51,647 nt of DNA from Spirochaetae bacterium HGW-Spirochaetae-2 (GTDB lineage: Bacteria > Spirochaetota > Spirochaetia > Sphaerochaetales > Sphaerochaetaceae): contig PGXW01000047.1 in assembly GCA_002839355.1 (NCBI GenBank), positions 1-51,647 on the forward strand, read 5' to 3'. Positions 1-51,647 of this stretch are shown here, in pieces (position 1 is the stretch's first letter; each line of letters begins with the position of its first letter). The notes beneath the pieces were generated by a model. The model ran no database searches. It was not told the DNA's origin and saw nothing but the letters and a program-made list of their open reading frames with translations. The translations under genes and the position numbers were made by a program.

Positions 1-1
1 A

Positions 2-271
2 GTGCAATTCATCCTTATGGGCATAGAAATCGGGAAAATATCGGTGGCCCCCGATATGGTCCCAATGGATATGGGTAGCGACGGCGATGATTGGTTTGTC
101 GGTAAGGTTCATCACCTCAGCGTGGATATTGCAGATACCCAATCCTGTATCGATGAGTAGGCTGGAAGCGGTGCCATTCAAAAGATAACAGTGGGTTTCT
201 TCCCAGTGTCGGTATTCACTGATTATGTATGTATCGGCGTCAATCAGGTCGATGGTGAACCAATCGCTCAT
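2..271 (-). CDS. Metallo-beta-lactamase-fold hydrolase, N-terminal part (runs off the window)
   Basis: The reverse strand reads a protein starting MSDWFTIDLIDADTYIISEY and containing THIHWDHIGGH about 80 residues in. This is the HxHxDH metal-binding signature of the metallo-beta-lactamase fold, preceded by the usual LLIDTGLGI strand. A GGAGG lies just upstream of the ATG at 271. Only the first 90 codons are in the window, so the substrate cannot be told; family members include glyoxalase II-like thioesterases, lactonases and many uncharacterised hydrolases. It diverges from the thiamin operon, with about 125 bp up to that operon's promoter. Confidence 0.85.
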   Translation of the reverse strand, partial: MSDWFTIDLIDADTYIISEYRHWEETHCYLLNGTASSLLIDTGLGICNIHAEVMNLTDKPIIAVATHIHWDHIGGHRYFPDFYAHKDELH

Positions 272-398
272 GAAACCTCCAAGCATATGAGACGAGCATT
301 CATTTGCTTTTCCCCGCAGGGACACTTTAGGTTCAGTTGAAAAAATATGCAATAATCATTCCACAGCGAATGGGAAAGCCACTACCGAATGGTGGTGA

Positions 399-427
399 TT
401 GACATGATTCGTGATCTTCCCTATGCT
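399..427 (+). promoter_or_regulatory. Sigma70-type promoter of the thiamin operon
   Basis: TTGACA at 399-404 and TATGCT at 422-427 are separated by exactly 17 bp. A transcript would start near 434, about 12 nt before the first TPP aptamer, which is where a riboswitch leader should begin. Confidence 0.7.
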
Positions 428-445
428 GACGACTATAGTACGAAA

Positions 446-520
446 GCGGGGGGACTCTTCGGAGTTGAGAAGGTAGAACCTGACCCTTGGAACCTGGCAG
501 TTAACACTGGCGTAGGGAAG
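446..520 (+). promoter_or_regulatory. TPP riboswitch, copy 1 of 3
   Basis: The 75-nt aptamer has the TPP (THI-box) layout: a P3 hairpin ACTC-TTCG-GAGT (454-465), the core TTGAGA (465-470, consensus CUGAGA), ACCCTTGGAACCTG, a short P5 hairpin, and the conserved CGTAGGGAAG (511-520). The closing helix is short, AGC (446-448 region) with GCT after GGGAA; copies 2 and 3 have TGC with GCA, a compensatory change. It lies upstream of thiD-thiM-cytX-thiE, the expected regulon. Copy 1 is followed by its own terminator. Confidence 0.93.
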
Positions 521-546
521 CTGAAAGATGCACACCGGTCAATCAA

Positions 547-567
547 CTCCCCACGGGGAGATTTTTT
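547..567 (+). terminator. Intrinsic terminator after TPP riboswitch 1
   Basis: Stem CTCCC/GGGAG with loop CACG (547-560) followed by ATTTTTT. It sits 27 nt after the aptamer's last conserved base, as expected for the expression platform of a transcription-terminating riboswitch. Confidence 0.85.
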
Positions 568-580
568 ATACACTAGCGAT

Positions 581-655
581 GCGGGGGGACTCTTCGGAGT
601 TGAGAAGGTAAAACCTGACCCTTGGAACCTGGCAGTTAACACTGGCGTAGGGAAG
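581..655 (+). promoter_or_regulatory. TPP riboswitch, copy 2 of 3
   Basis: Identical to copy 1 over the aptamer except G to A at position 611 in the P3a region. It starts exactly 135 bp after copy 1. The closing helix is TGC/GCA instead of AGC/GCT. It is followed by a second independent terminator at 682-702. Confidence 0.93.
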
Positions 656-681
656 CAGATGGATCCATTCAGGACAATCAT

Positions 682-702
682 CTCCCTACGGGGAGTTTTT
701 TT
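682..702 (+). terminator. Intrinsic terminator after TPP riboswitch 2
   Basis: Stem CTCCC/GGGAG with loop TACG (682-695) followed directly by seven T. Same stem as the terminator after copy 1 but with a different loop and flanks, so each aptamer has a complete expression platform. Confidence 0.87.
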
Positions 703-715
703 ATATACAAGCGAT

Positions 716-790
716 GCGGGGGGACTCTTCGGAGTTGAGAAGGTAGAACCTGACCCTTGGAACCTGGCAGTTAACACTGGCGTAGGGAAG
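716..790 (+). promoter_or_regulatory. TPP riboswitch, copy 3 of 3
   Basis: Aptamer identical in sequence to copy 1, starting exactly 135 bp after copy 2. Unlike the first two it is not followed by a hairpin plus T-run. The 791-861 leader holds two weak hairpins (arms ATCAA/TTGAT and ACTTG/CAAGT) and the thiD ribosome binding site GAGGAGGA at 848-855. Copy 3 may therefore act on translation of thiD, or have lost its terminator. Confidence 0.92.
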
Positions 791-861
791 CAATACATCA
801 ATCCGAATCATTGATAGTACTTGTCTTTTCCAGCAAGTGACACATATGAGGAGGATTTGAG

Positions 862-1662
862 ATGAAACATGTATTGACCATCGCCGGCTCGGATTGCAGC
901 GGCGGTGCCGGCATCCAGGCAGACTTGAAGACATTCGCAGCTCATGGTGTATATGGAATGAGCGTCATTGTCTCCGTAGTCGCCGAGAACACCCAACGGG
1001 TGATAGGAGCAGAAAACGTCTCTCCAAAACTGATAGTTGACCAGTTGCAGGCAGTTTTTGAGGACATCCGTGTAGATGCGGTCAAAATCGGAATGCTACC
1101 CTCCCAGTTGGTCATGGAGATAGTCGCCAGGGAGCTGAAGGAACGAAAACCCAGGAATATTGTTCTGGATCCTGTGATGATAGCAAAGAACGGATTTGCC
1201 CTCATGGATTCCAGATTGGCACGGACCTTGGCTGATTTGGTTTTGCCGTATGCCGATGTGGTAACCCCCAACATTCCGGAAGCGGAAGTCCTTGCCGATA
1301 TGCGTATTGCTTCAATTGAAGATATGGAAGAGGCAGCACGTAGGATTCACGGGTATGGTCCACCCTATGTGCTGGTCAAAGGTGGTCACCGCAGTGATGC
1401 TGCTGCCGATCTGCTGTATGACGGAAACAGGATGCTGTGTTTCACCGCAAAACGAATAGATACTAAAAATACGCACGGAACAGGGTGTACCTTTTCATCG
1501 GCAATTGCTGCGAACCTTGCATTGGGCAAACCTATCGAAAAAGCGGTGGAACAAGCAAAGGCGTTTGTGACCATGGCCATCGAACACGCATTGTCTTTAG
1601 GGAAGGGGTGCGGTCCAACACATCATTTTTATGATCTCTACAACAATGGATTAGCCCGATAA
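862..1662 (+). CDS. thiD: Hydroxymethylpyrimidine (phosphate) kinase ThiD
   Basis: This enzyme phosphorylates HMP, and then HMP-P to HMP-PP, the pyrimidine half of thiamin. The 266-residue length is normal. The N-terminus carries the family hallmark AGSDCSGGAGIQAD, and near residue 195 lies NTHGTGCTFSSAIAA, the anion-hole and catalytic cysteine motif of ribokinase-like ThiD. A strong GAGGAGGA precedes the ATG by about 6 nt. It is the first gene behind the triple TPP riboswitch and is followed after 14 bp by thiM. No thiC, thiG, thiF or thiH is present here, so this operon is for salvage of HMP and thiazole and not for de novo synthesis. Confidence 0.96.
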   Translation: MKHVLTIAGSDCSGGAGIQADLKTFAAHGVYGMSVIVSVVAENTQRVIGAENVSPKLIVDQLQAVFEDIRVDAVKIGMLPSQLVMEIVARELKERKPRNIVLDPVMIAKNGFALMDSRLARTLADLVLPYADVVTPNIPEAEVLADMRIASIEDMEEAARRIHGYGPPYVLVKGGHRSDAAADLLYDGNRMLCFTAKRIDTKNTHGTGCTFSSAIAANLALGKPIEKAVEQAKAFVTMAIEHALSLGKGCGPTHHFYDLYNNGLAR

Positions 1663-1676
1663 GGAGGAGCAATATC

Positions 1677-2501
1677 ATGGATACGAAACAGATGTACTCA
1701 AACAGTACGGAGATACTGCAGACTGTACGAAAGAAAAAACCAATCGTTCATCAGATTACCAATTACGTCACGGTACAGGATTGTGCCAATGTGGTCCTTG
1801 CTATGGGAGGTTCTCCCATTATGGCGGATGCTGAACAAGAGCTGGAAGACATTGTTCGCTTGAGCAATGCTTTGGTCATAAATATCGGGACCCTCAATGG
1901 TCGAACACGTTCCTCGATGTTCACAGCTGCCCACATTGCGCGAGATTCTGGCATCCCCATCATTCTCGATCCGGTAGGAGCGGGAGCTTCCTCCTATAGG
2001 ACCCAAACCGTACAAAACTTGATTTCTGACCTGGTTCCCAACGTGATTCGAGGAAATCTTTCAGAGATTCGAAGTGTTGCACAGCTGAGTAGTCATACCT
2101 TGGGTGTCGATTCTGCTGGCTGTGACGGTGCCGAACAGGTTGAAGAAACCAAGGAAATTGCTTGTAATCTTTCCCGGAAACTTGGATGTATCGTTGCCAT
2201 CACCGGCAAGATCGACATTGTCTCGGATGGTACATCCATAGCAATCATTGAAAATGGACATCCCGCACTGACGCGGATTACGGGAACAGGATGTATGAGT
2301 ACTGCGATGGTCGGGACCTGCTGCGCAGTAACCGATGACTATTTCTCGGCTACCGTTACGGCCCTTCTCGGTATGGGTATTGCCGGAGAACTGGCAAGCG
2401 TGCACGCCGGTTTGGGAAGTTTCCATACCGCTCTATTTGACCATTTCAGCAGACTTGATGGTGCTCTCCTGATGCAAAGGGGGAACCTCTATGTCAAATG
2501 A
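1677..2501 (+). CDS. thiM: Hydroxyethylthiazole kinase ThiM
   Basis: ThiM phosphorylates 4-methyl-5-(2-hydroxyethyl)thiazole, the salvaged thiazole half of thiamin. The 274 residues match the family: KPIVHQITNYVTVQDCANVVLA near the N-terminus, GGSPIMADAEQE, INIGTL, LDPVGAGAS, and TGTGCMST with the catalytic cysteine near residue 200. AAGGAGGAGC lies upstream of the ATG. The gene overlaps the next one (the transporter starts at 2491), which indicates translational coupling inside the TPP-controlled operon. Confidence 0.96.
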   Translation: MDTKQMYSNSTEILQTVRKKKPIVHQITNYVTVQDCANVVLAMGGSPIMADAEQELEDIVRLSNALVINIGTLNGRTRSSMFTAAHIARDSGIPIILDPVGAGASSYRTQTVQNLISDLVPNVIRGNLSEIRSVAQLSSHTLGVDSAGCDGAEQVEETKEIACNLSRKLGCIVAITGKIDIVSDGTSIAIIENGHPALTRITGTGCMSTAMVGTCCAVTDDYFSATVTALLGMGIAGELASVHAGLGSFHTALFDHFSRLDGALLMQRGNLYVK

Positions 2502-3693
2502 TTCTCCTACCAGAGGGTTTTCGAGCCGTTCATTGTTCCTTATTTGGGCAGGGGCAGCAATTTCTGTTGCCGAGATACTTTCGGGAAGTGTACTGGCTTC
2601 CCTCGGTATGTCGTCCGGACTGGTGGCAATTCTCCTGGGGCACACGATCGGAGGTGCCCTGTTGTATCTTGCTGCAACCATGAGCAGCTCCTTACGAGCT
2701 TCGGCGATGGAATCGACCCGTTACTCTTTTGGAATCTACGGATCGTATGTTTTCTCAGGTTTCAATATCCTTCAGTTGGTGGGATGGACATCCATCATGA
2801 TGCTGCAGGGCTCCCGTATCCTTGACCAGATAACCGTATCACTGTATGGATACAGCAATCCCAACCTCTGGATGATCGGGATTGCCCTGTGCATTTCCAT
2901 CTGGTTGTTGTACATATCGCGCCAACATGCACAACTCAATGGTCTGGTGGTTGTACTGTTGCTGCTGTTGAGCCTGGTGATGGGATATCGGCTCATATGT
3001 GATCTTGCCTTCAATGCCGGAGAAGGTGTGTGGCCGACAATTACCTTTTGGCAGGGAGTGGAATTGAATATCGCCATGTGTCTCTCATGGTTACCCTTGA
3101 TAGGGGATTACACCCAACATGCCAGGCAGACGAGAAGCGGCCCGCTGTGGAGTGCCGTTGGCTATTCGGTTGTAGGAAGCTGTATGTTTGCATTGGGGCT
3201 GGGGTTATCCCTTGTTACCGGGAGTTCTGATATTGCATTGATGCTGACAATCTCAGGGTTTGGGTTGGCTTCGCTTTTCATTGTATTTTTTTCGACCGTA
3301 ACCACCACCTACCTGGATGTATATTCAGCGAGCGATAGTTTCATGAATATATGGCCTTTGAGTCACGGAAAGGTGCTTTCCATACTCTTTACGTTCATCA
3401 GTCTGCTCATCGCCCTCCTGCTGCCGATGGATACCATTGAACCGTTTCTGTATCTCATTGGAGCCATATTCTCTCCCCTGTACGCCCTGTTGTTCGTCGA
3501 TTACTTTATCCTCCACAGAACTTCTGCGCAAACAAACTCCTGGAATCTGACAAACATGACACTCTGGGGCCTTGGTGTTGCGCTGTACTTCCTGATGCAG
3601 GCGTTTCTCATCGATGTTAGTAATTCCCTGCTCATATTCCTTATCGTCGGTGGCACCAGTGTGATTATTAAAAAGAGGCAAAAACGTGTGTAA
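2491..3693 (+). CDS. cytX: NCS1-family hydroxymethylpyrimidine transporter (CytX-like)
   Basis: A 400-residue membrane protein with about 12 hydrophobic segments, of the nucleobase:cation symporter-1 family. The segment around LIWAGAAISVAEILSGS at residues 15-31 matches the first helix of CytX-type proteins, which are repeatedly found under TPP riboswitches and are thought to import HMP. It starts 11 bp before the end of thiM and itself overlaps thiE by 8 bp. Placement between the two kinases and ThiE supports a role in bringing in thiamin precursor. The substrate is inferred from context and not from a binding-site reading. Confidence 0.87.
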   Translation: MSNDSPTRGFSSRSLFLIWAGAAISVAEILSGSVLASLGMSSGLVAILLGHTIGGALLYLAATMSSSLRASAMESTRYSFGIYGSYVFSGFNILQLVGWTSIMMLQGSRILDQITVSLYGYSNPNLWMIGIALCISIWLLYISRQHAQLNGLVVVLLLLLSLVMGYRLICDLAFNAGEGVWPTITFWQGVELNIAMCLSWLPLIGDYTQHARQTRSGPLWSAVGYSVVGSCMFALGLGLSLVTGSSDIALMLTISGFGLASLFIVFFSTVTTTYLDVYSASDSFMNIWPLSHGKVLSILFTFISLLIALLLPMDTIEPFLYLIGAIFSPLYALLFVDYFILHRTSAQTNSWNLTNMTLWGLGVALYFLMQAFLIDVSNSLLIFLIVGGTSVIIKKRQKRV

Positions 3694-4345
3694 GGTGGAC
3701 TATACCTTGTATATGGTAACCGATCGAACACTCATGGGAACCAAGACCTTGGAAGAGTGTGTCGAACAAGCTCTTTCCGGAGGTGTCACGTTGGTGCAAT
3801 TGCGGGAAAAACATCTGGATACCGAAGCCTTTGTCATGTTGGGCAAACGGATCAAGCGCCTCTGCGATGCATACGATGTCCCTCTGGTGATCAATGACCG
3901 GCTGGATGTTGCTCTAGGTGTGGATGCAATTGGGTTACATATTGGTCAGCATGATCTGTCGGTTTCCGAGGCACGCGCAATTCTGGGCCCAAACCGCTTG
4001 TTGGGTGTTTCGGCGACCACTGTGGTTCAGGCTGAAAGAGCCCAAGCTGATGGAGCGGACTATCTGGGGGTTGGGGCCATGTTTGTCACCCAAACCAAAC
4101 AGGATGCTTCGTATGTTTCTCTACAAACTTTGGCAGCGATACGCAAAGCAGTGAATCTGCCGATCGTGACCATCGGTGGCATGGACAAGGAGACAATTGT
4201 TCTGTGTGCCCCATATGGTGTGCAAGGGTTTGCCGTAGTTTCAGCCCTCGTCAGCCAACCGGACGTTTTCCTTGCTGCCAAGGAGCTGAAACGATGCTCG
4301 AAAGCGTATGTTCGTCCTGTTCCTCCCGCATTATATGGGACCTGA
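3686..4345 (+). CDS. thiE: Thiamine-phosphate synthase ThiE
   Basis: ThiE joins HMP-PP and thiazole phosphate to make thiamin phosphate. The 219-residue protein is a TIM barrel with the expected motifs: GVTLVQLREK (diphosphate-binding), INDRLDVALGVDAIGLHIGQHD, GADYLGVGAMFVTQTK and VTIGG. The start is a GTG at 3686, overlapping the end of the transporter gene, with AGAGG 8 nt upstream. It is the last recognisable thiamin gene of the operon. I see no clear terminator directly after it. Confidence 0.95.
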   Translation: MCKVDYTLYMVTDRTLMGTKTLEECVEQALSGGVTLVQLREKHLDTEAFVMLGKRIKRLCDAYDVPLVINDRLDVALGVDAIGLHIGQHDLSVSEARAILGPNRLLGVSATTVVQAERAQADGADYLGVGAMFVTQTKQDASYVSLQTLAAIRKAVNLPIVTIGGMDKETIVLCAPYGVQGFAVVSALVSQPDVFLAAKELKRCSKAYVRPVPPALYGT

Positions 4346-4519
4346 AGCAAGGCGGTTCGGAACTAGGTCTTGGTACAAAAGGCACCTCATGGAGAATTGG
4401 TGCGGATTGGCTGGCTCTCTACGAGAGTCCTGACGTTCTATCCTTGCAGGGGAGGTGATGTTGCCTGGAAAGCATTCCTATGCGATATTGGGATCTGACT
4501 ATATAGGAGCAGCAATATA

Positions 4520-4984
4520 ATGGGAGTAAGATTTGTATCCATCAGGGATTCCCTCCTCTTGGTATATTCTTTTGACGACAAAGGTTCATGCCCTCATCGT
4601 GAAGCGTCCGCTTCCGAAGTATTCCCCAACGGTATGGGGAGAATTGCTGGACTCTATCATGTCAAGAACGAGAATCTTGTCGAATCGGATGCGGTCGACT
4701 TGAAGATAAGCATATCTGGTGATGACTCGATGTCGTTGTACCGTATTGCACAAATACGGGATTACTACTATGTATTTGACTCTTATTTTCTTGGCGGAGA
4801 ACAACACCCGGTCAATCTCTGGATTTCCACCTCAATCCCCATCTCGGATGAACTTTTCAGAGAGACAGGTTTGATTGGAGATATACTGGAAAGAGATAGA
4901 ATGGGGTACGATCCCGTGGTTATTGGGGGGAAACATCCAGATGCGATGCCGATGGCATTCTTTTTCTCAAAACCCATTTGCTAG
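4520..4984 (+). CDS. Unassigned 154-residue protein
   Basis: I do not recognise a family. The reading frame starts at an ATG preceded by TAGGAGC (about 9 nt spacing) and encodes a soluble, beta-rich looking protein (SLLLVYSFDD, LKISISGDDSMSLYRIAQIRD, YYYVFDSYFLG, VNLWISTSIPIS) without signal peptide or membrane segment. It lies 174 bp after thiE on the same strand and could be read through from the thiamin operon. Codon use resembles the neighbours, so it may be a real gene, but there is no motif to support a function. Confidence 0.55.
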   Translation: MGVRFVSIRDSLLLVYSFDDKGSCPHREASASEVFPNGMGRIAGLYHVKNENLVESDAVDLKISISGDDSMSLYRIAQIRDYYYVFDSYFLGGEQHPVNLWISTSIPISDELFRETGLIGDILERDRMGYDPVVIGGKHPDAMPMAFFFSKPIC

Positions 4985-5170
4985 TGGGAGTGCCGGCTTG
5001 CATGGGGTCGGGGCTCGAATCAAACAATGATTGGTTCAGTAACAGGAGTCGAGTAGGTACCTTCATGCACCGGGATGGTTCCTGTGTGGTGCTGGTTGTT
5101 ATCCTGGTAAGCATTGATGCGTATCAAACGAATGTCGATACTGAATTTTTTTAGAGGAGGTATACTTGAA

Positions 5171-5341
5171 ATGACCAAACATACATGTGGACAACTATTG
5201 CTGGGATTTGCAGCCATGTTGATAGTTCTGGCAGGTGCTTCGGTATGGTTCAATCTTGGGATGCGGACTGTTGCTTCAGTTGCTTTCGTGATTGCCCTCA
5301 TTATTGGTGGCGCAGGCGCATACATTTCCAAGAAGAAGTGA
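5171..5341 (+). CDS. Small two-helix membrane protein (56 aa)
   Basis: The ATG at 5171 is preceded by GAGGAGG (5154-5160), so it is preferred over an in-frame ATG at 5114. The product has two hydrophobic helices (about residues 8-27 and 31-50) joined by a short polar turn and ends in ISKKK, typical of a tiny inner-membrane protein. Function unknown. A partly deleted copy with the same ribosome binding site lies at 11420-11530, which shows that this small gene or its mRNA leader has been duplicated within the region. Confidence 0.55.
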   Translation: MTKHTCGQLLLGFAAMLIVLAGASVWFNLGMRTVASVAFVIALIIGGAGAYISKKK

Positions 5342-5647
5342 AAAGTGATGATTATCCAGTATTCACCAGCCATCTAGATTTGGCTCTTGATGGTGTCGGA
5401 TCAAATGTGGATTCTGCCATTATGATTCAGGGTATCGGAGTGTGATTCCTCGATCGTTGAACAGGGAATAACCGAAAAACTACCCTTGGAAGTATCGGAA
5501 AGTTGATTGATGCCATATTGCTTTGTTACTCTTCTATATAGACTGGATTGTTGGACGATTGGTCTCAGTTGATAAGAAGTGACCCCAATATGCAAACCGT
5601 GGATTCACCGTGCTTATTCAACCAGCTGCCGGAAGTCGTTCGTTGAG
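5342..5647. other. Non-coding stretch downstream of the small membrane-protein gene
   Basis: No convincing gene. Bases 5407-5432 are repeated at 11505-11530 as part of the decayed duplicate, so the duplicated unit extended past the small gene. Otherwise I see no repeat, hairpin with T-run, or RNA gene. Confidence 0.5.
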
Positions 5648-6240
5648 TTAGCTTCGCGTTACAAGAGCCATCAATCGAAAAAGCTCCTTAGCAAAATCGC
5701 ATTTGAACGGCACTGATGGATCGTTCTGGTGAATTCTCAAGTTCTCGAGACTGTGACAGTCGATATCTATAGGTATGTCTCCCTTCTCATAGGTTTCTCC
5801 GATGAACATCCTGAACGACGGCATGTATTCCTTGCTATGTAAGGGGGTGGCGAAGTGAAGCCTGCCGACACAAGATGTCCACCACCACTCCAGCTTGGAC
5901 CGGTCACAGTGCATGGAAAGGAAGTCTTCGAAATTCTGGTACGAGAAGAGGAAATCGGGGATGTCGTTGGGTTTTTCCGATAATTGTCCAAATCGGCATT
6001 ATCGTTGCGTTGATACCTGTCCCAATCCACCCAGATGAGGATGCTTGCTGCTCTATTCTCCTTCCTCACTTCCATATATTTTTTCACTACAGGCGAATAT
6101 TGTCCACCATTCGAAGGCCGAGGGATAAAATGTAGGGGTATATCCTCCTCTTCCAGATACCGGTTCAGCTCTTGGATATATGCCTTCTCGGAAGCTCCTT
6201 CGCACACGATGATTATGTTTCGATTTTGTCTATACACCAA
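5648..6240 (-). pseudogene. rloB: RloB-family (AbiLii-like) protein, frameshifted
   Basis: The N-terminal part (TTG at 6240, or GTG at 6237) reads RNIIIVCEGASEKAYIQEL and later ILIWVDWDR, the E...DxD acidic pattern of the RloB family, which resembles Toprim-type nucleases. After about residue 89 the frame runs into unrelated sequence, while the -1 frame continues naturally through DIPDFLFSYQNFEDFLSMHC and on to the stop at 5648. Joined, the product would be about 197 residues, the usual RloB size. The break lies at a GGAAAAACCC run (complement of 5969-5978), so a lost base, a sequencing error or slippage are all possible. It begins 13 bp after the RloA-type ATPase, as expected for a two-gene abortive-infection operon. 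Confidence 0.8.
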
Positions 6241-6253
6241 TTAGCCTTCCCGG

Positions 6254-7519
6254 TTAAATATATGAGTGGGGGATTCCTGAAAAGGTTCCATCAAGATACT
6301 GTTTCCTGAAGTTGGTCACGTTCCTAACACCTTCGAAGTCGGATATCCGCTTGAAAACCGTCCCTCTCTTCAATGTCCTGTTTACGATTCCAATTTCGGA
6401 TACCCGCATCATGTCCTGCTCCATGATATCCGTATTGTGCGTAGTGAAAATCAGCTGTGCATTCGATGTATTGTACCTTCTGTCCTTGAACATCCTCACA
6501 ATCTCTGCAAATAGATACGGGTGGAGGGAGTTCCCCAGCTCATCGATTACCAGTATGTTTCCCCTTCTTAGCGCGGTGAGTACAATTCCGAGCAAACAAG
6601 CAACTCGCTGAGTCCCTAAGGATTCTTCATTAAAATTAAATTGTACCTCATTTCCAAGAACATCTTCGTGATATGACTTGATCTCGGTTGCCATGATCTT
6701 TTTGTTGGAGATGCTGACTTCATTTTTGCTTCCTGGAAAAGCTTTGACTTCTTTACCCAGCGTATCCTTCTTGTATTCCATGCGCGTGATATCGATATCC
6801 AATTTCCGCAGGATCGTGACAATATCTTCAAAGGCTTTTTGCTTATCTACTTCAGTGTTTGTATTCGCCAATCTGTCCAACCAAAAGGAAAAGGGGAAGT
6901 TGTTATCTGAATACACCTCAAGGTTATTGGTGATGAATCCATATGCAATTGTCATAGAATCATTCAATCCTGCATAGTTCTTTCCGACCACCGTGATGAA
7001 TGGAGTGGTGAACTGTCGTTGTTGATCTAGGCATTCTACCGAGAATATGGTGTCAAGCTTGTTGGATGGATACACCTCGGTGGCTAAGGCTGTGAACGAC
7101 GTGTTCCTGTTCGCTATGGAAAAGACGATGTCGCTGTTCTCTACGAGTTTCTCAGTTACGATCTCCTCCCCGTTTACTTCCAGCATATACAGGAACCTCC
7201 TGCCTGCTTTCAGGAATTCGAGTTTGAACGAAGTGATATCGTCATGGGGATGCAATTTGTTGGGTGAGATATTATTCGGGTTGTACCTGTCTTTGATGAT
7301 CCTGACAAGCGATGCAAAAGCTTTTACGATGTTGGATTTTCCCGAGGCATTCGCCCCGTATATGGCCAGACACGGAATGGTCCGGGCATCACCTTCTTCC
7401 ATGAATGGCAGCAACTCCATCTGTCTATACCCGTTTGGGGCTTTCTTCTCCGCATACGTCAAGGGAACGATGAGGTCTAGGATCGATCTATAATTGTTGA
7501 CTTTGAAAGACAATAACAT
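6254..7519 (-). CDS. rloA: RloA/AbiLi-like AAA ATPase (AAA_15 type)
   Basis: A 421-residue ABC/SMC-like ATPase of the type that guards phage-defence effectors. It has FKVNNYRSI at the N-terminus, Walker A GANASGKSN (residues 55-63), a signature-like NEESLGTQR (297-305), Walker B ILVIDE (322-327) followed by SLHPYL, and the switch histidine in TTHNTDIM (361). The immediate downstream partner is RloB-like, the arrangement of AbiL/RloAB systems, in which the ATPase is thought to sense infection and release or activate the partner. The ATPase itself appears intact although the partner is frameshifted. The start at 7519 gives the family-typical N-terminus. Confidence 0.85.
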   Translation of the reverse strand: MLLSFKVNNYRSILDLIVPLTYAEKKAPNGYRQMELLPFMEEGDARTIPCLAIYGANASGKSNIVKAFASLVRIIKDRYNPNNISPNKLHPHDDITSFKLEFLKAGRRFLYMLEVNGEEIVTEKLVENSDIVFSIANRNTSFTALATEVYPSNKLDTIFSVECLDQQRQFTTPFITVVGKNYAGLNDSMTIAYGFITNNLEVYSDNNFPFSFWLDRLANTNTEVDKQKAFEDIVTILRKLDIDITRMEYKKDTLGKEVKAFPGSKNEVSISNKKIMATEIKSYHEDVLGNEVQFNFNEESLGTQRVACLLGIVLTALRRGNILVIDELGNSLHPYLFAEIVRMFKDRRYNTSNAQLIFTTHNTDIMEQDMMRVSEIGIVNRTLKRGTVFKRISDFEGVRNVTNFRKQYLDGTFSGIPHSYI

Positions 7520-7679
7520 ATATTTCCACTCTCCTTTGTGGTTCCTTTACAGTATCATGTCAAAGCTTGAAGATGTCAAGATAAACAGAAAAACTGATTA
7601 TCTTATAAATTTGCCGAATCCAAAGGTTTACATTCCGGGTATCCTCACCAGTGTCAATGTATTCCCTTGCACCGAGGAG

Positions 7680-7930
7680 CCGGCCTATGGGTCGTTATCC
7701 ATTGGCTTGATAGCGGGATAATCTTCTTGGTTCTGCCAGCTGTTTCTCGGCGGGAGCCGCAGTCCGTTGCTACTTTCTCCATATGTCTGGGTATAATCGG
7801 ACATCGTCCTCCCTTCTGGAACGAGGATTTTGAGGAGATTCTTCCTGGTATGTGTTTTCCACATAACCCATCAGTAATAGCCTAGAAGCCCGGTTTTCGG
7901 ACTGAACGAGGATTTCATTCCTGGTACCGG
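7680..7930 (+). repeat. Repeat family A, copy 1 (long form)
   Basis: The 7838-7930 core reads CTTCCTGGTA, TTCCACATAACCCATCAG, CCTAGAAGCCCG, a hairpin, GAACGAGGATTTC and CCTGGTACCGG, shared with copies at 9.7, 13.6, 22.5, 30.1, 33.3 and 42.3 kb. Here, as at 22.4 kb, it is preceded by about 150 bp of further shared sequence including CCGGCC.ATGGGTCG and TTCTGCCAGCTGTTTCTCGG. It lies between the rloAB operon and the first DUF4143 ATPase. The rest of 7520-7943 holds nothing recognisable as a gene. Confidence 0.85.
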
Positions 7931-7943
7931 CGAGAGTAGGCAT

Positions 7944-9167
7944 CTATCTTGTGATAAGCCACTGCAACAGGTTCTTCTGCTGGATGCCTTCATGGTTGCT
8001 GTCTGAGCCTATCTCGTCCAAGGTCAGCAGGACTTTGGGATAATTGTCCTGTATTGCTTGGAGTGGTGCCAGTTCGCGTTTGAGGGTGCTGCCATCAAGG
8101 ACCGAAACAGATACTTGGAAATAGGAGCGCCCATCCTGCGAAGTTGCCACAAAGTCGACCTCCTTGTCCGCCAGCTTGCCGATGGAAACCTGATATCCGC
8201 GTCTGACGAGTTCAAGGTATACGATGTTCTCGATCTGATGTCCGATATCCGATTCTGAATTCATCAGGAGATGGTTCCGAAGTCCCAGATCGACTATATA
8301 GTACTTTCCCAAGGTCTTGAGGAAGCTCTTCCCCTTGATATCATACCGGTCGACCTTGTAGAAGATGTAGCTGTCCAGCAGTGCCTGGAGATATGCATCC
8401 ACCGTATTGATCGATATCTTTCTCCCGCTGGAGATGATGGTGTCACAGATTTTCTTTGCCGAGATGGGACTCCCTATACTGCTTCCCAAGAATTTGATGA
8501 TACGTTCAAGCAGGGCGACATCGGTGATTGCCTTGCGTTGTGCCACATCCTTGACCAGTATCGTGGTATAGATTCCCTCGATATAGGTCCTGATTATCGA
8601 GTCCTGTTGCTCCAGCCTCGGAACATAGGGAAAGGACCCATGTTTCAAGTACCGGTTGAATGAAGGTGTGAGATTGTTCATTCCTGCATGGGTGAAATCA
8701 AGGTATTCGCTGAAGGAGAGGGGAAGCATCTGGATTTCTACATATCTGCCGGAAAGCAATGTAGCCAATTCCCCTGAGAGCATGTAGGCATTCGACCCTG
8801 TGATGTACAGGTCAACGAAGTCCTTGAGGAAGAGACTATCGACGGCCTTCTCGAAACCTTTGCATTGCTGGATTTCATCGATGAAGACGTAGGTATAGAC
8901 GTCGATCTGCAATAATTCCTTGATGTGGCGGTACAATGCGTGATAGTCGAGAAGATGTTCATATTCGATATTTTCAAGGTTGATCGATATGATCTGTCTG
9001 TCTTGCACCCCTTGTTCCTTGAGGTGTCTGATGTACAGGGATAATAGCGTCGATTTTCCACAGCGTCTGACGCCGGTGATCACCTTGATGAGGCGCTTTT
9101 CGCGCCAGGCGATCAGTTGCTGCAGGTATTCTTTTCTCGGTATCAGCAATTGTTCTTGAGTATCCAT
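7944..9167 (-). CDS. AAA_14/DUF4143 ATPase, first copy
   Basis: A 407-residue protein with an N-terminal P-loop ATPase (Walker A GVRRCGKST at 32-40; Walker B YVFIDEIQ at 93-100; LYITGSNAYMLSGELATLLSGR sensor region) and a C-terminal DUF4143 domain ending in a PD-(D/E)XK-like stretch (YLELVRRGYQVSIGKLADKEVDFVA). Such proteins are common and often multicopy in bacteria of gut and anoxic habitats; their biological role is not settled. A second member lies at 11719-12927. ATG at 9167; the preceding AT-rich region is a plausible promoter. Confidence 0.9.
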   Translation of the reverse strand: MDTQEQLLIPRKEYLQQLIAWREKRLIKVITGVRRCGKSTLLSLYIRHLKEQGVQDRQIISINLENIEYEHLLDYHALYRHIKELLQIDVYTYVFIDEIQQCKGFEKAVDSLFLKDFVDLYITGSNAYMLSGELATLLSGRYVEIQMLPLSFSEYLDFTHAGMNNLTPSFNRYLKHGSFPYVPRLEQQDSIIRTYIEGIYTTILVKDVAQRKAITDVALLERIIKFLGSSIGSPISAKKICDTIISSGRKISINTVDAYLQALLDSYIFYKVDRYDIKGKSFLKTLGKYYIVDLGLRNHLLMNSESDIGHQIENIVYLELVRRGYQVSIGKLADKEVDFVATSQDGRSYFQVSVSVLDGSTLKRELAPLQAIQDNYPKVLLTLDEIGSDSNHEGIQQKNLLQWLITR

Positions 9168-9423
9168 AGGGAGAGTATACCACGAGATTGCAAATAATAA
9201 ATAGTTTTATCTCTATGGAGAAAAAACTTGTTAATACTACATGCTTTTTTCTGAATATATAAAATATAGCCCATCGCTAATTCCGTCTCATTTCAGGTAA
9301 AAACAAACATGTCAAATAGATACCATCATTTACCGGTCAATGTTCCAGGATATGAAAATGAATTAAAAGCGTACGTCGGGCTGAATGGGGAACTTCGTCT
9401 TGGGCCGGGCGTCCAAGAATTTC
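9168..9423. other. Intergenic region upstream of the first DUF4143 ATPase
   Basis: AT-rich close to the ATPase start, consistent with its promoter on the minus strand. Short open frames from 9309 run into repeat family B and are not credible genes. Nothing else recognised. Confidence 0.4.
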
Positions 9424-9560
9424 ATTGCCAAACGAAGCGAGGGGAAAGGGACCACGAAGTGGTCACTCTCCCGAGCGAATGCAGGCTACATAAGGCTTCA
9501 AACCTCTCTCCTTGGGGCGGGAAAGGAGACGAAGCCGCCCAAGTCAGGCTCTTTCCCTAG
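9424..9560 (+). repeat. Repeat family B, copy 1
   Basis: Shares the order ATTGCCAAACGAAGCGAG, GGAAAGGGACCAC, a CCCGAGCGA.TGCAGG block, then CTTGGGGCGGGAAAGGAG and GAAGCC with copies at 11560 and (inverted) 48174. The internal hairpin GACCAC-GAA-GTGGTC has its counterpart GACCAT-GGA-ATGGTC in copy 2, so pairing is kept while the bases change. Confidence 0.8.
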
Positions 9561-9663
9561 GATACGGATACCTTTTATGCTTCAGTAAGGCAACGGATGG
9601 TCGATGGGCTCAGAAGCCATTTGGGTTGGCGAAGCGATCGATGATACGATTACAAGATTGCGG

Positions 9664-9718
9664 GAATCCTTCCTGGTCCCACGATTCCACATAACCCATC
9701 ACAGATAGCTTCAGGGCT
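9664..9718 (+). repeat. Repeat family A, copy 2 (truncated)
   Basis: Keeps the left part, ATCCTTCCTGGTCCCACG then TTCCACATAACCCATCA and ATAGC, and loses the hairpin and right end. It abuts the 3' end of the isochorismatase-fold gene. Bases 9561-9663 between the B and A repeats hold no recognisable gene. Confidence 0.65.
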
Positions 9719-9723
9719 CACGT

Positions 9724-10245
9724 TCAGGATTGTTCGTGTGCTTCAAGGATGTGATGGGAAACCATGTCACTCAAGCACATGACCTTACAGCCTTTACTTT
9801 CATAGTAACGCAGCATCTCATCAATTTTGCGTGTATCATAGCTGGTGATGCAATCCGATAGGACCGTGACGCCATATTCTGCTTTGCATAAGTTGTAACA
9901 GGTTGATTTCACACAAGCGACAGCATCCGCTCCTGCTATGTAGAATTCGCCTATCTCATGCTCTTTGATGAGCTTGGAAAACTCTTCACTGCTTAATGCG
10001 TTCCCTTTGTATTTCGTGAACACATGTTCCGACACTATGTTCAAGTCTGGAACGAATGCAGCCCCCCGTGTTCCGGGTTTGAACGTCCTCGTTCCATCGG
10101 ATAGATTCTCATGCCTGATATACACAACATGAATATTGGTTCGTACTGCCCAATCAATAGCTTCATTGATAGTGCCGATAACATCCTTGTAGTTCTTGGT
10201 TATGTCATTTTGTATATCGATTATTACCAAGGCTTTCTTCTGCAT
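9724..10245 (-). CDS. Isochorismatase-like cysteine hydrolase
   Basis: A 173-residue cytoplasmic hydrolase of the isochorismatase/nicotinamidase fold. The catalytic residues can be seen: Asp10 in ALVIIDIQND, a Lys in HVFTKYKGNAL (78 or 80) and Cys111 in AGADAVACVKST. The substrate is not evident from sequence; relatives cleave nicotinamide, isochorismate, ureidoacrylate and other amides. ATG at 10245 with AGGAGGAAT upstream. It diverges from a WYL-domain regulator across 119 bp with a dyad, so that regulator probably controls it. Confidence 0.88.
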   Translation of the reverse strand: MQKKALVIIDIQNDITKNYKDVIGTINEAIDWAVRTNIHVVYIRHENLSDGTRTFKPGTRGAAFVPDLNIVSEHVFTKYKGNALSSEEFSKLIKEHEIGEFYIAGADAVACVKSTCYNLCKAEYGVTVLSDCITSYDTRKIDEMLRYYESKGCKVMCLSDMVSHHILEAHEQS

Positions 10246-10286
10246 CGTGATTCCTCCTGTCGGGTTGCTTTGTTTCTTGGTTCATT

Positions 10287-10313
10287 ATACTGTGCAATTG
10301 TTGACAACAGTAT
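10287..10313. promoter_or_regulatory. Divergent promoter region with dyad operator
   Basis: ATACTGT (10287-10293) and ACAGTAT (10307-10313) form a perfect 7-bp inverted repeat between the hydrolase and the WYL regulator. On the minus strand the left arm overlaps a TATAAT -10 for the hydrolase; on the plus strand TTGACA lies at 10301-10306. Most likely the binding site of the adjacent WYL regulator. Confidence 0.55.
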
Positions 10314-10364
10314 GGCAACTATATAGAGCAATAACAGAAAAAGTTTCGTACCATTGGTTAGCAG

Positions 10365-11327
10365 ATGAAAGTTGACAGGCTTGTAAGCATTATTATGATA
10401 CTCCTGGATAAGAAACGTATAGGTGCACAGGAATTGGCCGATATGTTTGAAGTCTCGCTGCGCACTATCTACCGCGACATCGACACTATCAACAGGGCAG
10501 GTATTCCCGTTCTATCAACGCCGGGAGTGGGTGGTGGCTTTGAGATCATGCAGGAATACAAGCTCGATAAGAAGGTTTTTTCGACTGCCGACCTTTCCGC
10601 CATCTTGATGGGGCTTTCCAGTCTCTCCTCCATGATCCGAGGTGATGAACTGGTGAACGCCCTTGCGAAGGTCAAGAGTTTCATCCCCGCTGAGAGAGCG
10701 AAAGACATTACCCTGAAAGCCAATCAGATATGCATAGATATGAGTCCGTGGATGGGCAACAGGAACGTACAACCCTTTTTGAAGATACTGAGAACCGCAT
10801 TGCAAGAGAGCAAGCTGCTTTCCTTTACGTATGCCGACCGCTACGGAAATAGAACCACACGAACAGCCGAACCCTATCAGCTTGTTCTGAAAAGCAGTCA
10901 TTGGTACTGGCAAGGATATTGCCATACGCGAAATGATTTCCGCTTATTCAAACTATCCCGCACAGCAAACCTGCACATCCTTGAGGAGACATTTACTCCG
11001 CGAGAGAATCCAAAACCACAGTTGGATATTACGGATATGGTGGAAGCCCTGCAAACGGAAATCAGAATTCGTATTCATAGATCAGTCATGGACAGGGTAC
11101 TTGAGTATTGTACGTATGATCACTTTTCGCCAGACGGTGAAGAGCATTACCTTGTCGGCTTTCCCTTCATAGAGAATGATTATTACTACAATATCCTGTT
11201 CGGTTTTGGAGATGCCTGCGAGTGTCTGGGTCCGTTGCCCATTCGTACAGAAATCAAGCGTCGAATACATGCCCTGGCTACCTTGTACGAAAACGAGAAC
11301 AAGGAAGCTGCTCTCCTTGGTGAATGA
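10365..11327 (+). CDS. WYL-domain transcriptional regulator (YafY type)
   Basis: A 320-residue DNA-binding protein: N-terminal winged helix (MKVDRLVSIIMILLDKKRIGAQ, then LADMFEVSLRTIYRDIDTI), a linker, and a WYL domain from about residue 140 (SFTYADRYGNRTTRTAEPYQ, SSHWYWQGYCHTRNDFRLFKLSR) with a C-terminal WCX-like extension. WYL domains bind ligands such as nucleic acids or nucleotides and are common near defence or stress genes. It is transcribed divergently from the isochorismatase-like gene, its probable target, and is followed by a C-type terminator-like element. Confidence 0.9.
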   Translation: MKVDRLVSIIMILLDKKRIGAQELADMFEVSLRTIYRDIDTINRAGIPVLSTPGVGGGFEIMQEYKLDKKVFSTADLSAILMGLSSLSSMIRGDELVNALAKVKSFIPAERAKDITLKANQICIDMSPWMGNRNVQPFLKILRTALQESKLLSFTYADRYGNRTTRTAEPYQLVLKSSHWYWQGYCHTRNDFRLFKLSRTANLHILEETFTPRENPKPQLDITDMVEALQTEIRIRIHRSVMDRVLEYCTYDHFSPDGEEHYLVGFPFIENDYYYNILFGFGDACECLGPLPIRTEIKRRIHALATLYENENKEAALLGE

Positions 11328-11380
11328 CCTAGGCAGCAGAAAAAGAGACTGATTATTATCTCCACGATCAAGAAACGCCA

Positions 11381-11406
11381 AGGCGAGTGCCAGGCACTGT
11401 TTTTTC
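11381..11406 (+). terminator. Repeat family C, copy 1 (terminator-like)
   Basis: AGTG-CCAGG-CACT hairpin followed by G and six T, 54 bp after the WYL gene. The same motif, RGTGCC.GGCAC.GTT, recurs at 15590 and 22236, each time shortly after a plus-strand gene. Confidence 0.65.
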
Positions 11407-11419
11407 AGGATTTTATACG

Positions 11420-11530
11420 AGGAGGTATGCTTGAAATGACCAAACATACATGTGGACAGGTGCTTCGGTATGGTTCAATATTGGGATGCGGACTGTGGAT
11501 TCTGCCATTATGATTCAGGGCTTCATGTGA
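11420..11530 (+). pseudogene. Decayed duplicate of the 5171 small membrane-protein gene
   Basis: From GAGGAGGTAT through the ATG (11436) and the first six codons this is nearly identical to 5154-5193. It then jumps to the sequence of 5234-5269 and again to 5407-5432, so relative to the first copy it has lost about 40 bp and 137 bp. The first loss shifts the frame, leaving only the ribosome binding site and start of the gene. Junctions share 1-2 bp with the lost ends, typical of short-homology deletion. Confidence 0.8.
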
Positions 11531-11559
11531 TGATACGTGTCAATACATTCTTCTCCTTG

Positions 11560-11691
11560 ATTGCCAAACGGAGCGAGTGGAAAGGGACCATGGAATGGTC
11601 ACTCTCCCGAGCGAGTGCAGGCAACGTAAGGATTCATACCTCGCCCCTTGGGGCGGGAAAGGAGGCGAAGCCTCCCGGGGTTTCCCGATGG
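11560..11691 (+). repeat. Repeat family B, copy 2
   Basis: Same block order as copy 1 (ATTGCCAAACGGAGCGAG, GGAAAGGGACCAT, CCCGAGCGAGTGCAGG, GCCCCTTGGGGCGGGAAA) and ends in a perfect hairpin GGAGGC-GAA-GCCTCC. It lies between the decayed duplicate and the convergent 3' end of the second DUF4143 ATPase. Confidence 0.8.
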
Positions 11692-11718
11692 AAGCATGAA
11701 CGATTACTCGCAACATTC

Positions 11719-12927
11719 CTAACGCTTGTCCGGTGACTCAGTGAGCAGATAATCTATGATATTCATGTGTATTATGCCATTGCGTGAACGATTGACCGGG
11801 TCCATCGAAAGAACCATTTTGGGATAGTTGTCATCGATCGTTTCCAGTGGGGAGAACTCCCTTTCAATTGTGGCCGGCTCCGCCAGAAGGTAGGCCACTT
11901 GGATATAGAGCTTCTCATTACCGCAGATTGCTATAAAGTCGATTTCCTTTTCCTCAAGTTTCCCAACGAAAATCTCATAACCTTGTTTCCGCAAGTGCAG
12001 ATAGACAATGTTTTCGAGTGTCTGGCCTATGTCGAGTTCGTTGTCGAAAAACAAAGCCCTGAATCCCAGATCGTTGACGAAGAATTTCTCATTCGTTTTC
12101 AATACGTCCTTTCCCTTGATGTCGAATCTGGGAACCCCGTGGATCAGGAATGCTTCTTTCGCGGCATCAAGGTATTGATAGATGGTCTCTTTGGATAAAC
12201 GCCTGCCCTCGTTCTTCAGGTATCTGGTGATGGATGCTGCAGAAAACAGTTGGCTACAGTTCGCGAAAATATATTGCATGAACCTTTTCAACAAATCAAC
12301 GTTTCGGATTGAGTGTCTCTGGACAATGTCACGCAACAAGATTGATTGGTACATGTCCAGCAGATAGTTTTTGGCAATCGAGCTATCATCGAACTGTAGT
12401 ATACCGGGCATCCCTCCAGTCCGAATGAATGTCAAGAATTTTTCCTCACGTGTGGAGGCAGATATATATGGGTACATCTCCTTGAAGGATAGCGGGAAAA
12501 TCTCAATCGAGTAGCACCGCCCCGTGAGATATGTAGCCAATTCCCCCGACAAGAGGTTGGAATTGGATCCGGTAATGAAGAGTTCAGCATCGCCCTTGGC
12601 ATGCAGGGAATTCACCACTTTCTCAAATCCCTTGACCTCCTGTACTTCATCGAGAAATATGAAATACTTGTTTCCGTGGGTCATGCGTTCGTCTATGTAT
12701 TCATCAAGCACCCGATAGTCACGGATGGCTTCGTATTCCATCAATTCGAAATTGATGCTGATTATCCGTTCTTGCGGTACGCCGTCAGCTAGCAACTGCT
12801 CTTGGACTTGTTTGAGGATGGTGGATTTTCCGACACGGCGCATCCCTGTCAGGACCTTGATGACATTTTTCCCGGTAACCGAACGGATTAGTTCAAGATA
12901 ACTATCGCGTTGAATGTGCATGGACAC
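11719..12927 (-). CDS. AAA_14/DUF4143 ATPase, second copy
   Basis: 402 residues with the same build as the 7944-9167 protein: Walker A GMRRVGKST (28-36), Walker B KYFIFLDEVQ (87-96), LFITGSNSNLLSGELATYLTGR, then DUF4143 ending in YLHLRKQGYEIFVGKLEEKEIDFIA. The two are clear paralogues but diverged well beyond a recent duplication. Role unknown. ATG at 12927 with AGGTGTCC upstream on the coding strand (weak). Confidence 0.9.
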   Translation of the reverse strand: MSMHIQRDSYLELIRSVTGKNVIKVLTGMRRVGKSTILKQVQEQLLADGVPQERIISINFELMEYEAIRDYRVLDEYIDERMTHGNKYFIFLDEVQEVKGFEKVVNSLHAKGDAELFITGSNSNLLSGELATYLTGRCYSIEIFPLSFKEMYPYISASTREEKFLTFIRTGGMPGILQFDDSSIAKNYLLDMYQSILLRDIVQRHSIRNVDLLKRFMQYIFANCSQLFSAASITRYLKNEGRRLSKETIYQYLDAAKEAFLIHGVPRFDIKGKDVLKTNEKFFVNDLGFRALFFDNELDIGQTLENIVYLHLRKQGYEIFVGKLEEKEIDFIAICGNEKLYIQVAYLLAEPATIEREFSPLETIDDNYPKMVLSMDPVNRSRNGIIHMNIIDYLLTESPDKR

Positions 12928-13343
12928 CTCTTGTCTTCAGTATAGAATAGCAAAGTCTTTCATACAAGACAAAATTATCTTTTTACTATTGGAAGTCCTT
13001 TATAAAATTCTTTAATGGGTACTAAGAGCAGAATCGTCTTCGCCCATAGTGGTGCGGATACCAGAATCTGAGCAGAGCAAAATCGCACCCCTTGATGCCT
13101 TACATGAGAATCAGGTATATAAGCGATCTTGAAACGCAAATCAAGTCTTCAATAATTAAAATCTTGATCTAATGACGGTTTCTTGATCCCTGTGCACTTG
13201 ATACAGGTTGGGCATACCAAAGGACCAGATGGTTCGTTTTTGGAGTCTACCTATTGTCGTATTGAATGCTGTAATGATCAGCGGCTGAGCGTATATGATA
13301 ATTCATGCCGACGGGTCGCATCAGAGTGTGACCAGAACGAATA
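12928..13343. other. Gene-free stretch before the jetD fragment
   Basis: AT-rich next to the ATPase start, then about 350 bp with stops in all frames. Given the jetD remnant that follows directly, this may contain decayed upstream jetD sequence, but I cannot read any convincing segment of it. Confidence 0.35.
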
Positions 13344-13560
13344 TTGCTGAGATTCCAGAAGCCTGAACTGATTCGATTTCGTTTCCTCGGCCTTTCACTT
13401 TATTGGCGGGGGTGCAGCGACATTGCCGTGCCATCCGCCCAGGTCTGTAGTCTGCACGTTGAGAGGGGAGATATCCCTGTCAGACGGGTGTTTGTGGTTG
13501 AGAATGATATATGCGCCCTCAGTTTCCCTCCAGTGGAAGGTGCCATGGTGATTTTTGTGC
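13344..13560 (+). pseudogene. jetD: jetD (Wadjet) fragment, middle part
   Basis: The frame reads QKPELIRFRFLG, GCSDIAVPSAQVCSL, RRVFVVENDICALSFPPVEG and AMVIF. This is the DUF2220/JetD pattern, including the ENE/D-type acidic segment of its Toprim-like domain (rVFVVENe..aLsFPp...VIFG). It has no upstream start (in-frame TGA at about 13329) and after AMVIF it runs straight into repeat family A. The next residues expected in JetD (GRGY..., then YWGDLDTHGF) are found at 32802-33158. No jetA, jetB or jetC is in the window. Confidence 0.75.
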
Positions 13561-13563
13561 GAA

Positions 13564-13659
13564 AATCCTTCCTGGCACCACGTCTCCACATAACCCATCA
13601 GAAATAGCCTAGAAGCCCGTTTTTCGGGCTGAACGAGGATTTCCTTCCTGGTACCGGAA
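13564..13659 (+). repeat. Repeat family A, copy 3
   Basis: Good full copy: ATCCTTCCTGGCACCACG, TCCACATAACCCATCAG, hairpin AGCCCG-TTTTT-CGGGCT (13614-13630), GAACGAGGATTTC and CTTCCTGGTACCGG. A degenerate second copy seems to follow to about 13738 (CCGCATAGCCCAGCAG, CCCGATACCGG), as also seen after copy 4. Confidence 0.85.
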
Positions 13660-13754
13660 ACCCATATTTTCCGCATAGCCCAGCAGAGCTACCCTACAAG
13701 CATATTTTTCTGTCTGGGGGGGGCTTCCCGATACCGGAGGCTTCATAAACCCGA

Positions 13755-13804
13755 TTGACAACCTTTCTATATACTAGTAGACTATATTCACAATGTATAT
13801 AGTC
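13755..13804 (+). promoter_or_regulatory. padR promoter and operator
   Basis: TTGACA (13755-13760) with a weak -10 TAGACT after 17 bp. GACTATAT (13780-13787) and ATATAGTC (13797-13804) form a perfect 8-bp inverted repeat over and just past the -10, directly before the padR start, as expected for an autoregulatory PadR operator. Confidence 0.65.
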
Positions 13805-13820
13805 AATGGAGGGTAAGCAC

Positions 13821-14201
13821 ATGATAGAGGATCAGCCGGTATTCTGCGATCACAAACCCCATCATATGGAACGCTTCCTGGAGGTTTGTCTGCTGCTGCT
13901 CCTGTACGATGAGATCGGGTATGGGTACGGATTGGCCGAACAGCTGTCGCACTTCGGTTTCTCAGAGATGGATCTCAATGTCAGTACCCTGTACAGGACG
14001 CTGCGGAAGATGGAGCATGACGGCTTGGTTACTTCCCTGTGGGAAGCAGGTGGGCAGGGACCCCGGCGGAGAGTCTATGAAATTACCGAAGGAGGCAAGA
14101 GTGAACTGGAGCAATGGATCAAAGTCCTGAAGGTAAGGAAGGCTAGGATCGAGACACTGGTGGGTGCGTATGATCGGAAGGTCTCGACAGGTGACAAGTA
14201 G
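13821..14201 (+). CDS. PadR-family transcriptional regulator
   Basis: A 126-residue winged-helix regulator. The ATG at 13821 is chosen because GGAGGG (13808-13813) sits 7 nt upstream and would lie inside the gene if the ATG at 13806 were used. It shows the PadR pattern LLLLYDEIGYGYGLAEQL, MDLNVSTLYRTLRKMEHDGLV, GPRRRVYEITEGGKSEL and a C-terminal helix for dimerisation. It heads a plus-strand operon with a cupin protein and a two-gene permease, and is likely autoregulated through the upstream dyad. PadR repressors often sense small phenolics, drugs or metal-related stress; the ligand here is unknown. Confidence 0.9.
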   Translation: MIEDQPVFCDHKPHHMERFLEVCLLLLLYDEIGYGYGLAEQLSHFGFSEMDLNVSTLYRTLRKMEHDGLVTSLWEAGGQGPRRRVYEITEGGKSELEQWIKVLKVRKARIETLVGAYDRKVSTGDK

Positions 14202-14222
14202 GAACTACTCGGGAGGAGTACC

Positions 14223-14531
14223 ATGCAGATAATCGATTTGATGGAATTGGAGGCACAGGGGTATGAGAAGCGGCAGGTCAACGTATTTTTCCAGAACGAC
14301 CTGTTCAAGGCCCGTGTCATCGTCCTGGAATCTGGTGGCAGGATTCCAGACTGCCAGATGGATTCACATGTCATGTTCTATGTGGTTGAGGGAGAGGTGA
14401 GGCTTTCCTGCAATGGCAAGACGTCGGTGTTGAAGGAAAAGCAGGTTTTCATTACCGAACCTGCATTGTTGTCGATGGAATCGGAATCCGGTGCACGCTT
14501 GATGGGTGTGCAGATAAGGGTTCGGGATTAG
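14223..14531 (+). CDS. Small cupin-domain protein
   Basis: 102 residues forming one cupin barrel: VIVLESGGRIPDCQMDSHVMFYVVEGEVRLSCNGK and then KEKQVFITEPALLSMESESGARLMGVQIR. Only one of the usual metal-binding histidines is evident (SHVMF), so metal binding is uncertain. GGGAGGAG lies just upstream. It is 21 bp after padR and 7 bp before the permease, so it probably acts with them, perhaps as a ligand-binding or sensor subunit. Confidence 0.75.
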   Translation: MQIIDLMELEAQGYEKRQVNVFFQNDLFKARVIVLESGGRIPDCQMDSHVMFYVVEGEVRLSCNGKTSVLKEKQVFITEPALLSMESESGARLMGVQIRVRD

Positions 14532-14538
14532 GGGGAAC

Positions 14539-15021
14539 GTGATGGTTACGATTGCAACGATATACGGTCTCTTGGCTGTGGGGCTCATCGTCTCGCTCAT
14601 CAAGAGTCGGGAGAAGACGATGAAAGCCTTCAGGATTGCCGGCAAGGCGTTTGCCAAGACTGCCCCGAGTCTGTTGACCGTACTGGGTATCGTCGGATTG
14701 ACCCTTGGCATCCTGACACCCGAGACCATCGCCAAGCTGGTGGGGGCAGAGGCTGGTATCATGGCGACGCTGATCGCCTCGATACTTGGTGCAATTACCT
14801 TGATCCCTTCCCTGGTTGCCTTTCCGCTTGCCGGTTCACTACTGCGCTCCGGTGCGACGGTTATGACGATCTCCGCGTTCGTGACGACACTCGTCATGGT
14901 TGGGGTCGTAACCGCCCCCATGGAAATCAAGGAATTGGGAAAGAAATTCACCTTGTTACGCAACGGGCTTGGATTCCTTGCCGCCCTGTTGATTGCTTTG
15001 GTCATGGGGGTGGTGCTATGA
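14539..15021 (+). CDS. DUF318/ArsP-like permease, first half
   Basis: A 160-residue membrane protein with four or five hydrophobic segments, including TIASIL-like and LIPSLVAFPLAGSLLRSGATVMTISAF, which matches one repeat of the DUF318 (ArsP/YraQ) permease family. Full-length members have two such repeats in one chain; here they are separate genes overlapping by 4 bp (15018-15021). Family members export methylarsenicals or are uncharacterised. The substrate is unknown; no ars genes lie nearby. Confidence 0.8.
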   Translation: MMVTIATIYGLLAVGLIVSLIKSREKTMKAFRIAGKAFAKTAPSLLTVLGIVGLTLGILTPETIAKLVGAEAGIMATLIASILGAITLIPSLVAFPLAGSLLRSGATVMTISAFVTTLVMVGVVTAPMEIKELGKKFTLLRNGLGFLAALLIALVMGVVL

Positions 15022-15575
15022 TGAAAATTGCCAAAAAGTTCATTGGTCCTTCGGTTGTGCTGGTCATATATGTGGCACTTTCCTTCTGGCGAAGAGATTT
15101 GGCAATCCAGTCGTCCCAGGTCACCTGGGACTATCTGAAGGAGATGCTACTCATCTTGCCGCCGGTCTTCCTGCTCATGGGATTGATTGAGACGTGGATA
15201 CCGAAAGACAAGATTCAGAAATGGTTGGGCAGAGGCTCGGGCTTCAAGGGTATCGGTATCTCCCTCGTTCTCGGTACATTGCCCACAGGGCCTTTGTATG
15301 TAGCATTCCCCATGGCAGCCACCCTGATCCGAAAGGGAGCGAGCCATACCAATATGGTTGTCTTCCTCGGTGCGTGGGCTGCATTGAAGATTCCCCAAAT
15401 CATGGTGGAGATCAAGTTCCTCGGCATTGCCTTTACCTTGCTGCGATTCGTCTTGACGTTGGTGGCGTTGGTGCTGATGGGGCTTCTCATAGAGCGGATC
15501 CTCCGCAAGTCTCCTGACCTGCAATGGTTGCAGAAGACACAGGAGGAGGTTGCATCTGATCAGATTGGCGGATAA
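15018..15575 (+). CDS. DUF318/ArsP-like permease, second half
   Basis: A 185-residue membrane protein that carries the other DUF318 repeat: WDYLKEMLLILPPVFLLMGLIETWIPKDKIQKWLGRGSGFKGIG, then the hallmark LGTLPTGPLYVAFPMAATLIRKGAS. ATGA overlap with the first half implies equal translation and a heteromeric pore. A C-type terminator element follows at 15590. Confidence 0.82.
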   Translation: MMKIAKKFIGPSVVLVIYVALSFWRRDLAIQSSQVTWDYLKEMLLILPPVFLLMGLIETWIPKDKIQKWLGRGSGFKGIGISLVLGTLPTGPLYVAFPMAATLIRKGASHTNMVVFLGAWAALKIPQIMVEIKFLGIAFTLLRFVLTLVALVLMGLLIERILRKSPDLQWLQKTQEEVASDQIGG

Positions 15576-15589
15576 AAACAATTCTGCCC

Positions 15590-15720
15590 CGGCAGGTGCC
15601 TGGCACCGTTATTGTATTATGTATGCAAAATATTTCCACCCTATAGTTTTTCTCAGATTTCCCAGGTAATAGTGAGGGAAAAGGGATGGCAGCGCCAGCT
15701 CTCCTCCCATCCCTACGCGC
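15590..15720 (+). repeat. Repeat family C, copy 2, with extended structured tail
   Basis: GGTG-CCTGG-CACC hairpin followed by GTTATTG, then a stretch shared with copy 3: TTTCCCAGG, GTGAGGGAAAA, a hairpin and CCCTACGCGCCTATTGGC. The inner hairpin is GGGATGG (15683-15689) with CCATCCC (15707-15713); at 22.28 kb the same place holds GGGAAA with TTTCCC. Pairing kept with different bases suggests a structured RNA or terminator module. Confidence 0.65.
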
Positions 15721-15774
15721 CTATTGGCAAGTAGTCGTTTGAAGATTGTGTAAGGAAGACAACGCTACATAATT

Positions 15775-15810
15775 GGGAGCCAGGTTTCCTATACCTGGCT
15801 CCCTCTTTCC
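15775..15810. terminator. Strong intrinsic terminator
   Basis: GGGAGCCAGGT and ACCTGGCTCCC form an 11-bp stem with a 7-nt loop, followed by TCTTTCCT. Bidirectional use is possible: it lies between the plus-strand permease operon and the convergent amidohydrolase gene. Bases 15811-15920 hold only a partial A-long motif (CCGGCCAATG). Confidence 0.8.
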
Positions 15811-15920
15811 TCGCACCGGGCCGGCCAATGGTGCGCTACCCATTCGAGTTTTGGTGTCAGGATGTCCAAATGTGGATAATGAGGGAATTCTTCCTGATAC
15901 CGATAGTCAATGTCCCTGGT

Positions 15921-16898
15921 TCATGTCAGTCCGAACAGACCCAAGGCATTGATATGGCCGATCTTTTCTGCATCGGTTTTTGAAACTTTCATCTCTTTGA
16001 AGACCGTCACCATATCGCCTATGGGAATCCATGGATGGTCTGATCCGAAGAGCATTCGGTCAGCTCCTGAAAAATTAAGTGCGAATTTGGCAATTTCGGC
16101 AGATGGAGAGACGATATCGAGATAAACATTTTTGAAATATTCGGAGGCAGGCTTGGTGATATATTCACGGCCTCTGCCTTTCGATTCGGTCTGTTCATCG
16201 ATACGTGGCAGCAGATAGGGTAAAATCCCCCCGCAATGGGGTTGAAGGATTTTTAGGCGGGGATACCGCTCCAGTAATCCAGACAGGATGATGCGGAGCA
16301 TGGCAAAGGAGTGGTCCACCATGAATCCCATCATCGGTATCATGAAGTGGTCTTTGATCTGGGGAGCCCAGAGGGGAACAGTCGGGTGGATGACAATCGG
16401 AATCCCGTCCTGTTCCAAGTGCTGGTAGAGTGCCTCGAATTCCTTATCGTCAACCTGTCGCTCTCCTAGATGGGAAAAAAGCAAAACGCCCTTTAGGCCT
16501 GCAGGAATCACCCGCTCATACTCGACAAGGGTCTCTTCGATTGTGGTAAAGGGGAGGACCGCAAGCCCGGCAAGTCGATCAGGATACTGCGTGCATGATG
16601 CCAAAGTAAAATCATTGATCAAGCGGGCGGCTGGCACCCTAAGGTGTTCATCCAACAATTCTGGACCAGGGATATTTGGCCCCACGATACTGATATCGAC
16701 TCCTGAGGCATCCATGTCTGCGATCTTTTTTTCCACAGAGTAGTCCGAGAGACGAATTCCTAGTCTTTGGTCTGTACCGAAACAGACCTGATACCGATCT
16801 TCATTGATGTGTTCCACACCAATGTATCCGGTGTTCTGTTTGAGTAGCTCCATGTAATCGGGAGAGAAAATATGGCTCTGGCAATCAATAAGCTTCAT
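15921..16898 (-). CDS. Amidohydrolase_2 family (ACMSD-like) metal-dependent hydrolase or decarboxylase
   Basis: A 325-residue TIM-barrel amidohydrolase. The first metal motif reads DCQSHIF instead of the usual HxH, so one ligand is replaced by Gln or supplied otherwise; IPIVIHPTV, LQPHCGGILPYLLPR and FGSDHPWIP provide the other His/Asp ligands. Relatives include aminocarboxymuconate-semialdehyde decarboxylase, gamma-resorcylate decarboxylase and sugar-acid lactonases. It follows a LacI regulator with a 4-bp ATGA overlap and is divergent from an aldolase/TAXI-TRAP operon bearing the same operator type. A lactonase role in acid-sugar breakdown is plausible but inferred. Confidence 0.82.
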   Translation of the reverse strand: MKLIDCQSHIFSPDYMELLKQNTGYIGVEHINEDRYQVCFGTDQRLGIRLSDYSVEKKIADMDASGVDISIVGPNIPGPELLDEHLRVPAARLINDFTLASCTQYPDRLAGLAVLPFTTIEETLVEYERVIPAGLKGVLLFSHLGERQVDDKEFEALYQHLEQDGIPIVIHPTVPLWAPQIKDHFMIPMMGFMVDHSFAMLRIILSGLLERYPRLKILQPHCGGILPYLLPRIDEQTESKGRGREYITKPASEYFKNVYLDIVSPSAEIAKFALNFSGADRMLFGSDHPWIPIGDMVTVFKEMKVSKTDAEKIGHINALGLFGLT

Positions 16899-17923
16899 GA
16901 GTCCTCCAACACCCGTGTCGAATTGCGTTCAATCAAATTCGTTGGGAGAATTATCTTGGTATGTTGCGTGTAGTCTTTTGTAAGGATCATCTCCACTGCC
17001 CGGGATCCCATTTCGTATCTTGGAACTCGGACTGCAGTCAAGGCCGGGTTGGTATATCGGGCGACCGAGGTGTCTCCCACGGAGATGACGGAGATGTGTT
17101 TGGGAATCTCAAGGCCCGCTTCATGTACTGCATGGTATAATCCGATGGCGATCGGTTCACATCCACAACAGAATGCGGTGACATCGGGACGTTTGCGCAG
17201 AATTTCCTTGGTCTTGTCATACCCGACCCGCTCGGTAAAACCGGCAAGACTTGCCAGCTGCGGATCGAATGGGATTCCATGCTTGTCTAAACTCTTCCGG
17301 TATCCGGTGAAGTGATCCATGCTGGTAAATACATTGGCGCCTCCGGTGATCAACCCAATTGATGAATGGTTCCGATCGATAAAGTAGTCGACTACCGATT
17401 CCATTGTTGCAACGTGGTCGATGGTTATGCAGGGAACGTCGACGCCTTGCGGTGTATTCGCAACGATGCGAAATCCGAAACGTTTTGCACGCTCGATCTG
17501 TCGATGTAAAAGCTCCCGGTAGGAGTCGTCATCGAATCCTCCACCAATGAGTACGATTCCCTTGACTCTGTTGCGCCAAAGCAGCTCATGATATTGCATC
17601 TCCCGGTGAGGTTCTCGTCCGGTATTGCACACAAACGAAAGATATCCCAGCTCCAGTGCCTTTTCAGAGGCGCCCTTTGCAATTTCACCGAAAAATTCGG
17701 CTGAAATATCACGGGCTATCAAACCGATGACCGGATTGAAGTCCTGTTTGAGCTGCTGTGCGGCGATACTTGGTGAGTAGTGGAGGGTTTCTATGGCAAT
17801 GAGGACGCGTGCACGCAACTCGGCCGATACCGGATACCCGGTATCGTTAATGATACGGGACACTGTGGCAGTCGAGGTCTTCGCGAGTTTTGCCACGTCG
17901 GATATCGAAGTGCGTTTTTGCAT
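16895..17923 (-). CDS. LacI-family transcriptional regulator
   Basis: Typical LacI repressor: N-terminal helix-turn-helix (ISDVAKLAKTSTATVSRIIN) and hinge, then a periplasmic-binding-like sensor domain (VIGLIARDISAEFFGEIAKG, ISVISVGDTSVARYTNPALTAV). I use the ATG at 17923; a TTG at 17947 would add eight residues, and neither has a clear ribosome binding site. A LacI-type operator lies upstream (17978-17995), suggesting autoregulation, and a better one overlaps the divergent promoter at 18246-18274, so it likely represses the aldolase/TAXI-TRAP operon. Confidence 0.93.
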   Translation of the reverse strand: MQKRTSISDVAKLAKTSTATVSRIINDTGYPVSAELRARVLIAIETLHYSPSIAAQQLKQDFNPVIGLIARDISAEFFGEIAKGASEKALELGYLSFVCNTGREPHREMQYHELLWRNRVKGIVLIGGGFDDDSYRELLHRQIERAKRFGFRIVANTPQGVDVPCITIDHVATMESVVDYFIDRNHSSIGLITGGANVFTSMDHFTGYRKSLDKHGIPFDPQLASLAGFTERVGYDKTKEILRKRPDVTAFCCGCEPIAIGLYHAVHEAGLEIPKHISVISVGDTSVARYTNPALTAVRVPRYEMGSRAVEMILTKDYTQHTKIILPTNLIERNSTRVLEDS

Positions 17924-17977
17924 AAAGTAATAATTGCAGGGAAACAACTAGCTGTCAATGGACAAAGCAAATAATGC

Positions 17978-17995
17978 TTAGTAATCGATTTCTTA
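17978..17995. promoter_or_regulatory. Candidate LacI operator near the regulator's own start
   Basis: TTAGTAATCGATTTCTTA contains the LacI-family core AATCGATT and matches the left half of the operator at 18255-18270 (TAGTAATCG). It lies 55 bp upstream of the lacI-type start. The 18000-18240 stretch between the two sites is very AT-rich and has no gene. Confidence 0.5.
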
Positions 17996-18245
17996 CACAT
18001 AAGTATAACTACAGAAGATAAAAATTTGTAGATTAGATAATCTAAATGAAATAAATATGAATATAATTAGCTATTCCATGTAAATTTTTATGTTTCAATC
18101 CATCTATAGCGAAGAAAAATTACGTGAAGAGGAAGCACGATGAATTTATTGAAATAAATAAATAAATGTTAAAAATTAATCTATTAGATTTAAATATAAG
18201 CAAAAATTATAAAAAAATGGAGAAGTAAATATATTAAAATTTTAT

Positions 18246-18274
18246 TTGACAGCATAGTAATCGTTTACTATACT
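18246..18274 (+). promoter_or_regulatory. Promoter with embedded LacI operator for the aldolase/TAXI operon
   Basis: TTGACA (18246-18251), 17-bp spacer, TATACT (18269-18274). The spacer contains TAGTAATCGTTTACTA (18255-18270), whose six-base arms TAGTAA/TTACTA are a perfect inverted repeat around a central CG (AATCGTTT fits the LacI-family AANCGNTT rule). Binding here would block RNA polymerase directly. Confidence 0.82.
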
Positions 18275-18328
18275 TTAGAAAAACTGAGACCACAAGAACG
18301 GCATATAAGCCGATTACACAGGAGGTAC

Positions 18329-19282
18329 ATGATGGATAAGACAGGAAAATGGGAGAACATCTTTCCCGCAGTCTGTATTCCTCTCAATGACGATTATACA
18401 GTCAATGAGTTTGAATTCAGAGCCTATCTTCAGTGGCTGGTAAAGCATGAACTGATCGATGGAATTGTAACGAATGGACACACTGGAGAGATCAGCTCCT
18501 TCCGACCATTTGAGCGGGCTCAGATCACCAAGATCGCCGCCGAGGAAGTTGGACACAAGGTCCATATTATTTCTGGCGTGTCGGCAGAGAGTACCATCGA
18601 GACAATCGAACATGCTCTCGAGGCACAGAATGCAGGTGCAGATGGAATTCTCCTCATGCCGCCCCATACTTGGCTTCGCTTTGGAATGAAGCAAGAGGCG
18701 GTCATTAGGTTTTTCGAAGATGTGGCTGCAGCAATCGATATCGGTATCATCATCCACCTCTATCCATCCACAACAAAAGCGTTCTACAAAGTCGAGACGA
18801 TCCTTGAGTTGGCAAAGATTCCCAATGTGAAGGCATTGAAGATGGGTACCCGCGATATGGCTCTCTATGAGAGGGATTTGAGAATTCTCAAGGCTGAGGC
18901 TCCTGAGCTGACCATCCTGACGTGCCATGATGAGTTCATCGTTTCAACCATGTATCCTTATCCAGGAGTCGACGGTGCCTTGATTGGTTTCGGATGTGCG
19001 ATTCCAGAGCTGATCACCGACGCATGGAGGTCATGCAAGAAGGATGATTTCAGCAAGGCCCGTTTGTACCAAGACAAGATTTTTTATGTCTCCCAGGCCA
19101 TCTACGGGATTGGTGAGCCTTCCGCGGATGCTCACGCTCGGATGAAAGAGGTGTTGAAACAACGTGGATTGTTCAGCTCGGCATTGATGAGATTGCCGGT
19201 TCTACCACTCTCACAGGAGGAGAAGGACAAGGTTGCGAAGGCACTTGTCAATTCGGGAACAGAAAAAGTTAACTTGGTTTGA
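18329..19282 (+). CDS. DHDPS/NanA-superfamily aldolase or dehydratase (first)
   Basis: A 317-residue class I aldolase-fold protein. The Schiff-base lysine is Lys171 (VKALKMGT) and the catalytic tyrosine Tyr145 (HLYPSTTK); the usual GTTGE loop reads NGHTGE (49-54). The loop after LMPPHTW differs from true DapA, so the substrate is probably a 2-keto acid and not aspartate semialdehyde. AGGAGG lies 3 nt before tandem ATGs; 18332 is the alternative. First gene of an operon with a TAXI-TRAP importer and under a LacI operator, so it likely processes the imported compound. Confidence 0.87.
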   Translation: MMDKTGKWENIFPAVCIPLNDDYTVNEFEFRAYLQWLVKHELIDGIVTNGHTGEISSFRPFERAQITKIAAEEVGHKVHIISGVSAESTIETIEHALEAQNAGADGILLMPPHTWLRFGMKQEAVIRFFEDVAAAIDIGIIIHLYPSTTKAFYKVETILELAKIPNVKALKMGTRDMALYERDLRILKAEAPELTILTCHDEFIVSTMYPYPGVDGALIGFGCAIPELITDAWRSCKKDDFSKARLYQDKIFYVSQAIYGIGEPSADAHARMKEVLKQRGLFSSALMRLPVLPLSQEEKDKVAKALVNSGTEKVNLV

Positions 19283-19347
19283 TACGGTTCAATCAATACA
19301 GAGGCTCCGACCCGGAGTTTCTGTATGAAAAATAGGAGGATTTTCCA

Positions 19348-20310
19348 ATGAAGAAATGTACAGTATTGTTGCTTGCCTTGCTTCTCGCCAGTTCGTTCTC
19401 GTTGTTCGCAGCAGGGCAGGCGGAAAGCTCGGGATTGCCGAGATTCGTAGAAATCGGGACAGCTGGAACTGGTGGAGCATATTACCCGATTGGTATCGCG
19501 ATGGCCGAGGTGGTCAATGCAAATCTTGCTACACAGGCTACTGCACAAGTTACAGGTGGCGCAGTAGACAACATCCGCTTGATCCAGGATGGAAGTGTTA
19601 AGGTCGCACTGACCACCACCAGTTCTGCGTATAAGGGCTTGAACGGAATTAATCCGTTTCCCACCAAAAGTGATCGGGTTGCCGGTATGTTCGGAAACCT
19701 TACACAGGGTGTCTACCAAATTGCAGTACGCGAGGGTTCTGGTATCAGGTCGGTCAAGGATCTGGTTGGCAAGCGTGTCTCCTTGGGACCTCAGGGCAAC
19801 CTTGGGGTTGAGATGTCTGATTACGTATTCAAGGCTGCTGGATTCAGCATCAGCGATGTTCGTGCTACATTTCTCTCGTATGATGAAGGTGTGACTATGC
19901 TGGCTGATGGAAATCTTGATGCAGTAGTTGTTCAGACTGCATTGCCCAACCCGGCTCTCCGGCAGCTTGAGGCGACTGGAGGCAAAGTGTATCTCATCTC
20001 ACTGCCTGAGGATGTCATTGAGAAGGTTGCCACTGATCACCCTTATTTCGCACGGTTTGTCATTCCCAAGAGCATGTATGGTTCTGCCGCTGATATCGTT
20101 ACGCTGAACAGCACCAACATGGCTATTGTGGACAAGAATTTGTCTGAGGATGTAGTGTATACTCTTACCAAGGCGATGCTCGACAACATCGAGGCTATCA
20201 GGAATTCACATCCAGCTGCGAGTGCATTTAATCTTAAGGATGCCTCACAGGTTCCCATTCCTTTGCATCCGGGTGCCAAGCGTTACTTCAGGGAGAAGGG
20301 TATCCTGTAG
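19348..20310 (+). CDS. TAXI-type TRAP transporter solute-binding protein
   Basis: 320 residues with a signal peptide (about 1-22, cleaved near SLFAAGQAES) followed by the TAXI pattern: FVEIGTAGTGGAYYPIGIAMAEVVN, NIRLIQDGSVKVALTTTSSAYKG, VREGSGIRSVKDLVGKRVSLGPQGN and LDAVVVQTALPNPALRQLE. It captures an unknown small organic acid in the periplasm and hands it to the fused permease encoded 10 bp downstream. AATAGGAGGATT precedes the ATG. The 65-bp gap to the aldolase gene includes a small hairpin but no clear terminator. Confidence 0.92.
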   Translation: MKKCTVLLLALLLASSFSLFAAGQAESSGLPRFVEIGTAGTGGAYYPIGIAMAEVVNANLATQATAQVTGGAVDNIRLIQDGSVKVALTTTSSAYKGLNGINPFPTKSDRVAGMFGNLTQGVYQIAVREGSGIRSVKDLVGKRVSLGPQGNLGVEMSDYVFKAAGFSISDVRATFLSYDEGVTMLADGNLDAVVVQTALPNPALRQLEATGGKVYLISLPEDVIEKVATDHPYFARFVIPKSMYGSAADIVTLNSTNMAIVDKNLSEDVVYTLTKAMLDNIEAIRNSHPAASAFNLKDASQVPIPLHPGAKRYFREKGIL

Positions 20311-20320
20311 GAGGATTTGA

Positions 20321-22174
20321 ATGAAAGTTAACATACCGTATTCGGCACGCTTCACCAAGATCCTTCTCATTGTAAGTTCTGTGATATTTCTTTATACGAG
20401 TGGTTTTGGAAGTTTCAGTACCCTGACACAGCGTTCGCTTCACTGGACCTTCATGACCATGGCAACTTTTTTATTGCTCTCGCCCAAGTCCATGGTGGGG
20501 AAGATCGCGAAGTATATGCTATCGTTGGTAGTGCTGGTTGCCGGTACGTATGTTATCTTGACGTGGCCCCAGAGAATCTATGGGGTAGGCGTAGTGAGCA
20601 CTATGGATCAGGTCATGGGTATTAGTGCCATCCTGGTCCTGCTCATTGCGGTGAAGATGACCGTGGGATGGGGCCTCGCCGCAACGGCTGGCATATTTCT
20701 CATCTATGCGGTATTTGGTCAGATATTTCCCGGGTTCCTTGGTCACTCTGGGGTCAACATTTCCAGATTGGCAAATTTTCTCTACCTAACTACTGAAGGA
20801 GTCTTTGGTGTCGCAATCGGTATTTCCTCCACATACATCATTGCATTTGTCATCTTTGGTGCAGTACTGAAAGCCTATGGCGGGGGAGAGTGGTTTGTCG
20901 ATGTCTCGTATGCTCTTGCAGGACGGTATCGTGGAGGTCCTGCAAAGACAGCAATCGTTGCCAGTGCTCTAATGGGGACAGTAAGTGGTGCTCCGGTTGC
21001 AAATGTAGCCACAACCGGTACGTTCACCATTCCACTGATGAAAAGGGTCGGATTTACGGCGACCACCGCTGGTGCAATTGAGGCAGTCGCTTCCACAGGA
21101 GGGATGTTTCTTCCTCCTGTCATGGGGGCAGGGGCATTCATCATGGCTGAGTATCTGAACAAGCCCTACCTGGAGGTAATCAAGGCGGCGGTGATTCCCG
21201 CTCTGCTTTTTTATCTTGCGCTGTTCCTTATTGCTGATGTCCGGGCCGCCAAGCGAAATCTCAAAGGTCTTCCCGCTTCCGAGTTACCCAGTATCAAGGA
21301 TGCTATTCTCAAGCGTGGATACCATGGGCTTCCTCTTCTCTTTCTGATTACTACCATCGTTATTGGGTGGAGTCCACTTAGAGCAGCGTTTTGGTCCATC
21401 ATGCTGGCAGCACTTTTAAGTATCACATTCAATCGCAAACCAAAGGAATGGATCTCTCGTCTGATTCAGGCGTTGTATGAGGGCTCAAAACAAACTGTTC
21501 CCATCGCGGTTGCGTGTGCCGGTGCTGGGATCATCGTGGGTGTTCTGGGAGTAACAGGATTGGGAACAAAGATCGCCACTGGATTGTTCAATCTTGCGAA
21601 TGGTAACCTACTCCTTGGGTTGCTATTTACCATGGTCTCGGCAATCATCCTCGGTGCGGGGATGCCGGTGACTGCGGTCTACATTATCTTGGCTGCTACA
21701 CTGGTCCAGCCGTTGATATCTATGGGCGTGGTTCCCATTGCCGCCCACATGTTCATATTCATCTTCTCTGCCATGGCAGGGTTGACTCCACCGGTGGCGA
21801 TCACAAGCTATACGGCTGCAGGAATTGCCGGGGCTGAGCCCAACAAAGTAGCTCTCCAAGCGTTTCTCTATGGCTTGCCAGGATTTCTTATTCCATTCTT
21901 GTTTGTAATCTCTCCAACGTTGCTGATGCAAGGTCCCTTTATTGGAATTGTCACCTCAGTCATTTCTGCGATCGTTGGAATCATCTGTCTTGTGATTACG
22001 ATCGAGGGGTATTTTATCGTAAAATGGCCAACAGTACTCCGAGGATTCTTTCTCGTTACAGCACTCTTGATGCTCTGGGCAGGATGGGTTTCCGACGTAA
22101 TCGGAATCAGTCTTATCGCCATCAGCGTCATCTCTCGCTTGGTGTTGCACCGCAAGGAACTCAAACAAGTTTGA
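20321..22174 (+). CDS. TRAP transporter fused 4TM/12TM permease
   Basis: 617 residues with about 16 or more membrane helices. The N-terminal part acts as the DctQ-like small subunit and the rest as DctM (GTVSGAPVANVATTGTFTIPLMKRVGF, ASTGGMFLPPVMGAGAFIMAEYL, AGMPVTAVYIILAATLVQPL, AGLTPPVAITSYTAAGIAGA). TAXI systems typically use such fusions. GTAGGAGGATTTGA precedes the ATG. It is the last gene of the LacI-controlled operon and is followed by a C-type terminator element at 22236. Confidence 0.93.
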   Translation: MKVNIPYSARFTKILLIVSSVIFLYTSGFGSFSTLTQRSLHWTFMTMATFLLLSPKSMVGKIAKYMLSLVVLVAGTYVILTWPQRIYGVGVVSTMDQVMGISAILVLLIAVKMTVGWGLAATAGIFLIYAVFGQIFPGFLGHSGVNISRLANFLYLTTEGVFGVAIGISSTYIIAFVIFGAVLKAYGGGEWFVDVSYALAGRYRGGPAKTAIVASALMGTVSGAPVANVATTGTFTIPLMKRVGFTATTAGAIEAVASTGGMFLPPVMGAGAFIMAEYLNKPYLEVIKAAVIPALLFYLALFLIADVRAAKRNLKGLPASELPSIKDAILKRGYHGLPLLFLITTIVIGWSPLRAAFWSIMLAALLSITFNRKPKEWISRLIQALYEGSKQTVPIAVACAGAGIIVGVLGVTGLGTKIATGLFNLANGNLLLGLLFTMVSAIILGAGMPVTAVYIILAATLVQPLISMGVVPIAAHMFIFIFSAMAGLTPPVAITSYTAAGIAGAEPNKVALQAFLYGLPGFLIPFLFVISPTLLMQGPFIGIVTSVISAIVGIICLVITIEGYFIVKWPTVLRGFFLVTALLMLWAGWVSDVIGISLIAISVISRLVLHRKELKQV

Positions 22175-22235
22175 TCGCCATGTAGTCAGGAGTCCCCGAA
22201 TTCGTCTCGTTCGCCGCTACGATGGAGAACCATCT

Positions 22236-22312
22236 CGGCAAGTGCCGGGCACCGTTTTTAGAATTTCCAGGCAGTTGTGAGGGAAAAATCTTTCCCTACG
22301 CGCCTATTGGCT
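22236..22312 (+). repeat. Repeat family C, copy 3
   Basis: AGTGCCGGGCAC followed by CGTTTTTA, then CCAGGCAGTTGTGAGGGAAAAATC and a hairpin GGGAAA (22281-22286) with TTTCCC (22291-22296), ending CTACGCGCCTATTGGC. It stands 61 bp after the TRAP permease and would work as its terminator. It runs into the long form of repeat A. Confidence 0.68.
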
Positions 22313-22357
22313 GATCGGCTCTTCCATTGCCGCTCCCATACTGAACGCACCGAAAAG

Positions 22358-22609
22358 CCGGCCAATGGGTCGCTACCCATTCGCTTGATAGCGGGATAAT
22401 CTCCTTGGTTCTGCCAGCTGTTTCTCGGCGGGAGCAGCAGCCCGTTGCTACTTTCTCCATATGTTTGGGTATAATCGGATATCGTCCTCCCTTCTGGAAC
22501 GAGGATTTTGAGGAGATTCTTCCTGGTACGTGTTTTCCACATAACCCATCAGAAATAGCCTAGAAGCCCGGTTTTCGGGCTGAACGAGGATTTCCTTCCT
22601 AATACCGGG
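22358..22609 (+). repeat. Repeat family A, copy 4 (long form)
   Basis: Collinear with copy 1 (7680-7930) over its whole 250 bp, with few differences. Core at 22517-22609 with hairpin AGCCCG-GTTTT-CGGGCT type. A degenerate second core follows to about 22690 (TTACCCATCAGTAATAGC, GATACCGGCAG). The remaining 22691-22836 has no gene and lies after the 3' end of the minus-strand lyase gene. Confidence 0.87.
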
Positions 22610-22836
22610 AGTTTACCCATCAGTAATAGCTTTGATGCCAGTTTCTCAAGTTGAACGTGGAATATGATTCCCATCTGATACCGGCAGTTGCCCAGGGTCG
22701 ATGAGTTTCAAGCAACCCAGAGTAGATGAATAAAGAACTCTTCTTTTTGTCCAATTGTCATAATATGCATGTTATGGATATTATTCACTTACCTTTGGGG
22801 CAAGTTCCAGATTTACCAAGGGCCCCATTAAAAAGA

Positions 22837-23712
22837 TTAAAGCCAAGACTCAACTATTTTCAGAGCTTCCCGAACATTTCCCTGCTGCTGACTACTCAAC
22901 GGTAAGAATGGTCGCCGACATGGTCCACAAGGAACACCCAATACCTCCATGGCATATTTTGCCGCTGAAAAAATACCGTTCTCCACCAACGCTTCAATGA
23001 AAGCATTTAAAGTGGATTGGACCTCCCTAGCCTGAGACAAATCACCATGAGTAAACCGATCACGAATCTCCTTGAAGATTCGTGGACAGATATTCACCGT
23101 AGTGCCTATCGTAGCATGTGCCCCGGCAGTCATGCTGTAGAGGTACATCTCATCAAACCCGTTGTACAGGATTTTATCAGGGAAAGCCTCGTGTATGCGT
23201 TCCAATTCATAGAGATTCATTGAGGTGTGTTTGATTCCAATGATCCTGGAATCGTTGAGGAGAGATGAATTCATCTTCTTGGAGAAGGTAATACCCGTAA
23301 ACTGAGGGATGTTATATACAATTACACCAATATGTAAAGCTTCCACAACCGAGCGATAATGGTATTCGACCTCCATAGGTGTGTAGCTATAGTAGATAGG
23401 TGGTATGAGCGAGACGGCTTGGGCACCACAAGCTTGGGCATGGATGGATAAATCAACCACCGAAGCAGTGCTTAAAGCTCCAGTATGCACAATGAACGGC
23501 ACTTCGCCTGACACCTCGGAGGCTACTACTTCCACCAATCTCTTCCTTTCGTTCCTCTCCAAGAGCAGTCCCTCGCCAGAGGATCCGCAACAATAGAAGC
23601 CTTCAACTCCCTGGTCCAATTCATAGTTTACCAACTTTACAAGAGCCTGTTCGTCAAGGTTTCCCTGTTCATCCACAGGAGTCAATAGGGCTGCATAGAT
23701 TCCATTCATCAC
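22837..23712 (-). CDS. NanA-like N-acetylneuraminate lyase family aldolase
   Basis: A 291-residue DHDPS-superfamily lyase, closer in motifs to N-acetylneuraminate lyase than to DapA: FYCCGSSGEGLLL (39-51), Tyr133 in VYNIPQFTG, and Schiff-base Lys161 in GIKHTSMNLYELERI. It would cleave a 2-keto-3-deoxy acid (sialic acid or a shorter sugar acid) to pyruvate and an aldehyde. Last gene of a minus-strand cluster with an SDR, a mandelate-racemase-family enzyme, a DctPQM importer and an IclR regulator. That company favours a 2-keto-3-deoxy sugar acid made by the dehydratase over sialic acid, as no nanE or nanK is here. Confidence 0.88.
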   Translation of the reverse strand: MMNGIYAALLTPVDEQGNLDEQALVKLVNYELDQGVEGFYCCGSSGEGLLLERNERKRLVEVVASEVSGEVPFIVHTGALSTASVVDLSIHAQACGAQAVSLIPPIYYSYTPMEVEYHYRSVVEALHIGVIVYNIPQFTGITFSKKMNSSLLNDSRIIGIKHTSMNLYELERIHEAFPDKILYNGFDEMYLYSMTAGAHATIGTTVNICPRIFKEIRDRFTHGDLSQAREVQSTLNAFIEALVENGIFSAAKYAMEVLGVPCGPCRRPFLPLSSQQQGNVREALKIVESWL

Positions 23713-23814
23713 TTTACTTCTCCATATATAATTGCATTTCCACCAGATTCCCAGGCTTCAAGGCCAGATTTGATCATCCGGTTAATCAGATCTACTTTAA
23801 ATTACAAGAGGCAA

Positions 23815-24645
23815 TTACCAAGCTGTCCAACCACCATCCACAACCAGATTCGCCCCTGTCATATATTTTGATGCATCGGAAGCGAGAAAAATCACAGCAC
23901 CATTGTATTCGTCAGCCTGCGCCATTCGTCCCATGGGCATACGCTGGCAGTAGTTTCTTTGGAATTCCTCATCTTGCGTTTCTCTAAAGACACCAGAAGG
24001 GGTAAGGATGTTCACGCGTATTCCAGATCTTCCCCAGTAGGTAGCGCAATAGCGGGTTAGATTGTATAGCCCGCTCTTGGCCGCCGAATAAGCCACTGGC
24101 TTGATAAATGGAACTCCAGTCTTCTCCTTCTTATATGCATAGATGTCTTGCACCGGACTCACCATTCCGTAGATGGATCCGATATTGATAATCGATCCCC
24201 CGCTAGTATTTGCAATCATTAAAGCTCCTACTGCTTGGGTCATGAGGAAGGTGCCCACAAGGTTGACTTCAATAACTTCCCGGAACACTTCCTCGGGAAA
24301 CTGTTCAAAAGGACCCGAAACCTCGGGGGGCGCACTGGGCTGGGTATCAATACCTGCGTTATTCACCAGTACTTCTGGAGTCCCCCACTGTTGTACTACT
24401 TCCTTAAGACCACGATCGATAGATGCCTTGTCGGCAATATTGACAGAGTGTATTGAAAGATTTTCGCTTGCAGCGAGTTCTGGGCCAAAGACAGCTAGCT
24501 TTCTCTTTTCGTCTGCCGAGCGAGAAAAAATAGCGATTCTTGCTCCACGTTCATGGAATTCCTTTACGAATTCGGCACCAATTTGGCCAAAGCCCCCAGT
24601 GATTACGATAATTTTCCCAGTTATATCAAATAAGGTATCTTTCAT
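23815..24645 (-). CDS. Short-chain dehydrogenase/reductase
   Basis: A 276-residue SDR with the NAD(P)-binding TGGFGQIG near residue 15, NNAG (VLVNNAGIDTQ), the catalytic Ser in INIGSIYG, and YSAAK as the catalytic Tyr/Lys pair. I chose ATG 24645 because GGAGG sits 7 nt upstream; the longer frame from 24663 lacks one. It probably oxidises a sugar-acid hydroxyl in the pathway of this cluster. It starts 21 bp after the end of the enolase-superfamily gene. Confidence 0.9.
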   Translation of the reverse strand: MKDTLFDITGKIIVITGGFGQIGAEFVKEFHERGARIAIFSRSADEKRKLAVFGPELAASENLSIHSVNIADKASIDRGLKEVVQQWGTPEVLVNNAGIDTQPSAPPEVSGPFEQFPEEVFREVIEVNLVGTFLMTQAVGALMIANTSGGSIINIGSIYGMVSPVQDIYAYKKEKTGVPFIKPVAYSAAKSGLYNLTRYCATYWGRSGIRVNILTPSGVFRETQDEEFQRNYCQRMPMGRMAQADEYNGAVIFLASDASKYMTGANLVVDGGWTAW

Positions 24646-24665
24646 GGTTTTCCTCCAGCACACAT

Positions 24666-25763
24666 TTAGGTAGTGAGTCTATCATAGTTGAGTTTCAAAC
24701 CGATTCCCGGGGTCTCTGGGATGGTCAAAATTCCGTTTTTAGGCATGGGTGGGTCGATAAATGCAATATTCGAGACCTCTTCAAACATGAAGAGTCGTTC
24801 TAAGAAAATTCCGTTTGGAGCAGGAGAGAGCACATGCATATGCATGTATTCCATTCCATGGGGAGCGAAGTAGATATTCCAAGCCTGGGTCATGGCAATT
24901 ATCTTCTGCATTTCGGTGACTCCACCGCACCGAGTGATATCACACTGCAAATAATCGACAGCATTATTAATCAGTAGATCCCGTACTCCGAAACGAGTAT
25001 ATTCATGCTCACCGGTACCGACGGGTGTACGGGACATGGAACGGAACCGTGAGAGTCCTGGAATGTCGTCTGCAAACACCGGCTCTTCAAAAAATAAGAT
25101 ATCCAGTTCTTCCAAGCGTTCGGCCAACTGTATAGCCGTAGCAGCGGTGAAGGCGTTGTTTGCATCCACCATCAATCCGATTTTTGGTCCTATTGCATTA
25201 CGAACAGCTTGTATTCTAGCAACATCTTCCCCAAGGTTCCTGCCACCGTCGACTCCAACTTTCAGCTTTATCTGTTTATACCCTTTGGCAACCATGTCCA
25301 AAGCTTCTGCCACCAGTTCGTCCTTCGAATAACTAGTCCAACCACCACTTGCGTAAATCGGCAACTCTGTACGGGAACCACCAAGGAGTCGGTAGAGTGG
25401 AAGTCCAACCATTTGGGCCTTGATGTCCCAAAGGGCGATATCGATTGCGCTATAGGCGCAGAAGGCAAGTCCTTTTCTTCCAACACCACGCATGTAATGG
25501 AAGATTTCTTCATAGATGGATTCGGTCTCAAACGGATTTCTCCCAAGAATTTTCGGTCCTATACCTTTTAGCACCATCTCGCGAATAGCTTCACCGCCGA
25601 CCTCGTGGTATGTGGTTCCTATACCCTTTAGCCCGTCATTCGTAGTGATTTCCACAATGACATAGCCGATGGTTTCAACGTTCCTGGTAGAGTCGGCAAA
25701 ATTGCCCTTTATCCTAGTCTCTACAAGATAGACTTGAATATCGCTTACTTTGGTTCGCAACAT
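24666..25763 (-). CDS. Mandelate racemase/muconate lactonizing family enzyme (acid-sugar dehydratase type)
   Basis: 365 residues of the enolase superfamily. The capping domain comes first, then the barrel: KxK at Lys166/Lys168 (IKLKVG), metal ligands Asp200 (LMVDANN), Glu226 (FFEEP) and Glu252 (GTGEHEYT), and His302 (FAPHGMEY) as general acid/base. This layout fits acid-sugar dehydratases, which turn an aldonate or uronate into a 2-keto-3-deoxy acid, the substrate for the NanA-like lyase two genes on. AGGAACAT lies before the ATG on the coding strand. The exact sugar acid is not readable. Confidence 0.9.
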   Translation of the reverse strand: MLRTKVSDIQVYLVETRIKGNFADSTRNVETIGYVIVEITTNDGLKGIGTTYHEVGGEAIREMVLKGIGPKILGRNPFETESIYEEIFHYMRGVGRKGLAFCAYSAIDIALWDIKAQMVGLPLYRLLGGSRTELPIYASGGWTSYSKDELVAEALDMVAKGYKQIKLKVGVDGGRNLGEDVARIQAVRNAIGPKIGLMVDANNAFTAATAIQLAERLEELDILFFEEPVFADDIPGLSRFRSMSRTPVGTGEHEYTRFGVRDLLINNAVDYLQCDITRCGGVTEMQKIIAMTQAWNIYFAPHGMEYMHMHVLSPAPNGIFLERLFMFEEVSNIAFIDPPMPKNGILTIPETPGIGLKLNYDRLTT

Positions 25764-25782
25764 ATGTTCCTCCGTTTAATTA

Positions 25783-27081
25783 TCAACCAACTACCGAGGG
25801 CAACCATGTTGCCAGTCCCGGTATGAATGTGATCAGCAAAAGTGAAATGAATAGAGCAGGGAGATAGATGAGTATGCCGGTGTACATATGGGTCAATTTC
25901 AGCTTAGCCACATTTGAGGTGACGAAGAGTGTCATACCTACCGGAGGGGTGACCAGACCTATGCATAAATTGATAATCACCACGATACCGAAATGCAAAG
26001 GGTCGATGCCAAATTGGAGGGCAACTGGAAGCAATATCGGTACCATTATTAGCAAAGCTGGTGATTGATCAAGCAGCATACCTACTATAAGCAGTAGGAA
26101 ATTGACAAATAGAAGGAAAAGCAACGGTGAATTGGCATAGTTGAGGAAGAATGCGGTTACCGTTTGAGGGATCCGCAAGGCAGTGATGACCCAGGCCATT
26201 GCCGTTGAGATGGCAATGATCACCATGACGTTTGCGGTAGTCTTGGCGGTATTCACCAGTGCTTGGTAAAAATCCTTCCAGTTCAAGGTCTTCAGAATGA
26301 ACTTTGTAACTAGAAGTGCGTACAATACTGCAACAGCGGCCGATTCTGTTGCAGTGAAAATACCCGAGACGATACCGACAATAATGATAATCGGAAGGAG
26401 AAGGGACGGTAGCGTCTGGACAAACGAGTTCCATACCTCCCTCAGAGTGGCCGCCCTTTCCGATTTTGGGTAACCGTTTTTCTTGGCAACGATGAATACA
26501 GTAATTATTTCAGCGATTCCAATGAGCATTCCAGGTATGAATCCGGCTAGGAACATCTCACTAACCGACACATTCCCGGCAACGACAGCGTAAATGATCA
26601 TAATGGTACTTGGGGGAATGATGGGGCCTATGATAGCCGAGGCAGCAGTGGTTGATGCTGCGAATTTCTTGGGGTAGCCGGCGGTCTCCATCATGTCTAT
26701 CTCGATCTTTCCCAGTCCGGCAGCATCTGCAGTCGCCGATCCACTGATCCCTGCGAAGAAAATTGACGCGAGTATGTTGACGTATGCTAATCCGCCGGTG
26801 ATGTGACCCACGAGATTGTTGCAGAAATGGACAATCCGCTGGGTGATACCCCCGGTAGTCATGATTTCACTGGCCAATATGAAGAGGGGTATTGCCAAGT
26901 AGACGAAATTATCGACACCGGTGAACATTTTCAATGGGATTATCTGAAGATTGCCTCCAAGGATGCCAAAAGCGAAGATACTTGTGATACCCATGGAAAA
27001 GAGCACAGGCAAACCAATCAACATGGTGATGATGAAAAACAACAATATGATAAAAGCCATGTTTAACCTCGTCCTATTCAA
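25783..27081 (-). CDS. dctM: TRAP transporter large permease DctM
   Basis: 432 residues, about 12 helices, with the DctM pattern: MAFIILLFFIITMLIGLPVLFSMG, LASIFFAGISGSATADAAGLGKIE, ASSA-type TTAASAIIGPIIPPSTIMIIYAV and LGLVTPPVGMTLFV-type segment. It forms the transport channel with DctQ. It overlaps dctQ by 8 bp (27074-27081), so the two are translationally coupled. Part of the IclR-controlled cluster. Confidence 0.94.
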   Translation of the reverse strand: MNRTRLNMAFIILLFFIITMLIGLPVLFSMGITSIFAFGILGGNLQIIPLKMFTGVDNFVYLAIPLFILASEIMTTGGITQRIVHFCNNLVGHITGGLAYVNILASIFFAGISGSATADAAGLGKIEIDMMETAGYPKKFAASTTAASAIIGPIIPPSTIMIIYAVVAGNVSVSEMFLAGFIPGMLIGIAEIITVFIVAKKNGYPKSERAATLREVWNSFVQTLPSLLLPIIIIVGIVSGIFTATESAAVAVLYALLVTKFILKTLNWKDFYQALVNTAKTTANVMVIIAISTAMAWVITALRIPQTVTAFFLNYANSPLLFLLFVNFLLLIVGMLLDQSPALLIMVPILLPVALQFGIDPLHFGIVVIINLCIGLVTPPVGMTLFVTSNVAKLKLTHMYTGILIYLPALFISLLLITFIPGLATWLPSVVG

Positions 27082-27613
27082 TAGTTCGTGATTCGAATGG
27101 TGCTATTTCTCCCACAGCCACCCCCATGATCTCCAAGATAGTCTCATAGGAGAGAAGGAGAATGCCAATCATGGGAGCGGAAAACAGAATCCACCCGGGT
27201 GCCCTCAATGTCGAGGAGTGGAAACGGGCGTTTTGTTTGATCACCTGCAGTGAGTAGATAAACACCACTGCAAGGAAGACAATCACCAATATGCGGGAGA
27301 TGTAGTACATGATGGTACGGTTTCTTATGCCCAGTTTATCGTAGATGTAGTTGATTGAGACCATGGAACCTTCGCGAAAGTTTACTCCGACAATAATGTA
27401 TACCGTCCACACAAGGAGATACCTAGCGAACTCTTCGGTAAATGGAAATGAGAATGAGAAGTATTTGACGATCACGAATCGATACAATACCTGAAATAAC
27501 AGCGTAAGGAAACAAATCAAGATGAAAAGCGCACTTACAGCTTCAAGTCCTTTTGCCAACACGGCTGAACCATTATTCAGTTTTCTGTATATTCTTTTGC
27601 CTGGACTATCCAT
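27074..27613 (-). CDS. dctQ: TRAP transporter small permease DctQ
   Basis: 179 residues with four membrane helices and the DctQ hallmark PFTEEFARYLLVWTVYIIVG, followed by the conserved FREGSMVSINY. It couples the binding protein to DctM. It lies 36 bp after the binding-protein gene and overlaps dctM. Confidence 0.92.
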   Translation of the reverse strand: MDSPGKRIYRKLNNGSAVLAKGLEAVSALFILICFLTLLFQVLYRFVIVKYFSFSFPFTEEFARYLLVWTVYIIVGVNFREGSMVSINYIYDKLGIRNRTIMYYISRILVIVFLAVVFIYSLQVIKQNARFHSSTLRAPGWILFSAPMIGILLLSYETILEIMGVAVGEIAPFESRTIE

Positions 27614-27649
27614 GCAAGTACGCTCCTTTACACCAAATTTCTTTTGAGA

Positions 27650-28681
27650 TTATTTGCGATATGCGTCGAGTGCATCAATCAATGAATCGACCATCTTGTC
27701 ACCAATTTCTGCTCGGACAAACGACTGGGTTGCGTTGAAGATGGTGCTGTGCCACGCCTCCAAGGCCTCTGCTGTCGGCTGTGTGACTATCATACCTTGT
27801 TTCTTTAGGAATTCCAGTCCTTCTTTGTTACGGATGGAGATGACATCGTTGGCGGCTTTTGTTGCCTGTTTTGATCCCTCCAGAACAACCTTTTGCAGGT
27901 CTTTGGGTAGCGAGGTGAAAACACCGTCGTTGATTATGTAAGCCATGATGGAGGCCATGTGTCCATCCAAGGTCAGGTATTTCTGTACTTCGAAAGTCTT
28001 ATCCTGGATGATATTGAGGATGGGGTTTTCTTGGCCATCGACCACACCGGTCTTCATTGCCATGTACATTTCAGATCCCGGCATAGGTACAGCTCGGGCG
28101 CCCATGGCTTCTACCATTCGGACGGATACCGGATTTTCCATCACACGGAATGTGATGCCGCGGGTGTCTTGCATGGTCTTCACTTCTCGAATTTTATTGG
28201 TGAAATGTCTGAATCCATTTGAACCAGTGTTCATTATTCGTATGTTCGCTACATTGTTGACCTCTTCAAACATTGATTGTCCCCATTCACCGTTTAGGAC
28301 ATCGTTGCATTCTTCGATACTGCCAAATAGTCCGGGGATGGACAACAACATGGTCGGCTTGTAGATATTGTTAAGCATGCTGATGTTGATCACCGCCATT
28401 TCAATGGCTCCAGAAGAGACCCCCTGTACAAACTCTGCGGCATTACCAAGTTGTCCACCGGGGTAGATATCCACAATGATTCTTCCCTTGGACTGCTCTT
28501 CAACATAGGTCTTGAACACTTCTCCATACATGACATCGGGACTGTCGTTGGGGTCCATCGCTGTCGGGGTGTAAGCGAGTTTCAGGGTGTAGACCTTGTC
28601 TGCCTTATCGACGGTTCCCTGTGCGAATACCAGAGTTGCGCTTGCAATGACCAATAATGCAATTGTCAAAGCTCTTTTCAT
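27650..28681 (-). CDS. dctP: TRAP transporter solute-binding protein DctP
   Basis: The ATG at 28681 is preceded by AAGGAGGAAG, giving a 343-residue protein with a signal peptide (MKRALTIALLVIASATLVFAQG). The longer frame to 28804 would run through the promoter. Family motifs: YVEEQSKGRIIVDIYPGGQLGN, ITFRVMENPVSVRMVEAMGARAVPMPGSEMYMAM, and VVDGQENPILNI, which carries the conserved residues that bind the ligand carboxylate. The ligand is likely a sugar acid, from the neighbouring dehydratase and lyase. Confidence 0.93.
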   Translation of the reverse strand: MKRALTIALLVIASATLVFAQGTVDKADKVYTLKLAYTPTAMDPNDSPDVMYGEVFKTYVEEQSKGRIIVDIYPGGQLGNAAEFVQGVSSGAIEMAVINISMLNNIYKPTMLLSIPGLFGSIEECNDVLNGEWGQSMFEEVNNVANIRIMNTGSNGFRHFTNKIREVKTMQDTRGITFRVMENPVSVRMVEAMGARAVPMPGSEMYMAMKTGVVDGQENPILNIIQDKTFEVQKYLTLDGHMASIMAYIINDGVFTSLPKDLQKVVLEGSKQATKAANDVISIRNKEGLEFLKKQGMIVTQPTAEALEAWHSTIFNATQSFVRAEIGDKMVDSLIDALDAYRK

Positions 28682-28721
28682 TTTCTTCCTCCTTAGGATG
28701 CTTCTAGCATCGTGATAAAAT

Positions 28722-28754
28722 AGCATGTTGTTCTGTATTGTAGAACAGTATGCT
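28722..28754. promoter_or_regulatory. IclR-type operator in the dctP promoter
   Basis: An extended dyad: AGCAT (28722-28726) and TGTTCT (28729-28734) mirrored by AGAACA (28742-28747) and ATGCT (28750-28754) around a 7-bp centre. On the minus strand a promoter TTGCAT (28775-28770), 17 bp, CATACT (28752-28747) has its -10 inside the right half of the dyad, so binding would repress dctPQM and the downstream enzymes. Confidence 0.75.
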
Positions 28755-28990
28755 AAATAAAATAACACTATGCAAATTCTAGAAGAGGTCTGGGTATCTG
28801 TCAACAGTTTTTTTGGGAAAATTGCGTAAAGAAACGTCCTGGATTGAGAAGGATGAAAATGGTTCGGACAGAAGAGACGACAATGTTGAATATTCCCTAA
28901 CTGTGGGAGCTTTCATAAACGTGACAAAAATGTTTTACGTACAGGGAATTGGATTACAATCGAGGGGGTACCATTCTTGTAGTGTTGCGC

Positions 28991-29758
28991 CTATGTCCTA
29001 TTCCGTATTTCGAAAGACGCCGATATCAAGTTGCGAGCCAATCTTTCAATATCGTCATCAGGAATATGTTGCACGGGTCCCGAGACACACATGCCTCCTA
29101 TCAGCCGCCCGTCACGTGCTCTCACGGGAACACCGATACATCGTATCCCTTGCTCGTGTTCGCTATTATCTACAGAGAAACCCCGAGAGGCTGAAAGTTT
29201 AAGGTCCCGCATCAACTCCTCTACCGAAGTTAGGGTGGTCTTGGTGAAAGGAACCAGGTGGTCGTCAAGGTGGGCGGAGACCTCCTCTTTAGGAAGGGCG
29301 CTGAGTATGGCCTTACCCAGTGAGGTGCAGTAGAGCGGGGCTTTTTCCCCCATAAGGGATCGCACCAGATAGTCGTTGCTTATGCTCTTGGGATACGTGT
29401 TGTACAGATAAAGGACCTGTGTTCCATGCATGACACCAAAGAGGACAGCATGATTGAGTTCGTTGGAAAGACGTTGCATGATCTGCATGACAATCGCCTG
29501 ATATTCAATTCTGCTGGTAATGACGTAAGAGAATTCCAACATCTTAAGGGAAAGCCGATAATGATCTGTAGTAGGATTTTTCTCGACATAGCCGGCTGCC
29601 ACAAGGGTAGAAATCATGTTGAAGACATTGCTCTTATTTAAATCCAGTTTTTTCGCAATTTCAGTGATACCAAGATCAGGGGTCTTGGCAGTAAAGCACT
29701 CCAGTATCTTGAGACACTTATATAATGATTTGACTTTCACTTCGCCTGTATTTTCCAT
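28991..29758 (-). CDS. IclR-family transcriptional regulator
   Basis: 255 residues: N-terminal winged helix (KSLYKCLKILECFTAKTPDLGI, TEIAKKLDLNKSNVFNMISTL) and the C-terminal IclR effector domain (YCTSLGKAILSALP, SRGFSVDNSEHEQGIRCIGVPVRARDGRLIGGMCVSGP). GAGG lies 8 nt before the ATG. It is upstream of and co-oriented with dctPQM and likely controls them through the 28722-28754 dyad. IclR proteins of sugar-acid clusters (KdgR type) commonly sense a 2-keto-3-deoxy acid, which would fit here. The 28755-28990 gap contains the dctP promoter and no gene. Confidence 0.92.
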   Translation of the reverse strand: MENTGEVKVKSLYKCLKILECFTAKTPDLGITEIAKKLDLNKSNVFNMISTLVAAGYVEKNPTTDHYRLSLKMLEFSYVITSRIEYQAIVMQIMQRLSNELNHAVLFGVMHGTQVLYLYNTYPKSISNDYLVRSLMGEKAPLYCTSLGKAILSALPKEEVSAHLDDHLVPFTKTTLTSVEELMRDLKLSASRGFSVDNSEHEQGIRCIGVPVRARDGRLIGGMCVSGPVQHIPDDDIERLARNLISASFEIRNRT

Positions 29759-30104
29759 TATTCATTACCTCGTTCTCTATTAGAATACATGGTAAAAATA
29801 ATTTAGTCAAAGCTAATTGAAGAAAACAGGCTTCGGGAACTAACTCGAATTTGATTTTTCCTCTCGTGGAGAGACCTATGATCTAATAGGGAAATATCTG
29901 GGGAGAAGATCACCAAAGGAGAGAATGGAGAGGAAACAGAGCAGTATAGTGAAACAAAATTACTTCAAGCTAAAGTATTGACCAATAGATACATGGGTAG
30001 GAAGAGGTGTTTGGATATCGACAAGAAGTGGACTGCCAAGGTAACTGATGTTAGGAGCCGGTTTTGGTCTGAGTCTTCCTTTATCGAAGGAGGATTTTGT
30101 GGAG
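29759..30104. other. Intergenic region between iclR and the nitrilase gene
   Basis: Contains the probable iclR promoter on the minus strand. A GTTCT-CTATT-AGAAT dyad at about 29774-29788 weakly resembles the IclR operator. No convincing gene. Confidence 0.4.
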
Positions 30105-30199
30105 ATTCTTCCAGGTACGTGTTTTCCACATAACCCATCATAAAGACCCGAGAAGCACAATCTTCGGGCTGGACGGGGAATTTCTTCCTGGTGCCGGGA
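30105..30199 (+). repeat. Repeat family A, copy 5
   Basis: CTTCCAGGTACGTG, TTTTCCACATAACCCATCA, a diverged hairpin (AGAAGCACAATCTTCGGGCT, left arm altered), GACGGGGAATTTC and CTTCCTGGTGCCGG. It lies between the iclR and nitrilase genes and marks the end of the second catabolic module. Confidence 0.8.
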
Positions 30200-30310
30200 G
30201 TCATCCAATCTGGGTTTTTTTTGGCACTTGAGTATACTCGAAGGTTTTTTGTAAATCTTGAAATACAGGAACATACCAAGCCTGTGTTATACTGGAACCA
30301 GGAGTCGACT

Positions 30311-31276
30311 ATGGAAAAAATTAAGGTCGCAAGTGTACAGTTCCAGCATGCTGCTGGCGACAAAGAGCATAATTTGCAGGTGATAACTTCGTACGTGGAG
30401 CAAGCAGTACAGCAAGGGGTTAGCCTCATAGTGTTTCCTGAGATGTGTATCACCGGATATTGGCATGTACGAAACTTGGATGAACAGGAAATCCGTCAGA
30501 TGGCAGAACCAGTACCTTCAGGCCCATCAAGTACGTACCTGGTACAGCTTGCAACTACCCATCGGATGACGATAGGAGCTGGGCTGATTGAAGTTTCACC
30601 CGAGGGTAAGCTGTTCAATACCTATGTGGTGGCTCTTTCGGATGGCACGGTACACTATCATAGAAAACTGCACACCTTCATCAGCGCCCATATGCAGAGT
30701 GGGGATTCCTACACCGTTTTTGACACACCTCAGGGAGTAAAAGTGGGAGTTCTGACCTGTTATGACAACAATATTGTAGAGAACGTTCGAATAACCGCCT
30801 TACTGGGGGCAGATGTGCTGCTTGCTCCACATCAAACAGGGGGATGTGACTCGGCGAGCCCCAAGGGGATGAAACCAATCGATGTGAACCTATGGGAAGA
30901 GCGGGCGAATAGGGAAGAAGAACTCAGGGCAGAATTTCAAGGGCCCAAAGGAAGAGGTTGGTTGATGCGTTGGCTTCCCTCACGTGCCCATGATAATGGA
31001 ATATTCCTGGTATATAGCAATGGGGTGGGGCGAGATGACGACGAAGTCCGAACCGGAAACGCCATGATTTTGGACCCCTATGGTGAGGTTTTGGCTGAAA
31101 CAACTGCAGTTGGGGATGATATGGTTATTGCGGAGCTTGATCCTTCACTCCTCTCTCGTAGTACTGGGAGGCGATGGATGAGGACGAGACGGCCTGATCT
31201 GTACGAACTGCTTACCCATCGTATTGGGAATGAAGAAGATACGAGGACTGTACGGTTCTCTTTAGAGTCGGATTGA
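30311..31276 (+). CDS. Carbon-nitrogen hydrolase (nitrilase superfamily)
   Basis: 321 residues from the ATG at 30311, which has GGAG 6 nt upstream; the open frame extends back into repeat A but that part is not protein-like. The catalytic triad is visible: Glu44 (VFPEMCITGY), Lys119 (YHRKLHTF) and Cys150 (VLTCYDNN). Members hydrolyse amides, nitriles or carbamoyl groups; the substrate is unknown. It stands alone between two repeats and is convergent with a broken nagA. Confidence 0.9.
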   Translation: MEKIKVASVQFQHAAGDKEHNLQVITSYVEQAVQQGVSLIVFPEMCITGYWHVRNLDEQEIRQMAEPVPSGPSSTYLVQLATTHRMTIGAGLIEVSPEGKLFNTYVVALSDGTVHYHRKLHTFISAHMQSGDSYTVFDTPQGVKVGVLTCYDNNIVENVRITALLGADVLLAPHQTGGCDSASPKGMKPIDVNLWEERANREEELRAEFQGPKGRGWLMRWLPSRAHDNGIFLVYSNGVGRDDDEVRTGNAMILDPYGEVLAETTAVGDDMVIAELDPSLLSRSTGRRWMRTRRPDLYELLTHRIGNEEDTRTVRFSLESD

Positions 31277-31363
31277 CCAGTTTTAACGGTGGAGAGCAAT
31301 GCTGGTTGAGTAAATAAAAAGTTACCAATTGTGCACGTGCACTCCCTAGTACTTGCTTTTCGC

Positions 31364-32456
31364 TTAGACTGCCTTAAACACTTCTTGAATGGCCATCTCT
31401 TCAGATAGTATCACGAGATCAGCTTTATAACCTGGCTCTACACGTCCTCTATCGGTCTGTGACAGTACGCTCAGCGGGTTTTCAGATGTAATTTGGAAAA
31501 AGGTGTGTTTATCGCAGCATATCGTTATCGCTATAATAGCAGGCCTTCCCATTTGAGTAGATCTTTTTTCCTACATAGGTTCCTTCACATGCACCCAGGC
31601 CTGCTAGGATCATGGCATCGGAGATGATACAGAGGCGCTCTGTGCCAAAGTTACGTATGGTGAGGTCTAACAGAGCAGGATGGACATGCACTCCATCACA
31701 GACGAGTTCATAGGTTGTATGTGAAAAAGGTCGTACAAAGGGCATGGCTGCCAAGCCAGGTCTTTTGTGATCGATGGGGCTCATGGCATTGTACAGGTGG
31801 GTGATATGGTTTCTGGCTCTAGGTCGTAGTTCATCTATGGTGCAGTTGCTATGCCCATAGGCAACAACGATGTGGTGCTCTTCCAAGATGTCTGCTAACT
31901 CTTCGCTGCCGTGCACCTCAGGTGCTATGGTCATGGTGGTGACAAGGGGTTTGCCACCCGCTTGTATGGTAAGGATTTTCTGTAGGTACTCTTTATCATA
32001 TGATTTGATGTTAGAGGACAGTATGCCTCCCCTTTTCTCTGCTGCGATGAAGGGTCCCTCGAGGTAGACTCCAAGCAGGTGGGAGGAGAGGAAGGGGCTA
32101 TTTTCCAGTGCTTTGCCGATTTCGGCCAAGAGGTCCAGATCGGAGACGAGTGCAAGTTGGAAGGAGGTGATGCCTTTCTTTAAAAGGAACATGGCTAATC
32201 CTTCAAGATTCTCTTGCATGGCACCTTTGATGGCACCAAAGCCTCCAGCACCATGTAGGTGCATATCTACGAGGCCAGGTCCGACGATGCCCCCGTTTGC
32301 ATCAAAGTGTTTGAGCTTTTTCATCGGCGCTGTCTCATGCTTACCTACAGTGGTTATGATGCCCTGCTCAACAGATATGGTGGTATGTGGTTGTAAGGTT
32401 CCTTGTGTATAGACTGTGGCATTGGTTATTACATAGGTAGGTTCATGATGGAGCAT
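31364..32456 (-). pseudogene. nagA: N-acetylglucosamine-6-phosphate deacetylase, internally deleted
   Basis: From the ATG at 32456 the protein is a clear NagA: VGPGLVDMHLHGAGGF, LGVYLEGPFIA, VVAYGHSN, THLYNAMSPIDHKRPG, VCDGVHVHP and ISDAMILAGLG. At YYSDNDMLR it meets a stop (31509). A different frame then gives QITSENPLSVL, DRGRVEPGYKADLVIL to a stop at 31364, which is the normal NagA C-terminus. About 40 residues that should lie between them are missing, so a deletion with frameshift has removed the last part of the active-site barrel. The gene is probably inactive. No nagB or transporter is beside it. Confidence 0.88.
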
Positions 32457-32801
32457 AGGCTACTCTCCTGGCTTGGAAACCATGATGGTGTATGTGGAAG
32501 GAAGAGGAGATATCAAATGTGGTACATCCACGAGAGTGAATTGTACGCTCTTGTGGTGGCTGTCTAAGCAGGTGTGCGGTATCATTAATTATGGTAGAGC
32601 ACATACTTGTGGAGAAGGTGTTCACCATAATCTTCAACGCTGATTTGGGGGTATGCTTCTCTCTATGATGAAGGGGATCATCATATGCTTGGTGGTTTTG
32701 TTTCTTGTCCTTTGCATGCTTCATTGTCGATTCCTTGCTGTATGCTGGTGGAATACTAGCTCTATAAGAGAAATTTACCACACCCTGTCGATGAAAGCGA
32801 T
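32457..32801. other. Intergenic region between nagA and the second jetD fragment
   Basis: Contains the nagA start region on the minus strand. Stops in all plus frames; no jetD sequence upstream of 32802 can be read, so the fragment begins abruptly. Confidence 0.45.
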
Positions 32802-33158
32802 ATGGTGATTTTTGGAAGAGGATATCATTTCGAGCATTGGAAGAACTGTACATGGCTCCAGAAGGTTGATTTGCGCTACTGGGGTGACTTGGATACCCAT
32901 GGGTTTCGTATCTTGGATCAGTTCCGCATGATCTTTCCCCATACCACTTCATTCCTCATGGACCGAAATACACTTATGCAACATGAAATTTCCTGGGGAG
33001 ACGAGCCTAAACCGACAACCGTGGAATTAGCCCGCCTCACGCCTGATGAAGCCGTTCTTTACGATGACCTTCGCTTCAACAGAATCAGAAGAAACCTACG
33101 TCTTGAACAGGAATTCATTCGATTTGGGAAAATCGAAGAGGCTGTGGCTTGTATTTAG
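32802..33158 (+). pseudogene. jetD: jetD (Wadjet) fragment, C-terminal part
   Basis: The frame starts abruptly at MVIFGRGYHFEHW and continues WLQKVDLRYWGDLDTHGF, RILDQFRMIFPHTTSFLMD, RNTLMQHEISWGDE to a natural stop. This is the DxD-containing C-terminal half of the DUF2220/JetD Toprim-like nuclease domain. It fits exactly onto the 13344-13560 fragment, which ends at AMVIF. The 13 bases ATGGTGATTTTTG occur in both (13545-13557 and 32802-32814). Alone it cannot make a working JetD. Confidence 0.82.
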
Positions 33159-33227
33159 GGGGTGTCTGGGATACGGGGACGTTTTGGCCGACGACTCCAC
33201 TTTTTTCCTCAATGAGGATTGTGCGGA

Positions 33228-33322
33228 GATCCTTCCTGGAACCATGCTTCCACATAACCCATCAGAAATAGCCTAGAAGCCCGTTTTTCAGGCTGAACGA
33301 GGATTTTCTTCCTGGTACCGGA
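33228..33322 (+). repeat. Repeat family A, copy 6
   Basis: ATCCTTCCTGGAACCATG, TTCCACATAACCCATCAG, hairpin AGCCCG-TTTTT-CAGGCT (one mismatch), GAACGAGGATTTTC and TTCCTGGTACCGG. It lies 70 bp after the jetD stop and ends three bases before the stop codon of the convergent gntR gene. Confidence 0.85.
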
Positions 33323-33324
33323 AA

Positions 33325-34038
33325 TCAATGTTTCAGCTTTTCAATTGTCTGATACGTATGCTCAAGATGTATTTTGATCAACTGGGTTGCACGGGCACCA
33401 TCAAGAGCTTTCATTGCGGCTATCAGTTCTTTATGTTCAGAGAAACCCTGAAAATTATAAAGCTTTTCTGTCTTGGCGATACTAAATAACATAAGATTGG
33501 TCAAATGTTTATAAAGATAAGTTATAACTGTATTACCCGTCGCGGATACCAGTGTCTGGTGGAATTTGATATCAAGTTTCCGATATTGGTCCAAGGTTGA
33601 TGCCTTTCTAACCGCTTCCATCTCCGAAATAACAGTCTCCAATTCATCAACAATTTCAAGATTTGGGTTGGCAATATATTGGGAGATTGCGAAAATTTCG
33701 ATAAGCTCTCTTGTTTTAGTCAGATCCAATAGAATGGATTTATTGTATGAGAGTTCTAAACTGAATGTATTAGTAATGGACTCGAAATAAAAATCAAGTC
33801 CTTGTTTCTTGGCAAAGATGCCACGTCCTTGCTGGATGGAAACCAATCCTTTTGTCTCTAAGTTTTTTAGAGCTTCCCTCACCGTTCGTGTACCAACGTT
33901 GAATTGCTCTGCCATTTCATTTTGAGATGGAAGACGGTCTCCATCTTTCATCGAATCGCTAAGCACAACTCGCTCTAATTCACGGGCAATATGATCCGTT
34001 CGGCTCAATCTCTCAACTGGGGTTACATGTTCAAACAT
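33325..34038 (-). CDS. GntR-family regulator (FadR/FCD type)
   Basis: 237 residues: winged helix (SQNEMAEQFNVGTRTVREALKNLETKGLVSIQQGRGIF) and an all-helical FCD ligand domain (LTKTRELIEIFAISQYI, DIKFHQTLVSATGNTVITYLYKHL, HKELIAAMKALDGARATQLIKIHLEHTYQTIEKL). FCD regulators of this sort sense carboxylic or sugar acids, with Asp/His residues that may bind a metal. It is divergent from the aldolase/ABC operon and shares a promoter region with two similar dyads, so it is the likely repressor of that module. Confidence 0.92.
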   Translation of the reverse strand: MFEHVTPVERLSRTDHIARELERVVLSDSMKDGDRLPSQNEMAEQFNVGTRTVREALKNLETKGLVSIQQGRGIFAKKQGLDFYFESITNTFSLELSYNKSILLDLTKTRELIEIFAISQYIANPNLEIVDELETVISEMEAVRKASTLDQYRKLDIKFHQTLVSATGNTVITYLYKHLTNLMLFSIAKTEKLYNFQGFSEHKELIAAMKALDGARATQLIKIHLEHTYQTIEKLKH

Positions 34039-34057
34039 AATTTGATAATGCCCTTAT

Positions 34058-34073
34058 ACATGCCACGTGTCAA
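34058..34073. promoter_or_regulatory. Candidate second GntR operator
   Basis: The complement reads TGACACGTGGCATGT, resembling the perfect site at 34090-34108 in its TGACA.GTG part and ATGT end. It lies 20-35 bp before the gntR start and could mediate autoregulation. Confidence 0.45.
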
Positions 34074-34088
34074 TACTTTAAAAAATAG

Positions 34089-34117
34089 TTGACATGTGTG
34101 ATATGTCATTTTATACT
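34089..34117 (+). promoter_or_regulatory. Promoter with GntR operator for the aldolase/ABC operon
   Basis: TTGACA (34089-34094), 17 bp, TATACT (34112-34117). TGACATGTGTGATATGTCA (34090-34108) is a perfect inverted repeat with arms TGACAT/ATGTCA covering the -35 and spacer, so the divergent GntR protein would block the promoter. Confidence 0.82.
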
Positions 34118-34145
34118 ACCCGTAAAGAAAAGGACGGACAATCGC

Positions 34146-35072
34146 ATGAAGAAATTAGCTGGAGTTGTTACTGCGGTTCCTACAATGATTGATTCGAATC
34201 TCACTGTAAGAAAAGATTGGATGGAATCATTGATCAAGCATATCCTTGCAGGTAAGGTTGATGGGCTCTATCCCTGTGGAACTACCGGTGAGATGTTGTA
34301 TCTCTCAATAAACGAAAGGAAACTCATTGCAGAGACTGTTGTAAAGACAAGAAATGACGTTAAGTCCGATGCAGTCGTATATATTCATGCAGGAGCTGCA
34401 AGAGTTGAGGATACAGTTGAGCTCATTCAGCATGCACAAGCCATTGGTGCCGATGGTGCTGGAGTGGTGACGCCATGGTATTATAAACTCGATGATCAAG
34501 CGTTGTTTGAGTTTTATGACAGAGTTTTTTCACAGGTTTCTTCATCGTTCCCTTTATATGTCTACAACATTCCTCAATTGAGTGGAAATGATCTAAAACC
34601 TTCCTCAATCAGAGATCTTAAGGCGAAATATTCAAATCTCTTGGGAGTGAAGTATAGTTTCAGTGATTTCAATAGGTTGAAAGAATATGTTGCGCTCGAA
34701 GGTATTGAGGTTCTTATAGGTGCTGATGTTCAGATGGTTGAATCCATGATTGTAGGAGCTGTGGGTACCATTTCAGGACTTTCCTCGGTATACCCAACAC
34801 TTTTTTCGGAAATCTATCGTTTGTTCAAAGCAGGAAGTATTTCAGAAGCGATGAAACTTGAAACATATGCGTATGAATTGGGTTGCATCATGAAACATGG
34901 TGGCAATCTCTCGATGTTCAAGGCAGCACTCGCTTTACGAGGTCTTCCGGAAAGTATCGTCAAGCCCCCTCTGAGAAATATGACTTCGGATGAGAAACAT
35001 GCATTTCTTAATACCTTGGAACAGTGGTCGGAACGCTTGAATCAAAATTATCCCCTGTTACTACAGGGATAA
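34146..35072 (+). CDS. DHDPS/NanA-superfamily aldolase (third)
   Basis: 308 residues from the ATG at 34146; the open frame before it includes the operator and promoter. Motifs: LYPCGTTGEMLYLS (41-54), Tyr140 in VYNIPQLSG and Schiff-base Lys169 in GVKYSFSDF. The YNIP.LSG segment is of the NanA/KDG-aldolase kind. It is the first gene of an operon that also encodes an IlvD/Edd dehydratase and a 2-hydroxyacid dehydrogenase, so it probably splits a 2-keto-3-deoxy acid into pyruvate and an aldehyde. Confidence 0.88.
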   Translation: MKKLAGVVTAVPTMIDSNLTVRKDWMESLIKHILAGKVDGLYPCGTTGEMLYLSINERKLIAETVVKTRNDVKSDAVVYIHAGAARVEDTVELIQHAQAIGADGAGVVTPWYYKLDDQALFEFYDRVFSQVSSSFPLYVYNIPQLSGNDLKPSSIRDLKAKYSNLLGVKYSFSDFNRLKEYVALEGIEVLIGADVQMVESMIVGAVGTISGLSSVYPTLFSEIYRLFKAGSISEAMKLETYAYELGCIMKHGGNLSMFKAALALRGLPESIVKPPLRNMTSDEKHAFLNTLEQWSERLNQNYPLLLQG

Positions 35073-35103
35073 GTATCACATGCAACTACAAAGGAGGTAG
35101 TAC

Positions 35104-36393
35104 ATGAAACAGGCAAGAGTATTTATAGTGGCTCTCTTAATGCTGGTGACGCTTAGTGTAGGAATTCTGTCCGCTCAGGGACAGACGGAGAGTGCAAGGA
35201 AGCCCGTGCTGACGGTTTGGATGAAAAAGCAATTCGTTGAAAATCAGAATATTGAATTTGAAAAACGAGTTCGTGAATTCGCCCAAAACAATAATGTGGA
35301 TGTTGTTATTGAATTGATTGCGTATGAAGATTTCTTCCCAAAGTGGACTGCAGCGATTCAGTCCAATGTGTTGCCTGACTTATGTTACTTCGGTTATCAA
35401 GAAGTAGGTCAATTTTATCAGCAAGGCTTGCTGATGGATGTAACTGATGTCTTGAAGAACGTTGAGGCAAAGTATGGTAAGATTTATCCGAGCTCCAAAG
35501 CAGCAGTAACATTTGATGGAAAGACCTATGCTTTCCCGGTTTGGGGTGAAGGAACTTGTCTGTATTACAGAAAAGATTTGTTGAGTGCAGCTGGTTATCA
35601 AGGACCTCCGAAAACTTGGGCTGAATTCAAGGATATTTCGAAAGCTGTTACGAACCCTTCTAAAGGCATCTATGGTGCGGGATTGGGTTATGGTGCCGGT
35701 AACTCTGATGCTGAATTTCTAACTCGTTCAATGATGTTCGCCCATGGTGGATCGATATTCGATACAAATAAGAATCTTATGTTCGATACACCAGAGAATC
35801 GTGCGGCTTTCGATTATATCATCAGCTTGTTCCGGGAAGGACTTACTCCTCCTACTGCTATCGGCTGGAATGATGGAGGTAATAATTCGGCGTACATCAG
35901 CGGTCAGGTTGCAATGACCTTCAATACAGGAAGCATTGTCAATGCATTGGGATCAAATCCTGATCTGAAGGCGAAAACTGGTTTGGCATTGTTGCCTGGT
36001 GGTCCTGCAGGTCAGTTCACAGTCGGTATCGCCAACAATATGGGTATCTTCAAGAATGCAAAGAACAAGGATCTTGCGGTTGCCCTGATGGAATACCTCT
36101 ATGAACCTACATGGTATGCCAAGTGGATTGAAGCAGGCGCTCCTCTTGGATTGCCAGTATACGAAGATCTTGCGAATTCTCCAATCTGGGATAATGAATA
36201 TTTCAGGCCTTTCATGGATTCAATGGAGACGTTCAGATACCTCGGATACAAGGGTGATTATACCCCGAATGCAGGAAAGATTTATAACATGAGGTTGATC
36301 AATACCATGTTTGAATCGATCATTGCTGCGAAAGTACCTCTTGATCAGGCAATCAAGACATTTGTAGAAGAAGCAAAAGAGTTGATTGAATAG
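35104..36393 (+). CDS. ABC sugar transporter substrate-binding protein
   Basis: 429 residues with a signal peptide (cleavage near GILSAQGQTES) and the family 1 binding-protein pattern: LTVWMKKQF, DVVIELIAYEDFFPKWTAAIQSNVLPDL, KTYAFPVWGEGTCLYYRKDLLSAAG, PKTWAEFKDISKAV and QVAMTFNTGSIVNAL. AAAGGAGGTAG precedes the ATG. It serves the two permeases that follow. A stable hairpin after the gene (36411-36433) would protect this transcript portion and keep binding protein in excess over permease. Confidence 0.93.
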   Translation: MKQARVFIVALLMLVTLSVGILSAQGQTESARKPVLTVWMKKQFVENQNIEFEKRVREFAQNNNVDVVIELIAYEDFFPKWTAAIQSNVLPDLCYFGYQEVGQFYQQGLLMDVTDVLKNVEAKYGKIYPSSKAAVTFDGKTYAFPVWGEGTCLYYRKDLLSAAGYQGPPKTWAEFKDISKAVTNPSKGIYGAGLGYGAGNSDAEFLTRSMMFAHGGSIFDTNKNLMFDTPENRAAFDYIISLFREGLTPPTAIGWNDGGNNSAYISGQVAMTFNTGSIVNALGSNPDLKAKTGLALLPGGPAGQFTVGIANNMGIFKNAKNKDLAVALMEYLYEPTWYAKWIEAGAPLGLPVYEDLANSPIWDNEYFRPFMDSMETFRYLGYKGDYTPNAGKIYNMRLINTMFESIIAAKVPLDQAIKTFVEEAKELIE

Positions 36394-36410
36394 GCACAAT
36401 ATATGTCTGA

Positions 36411-36433
36411 CGGGAGGGGGACAACCCCTCCCG
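36411..36433 (+). terminator. Hairpin without T-run after the binding-protein gene
   Basis: CGGGAGGGG and CCCCTCCCG form a 9-bp GC-rich stem with loop GACAA. There is no T-run after it, so it more likely stabilises the upstream mRNA end, or only partly attenuates transcription, and does not end the operon. Confidence 0.7.
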
Positions 36434-36484
36434 CTATATCTCCATGAATTTTGTAAATAGAGCCACAATCCACTTGGAGTTAAT

Positions 36485-37381
36485 ATGAAGGGAATCAAGA
36501 CATCCTCCGTAAAAGTACGCTTTTTCTCTTGGGAATATCTGCCATTGATAATCCTATTATTGACGACTTTGTATCTCCTTGTCTTTCAGGGTATTACAAC
36601 AATATGGTCATTGGGGGTCTCAACAACAAACAAGACTATAGGTGGTAATTCAAAGTTCATCGGCTTGGGCAATTACATCCGATTACTTGGCAATGGTTCA
36701 TATCGGGGTGCCATGTGGTTTACTGCCATCTATGCATTCTTAACTGTTGCGATCAAACTTGTTCTCGGATTTGTGATGGCAATAGCGTTGAATAAACCTA
36801 TTAGAGGTAGAGCCGTAATCAGAGCTTTAATGTTCCTCCCATGGGCATTGCCAACATTGACATCAGTACTCTCTTGGAGATGGATGCTAGGGGATGTGGG
36901 AGGAATCATAAACCATCTTCTGATGATTAGTAATATCATAGATTCACCGATTGGTTGGTTGGGTGACCCAAATCTGGCAAGATGGTCTGTTATGATGGTA
37001 AATGTATGGAGAGGAACACCATTTTTCGGAATCAGTATTCTTGCTGCACTCCAGGCTATTCCCAATGAATTATATGAAGTCGGTGATATTGAAGGTGCAA
37101 ACAGTTTCCAGAAGTTTCGATTTATTACGCTTCCACAAACAATGGGAGTTGTGTTGCTGGTAACTCTTATTTCAACAATTTGGACGCTTGGTGATTTCTC
37201 GGTTATCTGGTTGATGACTCGTGGAGGTCCTGCGAATTCGACTCATGTATTCTCAACCTTGAGTTATATTACGGCCTTCCAAAATCTACAATTGGCGCGG
37301 GGTGTTGCAATATCGATGAGTATACTTCCTTTCTCAATCATACTTCTTGTTGTAATTATGAAACAGATTTTCAAGAAATAG
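36485..37381 (+). CDS. ABC sugar transporter permease (MalF/UgpA type)
   Basis: 298 residues, six membrane helices, with the EAA-type loop ELYEVGDIEGANSFQKFRFITLPQ near residue 195, which contacts the ATPase. It pairs with the permease that begins 9 bp downstream. No ATPase gene is in the cluster, so a shared MsmK/UgpC-like ATPase encoded elsewhere is needed. Confidence 0.93.
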   Translation: MKGIKTSSVKVRFFSWEYLPLIILLLTTLYLLVFQGITTIWSLGVSTTNKTIGGNSKFIGLGNYIRLLGNGSYRGAMWFTAIYAFLTVAIKLVLGFVMAIALNKPIRGRAVIRALMFLPWALPTLTSVLSWRWMLGDVGGIINHLLMISNIIDSPIGWLGDPNLARWSVMMVNVWRGTPFFGISILAALQAIPNELYEVGDIEGANSFQKFRFITLPQTMGVVLLVTLISTIWTLGDFSVIWLMTRGGPANSTHVFSTLSYITAFQNLQLARGVAISMSILPFSIILLVVIMKQIFKK

Positions 37382-37390
37382 GGGATTGCT

Positions 37391-38215
37391 ATGAAAAAGA
37401 ATCGAAATATCGTATGGAAATTCACTATTGCAATCTTCTTGCTTGGGACAATGTTCCCAATTTATTGGATGTCGATAACTTCATTCAAGTCATTCCAAGA
37501 AGTTTATAATCTCATACCAAAACTCATTCCAGATCAATTGCTATGGTCAAATTATGTTGATCTATTTACACGATACAGTTTTGGCCCCGCCTTAATCAAT
37601 AGTATTATTGTTTCTTCTACAGTAGCCGTGTCTACGATAGTGATATCGCTCTATTGTGCGTATGCTGTCTCGAGGATGAAATTTCCTGGGAAAGAAATTA
37701 TGCCGCAATTATTTCTCATGGCATACTTGATTCCTAGAACGATCCTTTTCATTCCAATTTATCTGCTTTTAGCAAGAATAGGACTTCTAAATTCCATATG
37801 GGGATTGATGCTGGTATATCCAACCATAACAATCCCGTATGCTACATGGGTGTTGATTACATATTTCCAAGGAACACCAAGGGAATTGGAGGAAGCTGCT
37901 GAGGTTGATGGTGCAACTCGAAGGCAAATCATTTGGAAAATCATATTTCCGATTGCAAAGCCTTCTTTGGTTTCTACACTTATCTTTTCATTTACGCTTT
38001 GTTGGTCGGAATATATATATGCACTTGTTGTAATTAATGATAAATACCAGAGAACGATTACAGTTGCTCTTTCTTCAATGCTTGTAGCAGACATCATTCC
38101 ATGGGGTTCCCTTTCTGCAGGGGCAGTAATCTGTGCTTTACCAATCATGATTGTTTACATGTTCGCTTCAAAACACATCGTAACAGGACTGACAATGGGA
38201 TCAGTAAAAGGATAA
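37391..38215 (+). CDS. ABC sugar transporter permease (MalG/UgpE type)
   Basis: 274 residues with six helices and the EAA loop ELEEAAEVDGATRRQIIWKIIFPIAKPS. Starts MKKNRNIVWKFTIAIFLLG. It completes a CUT1 importer with the preceding permease and binding protein. Followed after 5 bp by the 2-hydroxyacid dehydrogenase, so transport and metabolism are on one transcript. Confidence 0.93.
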   Translation: MKKNRNIVWKFTIAIFLLGTMFPIYWMSITSFKSFQEVYNLIPKLIPDQLLWSNYVDLFTRYSFGPALINSIIVSSTVAVSTIVISLYCAYAVSRMKFPGKEIMPQLFLMAYLIPRTILFIPIYLLLARIGLLNSIWGLMLVYPTITIPYATWVLITYFQGTPRELEEAAEVDGATRRQIIWKIIFPIAKPSLVSTLIFSFTLCWSEYIYALVVINDKYQRTITVALSSMLVADIIPWGSLSAGAVICALPIMIVYMFASKHIVTGLTMGSVKG

Positions 38216-38220
38216 GGCAC

Positions 38221-39198
38221 ATGAAAATTTTAATCACAGATATGCTTCACACCTCAGACGAGCAGGAACGAGCTGTCTGCAAGCGGTATGGATGTGAATT
38301 GGATACGACATTTTGCCATAACGAAGAAGATCTTATTAACTGTGGAAAGGATGCAGATGCGTTTCTTGTTTCTTATTCAAAAATAACGAGGAATGTACTT
38401 GAATCATTACCAAATTTAAAAATTGTAGTTAAATATGGTATTGGTGTTGATAATATTGATGTTCAAGCCGCCAGTGAACATCAGGTGATGGTTGCAAACG
38501 TTCCTGATTATTGTTTGGAGGAGGTCGCGAGTCATGCTCTTATGCTTATCATGAATGGTCTTAAGCAAGCTCCATTTTTTGATCGGAAATTTCATGAAAG
38601 TGTATGGATAAGTAAACCAAATGATAAGATAATCTACCGTCCTTCAGAAATTTCAATTGGATTGGTCAGTTATGGGCGAATTTCAAAAATGCTTGCTCGA
38701 TATGCACAACCTCTCTTCAAGGAAGTATGCTTCTATGATCCTTACATTAGACAGTATGATGATGACATTTCAACCAAGGTCCAAACGCTCGGAGAACTCT
38801 TTGAGCGGTGCACGGTAATTTCAATCCATACTCCACTCACTGCAGGAACCAAATACATCATCAATGCTGAGTTGATTTCCAAACTTAAAGGTGGAATACT
38901 TGTGAATACTTCTCGAGCAGATGTAGTCGATCCCCAAGCGGTTGTGGAGGGATTGAACCAGAGACATATTCTCTTCTATGGAGCAGATACTTTTTGGCCT
39001 GAGCCCCCTGATTTCGATTCTGATCTAGCTCAATATTTCTTAAATAGAACTGATGTGTTGATAACACCCCATTGTGCTTGGTGTTCCTTGACTTCTGAAA
39101 AGGATGTCCGGAGGAAAGCAACAGAAATTGCGATAGAAGGTGCAAAAGGGAAATGCCCACCAAGTGTACTCAACAGTCATGCATTGAAACGGTGTTAG
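38221..39198 (+). CDS. D-isomer-specific 2-hydroxyacid dehydrogenase
   Basis: 325 residues from the ATG at 38221 (AAGG upstream). It has VVKYGIGVDNIDV, the nucleotide-binding fold with GLVSYG (147-152), Asp173 for NAD, Arg232 in NTSRADVVD and His284 in TPHCAWCS. The second glycine of GxGxxG is Ser150, an unusual but tolerable change. It would interconvert a 2-keto acid and its 2-hydroxy acid, or reduce the aldolase product (glyoxylate- or hydroxypyruvate-like). Operon position favours a sugar-acid pathway. Confidence 0.88.
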   Translation: MKILITDMLHTSDEQERAVCKRYGCELDTTFCHNEEDLINCGKDADAFLVSYSKITRNVLESLPNLKIVVKYGIGVDNIDVQAASEHQVMVANVPDYCLEEVASHALMLIMNGLKQAPFFDRKFHESVWISKPNDKIIYRPSEISIGLVSYGRISKMLARYAQPLFKEVCFYDPYIRQYDDDISTKVQTLGELFERCTVISIHTPLTAGTKYIINAELISKLKGGILVNTSRADVVDPQAVVEGLNQRHILFYGADTFWPEPPDFDSDLAQYFLNRTDVLITPHCAWCSLTSEKDVRRKATEIAIEGAKGKCPPSVLNSHALKRC

Positions 39199-39202
39199 AA
39201 CC

Positions 39203-40477
39203 ATGAAGAAGTCACTTCCGTCATTATTCCTTTTGAAAAATTCTGCATTGAAAACACATTCATTGGATATCGATTGTGAAGTTCCTCCATTGATGCAAAA
39301 AGTATTTTCGACTGTCGAGTTGCAAGGAAAACGGATATGTCTATGTGTTGGTAGTCGGCACATAAAACAACAAGCCCAAGTCTTGTCTCACTTAATTCAC
39401 TCAATACGAGCATTTGGAGGAAAGCCGTTTATTGTTCCTGCAATGGGGAGTCATGGGGGTGCAAGTTCAAAGGGTCAGCGTGATATTCTTTCATCATATG
39501 GAATAACTGAAGAGACTATGAAAGTTCCCATTATTTCTGAAGTGGAACCCGAAACCATGCCAATCCAGAATGAGATTTTAATAAAGCACGGATTGTCTTC
39601 CCTCTATGTCGACAGGCATGCATTACAAGCAGATGGGATTATCTTGATAAATCGTATCAAACCACATACATCTTTTCCTGGCCCAATCCAAAGTGGGTTG
39701 TGCAAAATGTGTTGTATCGGTTTGGGGAAAGCAAAAGGAGCTTCTGCCTACCATAGACTATTTGATAGCTATGGATTCACTCACGCGATTCCTCTTCTCT
39801 TGGAAGAGATCATTGCAAATGTTCCCATACTTGCAGGGGTTGCTATGATTGAAAATGGGGAGAATAATGTAGCTGATATTGCCGTGCTCAAACCGAGTCA
39901 ATTTTTAGTTGAAGAACCACGATTGCTGCTGAAGGCTATCGAATTCATGCCTTCAATTCCACTTTCCGCCTCGGATGTCCTTATCGTTGATGAGATTGGA
40001 AAAGGTGTAAGTGGCAGCGGGATGGATACCAATATCATAGGATTGAAACGGGATGTTTTTACTTTCAAAACAAGAATCGTGTATGCCAGAAGCATGGCTG
40101 ATGGCAGTGGAGGTAATGCAGTTGGGATGGGTCTTGCTGATGTAATTCATAAGAAGTTGCTTGAGAAAGTTGACTTTCCTGTTTCATATGTCAATGCAGA
40201 GACTTCCTTATCCCCAAATTCTGTGAAGATTCCTATTACCTATGCGTCGGATGAGGAAGCGTGGGCTGCTATATTACGTTTAACCGGTTTCACTGATACC
40301 GAATACCCAAAGATCATATGGATACGCAATACCAGTGAATTACAGTATATACTCACGAATTCACCAGAAATGATTCCAGATGAAGATTTGGATGGACCAT
40401 TGGAATTCACTTTTGATGAGGATGGAAATCTTCCGGATTTTTCTGTTCTAGTTGGATACTTTCAAGGAGCGAAATAA
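39203..40477 (+). CDS. LarA-like (DUF2088) family protein, putative hydroxyacid racemase/epimerase
   Basis: 424 residues with the DUF2088 domain related to the nickel-pincer lactate racemase Lar[65 protein letters not shown], then a C-terminal domain ([20 protein letters not shown]). In LarA, histidine and lysine residues in these positions bind the Ni-pincer cofactor. This branch has KPHT..F.GPIQSGL and may have another chemistry. LarA relatives epimerise C2 of various hydroxy acids, which would suit a step before the dehydratase encoded next. No larB, larC or larE is here. The weak ribosome binding site suggests coupling to the gene before it. Confidence 0.82.
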
Positions 40478-42153
40478 TGCATCGTAGTCAGGAAATTTTA
40501 TCAAAGCCGACTTGGTCCGTTATCCGAAGTCTATACAAGTCCATGGGTATGACTGATCATGATATAGATCTCCCAATGATTGGAATCGCCAATGCCTACA
40601 GTGATTTGGTTCCAGGACACAAACATTTTCGAAACCTCTGTGAGCAGGTGAAATACGGGATATTGCAAAATGGCGGGTACCCCTTGGAGTTTGGGGTTAT
40701 CGGGGCTTGTGATGGAATCGCAAACGGTCATGTAGGCATGAAATATATGCTACCAAGCAGAGAGATTATTGCTGATAGCATTGAATGTATGGTGGAGGGC
40801 AACCATCTGGATGGATTGGTGCTCATTGGTGGATGCGACAAAATTGTCCCAGGGATGCTTATGGCTGCTGCTCGATTGGAAATTCCTGTCGCAATGGTTA
40901 CCGGGGGACCGATGCTAAGTGGAGTATGTTTCGATGGCAGAAAGAGTGACAACTCCTCTGTTGCCGAAGCTTATTCGATGCTCGAACGTAAGCTGATCGA
41001 TGAAAGGGTCTATTATGAACTTGAAGATCAGAGTTGTCCTGGAGTTGGATCCTGTTCATTTTTAGGGACAGCCAATTCCATGGCTTGTTTTACCGAGGCG
41101 CTTGGTATGTCCTTACCAGGAAGTGCACTGGTTCCCGCTGTTCATGCACATCGGTATAGAATAGCACATGATACTGGAAAGGCCGTCATGGAGATGGTCA
41201 GGAATACTATTCATGCGAAACAGATAATTACAAAACAGAGTCTTGAGAATGCCTTCAGGTTGAATCTTGCCATCGGAGGCTCAACAAATTTGGTATTACA
41301 CACATTGGCGATAGCCCATGCCGGGTCAATTCCTTTCACAATTCATGATATTGATCGACTTTCACAAGAAACACCAATTCTGGCAAAAATGTATCCGGCT
41401 AGTGATAGGAATATTTATGATTTTGATGCTGCGGGAGGTGTTCCAGCTGTAATGAATCATCTGCTTCCGATTCTTCATGGAGAAGCATTGACAATAACAG
41501 GTAACTCCATCGAGAAGATATATCGAGATATCGATGGCTCGATCGATTCATCTGTTATCCGTAATTTGGAAAAGCCATATGCCTCCATGGGTGGAACTGC
41601 CGTTCTATGGGGGAATTTGGCTCCAGAATCTGCAGTAACAAAACCAGCTGCCATCGATGAAACAATGATGCGCTTTTATGGACCTGCAAAAGTATTCGAC
41701 TCGGAAGAGGAGGCCAACGAAGCGGTTCTTAAAAACCAGATTGATCCTGGGACAGTCCTCGTTATCCGATATGAAGGTCCAAAAGGGGGGCCTGGCATGA
41801 GAGAGATGGCAAGAACAATGAAATTACTTGTTGGCGCTGGTTTGGGTAAATCTGTAGCTGTAATTACCGACGGACGTTTCTCCGGTTCAAATAACGGATG
41901 TTTTGTGGGTCATATCTCACCTGAAGCTTCAGAAGGAGGTCCAATTGCATTTGTAAGGGACGGGGATATTATTGAGATTGACATACCTTCAAGAAGAATT
42001 ACCTTCGTTGTTTCCCAGGAAGATCTTGATATTCGAAAAAGAGACTGGAGGAGCCCGAAACTGGATACGTCTTCACCAGTACTAAGGAAGTTTGCATCTT
42101 TTGCGTCCTCTGCCAGCGAAGGTGCAATTTTTAGATATCCACCCCGTTCTTGA
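40477..42153 (+). CDS. IlvD/Edd-family dehydratase (probable sugar-acid dehydratase)
   Basis: 558 residues with the Fe-S dehydratase motifs: [76 protein letters not shown], and [35 protein letters not shown] in the C-terminal part. Cysteines at the expected cluster positions are kept. Genuine IlvD makes branched-chain amino acids, but with an ABC importer, aldolase and 2-hydroxyacid dehydrogenase this one more likely dehydrates an aldonate to a 2-keto-3-deoxy acid. Its ATG overlaps the TAA of the preceding gene. Last gene before repeat A copy 7. Confidence 0.9.
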
Positions 42154-42228
42154 ATGTGAACCTGACATCCTCCTTGCTGTAAACCATGGCATGATCGATC
42201 ATTTCATACCACGGATCAAACGAGTGGA

Positions 42229-42323
42229 AATCCTTCCTGGCACCACGCTTCCACATAACCCAACGCAAACAGCCTGGAAGCCCGGCTTTCGGGCTGAACG
42301 AGGATTTCCTTCCTGGTACCGGA
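42229..42323 (+). repeat. Repeat family A, copy 7
   Basis: ATCCTTCCTGGCACCACG, TTCCACATAACCCA, hairpin AGCCCG-GCTTT-CGGGCT (perfect arms, other loop), GAACGAGGATTTC and CTTCCTGGTACCGG. It begins 76 bp after the dehydratase stop and could serve as its transcription end. Bases 42154-42228 hold no recognisable element. Confidence 0.85.
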
Positions 42324-42388
42324 AGTCGGGAAACTAGGTGTTAATGGACCATAGATAATCTTTTGGATGCTGTATATACCGTCCACTA

Positions 42389-42417
42389 TTGAAATATACT
42401 GGATTTAGCCATATTAT
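42389..42417 (+). promoter_or_regulatory. Promoter of the second lacI-type gene
   Basis: TTGAAA (42389-42394), 17-bp spacer, TATTAT (42412-42417), 34 bp before the ATG; AGTAGGATTGG gives a modest ribosome binding site. Confidence 0.6.
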
Positions 42418-42450
42418 CACTGATGTAAAATTTTTCAGTAGGATTGGATA

Positions 42451-43527
42451 ATGAAAAAAAACAATCAGCTGCGTTTGAAAGACATCGCTCAGGATTCAGG
42501 AGTCTCAATAGCAACTGTCTCACGGTTTATGAATGGCGTGAAAGTTACGGACGATACGGCAAGAAGCATTGATCTGGTACTCCAAAAGAGGGGTTTTTCC
42601 AGGCTGAACAATGCGAAGATCGAGCTTTGCACCGCTTCTTCTCCTTCCATTGTGGGTATGATTGTGCCTGATATCCGTCACAATTATATTTCAACCATTG
42701 TCGCGGGAGCAATGGAGTCTGCTCGCAACAATAACCAGGTGATTCTCCTCGCTTCCTCCGATAGCAGTGGTTTGATAGAACGTGGGCATTTGAGCATATT
42801 TTCAAGGATCCACATCGATGGATTGATCTATATCCCGGTTGCCTCCTGGGCAGGATCGGTTCCGGATGAGATTGCGCTGTTCGATGGTATTCCGGTTGTG
42901 GTCGCAGCCAGACGGAATGTGCTTAAGAACCGTCCACACGTGTATGTGGACAATATTACCGCAGGCTATCTAGCGACCAAATATCTATTGAATCTTGGCC
43001 ACAGAAAGATCGCTTTCATCGCCGGTACTTGGGAGAATCCCTTCGATCTGTGCAATATGCGCGAATTGGTCCAGGATGAATCCAAGATTGGTGGTTTTGC
43101 CTCTCTTGATCGGTTCAAAGGGTATCTAAGGGCGCTTGAAGAATTCTCGATACCTTATGAACCGGAACTGGCGACCATCTGTCCCTGGAGTTTTGAAGGT
43201 GGAAAAAACGCAATAGCCGATCTCATCGGAAAAGTCCCGGTGATTGATGGTGTTGTGACAACTTCAGATACCATGGCCTCTGGAGTTGTCGATACGTTGA
43301 AATCCCATGGATTCTCGATACCCAACAACATTTCCGTTATGGGATGGGACAATAGCGAGCTGGCTCGTTTCACGGACCCGCAATTGACAAGCGTTGAGCA
43401 GCCCTCCAAAAAAATGGGTATGAGCGCTTCCGATTTGATCCATAGGATGAGACATCACGAAGTGGTGGAGAATATTGTATATTCGGTGAATATTGTTCCA
43501 AGGGGAAGCACCGCTCTGAAAAAGTAG
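42451..43527 (+). CDS. LacI-family transcriptional regulator (second)
   Basis: 358 residues: helix-turn-helix RLKDIAQDSGVSIATVSRFMNG, then sensor domain (VGMIVPDIRHNYISTIVAGAMESARNN, GHRKIAFIAGTWENPF, ISVMGWDNSELARFTDPQLTSVEQP). It faces a convergent MFS transporter gene and lies 1.5 kb from tctCBA. Its targets are probably the MFS and Tct genes, as a LacI-like motif (GTAATCGCAC) is found near the tctC promoter, but no perfect operator is seen. Confidence 0.93.
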   Translation: MKKNNQLRLKDIAQDSGVSIATVSRFMNGVKVTDDTARSIDLVLQKRGFSRLNNAKIELCTASSPSIVGMIVPDIRHNYISTIVAGAMESARNNNQVILLASSDSSGLIERGHLSIFSRIHIDGLIYIPVASWAGSVPDEIALFDGIPVVVAARRNVLKNRPHVYVDNITAGYLATKYLLNLGHRKIAFIAGTWENPFDLCNMRELVQDESKIGGFASLDRFKGYLRALEEFSIPYEPELATICPWSFEGGKNAIADLIGKVPVIDGVVTTSDTMASGVVDTLKSHGFSIPNNISVMGWDNSELARFTDPQLTSVEQPSKKMGMSASDLIHRMRHHEVVENIVYSVNIVPRGSTALKK

Positions 43528-43548
43528 TGAGGTTTTTCCGGTATGTTT

Positions 43549-44790
43549 TCAAGCGTTCACGCCGACCTTTTTTAATTCTTTCATATTGTGGCTGATGATA
43601 CAGGGAATTATAAGCAGTATCGTCACAATTGTGAATGTAATATTGAAGGACTGCTCCAGAGTGAGACGTTGCTGCAAGGTTTCCACCACAACCCCAGTTC
43701 CCCATTGATAGATGATGACACAGGTGAATACAAAGAAGTTGGTGATTCCGAATACTGCCCCGCCTTGTCCGGCAGGCGCGATTTCGTTGATAGCCGCGGT
43801 GAATTGCACAAAGGATATGCCATTGATGATTCCCAGCACTGTGGATACTGCCATGGTTGTTGCGATTGGAAGCTTGAAAACGAAGCAGCCTAGTAATAGA
43901 ATCCACAGCAGAAATAGTGTGTTGGTGCAGATGTTGATGATTCTATGTCTTTTATTCCCGCTTTTCCCAATATACCCGCCTATAAGATTTCCAGCCATCA
44001 CGCCTATTCCTACCATGGTGGCAGCTAGGCTGGAGACCATGGTTGTTGGGTAAGCGGTTTTAAACCAGGAGACCGCCCATAGTCCTTGGAAAGCCATCAA
44101 CGAACCAAAAGAAATCATCCAGACAATGCAGATTTTCCGTAGTTCAAGAGAACTTTTAACCACACTCCATGCCAATGTGAACCGTTTGCCTAGCATGGAT
44201 CTCAATGTATCGGTAGTACTTGTTCGGTTTTTTTTGCCGATAGTGATTAAAACAACGGACATGATGATTGTTATGGTGCTGAGAACAGTAAAAATTCTGG
44301 ACATGCCCCACATGTCTAATGCCATGGAAAGCGGCGCCACGGAAAAGACCGCTCCCATGTTGCCGATCATCATCGATAAGCCAGAATAGAATGTATACTT
44401 GCTTGGGGAAAAACTTGAACTCTGGAATACCAATAAACCGCTGAGCATCGGTGATAAGCCAATCCCCATCAGTATTCTTCCTATAATAAGAGCCGGGACC
44501 GATGATCCCAGACCAAAAACTAGAGCTCCCAGACTTGTCAGTATCAAACCGGAACCCACGATCCTCGAAGGACCGATTTTATCATTCAATACCCCGCAAA
44601 GTGGTTGCATAATCGCATACGTATAGAAGTACATACTGGAGATGAAGCCAACAAGCGCTGCGCTCAGGCCCCAGGCGATTTGAATCTGGGGAAGGACGAC
44701 CGATGTGGAAACCCTGAAAAAATATGAGAAAAAGTAGGCGAGCACAAGAAAAGCATAGGTTATGCCATTGGCGAAGGATTTCTTTTCCAT
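43549..44790 (-). CDS. Major facilitator superfamily transporter
   Basis: 413 residues from the ATG at 44790 (GGAGCT 9 nt upstream; the longer frame to 44832 is promoter sequence). Twelve predicted helices; the loop after helix 2 reads GVLNDKIGPSRIVGSG, the MFS signature A equivalent, and helix 4 begins IGRILMGIGLSPMLSG. The overall pattern is of the anion:cation symporter or oxalate/formate group, which carry organic acids. It diverges from tctC, so one organic acid may be served by both transporters. Confidence 0.88.
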   Translation of the reverse strand: MEKKSFANGITYAFLVLAYFFSYFFRVSTSVVLPQIQIAWGLSAALVGFISSMYFYTYAIMQPLCGVLNDKIGPSRIVGSGLILTSLGALVFGLGSSVPALIIGRILMGIGLSPMLSGLLVFQSSSFSPSKYTFYSGLSMMIGNMGAVFSVAPLSMALDMWGMSRIFTVLSTITIIMSVVLITIGKKNRTSTTDTLRSMLGKRFTLAWSVVKSSLELRKICIVWMISFGSLMAFQGLWAVSWFKTAYPTTMVSSLAATMVGIGVMAGNLIGGYIGKSGNKRHRIINICTNTLFLLWILLLGCFVFKLPIATTMAVSTVLGIINGISFVQFTAAINEIAPAGQGGAVFGITNFFVFTCVIIYQWGTGVVVETLQQRLTLEQSFNITFTIVTILLIIPCIISHNMKELKKVGVNA

Positions 44791-44999
44791 CTTTGACAGC
44801 TCCAAGTTGAAAATAATTACAGTAAATAGCAAATATACAGCAATAGATTCGATATGAACACATAATAATTGCCATCATGTTCTAAGTCAATACAATTATT
44901 TTTGCAGATGAAAAATTTTTTATAATATTATATAATATAAAAATAAATAACATATATTTAAGTAATTTGAAAAAATTTGATTTTAATGAAAAAATTTTC

Positions 45000-45028
45000 T
45001 TGACAAGCATAAAAATGGACTTTAATCT
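45000..45028 (+). promoter_or_regulatory. Promoter of the tctCBA operon
   Basis: TTGACA (45000-45005), 17 bp, TAATCT (45023-45028). Just downstream, GTAATCGCAC (45031-45040) resembles half of a LacI-family operator. The 44833-44999 stretch is extremely AT-rich and also contains the divergent MFS promoter; no gene is seen in it. Confidence 0.6.
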
Positions 45029-45084
45029 TGTAATCGCACTAAGAATGAAATACAGTTGCTTTCGTTGGTGCAAAGGAGAAATCT

Positions 45085-46113
45085 ATGAAAAGAAACATTA
45101 CCATTCTGCTGGTTTTTGTTTGTCTTATGTGCGGAATGGTTTTCGCAGAGGGAAGTAAGGAAACCGCTGAGAAAGTTGCTTGGCCGGCCAAATCAATCAA
45201 TCTGATTGTTCCTTGGAATCCCGGTGATGGCACCGATCTTGCCGCTAGGGCATATGCGCAGGCTTTGCAGAATGTCACTGGTAAGCCGGTCGTTGTGATA
45301 AACAAACCAGGAGCTTCCGGTTCAGTGGGAACCCTGTATGCCTCACAACAGGCGAATGATGGTTATAACATTCTATTCTCAGCGGAAACCCCAGGAACCT
45401 TCCAAATCATGGGTATCAGTGATATCGCGTTTGAAAGTTTCGAAGGCATCATGATGATGGCTGAGGATACAAAAGTTATTGTAACGAAAGGTGGCTCCGC
45501 GTACAAGACGATTGAAGATCTGATCACGGCGATCAAAACGAATCCCAATAAAATCAAGATGGCCTATTCGTCACCGGGAGCTTCTGGACATATCCAGGGA
45601 TTGCTTTTCAAAGCAATGGGGCTTGAGACTTCCATGACTCCTTTTGGTGGTGGTGCGGCGGGATTGACAGCTGTCATGGGAGGGCAGGTGGATTTCACAT
45701 TCGCCAATGCGGCCACAACGCTTGGGTATATCAAGTCAGGTGATCTGGTGCCTCTTGCAGTGTTCAGCGATAAACGGAACCAAGCTTTCCCAGATGTTCC
45801 AGCTTTCACCGAAGTTCTCCCTGAAGCGAAAAATTATCTTCCATTGGGATTCCCTTATTGCGTACTGGTTCCAAAGGGGACCGATCCCCTGATTGTCGAT
45901 AGTGTCATTGCAGCGAGTGAAAAAGCCATCATCAACCCTGCCTGGTTGGATTTCCTTTCAACTCGCAAGTCCTATAATACTTTGTACGAATTCAAAGGTG
46001 ACGGTGTGAATGCCTACTGGAAAAATTGGCAGAGTGTAGTCAACTGGTTGCTGTTCGATGCCGGTGTAACCAAGTACAGTCCTCAAAAGTTTGGTATTGA
46101 AAGAAAAAAATAG
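45085..46113 (+). CDS. tctC: Tripartite tricarboxylate transporter binding protein TctC
   Basis: 342 residues with a signal peptide (MKRNITILLVFVCLMCGMVFAEG) and the Bug/TctC pattern: WPAKSINLIVPWNPGDGTDLAARAYAQALQ, GKPVVVINKPGASGSVGTLYASQ, and YSSPGASGHIQGLLFKAMG. TctC captures a carboxylate in the periplasm for TctAB. AAAGGAGAAATCT precedes the ATG. It is first in an operon with tctB and tctA. Confidence 0.94.
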   Translation: MKRNITILLVFVCLMCGMVFAEGSKETAEKVAWPAKSINLIVPWNPGDGTDLAARAYAQALQNVTGKPVVVINKPGASGSVGTLYASQQANDGYNILFSAETPGTFQIMGISDIAFESFEGIMMMAEDTKVIVTKGGSAYKTIEDLITAIKTNPNKIKMAYSSPGASGHIQGLLFKAMGLETSMTPFGGGAAGLTAVMGGQVDFTFANAATTLGYIKSGDLVPLAVFSDKRNQAFPDVPAFTEVLPEAKNYLPLGFPYCVLVPKGTDPLIVDSVIAASEKAIINPAWLDFLSTRKSYNTLYEFKGDGVNAYWKNWQSVVNWLLFDAGVTKYSPQKFGIERKK

Positions 46114-46148
46114 CCTGTCCGTTGTTTGGAAACTATGTATCAATCAAG

Positions 46149-46173
46149 CGATGGCCATGGGCATTGGCCATCG
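46149..46173 (+). other. Hairpin between tctC and tctB
   Basis: CGATGGCCA and TGGCCATCG form a perfect 9-bp stem with a 7-nt loop, no T-run. As with the ABC operon hairpin at 36411, it probably stabilises the binding-protein mRNA relative to the permeases. Confidence 0.65.
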
Positions 46174-46192
46174 TGGTTTATTTGGAGTTGTT

Positions 46193-46657
46193 ATGAGAAA
46201 CAGAAAGGTAGTCTTCGAGAGCATTGTGTTGATGCTGCTCGGAATCGCCACGATTATCGGATCTTTATTGCTGGACAACTTTGGAGAAAAGGTATTGGCC
46301 CCCGGCTTATTTCCCTCATTCCTGGGTGGAATTCTAGTATTTCTATCAGCGTTGATGCTGGTACGTGAACTCAGAAAAGCAAAGATCGATGGTGATGGAG
46401 ACAATGCCAAAGAAATACATGGAACTGTAACCACAAAGAAGATGTTGATACGCAGTGGTTTTTTAATATTTGCGACGGTAATATACCTGGTACTGTTATC
46501 ATATGCCGGTTTCATCATCGCGACTTTTGTATATGTATGTTCTGTTATGTATCTATTGGGGGAAAGAAGATGGTGGATGTTGGTACTGACCCCGGGTACT
46601 GTTGCTTTCCTGATTTTCCTTGTTTTTGAAATAGGTTTGAAGGTCTATCTGCCATAA
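46193..46657 (+). CDS. tctB: Tripartite tricarboxylate transporter small permease TctB
   Basis: 154 residues from the ATG at 46193, which has GGAG 6 nt upstream; the longer frame overlaps the tctC end and the intergenic hairpin. Four hydrophobic segments with the TctB pattern (VFESIVLMLLGIATIIGS, LAPGLFPSFLGGILVFLSALML, YAGFIIATFVYVCSVMYLLGERRWWML). Works with TctA. Confidence 0.9.
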   Translation: MRNRKVVFESIVLMLLGIATIIGSLLLDNFGEKVLAPGLFPSFLGGILVFLSALMLVRELRKAKIDGDGDNAKEIHGTVTTKKMLIRSGFLIFATVIYLVLLSYAGFIIATFVYVCSVMYLLGERRWWMLVLTPGTVAFLIFLVFEIGLKVYLP

Positions 46658-46665
46658 GGGTCAAG

Positions 46666-48162
46666 GTGAACTCGATGTTTGCAAATATATTTTCGTGTGT
46701 AAATCCCCAATTTATCCTCTATGTGGGTTTGGGGTCCATTCTGGGTTTACTGGTAGGCGCTTTGCCAGGACTTTCCGCGGTTACCGGCGTGGCATTGGTA
46801 GTGTCGATTTCATTTACCTGGGGGACCAATCAGGCGATTGCGATGGTCATGGGGGTGTATGTGATGGCTTGTTTCGCAGGAGCGATCACTGCGATACTCA
46901 TGAACATACCTGGCGCTCCCGCCGCTGTCGCCACCTCTTTGGACGGCTATCCGATGGCAAAAAAGGGACAGGCCAAGAAAGCTATTCTCACAGCGGTTAT
47001 CTATTCCTTCATCGGTAGTATCATGGGTCTTCTCGCACTGATGCTGATTGCCAAGCCAATGTCGAGAATCGCCTTGCGATTCTCCCCGATGGACTATTTC
47101 CTATTGTCGGTATTCGGTCTGGCGACAGTAGGTTCAATCGCCTCCAAAGACTTTATCAAAGGTTTGATTTGCGCCACTTTGGGGGTATTGGTCAGTTGCG
47201 TTGGTATTGACCCCATCATGGGTATTCCCCGTTTCACTTTCGGGAATCCATACTTGGTCATGGGAGTCCCAACCATCCCGGCTTTGATCGGCTTATTCGG
47301 TTTATCTGAGATACTCGAACAACTGAGTGTCGATGTGAAAAAGGCTGACATCCTGAAGATTGAGAAAACAGAATTCAGCCTGTCTGAGATTATGAAATGC
47401 TGGGTTGTTGGACTCAAGGGATCCATAATCGGAATTCTTGTGGGTATCCTTCCCGGTGCGGGAGCTCCGGTAGCCTCGTTGTTGTCATATGGGAATGCAA
47501 AGAGATCGGTGAAGAACAATGTGGTACCATTTGGAGAAGGTGCTGTCGAAGGTATCGCGGCAAGTGAATCGGCTAACAATGCGGTTATCGGCGGGGCACT
47601 CATACCAATGCTTGCCCTAGGAATACCAGGAGATTCGGTCACTATGATCATCCTTTCGGTTTTCTACATTCATGGTTTGATTCCTGGACCGCTTTTGTTC
47701 ACTGAGACACCCGAACTATTCTCGATTATTGTGGCGGGAGGGCTGATCGGCTGTGCTTTCCTGTTGCTGTTAGGATATTCAACCGCTCCGATTCTGGCAA
47801 AAGTCGTCAAAATTCAACGAAAAGTACTATTTCCGGTAATTCTTGTGCTGTGTGTGGTTGGTGCGTATGCTAACTCAAACAGCCTGTACGAAATAGCCAT
47901 CATGATAGTGTTTGGAGTGGTCGGCTACTATATGAAAAAGAACAATTACTCACCTGCGGCCATGGTTTTGGGTATGGTGCTTGGTTCTTTGATGGATAAC
48001 AATTTTAGAAGAGCGGCCTCTTTGGCTATAGGCACTCCCAACCCAATAGCGGATATGTTCTTCCATCCAATCACTGTCATTCTCATGCTTATGACTGTTT
48101 TTTCATTGGTTTCGAATTCCAAAATAGTGAAGAATTTCCTTACAAACCTTTTTAGAAAATGA
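46666..48162 (+). CDS. tctA: Tripartite tricarboxylate transporter large permease TctA
   Basis: 498 residues, about 12 helices, with TctA hallmarks LGLLVGALPGLSAVTGVAL, the ILMNIPGAPAAVATSLDGYPMAKKGQAKKA stretch, LPGAGAPVASLLSYGNAKR, and GIAASESANNAVIGGALIPMLALGIPGDSVTMI. The start may be GTG 46666 or, equally, ATG 46675, which has AAGG 8 nt upstream. It follows tctB by 8 bp. Confidence 0.94.
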   Translation: MNSMFANIFSCVNPQFILYVGLGSILGLLVGALPGLSAVTGVALVVSISFTWGTNQAIAMVMGVYVMACFAGAITAILMNIPGAPAAVATSLDGYPMAKKGQAKKAILTAVIYSFIGSIMGLLALMLIAKPMSRIALRFSPMDYFLLSVFGLATVGSIASKDFIKGLICATLGVLVSCVGIDPIMGIPRFTFGNPYLVMGVPTIPALIGLFGLSEILEQLSVDVKKADILKIEKTEFSLSEIMKCWVVGLKGSIIGILVGILPGAGAPVASLLSYGNAKRSVKNNVVPFGEGAVEGIAASESANNAVIGGALIPMLALGIPGDSVTMIILSVFYIHGLIPGPLLFTETPELFSIIVAGGLIGCAFLLLLGYSTAPILAKVVKIQRKVLFPVILVLCVVGAYANSNSLYEIAIMIVFGVVGYYMKKNNYSPAAMVLGMVLGSLMDNNFRRAASLAIGTPNPIADMFFHPITVILMLMTVFSLVSNSKIVKNFLTNLFRK

Positions 48163-48173
48163 AAGGTATCAAT

Positions 48174-48320
48174 ACCCCAGGGCAAGCCCTGGAAAACGGA
48201 GGCGTTGCCTCCTTTTCCGCCCCGAGGGGCGGGGGTATTTCACCTTGCTTTCCCGACACTCGCTCGGGATTGGAAACATCAAGATGCTTCCCCTCCGCTC
48301 GCTTCGTTGGGGAATAAACA
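48174..48320 (-). repeat. Repeat family B, copy 3 (inverted)
   Basis: The complement shows the family B order (CCCAACGAAGCGAGCGG, GGAAGCATC with GATGTTTCC, CCCGAGCGAGTGTCGGGAAAG, GCCCCTCGGGGCGG, GGAGGC-AAC-GCCTCC, AGGGC-TT-GCCCT). It lies between tctA and the AroA-like gene, so it may end or attenuate tct transcription. Confidence 0.8.
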
Positions 48321-48329
48321 AGGGGATAT

Positions 48330-49631
48330 ATGAAAATTAAAACAAATAAAACCACCATTTCAGGCTCCATGTCGGTTCCTGGCTCAAAGAGCCATACTAT
48401 ACGTGCCTGCATTTTTGCCGCCTTGTCAACCGGGGAATCACATATTGTGAATCCACTTCCAAGCGCTGATTGCCTATCAGCACTGAAGGTAATCGCTGAT
48501 TTCGGGGCAAAAGTCCGAAAAGGTGACAATGAATGGATAGTAAACGGGATAGGACCGCGATGGAAGATTCCTGGTTTTGTCGTAGATGTTGGCAATAGCG
48601 GCACTCTGTTATGTTTTGTGACAGGTTTGGCGGGAACCATTCCCGGATATACTGTCATCACTGGAGACAAGTCGATCTGCACGCGACCGATTGAGCAGGA
48701 ATTACTCGGGTTGCGGCAGCTGGGCGCCCAGGCATTCACTACGAGAGAACGTGTTGATGCCCCTCCCTTGATTGTCAAAGGCCCCATCCGTCCGGGAACG
48801 ACCCGGATGGATGGGAAATTATCTCAGCATGTAAGTGGATTGCTGCTCGCAGGTGCTTTGACTGAGGGTAAAACCCGTATCGAACCGATCAATCCCAAGG
48901 AAATTCCCTTTGTGAAGATGACAATTGATTGGTTGGTCTCTGTGGGGGTCAAGGTATCCTATGATAAGAGAAACCTGTCGTGGCTCGAAGTTGAAGGCAC
49001 CAATGTCTTCCCTTCCATCAATCGGTCGATACCTTCAGATTGGGAAGGAGTCGCTTTTCCTCTAGCGGCCGCCATACTGACCGGATCAACCCTGAGGATC
49101 GACCATATCGATTGTACAGGAAGCCAAGGTGATGAGGCGATTGTCTCTGTATTACAGGATATGGGGGCTGACATCACATTGGACAAGGAACTAGAATGCC
49201 TAATTGTAAGAGGTGGTGCGAAATTGCATGGAGTCTCAGTGGATTGCGGGAATTTTCCCGACGCTCTTCCCATGCTATCTGTTGTGGCGGCCTTTGCTGA
49301 AGGAACCTCCCGCTTTACGGATATCGGCGTTTGCCGTCTGAAGGAATCGGACAGGATAACCCTTATGCGTACCGAACTTGAAAAACTAGGAGCCGAAGTC
49401 GTCGAAGGTCCTGACTTCATGGAAATCCATGGAGGCAAACCTCTCCACGGAGCCATCGTGGACAGTTATGACGATCATCGGATTGCCATGGCACTTGCAG
49501 TCTGTGGTATGGCTTTGGGTAAGGATGAGCACATAGTGATTAAGGATGCCGAATGCTGCGCGGTTTCTTTTCCGGAATTCTACAAAACCATGAATGCCGT
49601 CGGTGCGTCATTTGAATTCATAGAGGAGTGA
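48330..49631 (+). CDS. aroA: EPSP synthase (AroA) family enolpyruvyl transferase
   Basis: 433 residues of the EPSP synthase family: PGSKSHTIRA (17-26), VGNSGTLL, DKSICTRPIEQEL, DGKLSQHVSGLLLAGAL, FPDALPM, RLKESDRI, DDHRIAMALAV and SFPEFY. This fits 3-phosphoshikimate 1-carboxyvinyltransferase, but the Arg normally found three residues after NxGT (GTAMR in E. coli) is Cys here. No other aromatic-pathway gene is nearby; instead it lies between tctCBA and an MmgE/PrpD gene. It may be the housekeeping AroA or a paralogue with another acceptor. AAGGGG upstream of the ATG. Confidence 0.87.
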   Translation: MKIKTNKTTISGSMSVPGSKSHTIRACIFAALSTGESHIVNPLPSADCLSALKVIADFGAKVRKGDNEWIVNGIGPRWKIPGFVVDVGNSGTLLCFVTGLAGTIPGYTVITGDKSICTRPIEQELLGLRQLGAQAFTTRERVDAPPLIVKGPIRPGTTRMDGKLSQHVSGLLLAGALTEGKTRIEPINPKEIPFVKMTIDWLVSVGVKVSYDKRNLSWLEVEGTNVFPSINRSIPSDWEGVAFPLAAAILTGSTLRIDHIDCTGSQGDEAIVSVLQDMGADITLDKELECLIVRGGAKLHGVSVDCGNFPDALPMLSVVAAFAEGTSRFTDIGVCRLKESDRITLMRTELEKLGAEVVEGPDFMEIHGGKPLHGAIVDSYDDHRIAMALAVCGMALGKDEHIVIKDAECCAVSFPEFYKTMNAVGASFEFIEE

Positions 49632-49634
49632 CAA

Positions 49635-51023
49635 GTGTCTAGGACTTTATTGTTGCAATTGTCGGAATTCGTCGCGGATCTAAAGTTTGAGGATTTACCC
49701 ATAGAAGTGATATCCAAAGCCAATGACGCGGTATTTGATCTGATAGGTTGTTATTTCGGAGCTTTGGGACAAAAGGACTGCAGAGCGATCCTGAACTATG
49801 CTGGACAGCACCGCGATCCTGCCCAAGCAATCCTCTGGGGAACAAGCCATAAGATTCCTGCTTCTGAAGCCGCGATGGTTGAGGGATTCTTGGCGTATTC
49901 TCTTGAATTCGATGATGGAGTATCACTAGGTGGACATTGGGGAAGCTCTTCCATTCCCGCTGTGATTGCGACTGCCGAACGGTTGGGAAAATCCGGTAAG
50001 GATGTGATTTTGGGGATAGTTTGCGCCTATGAGGTGGGGACTCGTATAAGCCGTTTGTATGCGCCGAATCTGCTTGCCCATAAAATCCATTTCCCTTGTG
50101 CGATGGGAGCATTCGCCGCTGCCGGTGGTGTGGCGAAAGTCTCCGGCTATTCAGCTGGGATTATCGAAGGTGGACTGGCGAATGGATGTTTATCACCTAT
50201 AGGCCCCTACAGCACCGCAGTCAGTGGAGCTTCTATAAAAAACATGTACTCTGGTTGGCCCAATACCATGGGTATGAAAATGATGGAATTCGCCGAAATG
50301 GGATTATATGGCGATAGCGATACATTTGAATCGGACAATGGCCTCGGGATGGCCTATGGCAAAGAACCGTTGACAGAGGAACTGAAAGCCTCGGCTCTGA
50401 AATCTCTTGGAACTAAGTACATGTTGATGGAAAGCTATTTTAAGCCGTATCCTTGTTGTCGTTGGCTGCATGCACCACTGGATGTACTCCATAGGATCAT
50501 GGTTCGCAATAGTGGCAGGACTATCGAATCCATCACAGTGGCGGGACCAGAATTCATACACCTATATGATACGAAGCTTCCTTACAATGACAAAATAAAA
50601 GCACAATATAGTATTCCTTTTACTTTGGGAGCCATGTTGTTGACCGGCGAGGTCGGTCTTTCCGCTTTCGATACTGAATTCCGCACCTCCATGGCAGTAG
50701 GGGAAGCCTCGGGCAGAATCTCGATTTTTACCGATGCTGAACTCAATCTGGCTTTTCCAAACAGCTTTTCTGTACGCCTTGATGTATATTTCAACGATGG
50801 GGGAAGAGATACCCTTATAGGAGGACTTCCCTGGAATCCGACCCAACCCGCTACAAAGCTCGAACTAATCGCGAAATTTAAAACACTTGTCAATGGTGTT
50901 TTGCCGAAGGCTGAAATAGAGGAATGGATATATCTATTCTTAAACGGTTTGGAGAGAGAAACGACCTTTATCCAGATATTGGAATTGCTTCACAGGGAGC
51001 ATGTCATCGGATCCAGGAACTGA
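49635..51023 (+). CDS. MmgE/PrpD family protein
   Basis: 462 residues of the 2-methylcitrate dehydratase (PrpD)/cis-aconitate decarboxylase fold: VFDLIGCYFGALG, EAAMVEGFLAYSLEFDDGVSLGGHWGSSSIPAVIATAERLGKSGKDVI, a His/Asp-rich active site, and YFKPYPCCRWLHAPLDVL. GAGGAG is 6 nt before the GTG start, which follows the AroA-like gene by 3 bp, so the two are tightly coupled. Members dehydrate, isomerise or decarboxylate tricarboxylates, which agrees with the nearby tricarboxylate transporter. The substrate is unknown; no prpB or prpC is present. Confidence 0.9.
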   Translation: MSRTLLLQLSEFVADLKFEDLPIEVISKANDAVFDLIGCYFGALGQKDCRAILNYAGQHRDPAQAILWGTSHKIPASEAAMVEGFLAYSLEFDDGVSLGGHWGSSSIPAVIATAERLGKSGKDVILGIVCAYEVGTRISRLYAPNLLAHKIHFPCAMGAFAAAGGVAKVSGYSAGIIEGGLANGCLSPIGPYSTAVSGASIKNMYSGWPNTMGMKMMEFAEMGLYGDSDTFESDNGLGMAYGKEPLTEELKASALKSLGTKYMLMESYFKPYPCCRWLHAPLDVLHRIMVRNSGRTIESITVAGPEFIHLYDTKLPYNDKIKAQYSIPFTLGAMLLTGEVGLSAFDTEFRTSMAVGEASGRISIFTDAELNLAFPNSFSVRLDVYFNDGGRDTLIGGLPWNPTQPATKLELIAKFKTLVNGVLPKAEIEEWIYLFLNGLERETTFIQILELLHREHVIGSRN

Positions 51024-51189
51024 AAAGAAAGCGTCAACTCGCAGGAAATATGCACATCATGAGCAACGAAGTATACTGAATGGGTGATGAACAAAAGAAG
51101 CGCGGCATGCCAGACATCCAATTCCCACACCATATATAGTAGTGGATCTCCCAAAACGCAGCAAAGCGTGCTTGGGTACTGCGCCACAA

Positions 51190-51560
51190 CATTGGATGCG
51201 GGATCAGTGTGCCGGCGCTTCTTGCCTCAGACGATATAGGGAGTGGTTCTGTTGGGATCGGCCTTGGCGTTTTGGAGCATCGCATAGTAGCGGCCCATGT
51301 CGGACAGGTCGGCCCTGCCGGGCAGTAGCGCGTCCCAGTCCGCGTCGGTCCTGCACGATCCCGCATGGGAAAGCACATGGCACAGATAGGCGTGGGAGTT
51401 GATCCCCATGCCTGACGATCAGCTTCCGGGTGTGCCCGCCTGGCACCGGCACTCGGACGAATGGCTGGGCCGCCTAGGGCGACTCGTCGGAATCCTGTTC
51501 CGAAAGCCTCAGGTAGCGCGACAGCATTGAGGAGCTGATCCGGTGCTCCTGTTGGTTCGC
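51190..51560 (-). mobile_element. IS66-like transposase remnant (C-terminal part)
   Basis: On the reverse strand one frame reads MGINSHAYLCHVLSHAG, RTDADWDALLPG and ends about 51227, resembling the C-terminal domain of IS66 transposases (NGI.P..YL..VL, then a (D)ELLPW-like end). The upstream portion, RKLIVRHG, is in another frame, so the gene is broken. This segment is clearly more GC-rich than the rest of the window, in line with a foreign origin. Bases 51024-51189 and 51561-51647 hold no recognisable gene; I see no terminal repeats. Confidence 0.5.
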
Positions 51561-51647
51561 GAATTATTCTGGAGTGAAATTCTACAATTAATCTCGGTCG
51601 AATTCCCACAAACTAATCTAGAGCAAATTCTTGCATATTGTTTTGGA

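Follow-up and report, generated by a model that had tools for sequence, protein, structure and literature searches.

Why should a single leader carry three nearly identical TPP-class aptamers, and what would each copy contribute to control of the genes downstream? The array that raises this question lies in a stretch of 51,647 nucleotides (hereafter the window) at the start of contig 17 of a Sphaerochaetaceae assembly (G000; 3.6 Mb, 99.8% complete), with a TTGACA-N17-TATGCT promoter upstream and a thiD-thiM-cytX-thiE salvage operon downstream. The best explanation of the whole, to which we assign a probability of about 0.8, is that three TPP OFF switches would act in series, two on transcription and the third most likely on translation.

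Architecture of the array and its operon

Sequence reading and repeat tools confirmed the preliminary description of three TPP-class aptamers in an exact 135-nt period. The 75-nt cores begin at positions 446, 581 and 716; copies 1 and 3 are identical, and copy 2 differs by one change, from GGTAGAACC to GGTAAAACC. The compensatory change in the closing pair is real, with A...T in copy 1 and T...A in copies 2 and 3. In the 51.6-kb window, Tandem Repeats Finder reported no array other than the TPP triple (score 596). Both spacers are 60 nt long and each contains a predicted intrinsic terminator, making copies 1 and 2 two complete transcription platforms, and a terminator search over positions 300-900 found none after copy 3, all as first described. 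That description did not cover the aptamer subtype or why it escapes Rfam's cut-off, nor the promoter and operon, nor the mechanism of copy 3, which is likely a different one; all are set out here.

Table 1 Features of the TPP-class array and the salvage operon, in window positions
Feature	Position	Strand	Evidence or remark
Sigma-70-type promoter TTGACA-N17-TATGCT	399..427	+	Expected transcript start a few bases before aptamer 1
TPP aptamer copy 1, A-U closing pair	445..522	+	RF00059 49.8 bits, E 8.2e-9; hit 438-536
CGTAGGGA of aptamer 1, putative antiterminator 5' strand	511..518	+	Pairs with 548-555, one A-C mismatch; shuffle p 0.012
Predicted intrinsic terminator T1 (CTCCCCACGGGGAG + T-run)	547..567	+	CTCCCCACGGGGAG-ATTTTTT at 547-560
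TPP aptamer copy 2	580..657	+	RF00059 49.7 bits, E 8.5e-9; hit 573-671
CGTAGGGA of aptamer 2, putative antiterminator 5' strand	646..653	+	Perfect 8-bp match to 683-690; shuffle p 0.002
Predicted intrinsic terminator T2 (CTCCCTACGGGGAG + T-run)	682..702	+	CTCCCTACGGGGAG-TTTTTTT at 682-695
TPP aptamer copy 3	715..792	+	RF00059 50.8 bits, E 4.5e-9; hit 708-806
thiD leader after copy 3, no terminator	793..861	+	Modelled sequestor 796-804 with 853-857/861-864 (Shine-Dalgarno, start codon)
Shine-Dalgarno AGGAGG	849..854	+	7 nt upstream of thiD ATG
thiD, HMP/HMP-P kinase	862..1662	+	TIGR00097, 348 bits
thiM, hydroxyethylthiazole kinase	1677..2501	+	TIGR00694, 271 bits; NF006830, 310 bits
cytX, putative HMP transporter	2491..3693	+	TIGR02358, 326 bits, over cut-off
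thiE, thiamin-phosphate synthase	3686..4345	+	TIGR00693, 206 bits

All four genes of the operon exceed their curated NCBIfam cut-offs. Neither thiC nor thiL was found in the G000 genome, the two hits for thiL being read as SelD and PurM, and a thiamin pyrophosphokinase is present. This gene complement indicates that the cell salvages HMP and HET through the operon or imports thiamin. TMP made by ThiE would presumably need to be dephosphorylated to thiamin before TPP synthesis. Elsewhere in the window, on the minus strand, an RloB-like gene lies beside an AAA_21/AAA_15 ATPase (5648-6240 and 6254-7519), a pair reminiscent of RloA-RloB type systems; the RloB-like gene looks frame-broken, with a Pfam match to its first half only.

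Expression platforms of the three copies

T1 and T2 were the only distinct terminator-like sites in positions 300-900 (three rows, two of them overlapping; 0.6 expected in shuffles), and the terminators range from -7 to -11 kcal/mol. The antiterminators were assessed by how much pairing the aptamer 3' strand gains with the spacer, as far as the terminator loop, relative to 1000 dinucleotide shuffles; this gain exceeded the shuffles in all ten distinct inter-copy spacers of the arrays (p 0.001-0.047). The pairing between CGUAGGGA and UCCCUACG competes both with the aptamer (P4, J5-4) and with the terminator stem. Counting against the preferred explanation, T1 of the window has an A-C mismatch in the antiterminator and a terminator stem shorter than that of the sister genome G123. 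The aptamers, the promoter, the two predicted terminators with their competing antiterminators and the conservation of these elements are all apparent in the sequence.

We propose that a single transcript starting just before aptamer 1 would run past three serial TPP-sensing OFF switches before reaching thiD-thiM-cytX-thiE. Without TPP, the aptamer 3' strand CGUAGGGA of switches 1 and 2 would pair with the 5' arm and loop of the terminator, forming an antiterminator, and RNA polymerase would continue. With TPP bound, CGUAGGGA would be kept in P4/J5-4, the terminator would form, and transcription would halt. A ligand that holds a strand so that a terminator can form is the standard OFF mechanism. 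Transcripts escaping both terminators would reach aptamer 3, where translation of thiD would most likely be controlled through the Shine-Dalgarno region. The net effect would be a very tight repression of HMP/HET salvage at sufficient TPP, with full expression only at low TPP.

In the leader after copy 3, the modelled anti-sequestor (782-834) takes in the 3' strand of aptamer 3. In the predicted fold, the Shine-Dalgarno sequence and the start codon (GGAUU and GAUG) are paired with CAUC-AAUCC; the alternative is a long hairpin that uses the GGGAAG of the aptamer; analogous alternative folds can be drawn in the diverged leaders of G090 and G112. Sequestration of the Shine-Dalgarno sequence was no better than in shuffled leaders (joint p 0.10 in the window and 0.04-0.47 in relatives), and the leaders after copy 3 showed no covariation, the near-identical ones being too alike. 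As to a platform for each aptamer, copies 1 and 2 have a terminator and an antiterminator, and the platform of copy 3 comes from modelling only. In another genus of the family, g11, single aptamers of the same A61-U62-less type described below (L121, L122, L123, L132 and others) precede thiD with anti-Shine-Dalgarno hairpins such as CTCCTTACGTTAAGGAG and without terminators. These hairpins, together with the absence of a terminator, help the translational reading, and copy 3 probably controls translation.

Alternatively, only copies 1 and 2 might work as switches, with copy 3 a relic or a folding helper that has no expression platform of its own. We consider this unlikely. It would account for the missing terminator and for a sequestor and anti-sequestor that shuffled leaders equal, but aptamer 3 is conserved as well as the other copies in all arrays, the leader that follows it is 97% conserved between genera, and the g11 leaders indicate that translational use of this aptamer type exists in the family.

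Under the preferred reading of three serial switches, what a third copy may add can be estimated with a series model of identical, independent switches. We infer such mutual independence for the array. With a leak of 10% per switch, the model gives 10-, 100- and 1000-fold repression for one, two and three copies, respectively. The third copy adds little steepness (apparent Hill coefficient 1.26 versus 1.19 for two) and places the midpoint at lower ligand. The steeper control anticipated in the preliminary description is therefore modest on paper, and the larger gain lies in the multiplied repression and the lower midpoint. The array probably provides a very tight shut-off, and a plausible benefit of three copies is very low expression of the salvage genes at sufficient TPP.

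Aptamer class and the A61-U62-less subtype

In a permissive RF00059 scan of positions 350-900 (a 551-base search), all three copies matched the covariance model over positions 1-105 of 105, with E values from 4.5e-9 to 8.5e-9, which bears out their assignment to the TPP class. Their scores (49.7-50.8 bits) all lie under Rfam's gathering score, which is a curation threshold of 54.3 bits and no biological feature, and for this reason scanning the whole window with default Rfam settings gave no match. The low scores are likely due to the deletion of A61-U62 of J4/5 and to a short P1, both visible in the alignment. We take this numbering to be that of E. coli thiM, from the 2GDI sequence. It agrees with the numbering of conserved bases in PMC3764141, where U39-A43 (UGAGA), U59, G60, C77, G78 and A80 are listed as highly conserved in the pocket of TPP riboswitches. 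All of these pocket bases are present in the three copies. The 2-nt deletion relative to the J4/5 of the Rfam consensus occurs in 3/3 copies, and A61-U62 lies outside the listed near-invariant positions. Together with the sub-threshold scores, this deletion counts against the preferred explanation.

The same two bases are also missing from aptamers that pass the Rfam cut-off (L048, 62.7 and 62.5 bits; L044, 61.2 bits; L041, 61.8 bits), and copy 2 of the Sphaerochaetaceae array in G090 (L038) passes it as well, with 54.7 bits. Bacillota members pass Rfam's own cut-off, and the subtype therefore belongs to the TPP family. The fetched loci fall into two sets, with either 14 or 16 nt from G60 to C77. 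In those with 14 nt, P3a is short (AGGTNNAACCT), and UGAGA, G60, C77 and G78 are intact. In the subtype alignment, covariation is seen in P5 and P3, with changes on both sides in seven pairs and a covariation score of 0.152 versus 0.083 in shuffles. R1, a covariance model of the subtype built partly from the copies in the window, scores those copies at 102-103.5 bits. Within the Sphaerochaetaceae, R1 gives subtype members at least 79 bits, one degraded copy in G079 56 bits and the remaining TPP matches less than 47 bits; intermediate scores occur in other groups, where the boundary is less sharp. By alignment and model score, the aptamers belong to a subtype that also occurs in thiD leaders of Bacillota, and are not decayed copies.

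Two further loci were observed. The degraded copy belongs to another subtype pair (L150, contig 378 of G079, 2611-2842; R1 98 and 56 bits for the first and second copy), which precedes thiM-thiE and not thiD. In G000, the second and only other TPP riboswitch (L152, contig 80, 17144-17242; 65.2 bits) is of the ordinary 16-nt type with A61-U62 and precedes a thiBPQ-like (thiamin ABC transporter-like) operon.

Judging from the conserved pocket, the ligand of the array is most likely TPP. The same architecture might instead sense a precursor, thiamin or thiamin monophosphate, through the A61-U62-less subtype; the available text of PMC9481103 mentions, as unpublished work, a preference for thiamin or TMP in some RNAs assigned to the TPP riboswitch class. 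A61-U62 adjoins G60, the metal-contacting base of J4/5 in the pyrophosphate pocket. Among Sphaerochaetaceae, the deletion cleanly marks off a subtype in the leaders of thiD, thiM and thiE, and the transporter leader of the same genome retains both bases. However, the array keeps G60, C77, G78, U59 and an intact UGAGA pyrimidine pocket, and the subtype is tied to thiD operons by descent, so that gene context alone is no argument for another ligand. A change of ligand thus appears highly doubtful. Slightly less probable again is its fuller form, in which three thiamin/TMP specificity variants in series (two on transcription, one on translation) would control salvage while a canonical TPP aptamer would control the transporter in the same cell.

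Distribution, history and relation to known arrays

Comparison with related genomes revealed triples in six genomes of two genera, each with the same operon downstream and with periods of 135-136 nt: G000 and G123 of its own genus, and G101, G111, G115 and G116 of genus g17. Doubles occur in G114 and G112 (g17) and in G090 (g16), and several of the arrays lie in assemblies of one or two contigs. The arrays of G123, G101, G111, G115, G116 and G114 are preceded by an identical -35 hexamer and a TATGCT or TATGTT -10 element at 17-nt spacing. The arrangement is real and common to related genera. Searches with R1, whose strict filters may lose weak hits, covered 295 genomes from the order to which L048 belongs and 393 sampled Spirochaetota genomes, and detected no triples beyond these six.

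Over most of the array, the copies group by position rather than by genome. Six arrays share one and the same aptamer 1, including the A-U closing pair; the most frequent aptamer sequence was seen ten times, mostly at positions 2 and 3. Across genomes, sequences from the same position are mostly more alike (81-100% in spacer 2 of the triples and 88-100% in the leader downstream of the last copy) than are spacers from different positions of the window (79% between spacers 1 and 2). The positional similarity implies that the array is older than the split of the two genera. The recent duplication suggested from near identity is not borne out, since both genera have the triple in the same copy order and copy 1 is identical in five other arrays. 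Gene conversion, also suggested, or turnover holds locally and not as the general origin of the array: units 1 and 2 of G101 are identical, at 136 nt each including the spacer, which represents a genuinely recent homogenisation, and in G114 one unit is missing and the remaining spacer fuses the beginning of spacer 1 with the end of spacer 2.

The near-identical 75-nt cores and the exact period in G000 could by themselves point to a recent duplication or an assembly artefact. Either is extremely improbable given triples in six genomes of two genera, doubles that extend to a third genus, and several assemblies of one or two contigs; as a general explanation, recent duplication is ruled out by the positional orthology of the copies. 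The repeat is almost certainly not coding: a 141-aa open frame (389-814, plus strand) crosses the whole array and repeats every 45 codons, since 135 is divisible by three, but in relatives periods of 136, 138 or 146 often break the frame while the RNA structure is retained.

A thiD tree (quick method, pattern-search sampling, midpoint root) places the array-bearing Sphaerochaetaceae as one group within a Bacillota-dominated clade (98*). The single-copy thiD genes of g11 form a separate group beside Enterococcus, apart from the array-bearing genomes. This separation suggests that the operon and its riboswitch were likely transferred at least twice from Bacillota-like donors.

The array places same-class aptamers in one leader without an intervening gene, as in tandem pseudo-cooperative systems. 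The available text of PMC9481103 defines pseudo-cooperative and bi-mechanism arrangements and counts 213 tandem TPP representatives with one triple, and that of PMC12452182 gives TPP-TPP-TPP at 2-8% of tandem-controlled thiE, thiD, thiM and thiC genes in Bacillota. The rarity claimed in the preliminary description is thus supported, but triple TPP arrays were already in the literature. As described in these texts, the Bacillota triples likewise have three consecutive TPP-class aptamers upstream of thiD, thiM, thiE or thiC; by those descriptions, and not by sequence, the window array is set apart by its occurrence in Spirochaetota, its scores under the Rfam cut-off and its terminator-less last copy. 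The tandem TPP riboswitch of Bacillus anthracis tenA (Welz and Breaker 2007, as summarised in the available text of PMC9481103 and PMC12121620) is likewise a pseudo-cooperative OFF system of independent aptamers with their own terminators, although it has two copies instead of three and its last platform is a terminator. The Ruminococcaceae/Clostridiales loci L048, L050, L049 and L044 also carry tandem A61-U62-less aptamers before thiD, in two copies with a period of about 153-167 and with a terminator after the last copy where read (L048, L049 and L050). A leader with three complete switches that all belong to one class is likewise known for another ligand, with other genes. Two mechanistic levels in one leader, as proposed here for copy 3, are described for the SAM-II/SAM-V bi-mechanism tandem in the available text of PMC9481103; that tandem combines two structural classes for one ligand, whereas the window has one class and its translational part is modelled.

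The array is therefore a rare example of a type of control element that was already known. What is new is that it occurs and is conserved in Spirochaetota, escapes the Rfam threshold, ends in a terminator-less copy and carries the subtype deletion, the published triples being compared by description. In the collection of papers searched, no literature linking Sphaerochaeta and riboswitches was found. These data add a triple TPP riboswitch outside Bacillota that is conserved between two genera. Default Rfam thresholds miss the whole array, and surveys would consequently undercount such arrays. The A61-U62-less subtype is also a concrete candidate for the TPP-class specificity variants cited above as unpublished. 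The relatives provide a natural series of one, two and three copies of one subtype (the g11 singles, the doubles of G114, G112 and G090, and the six triples), so that the worth of additional copies can be tested directly.
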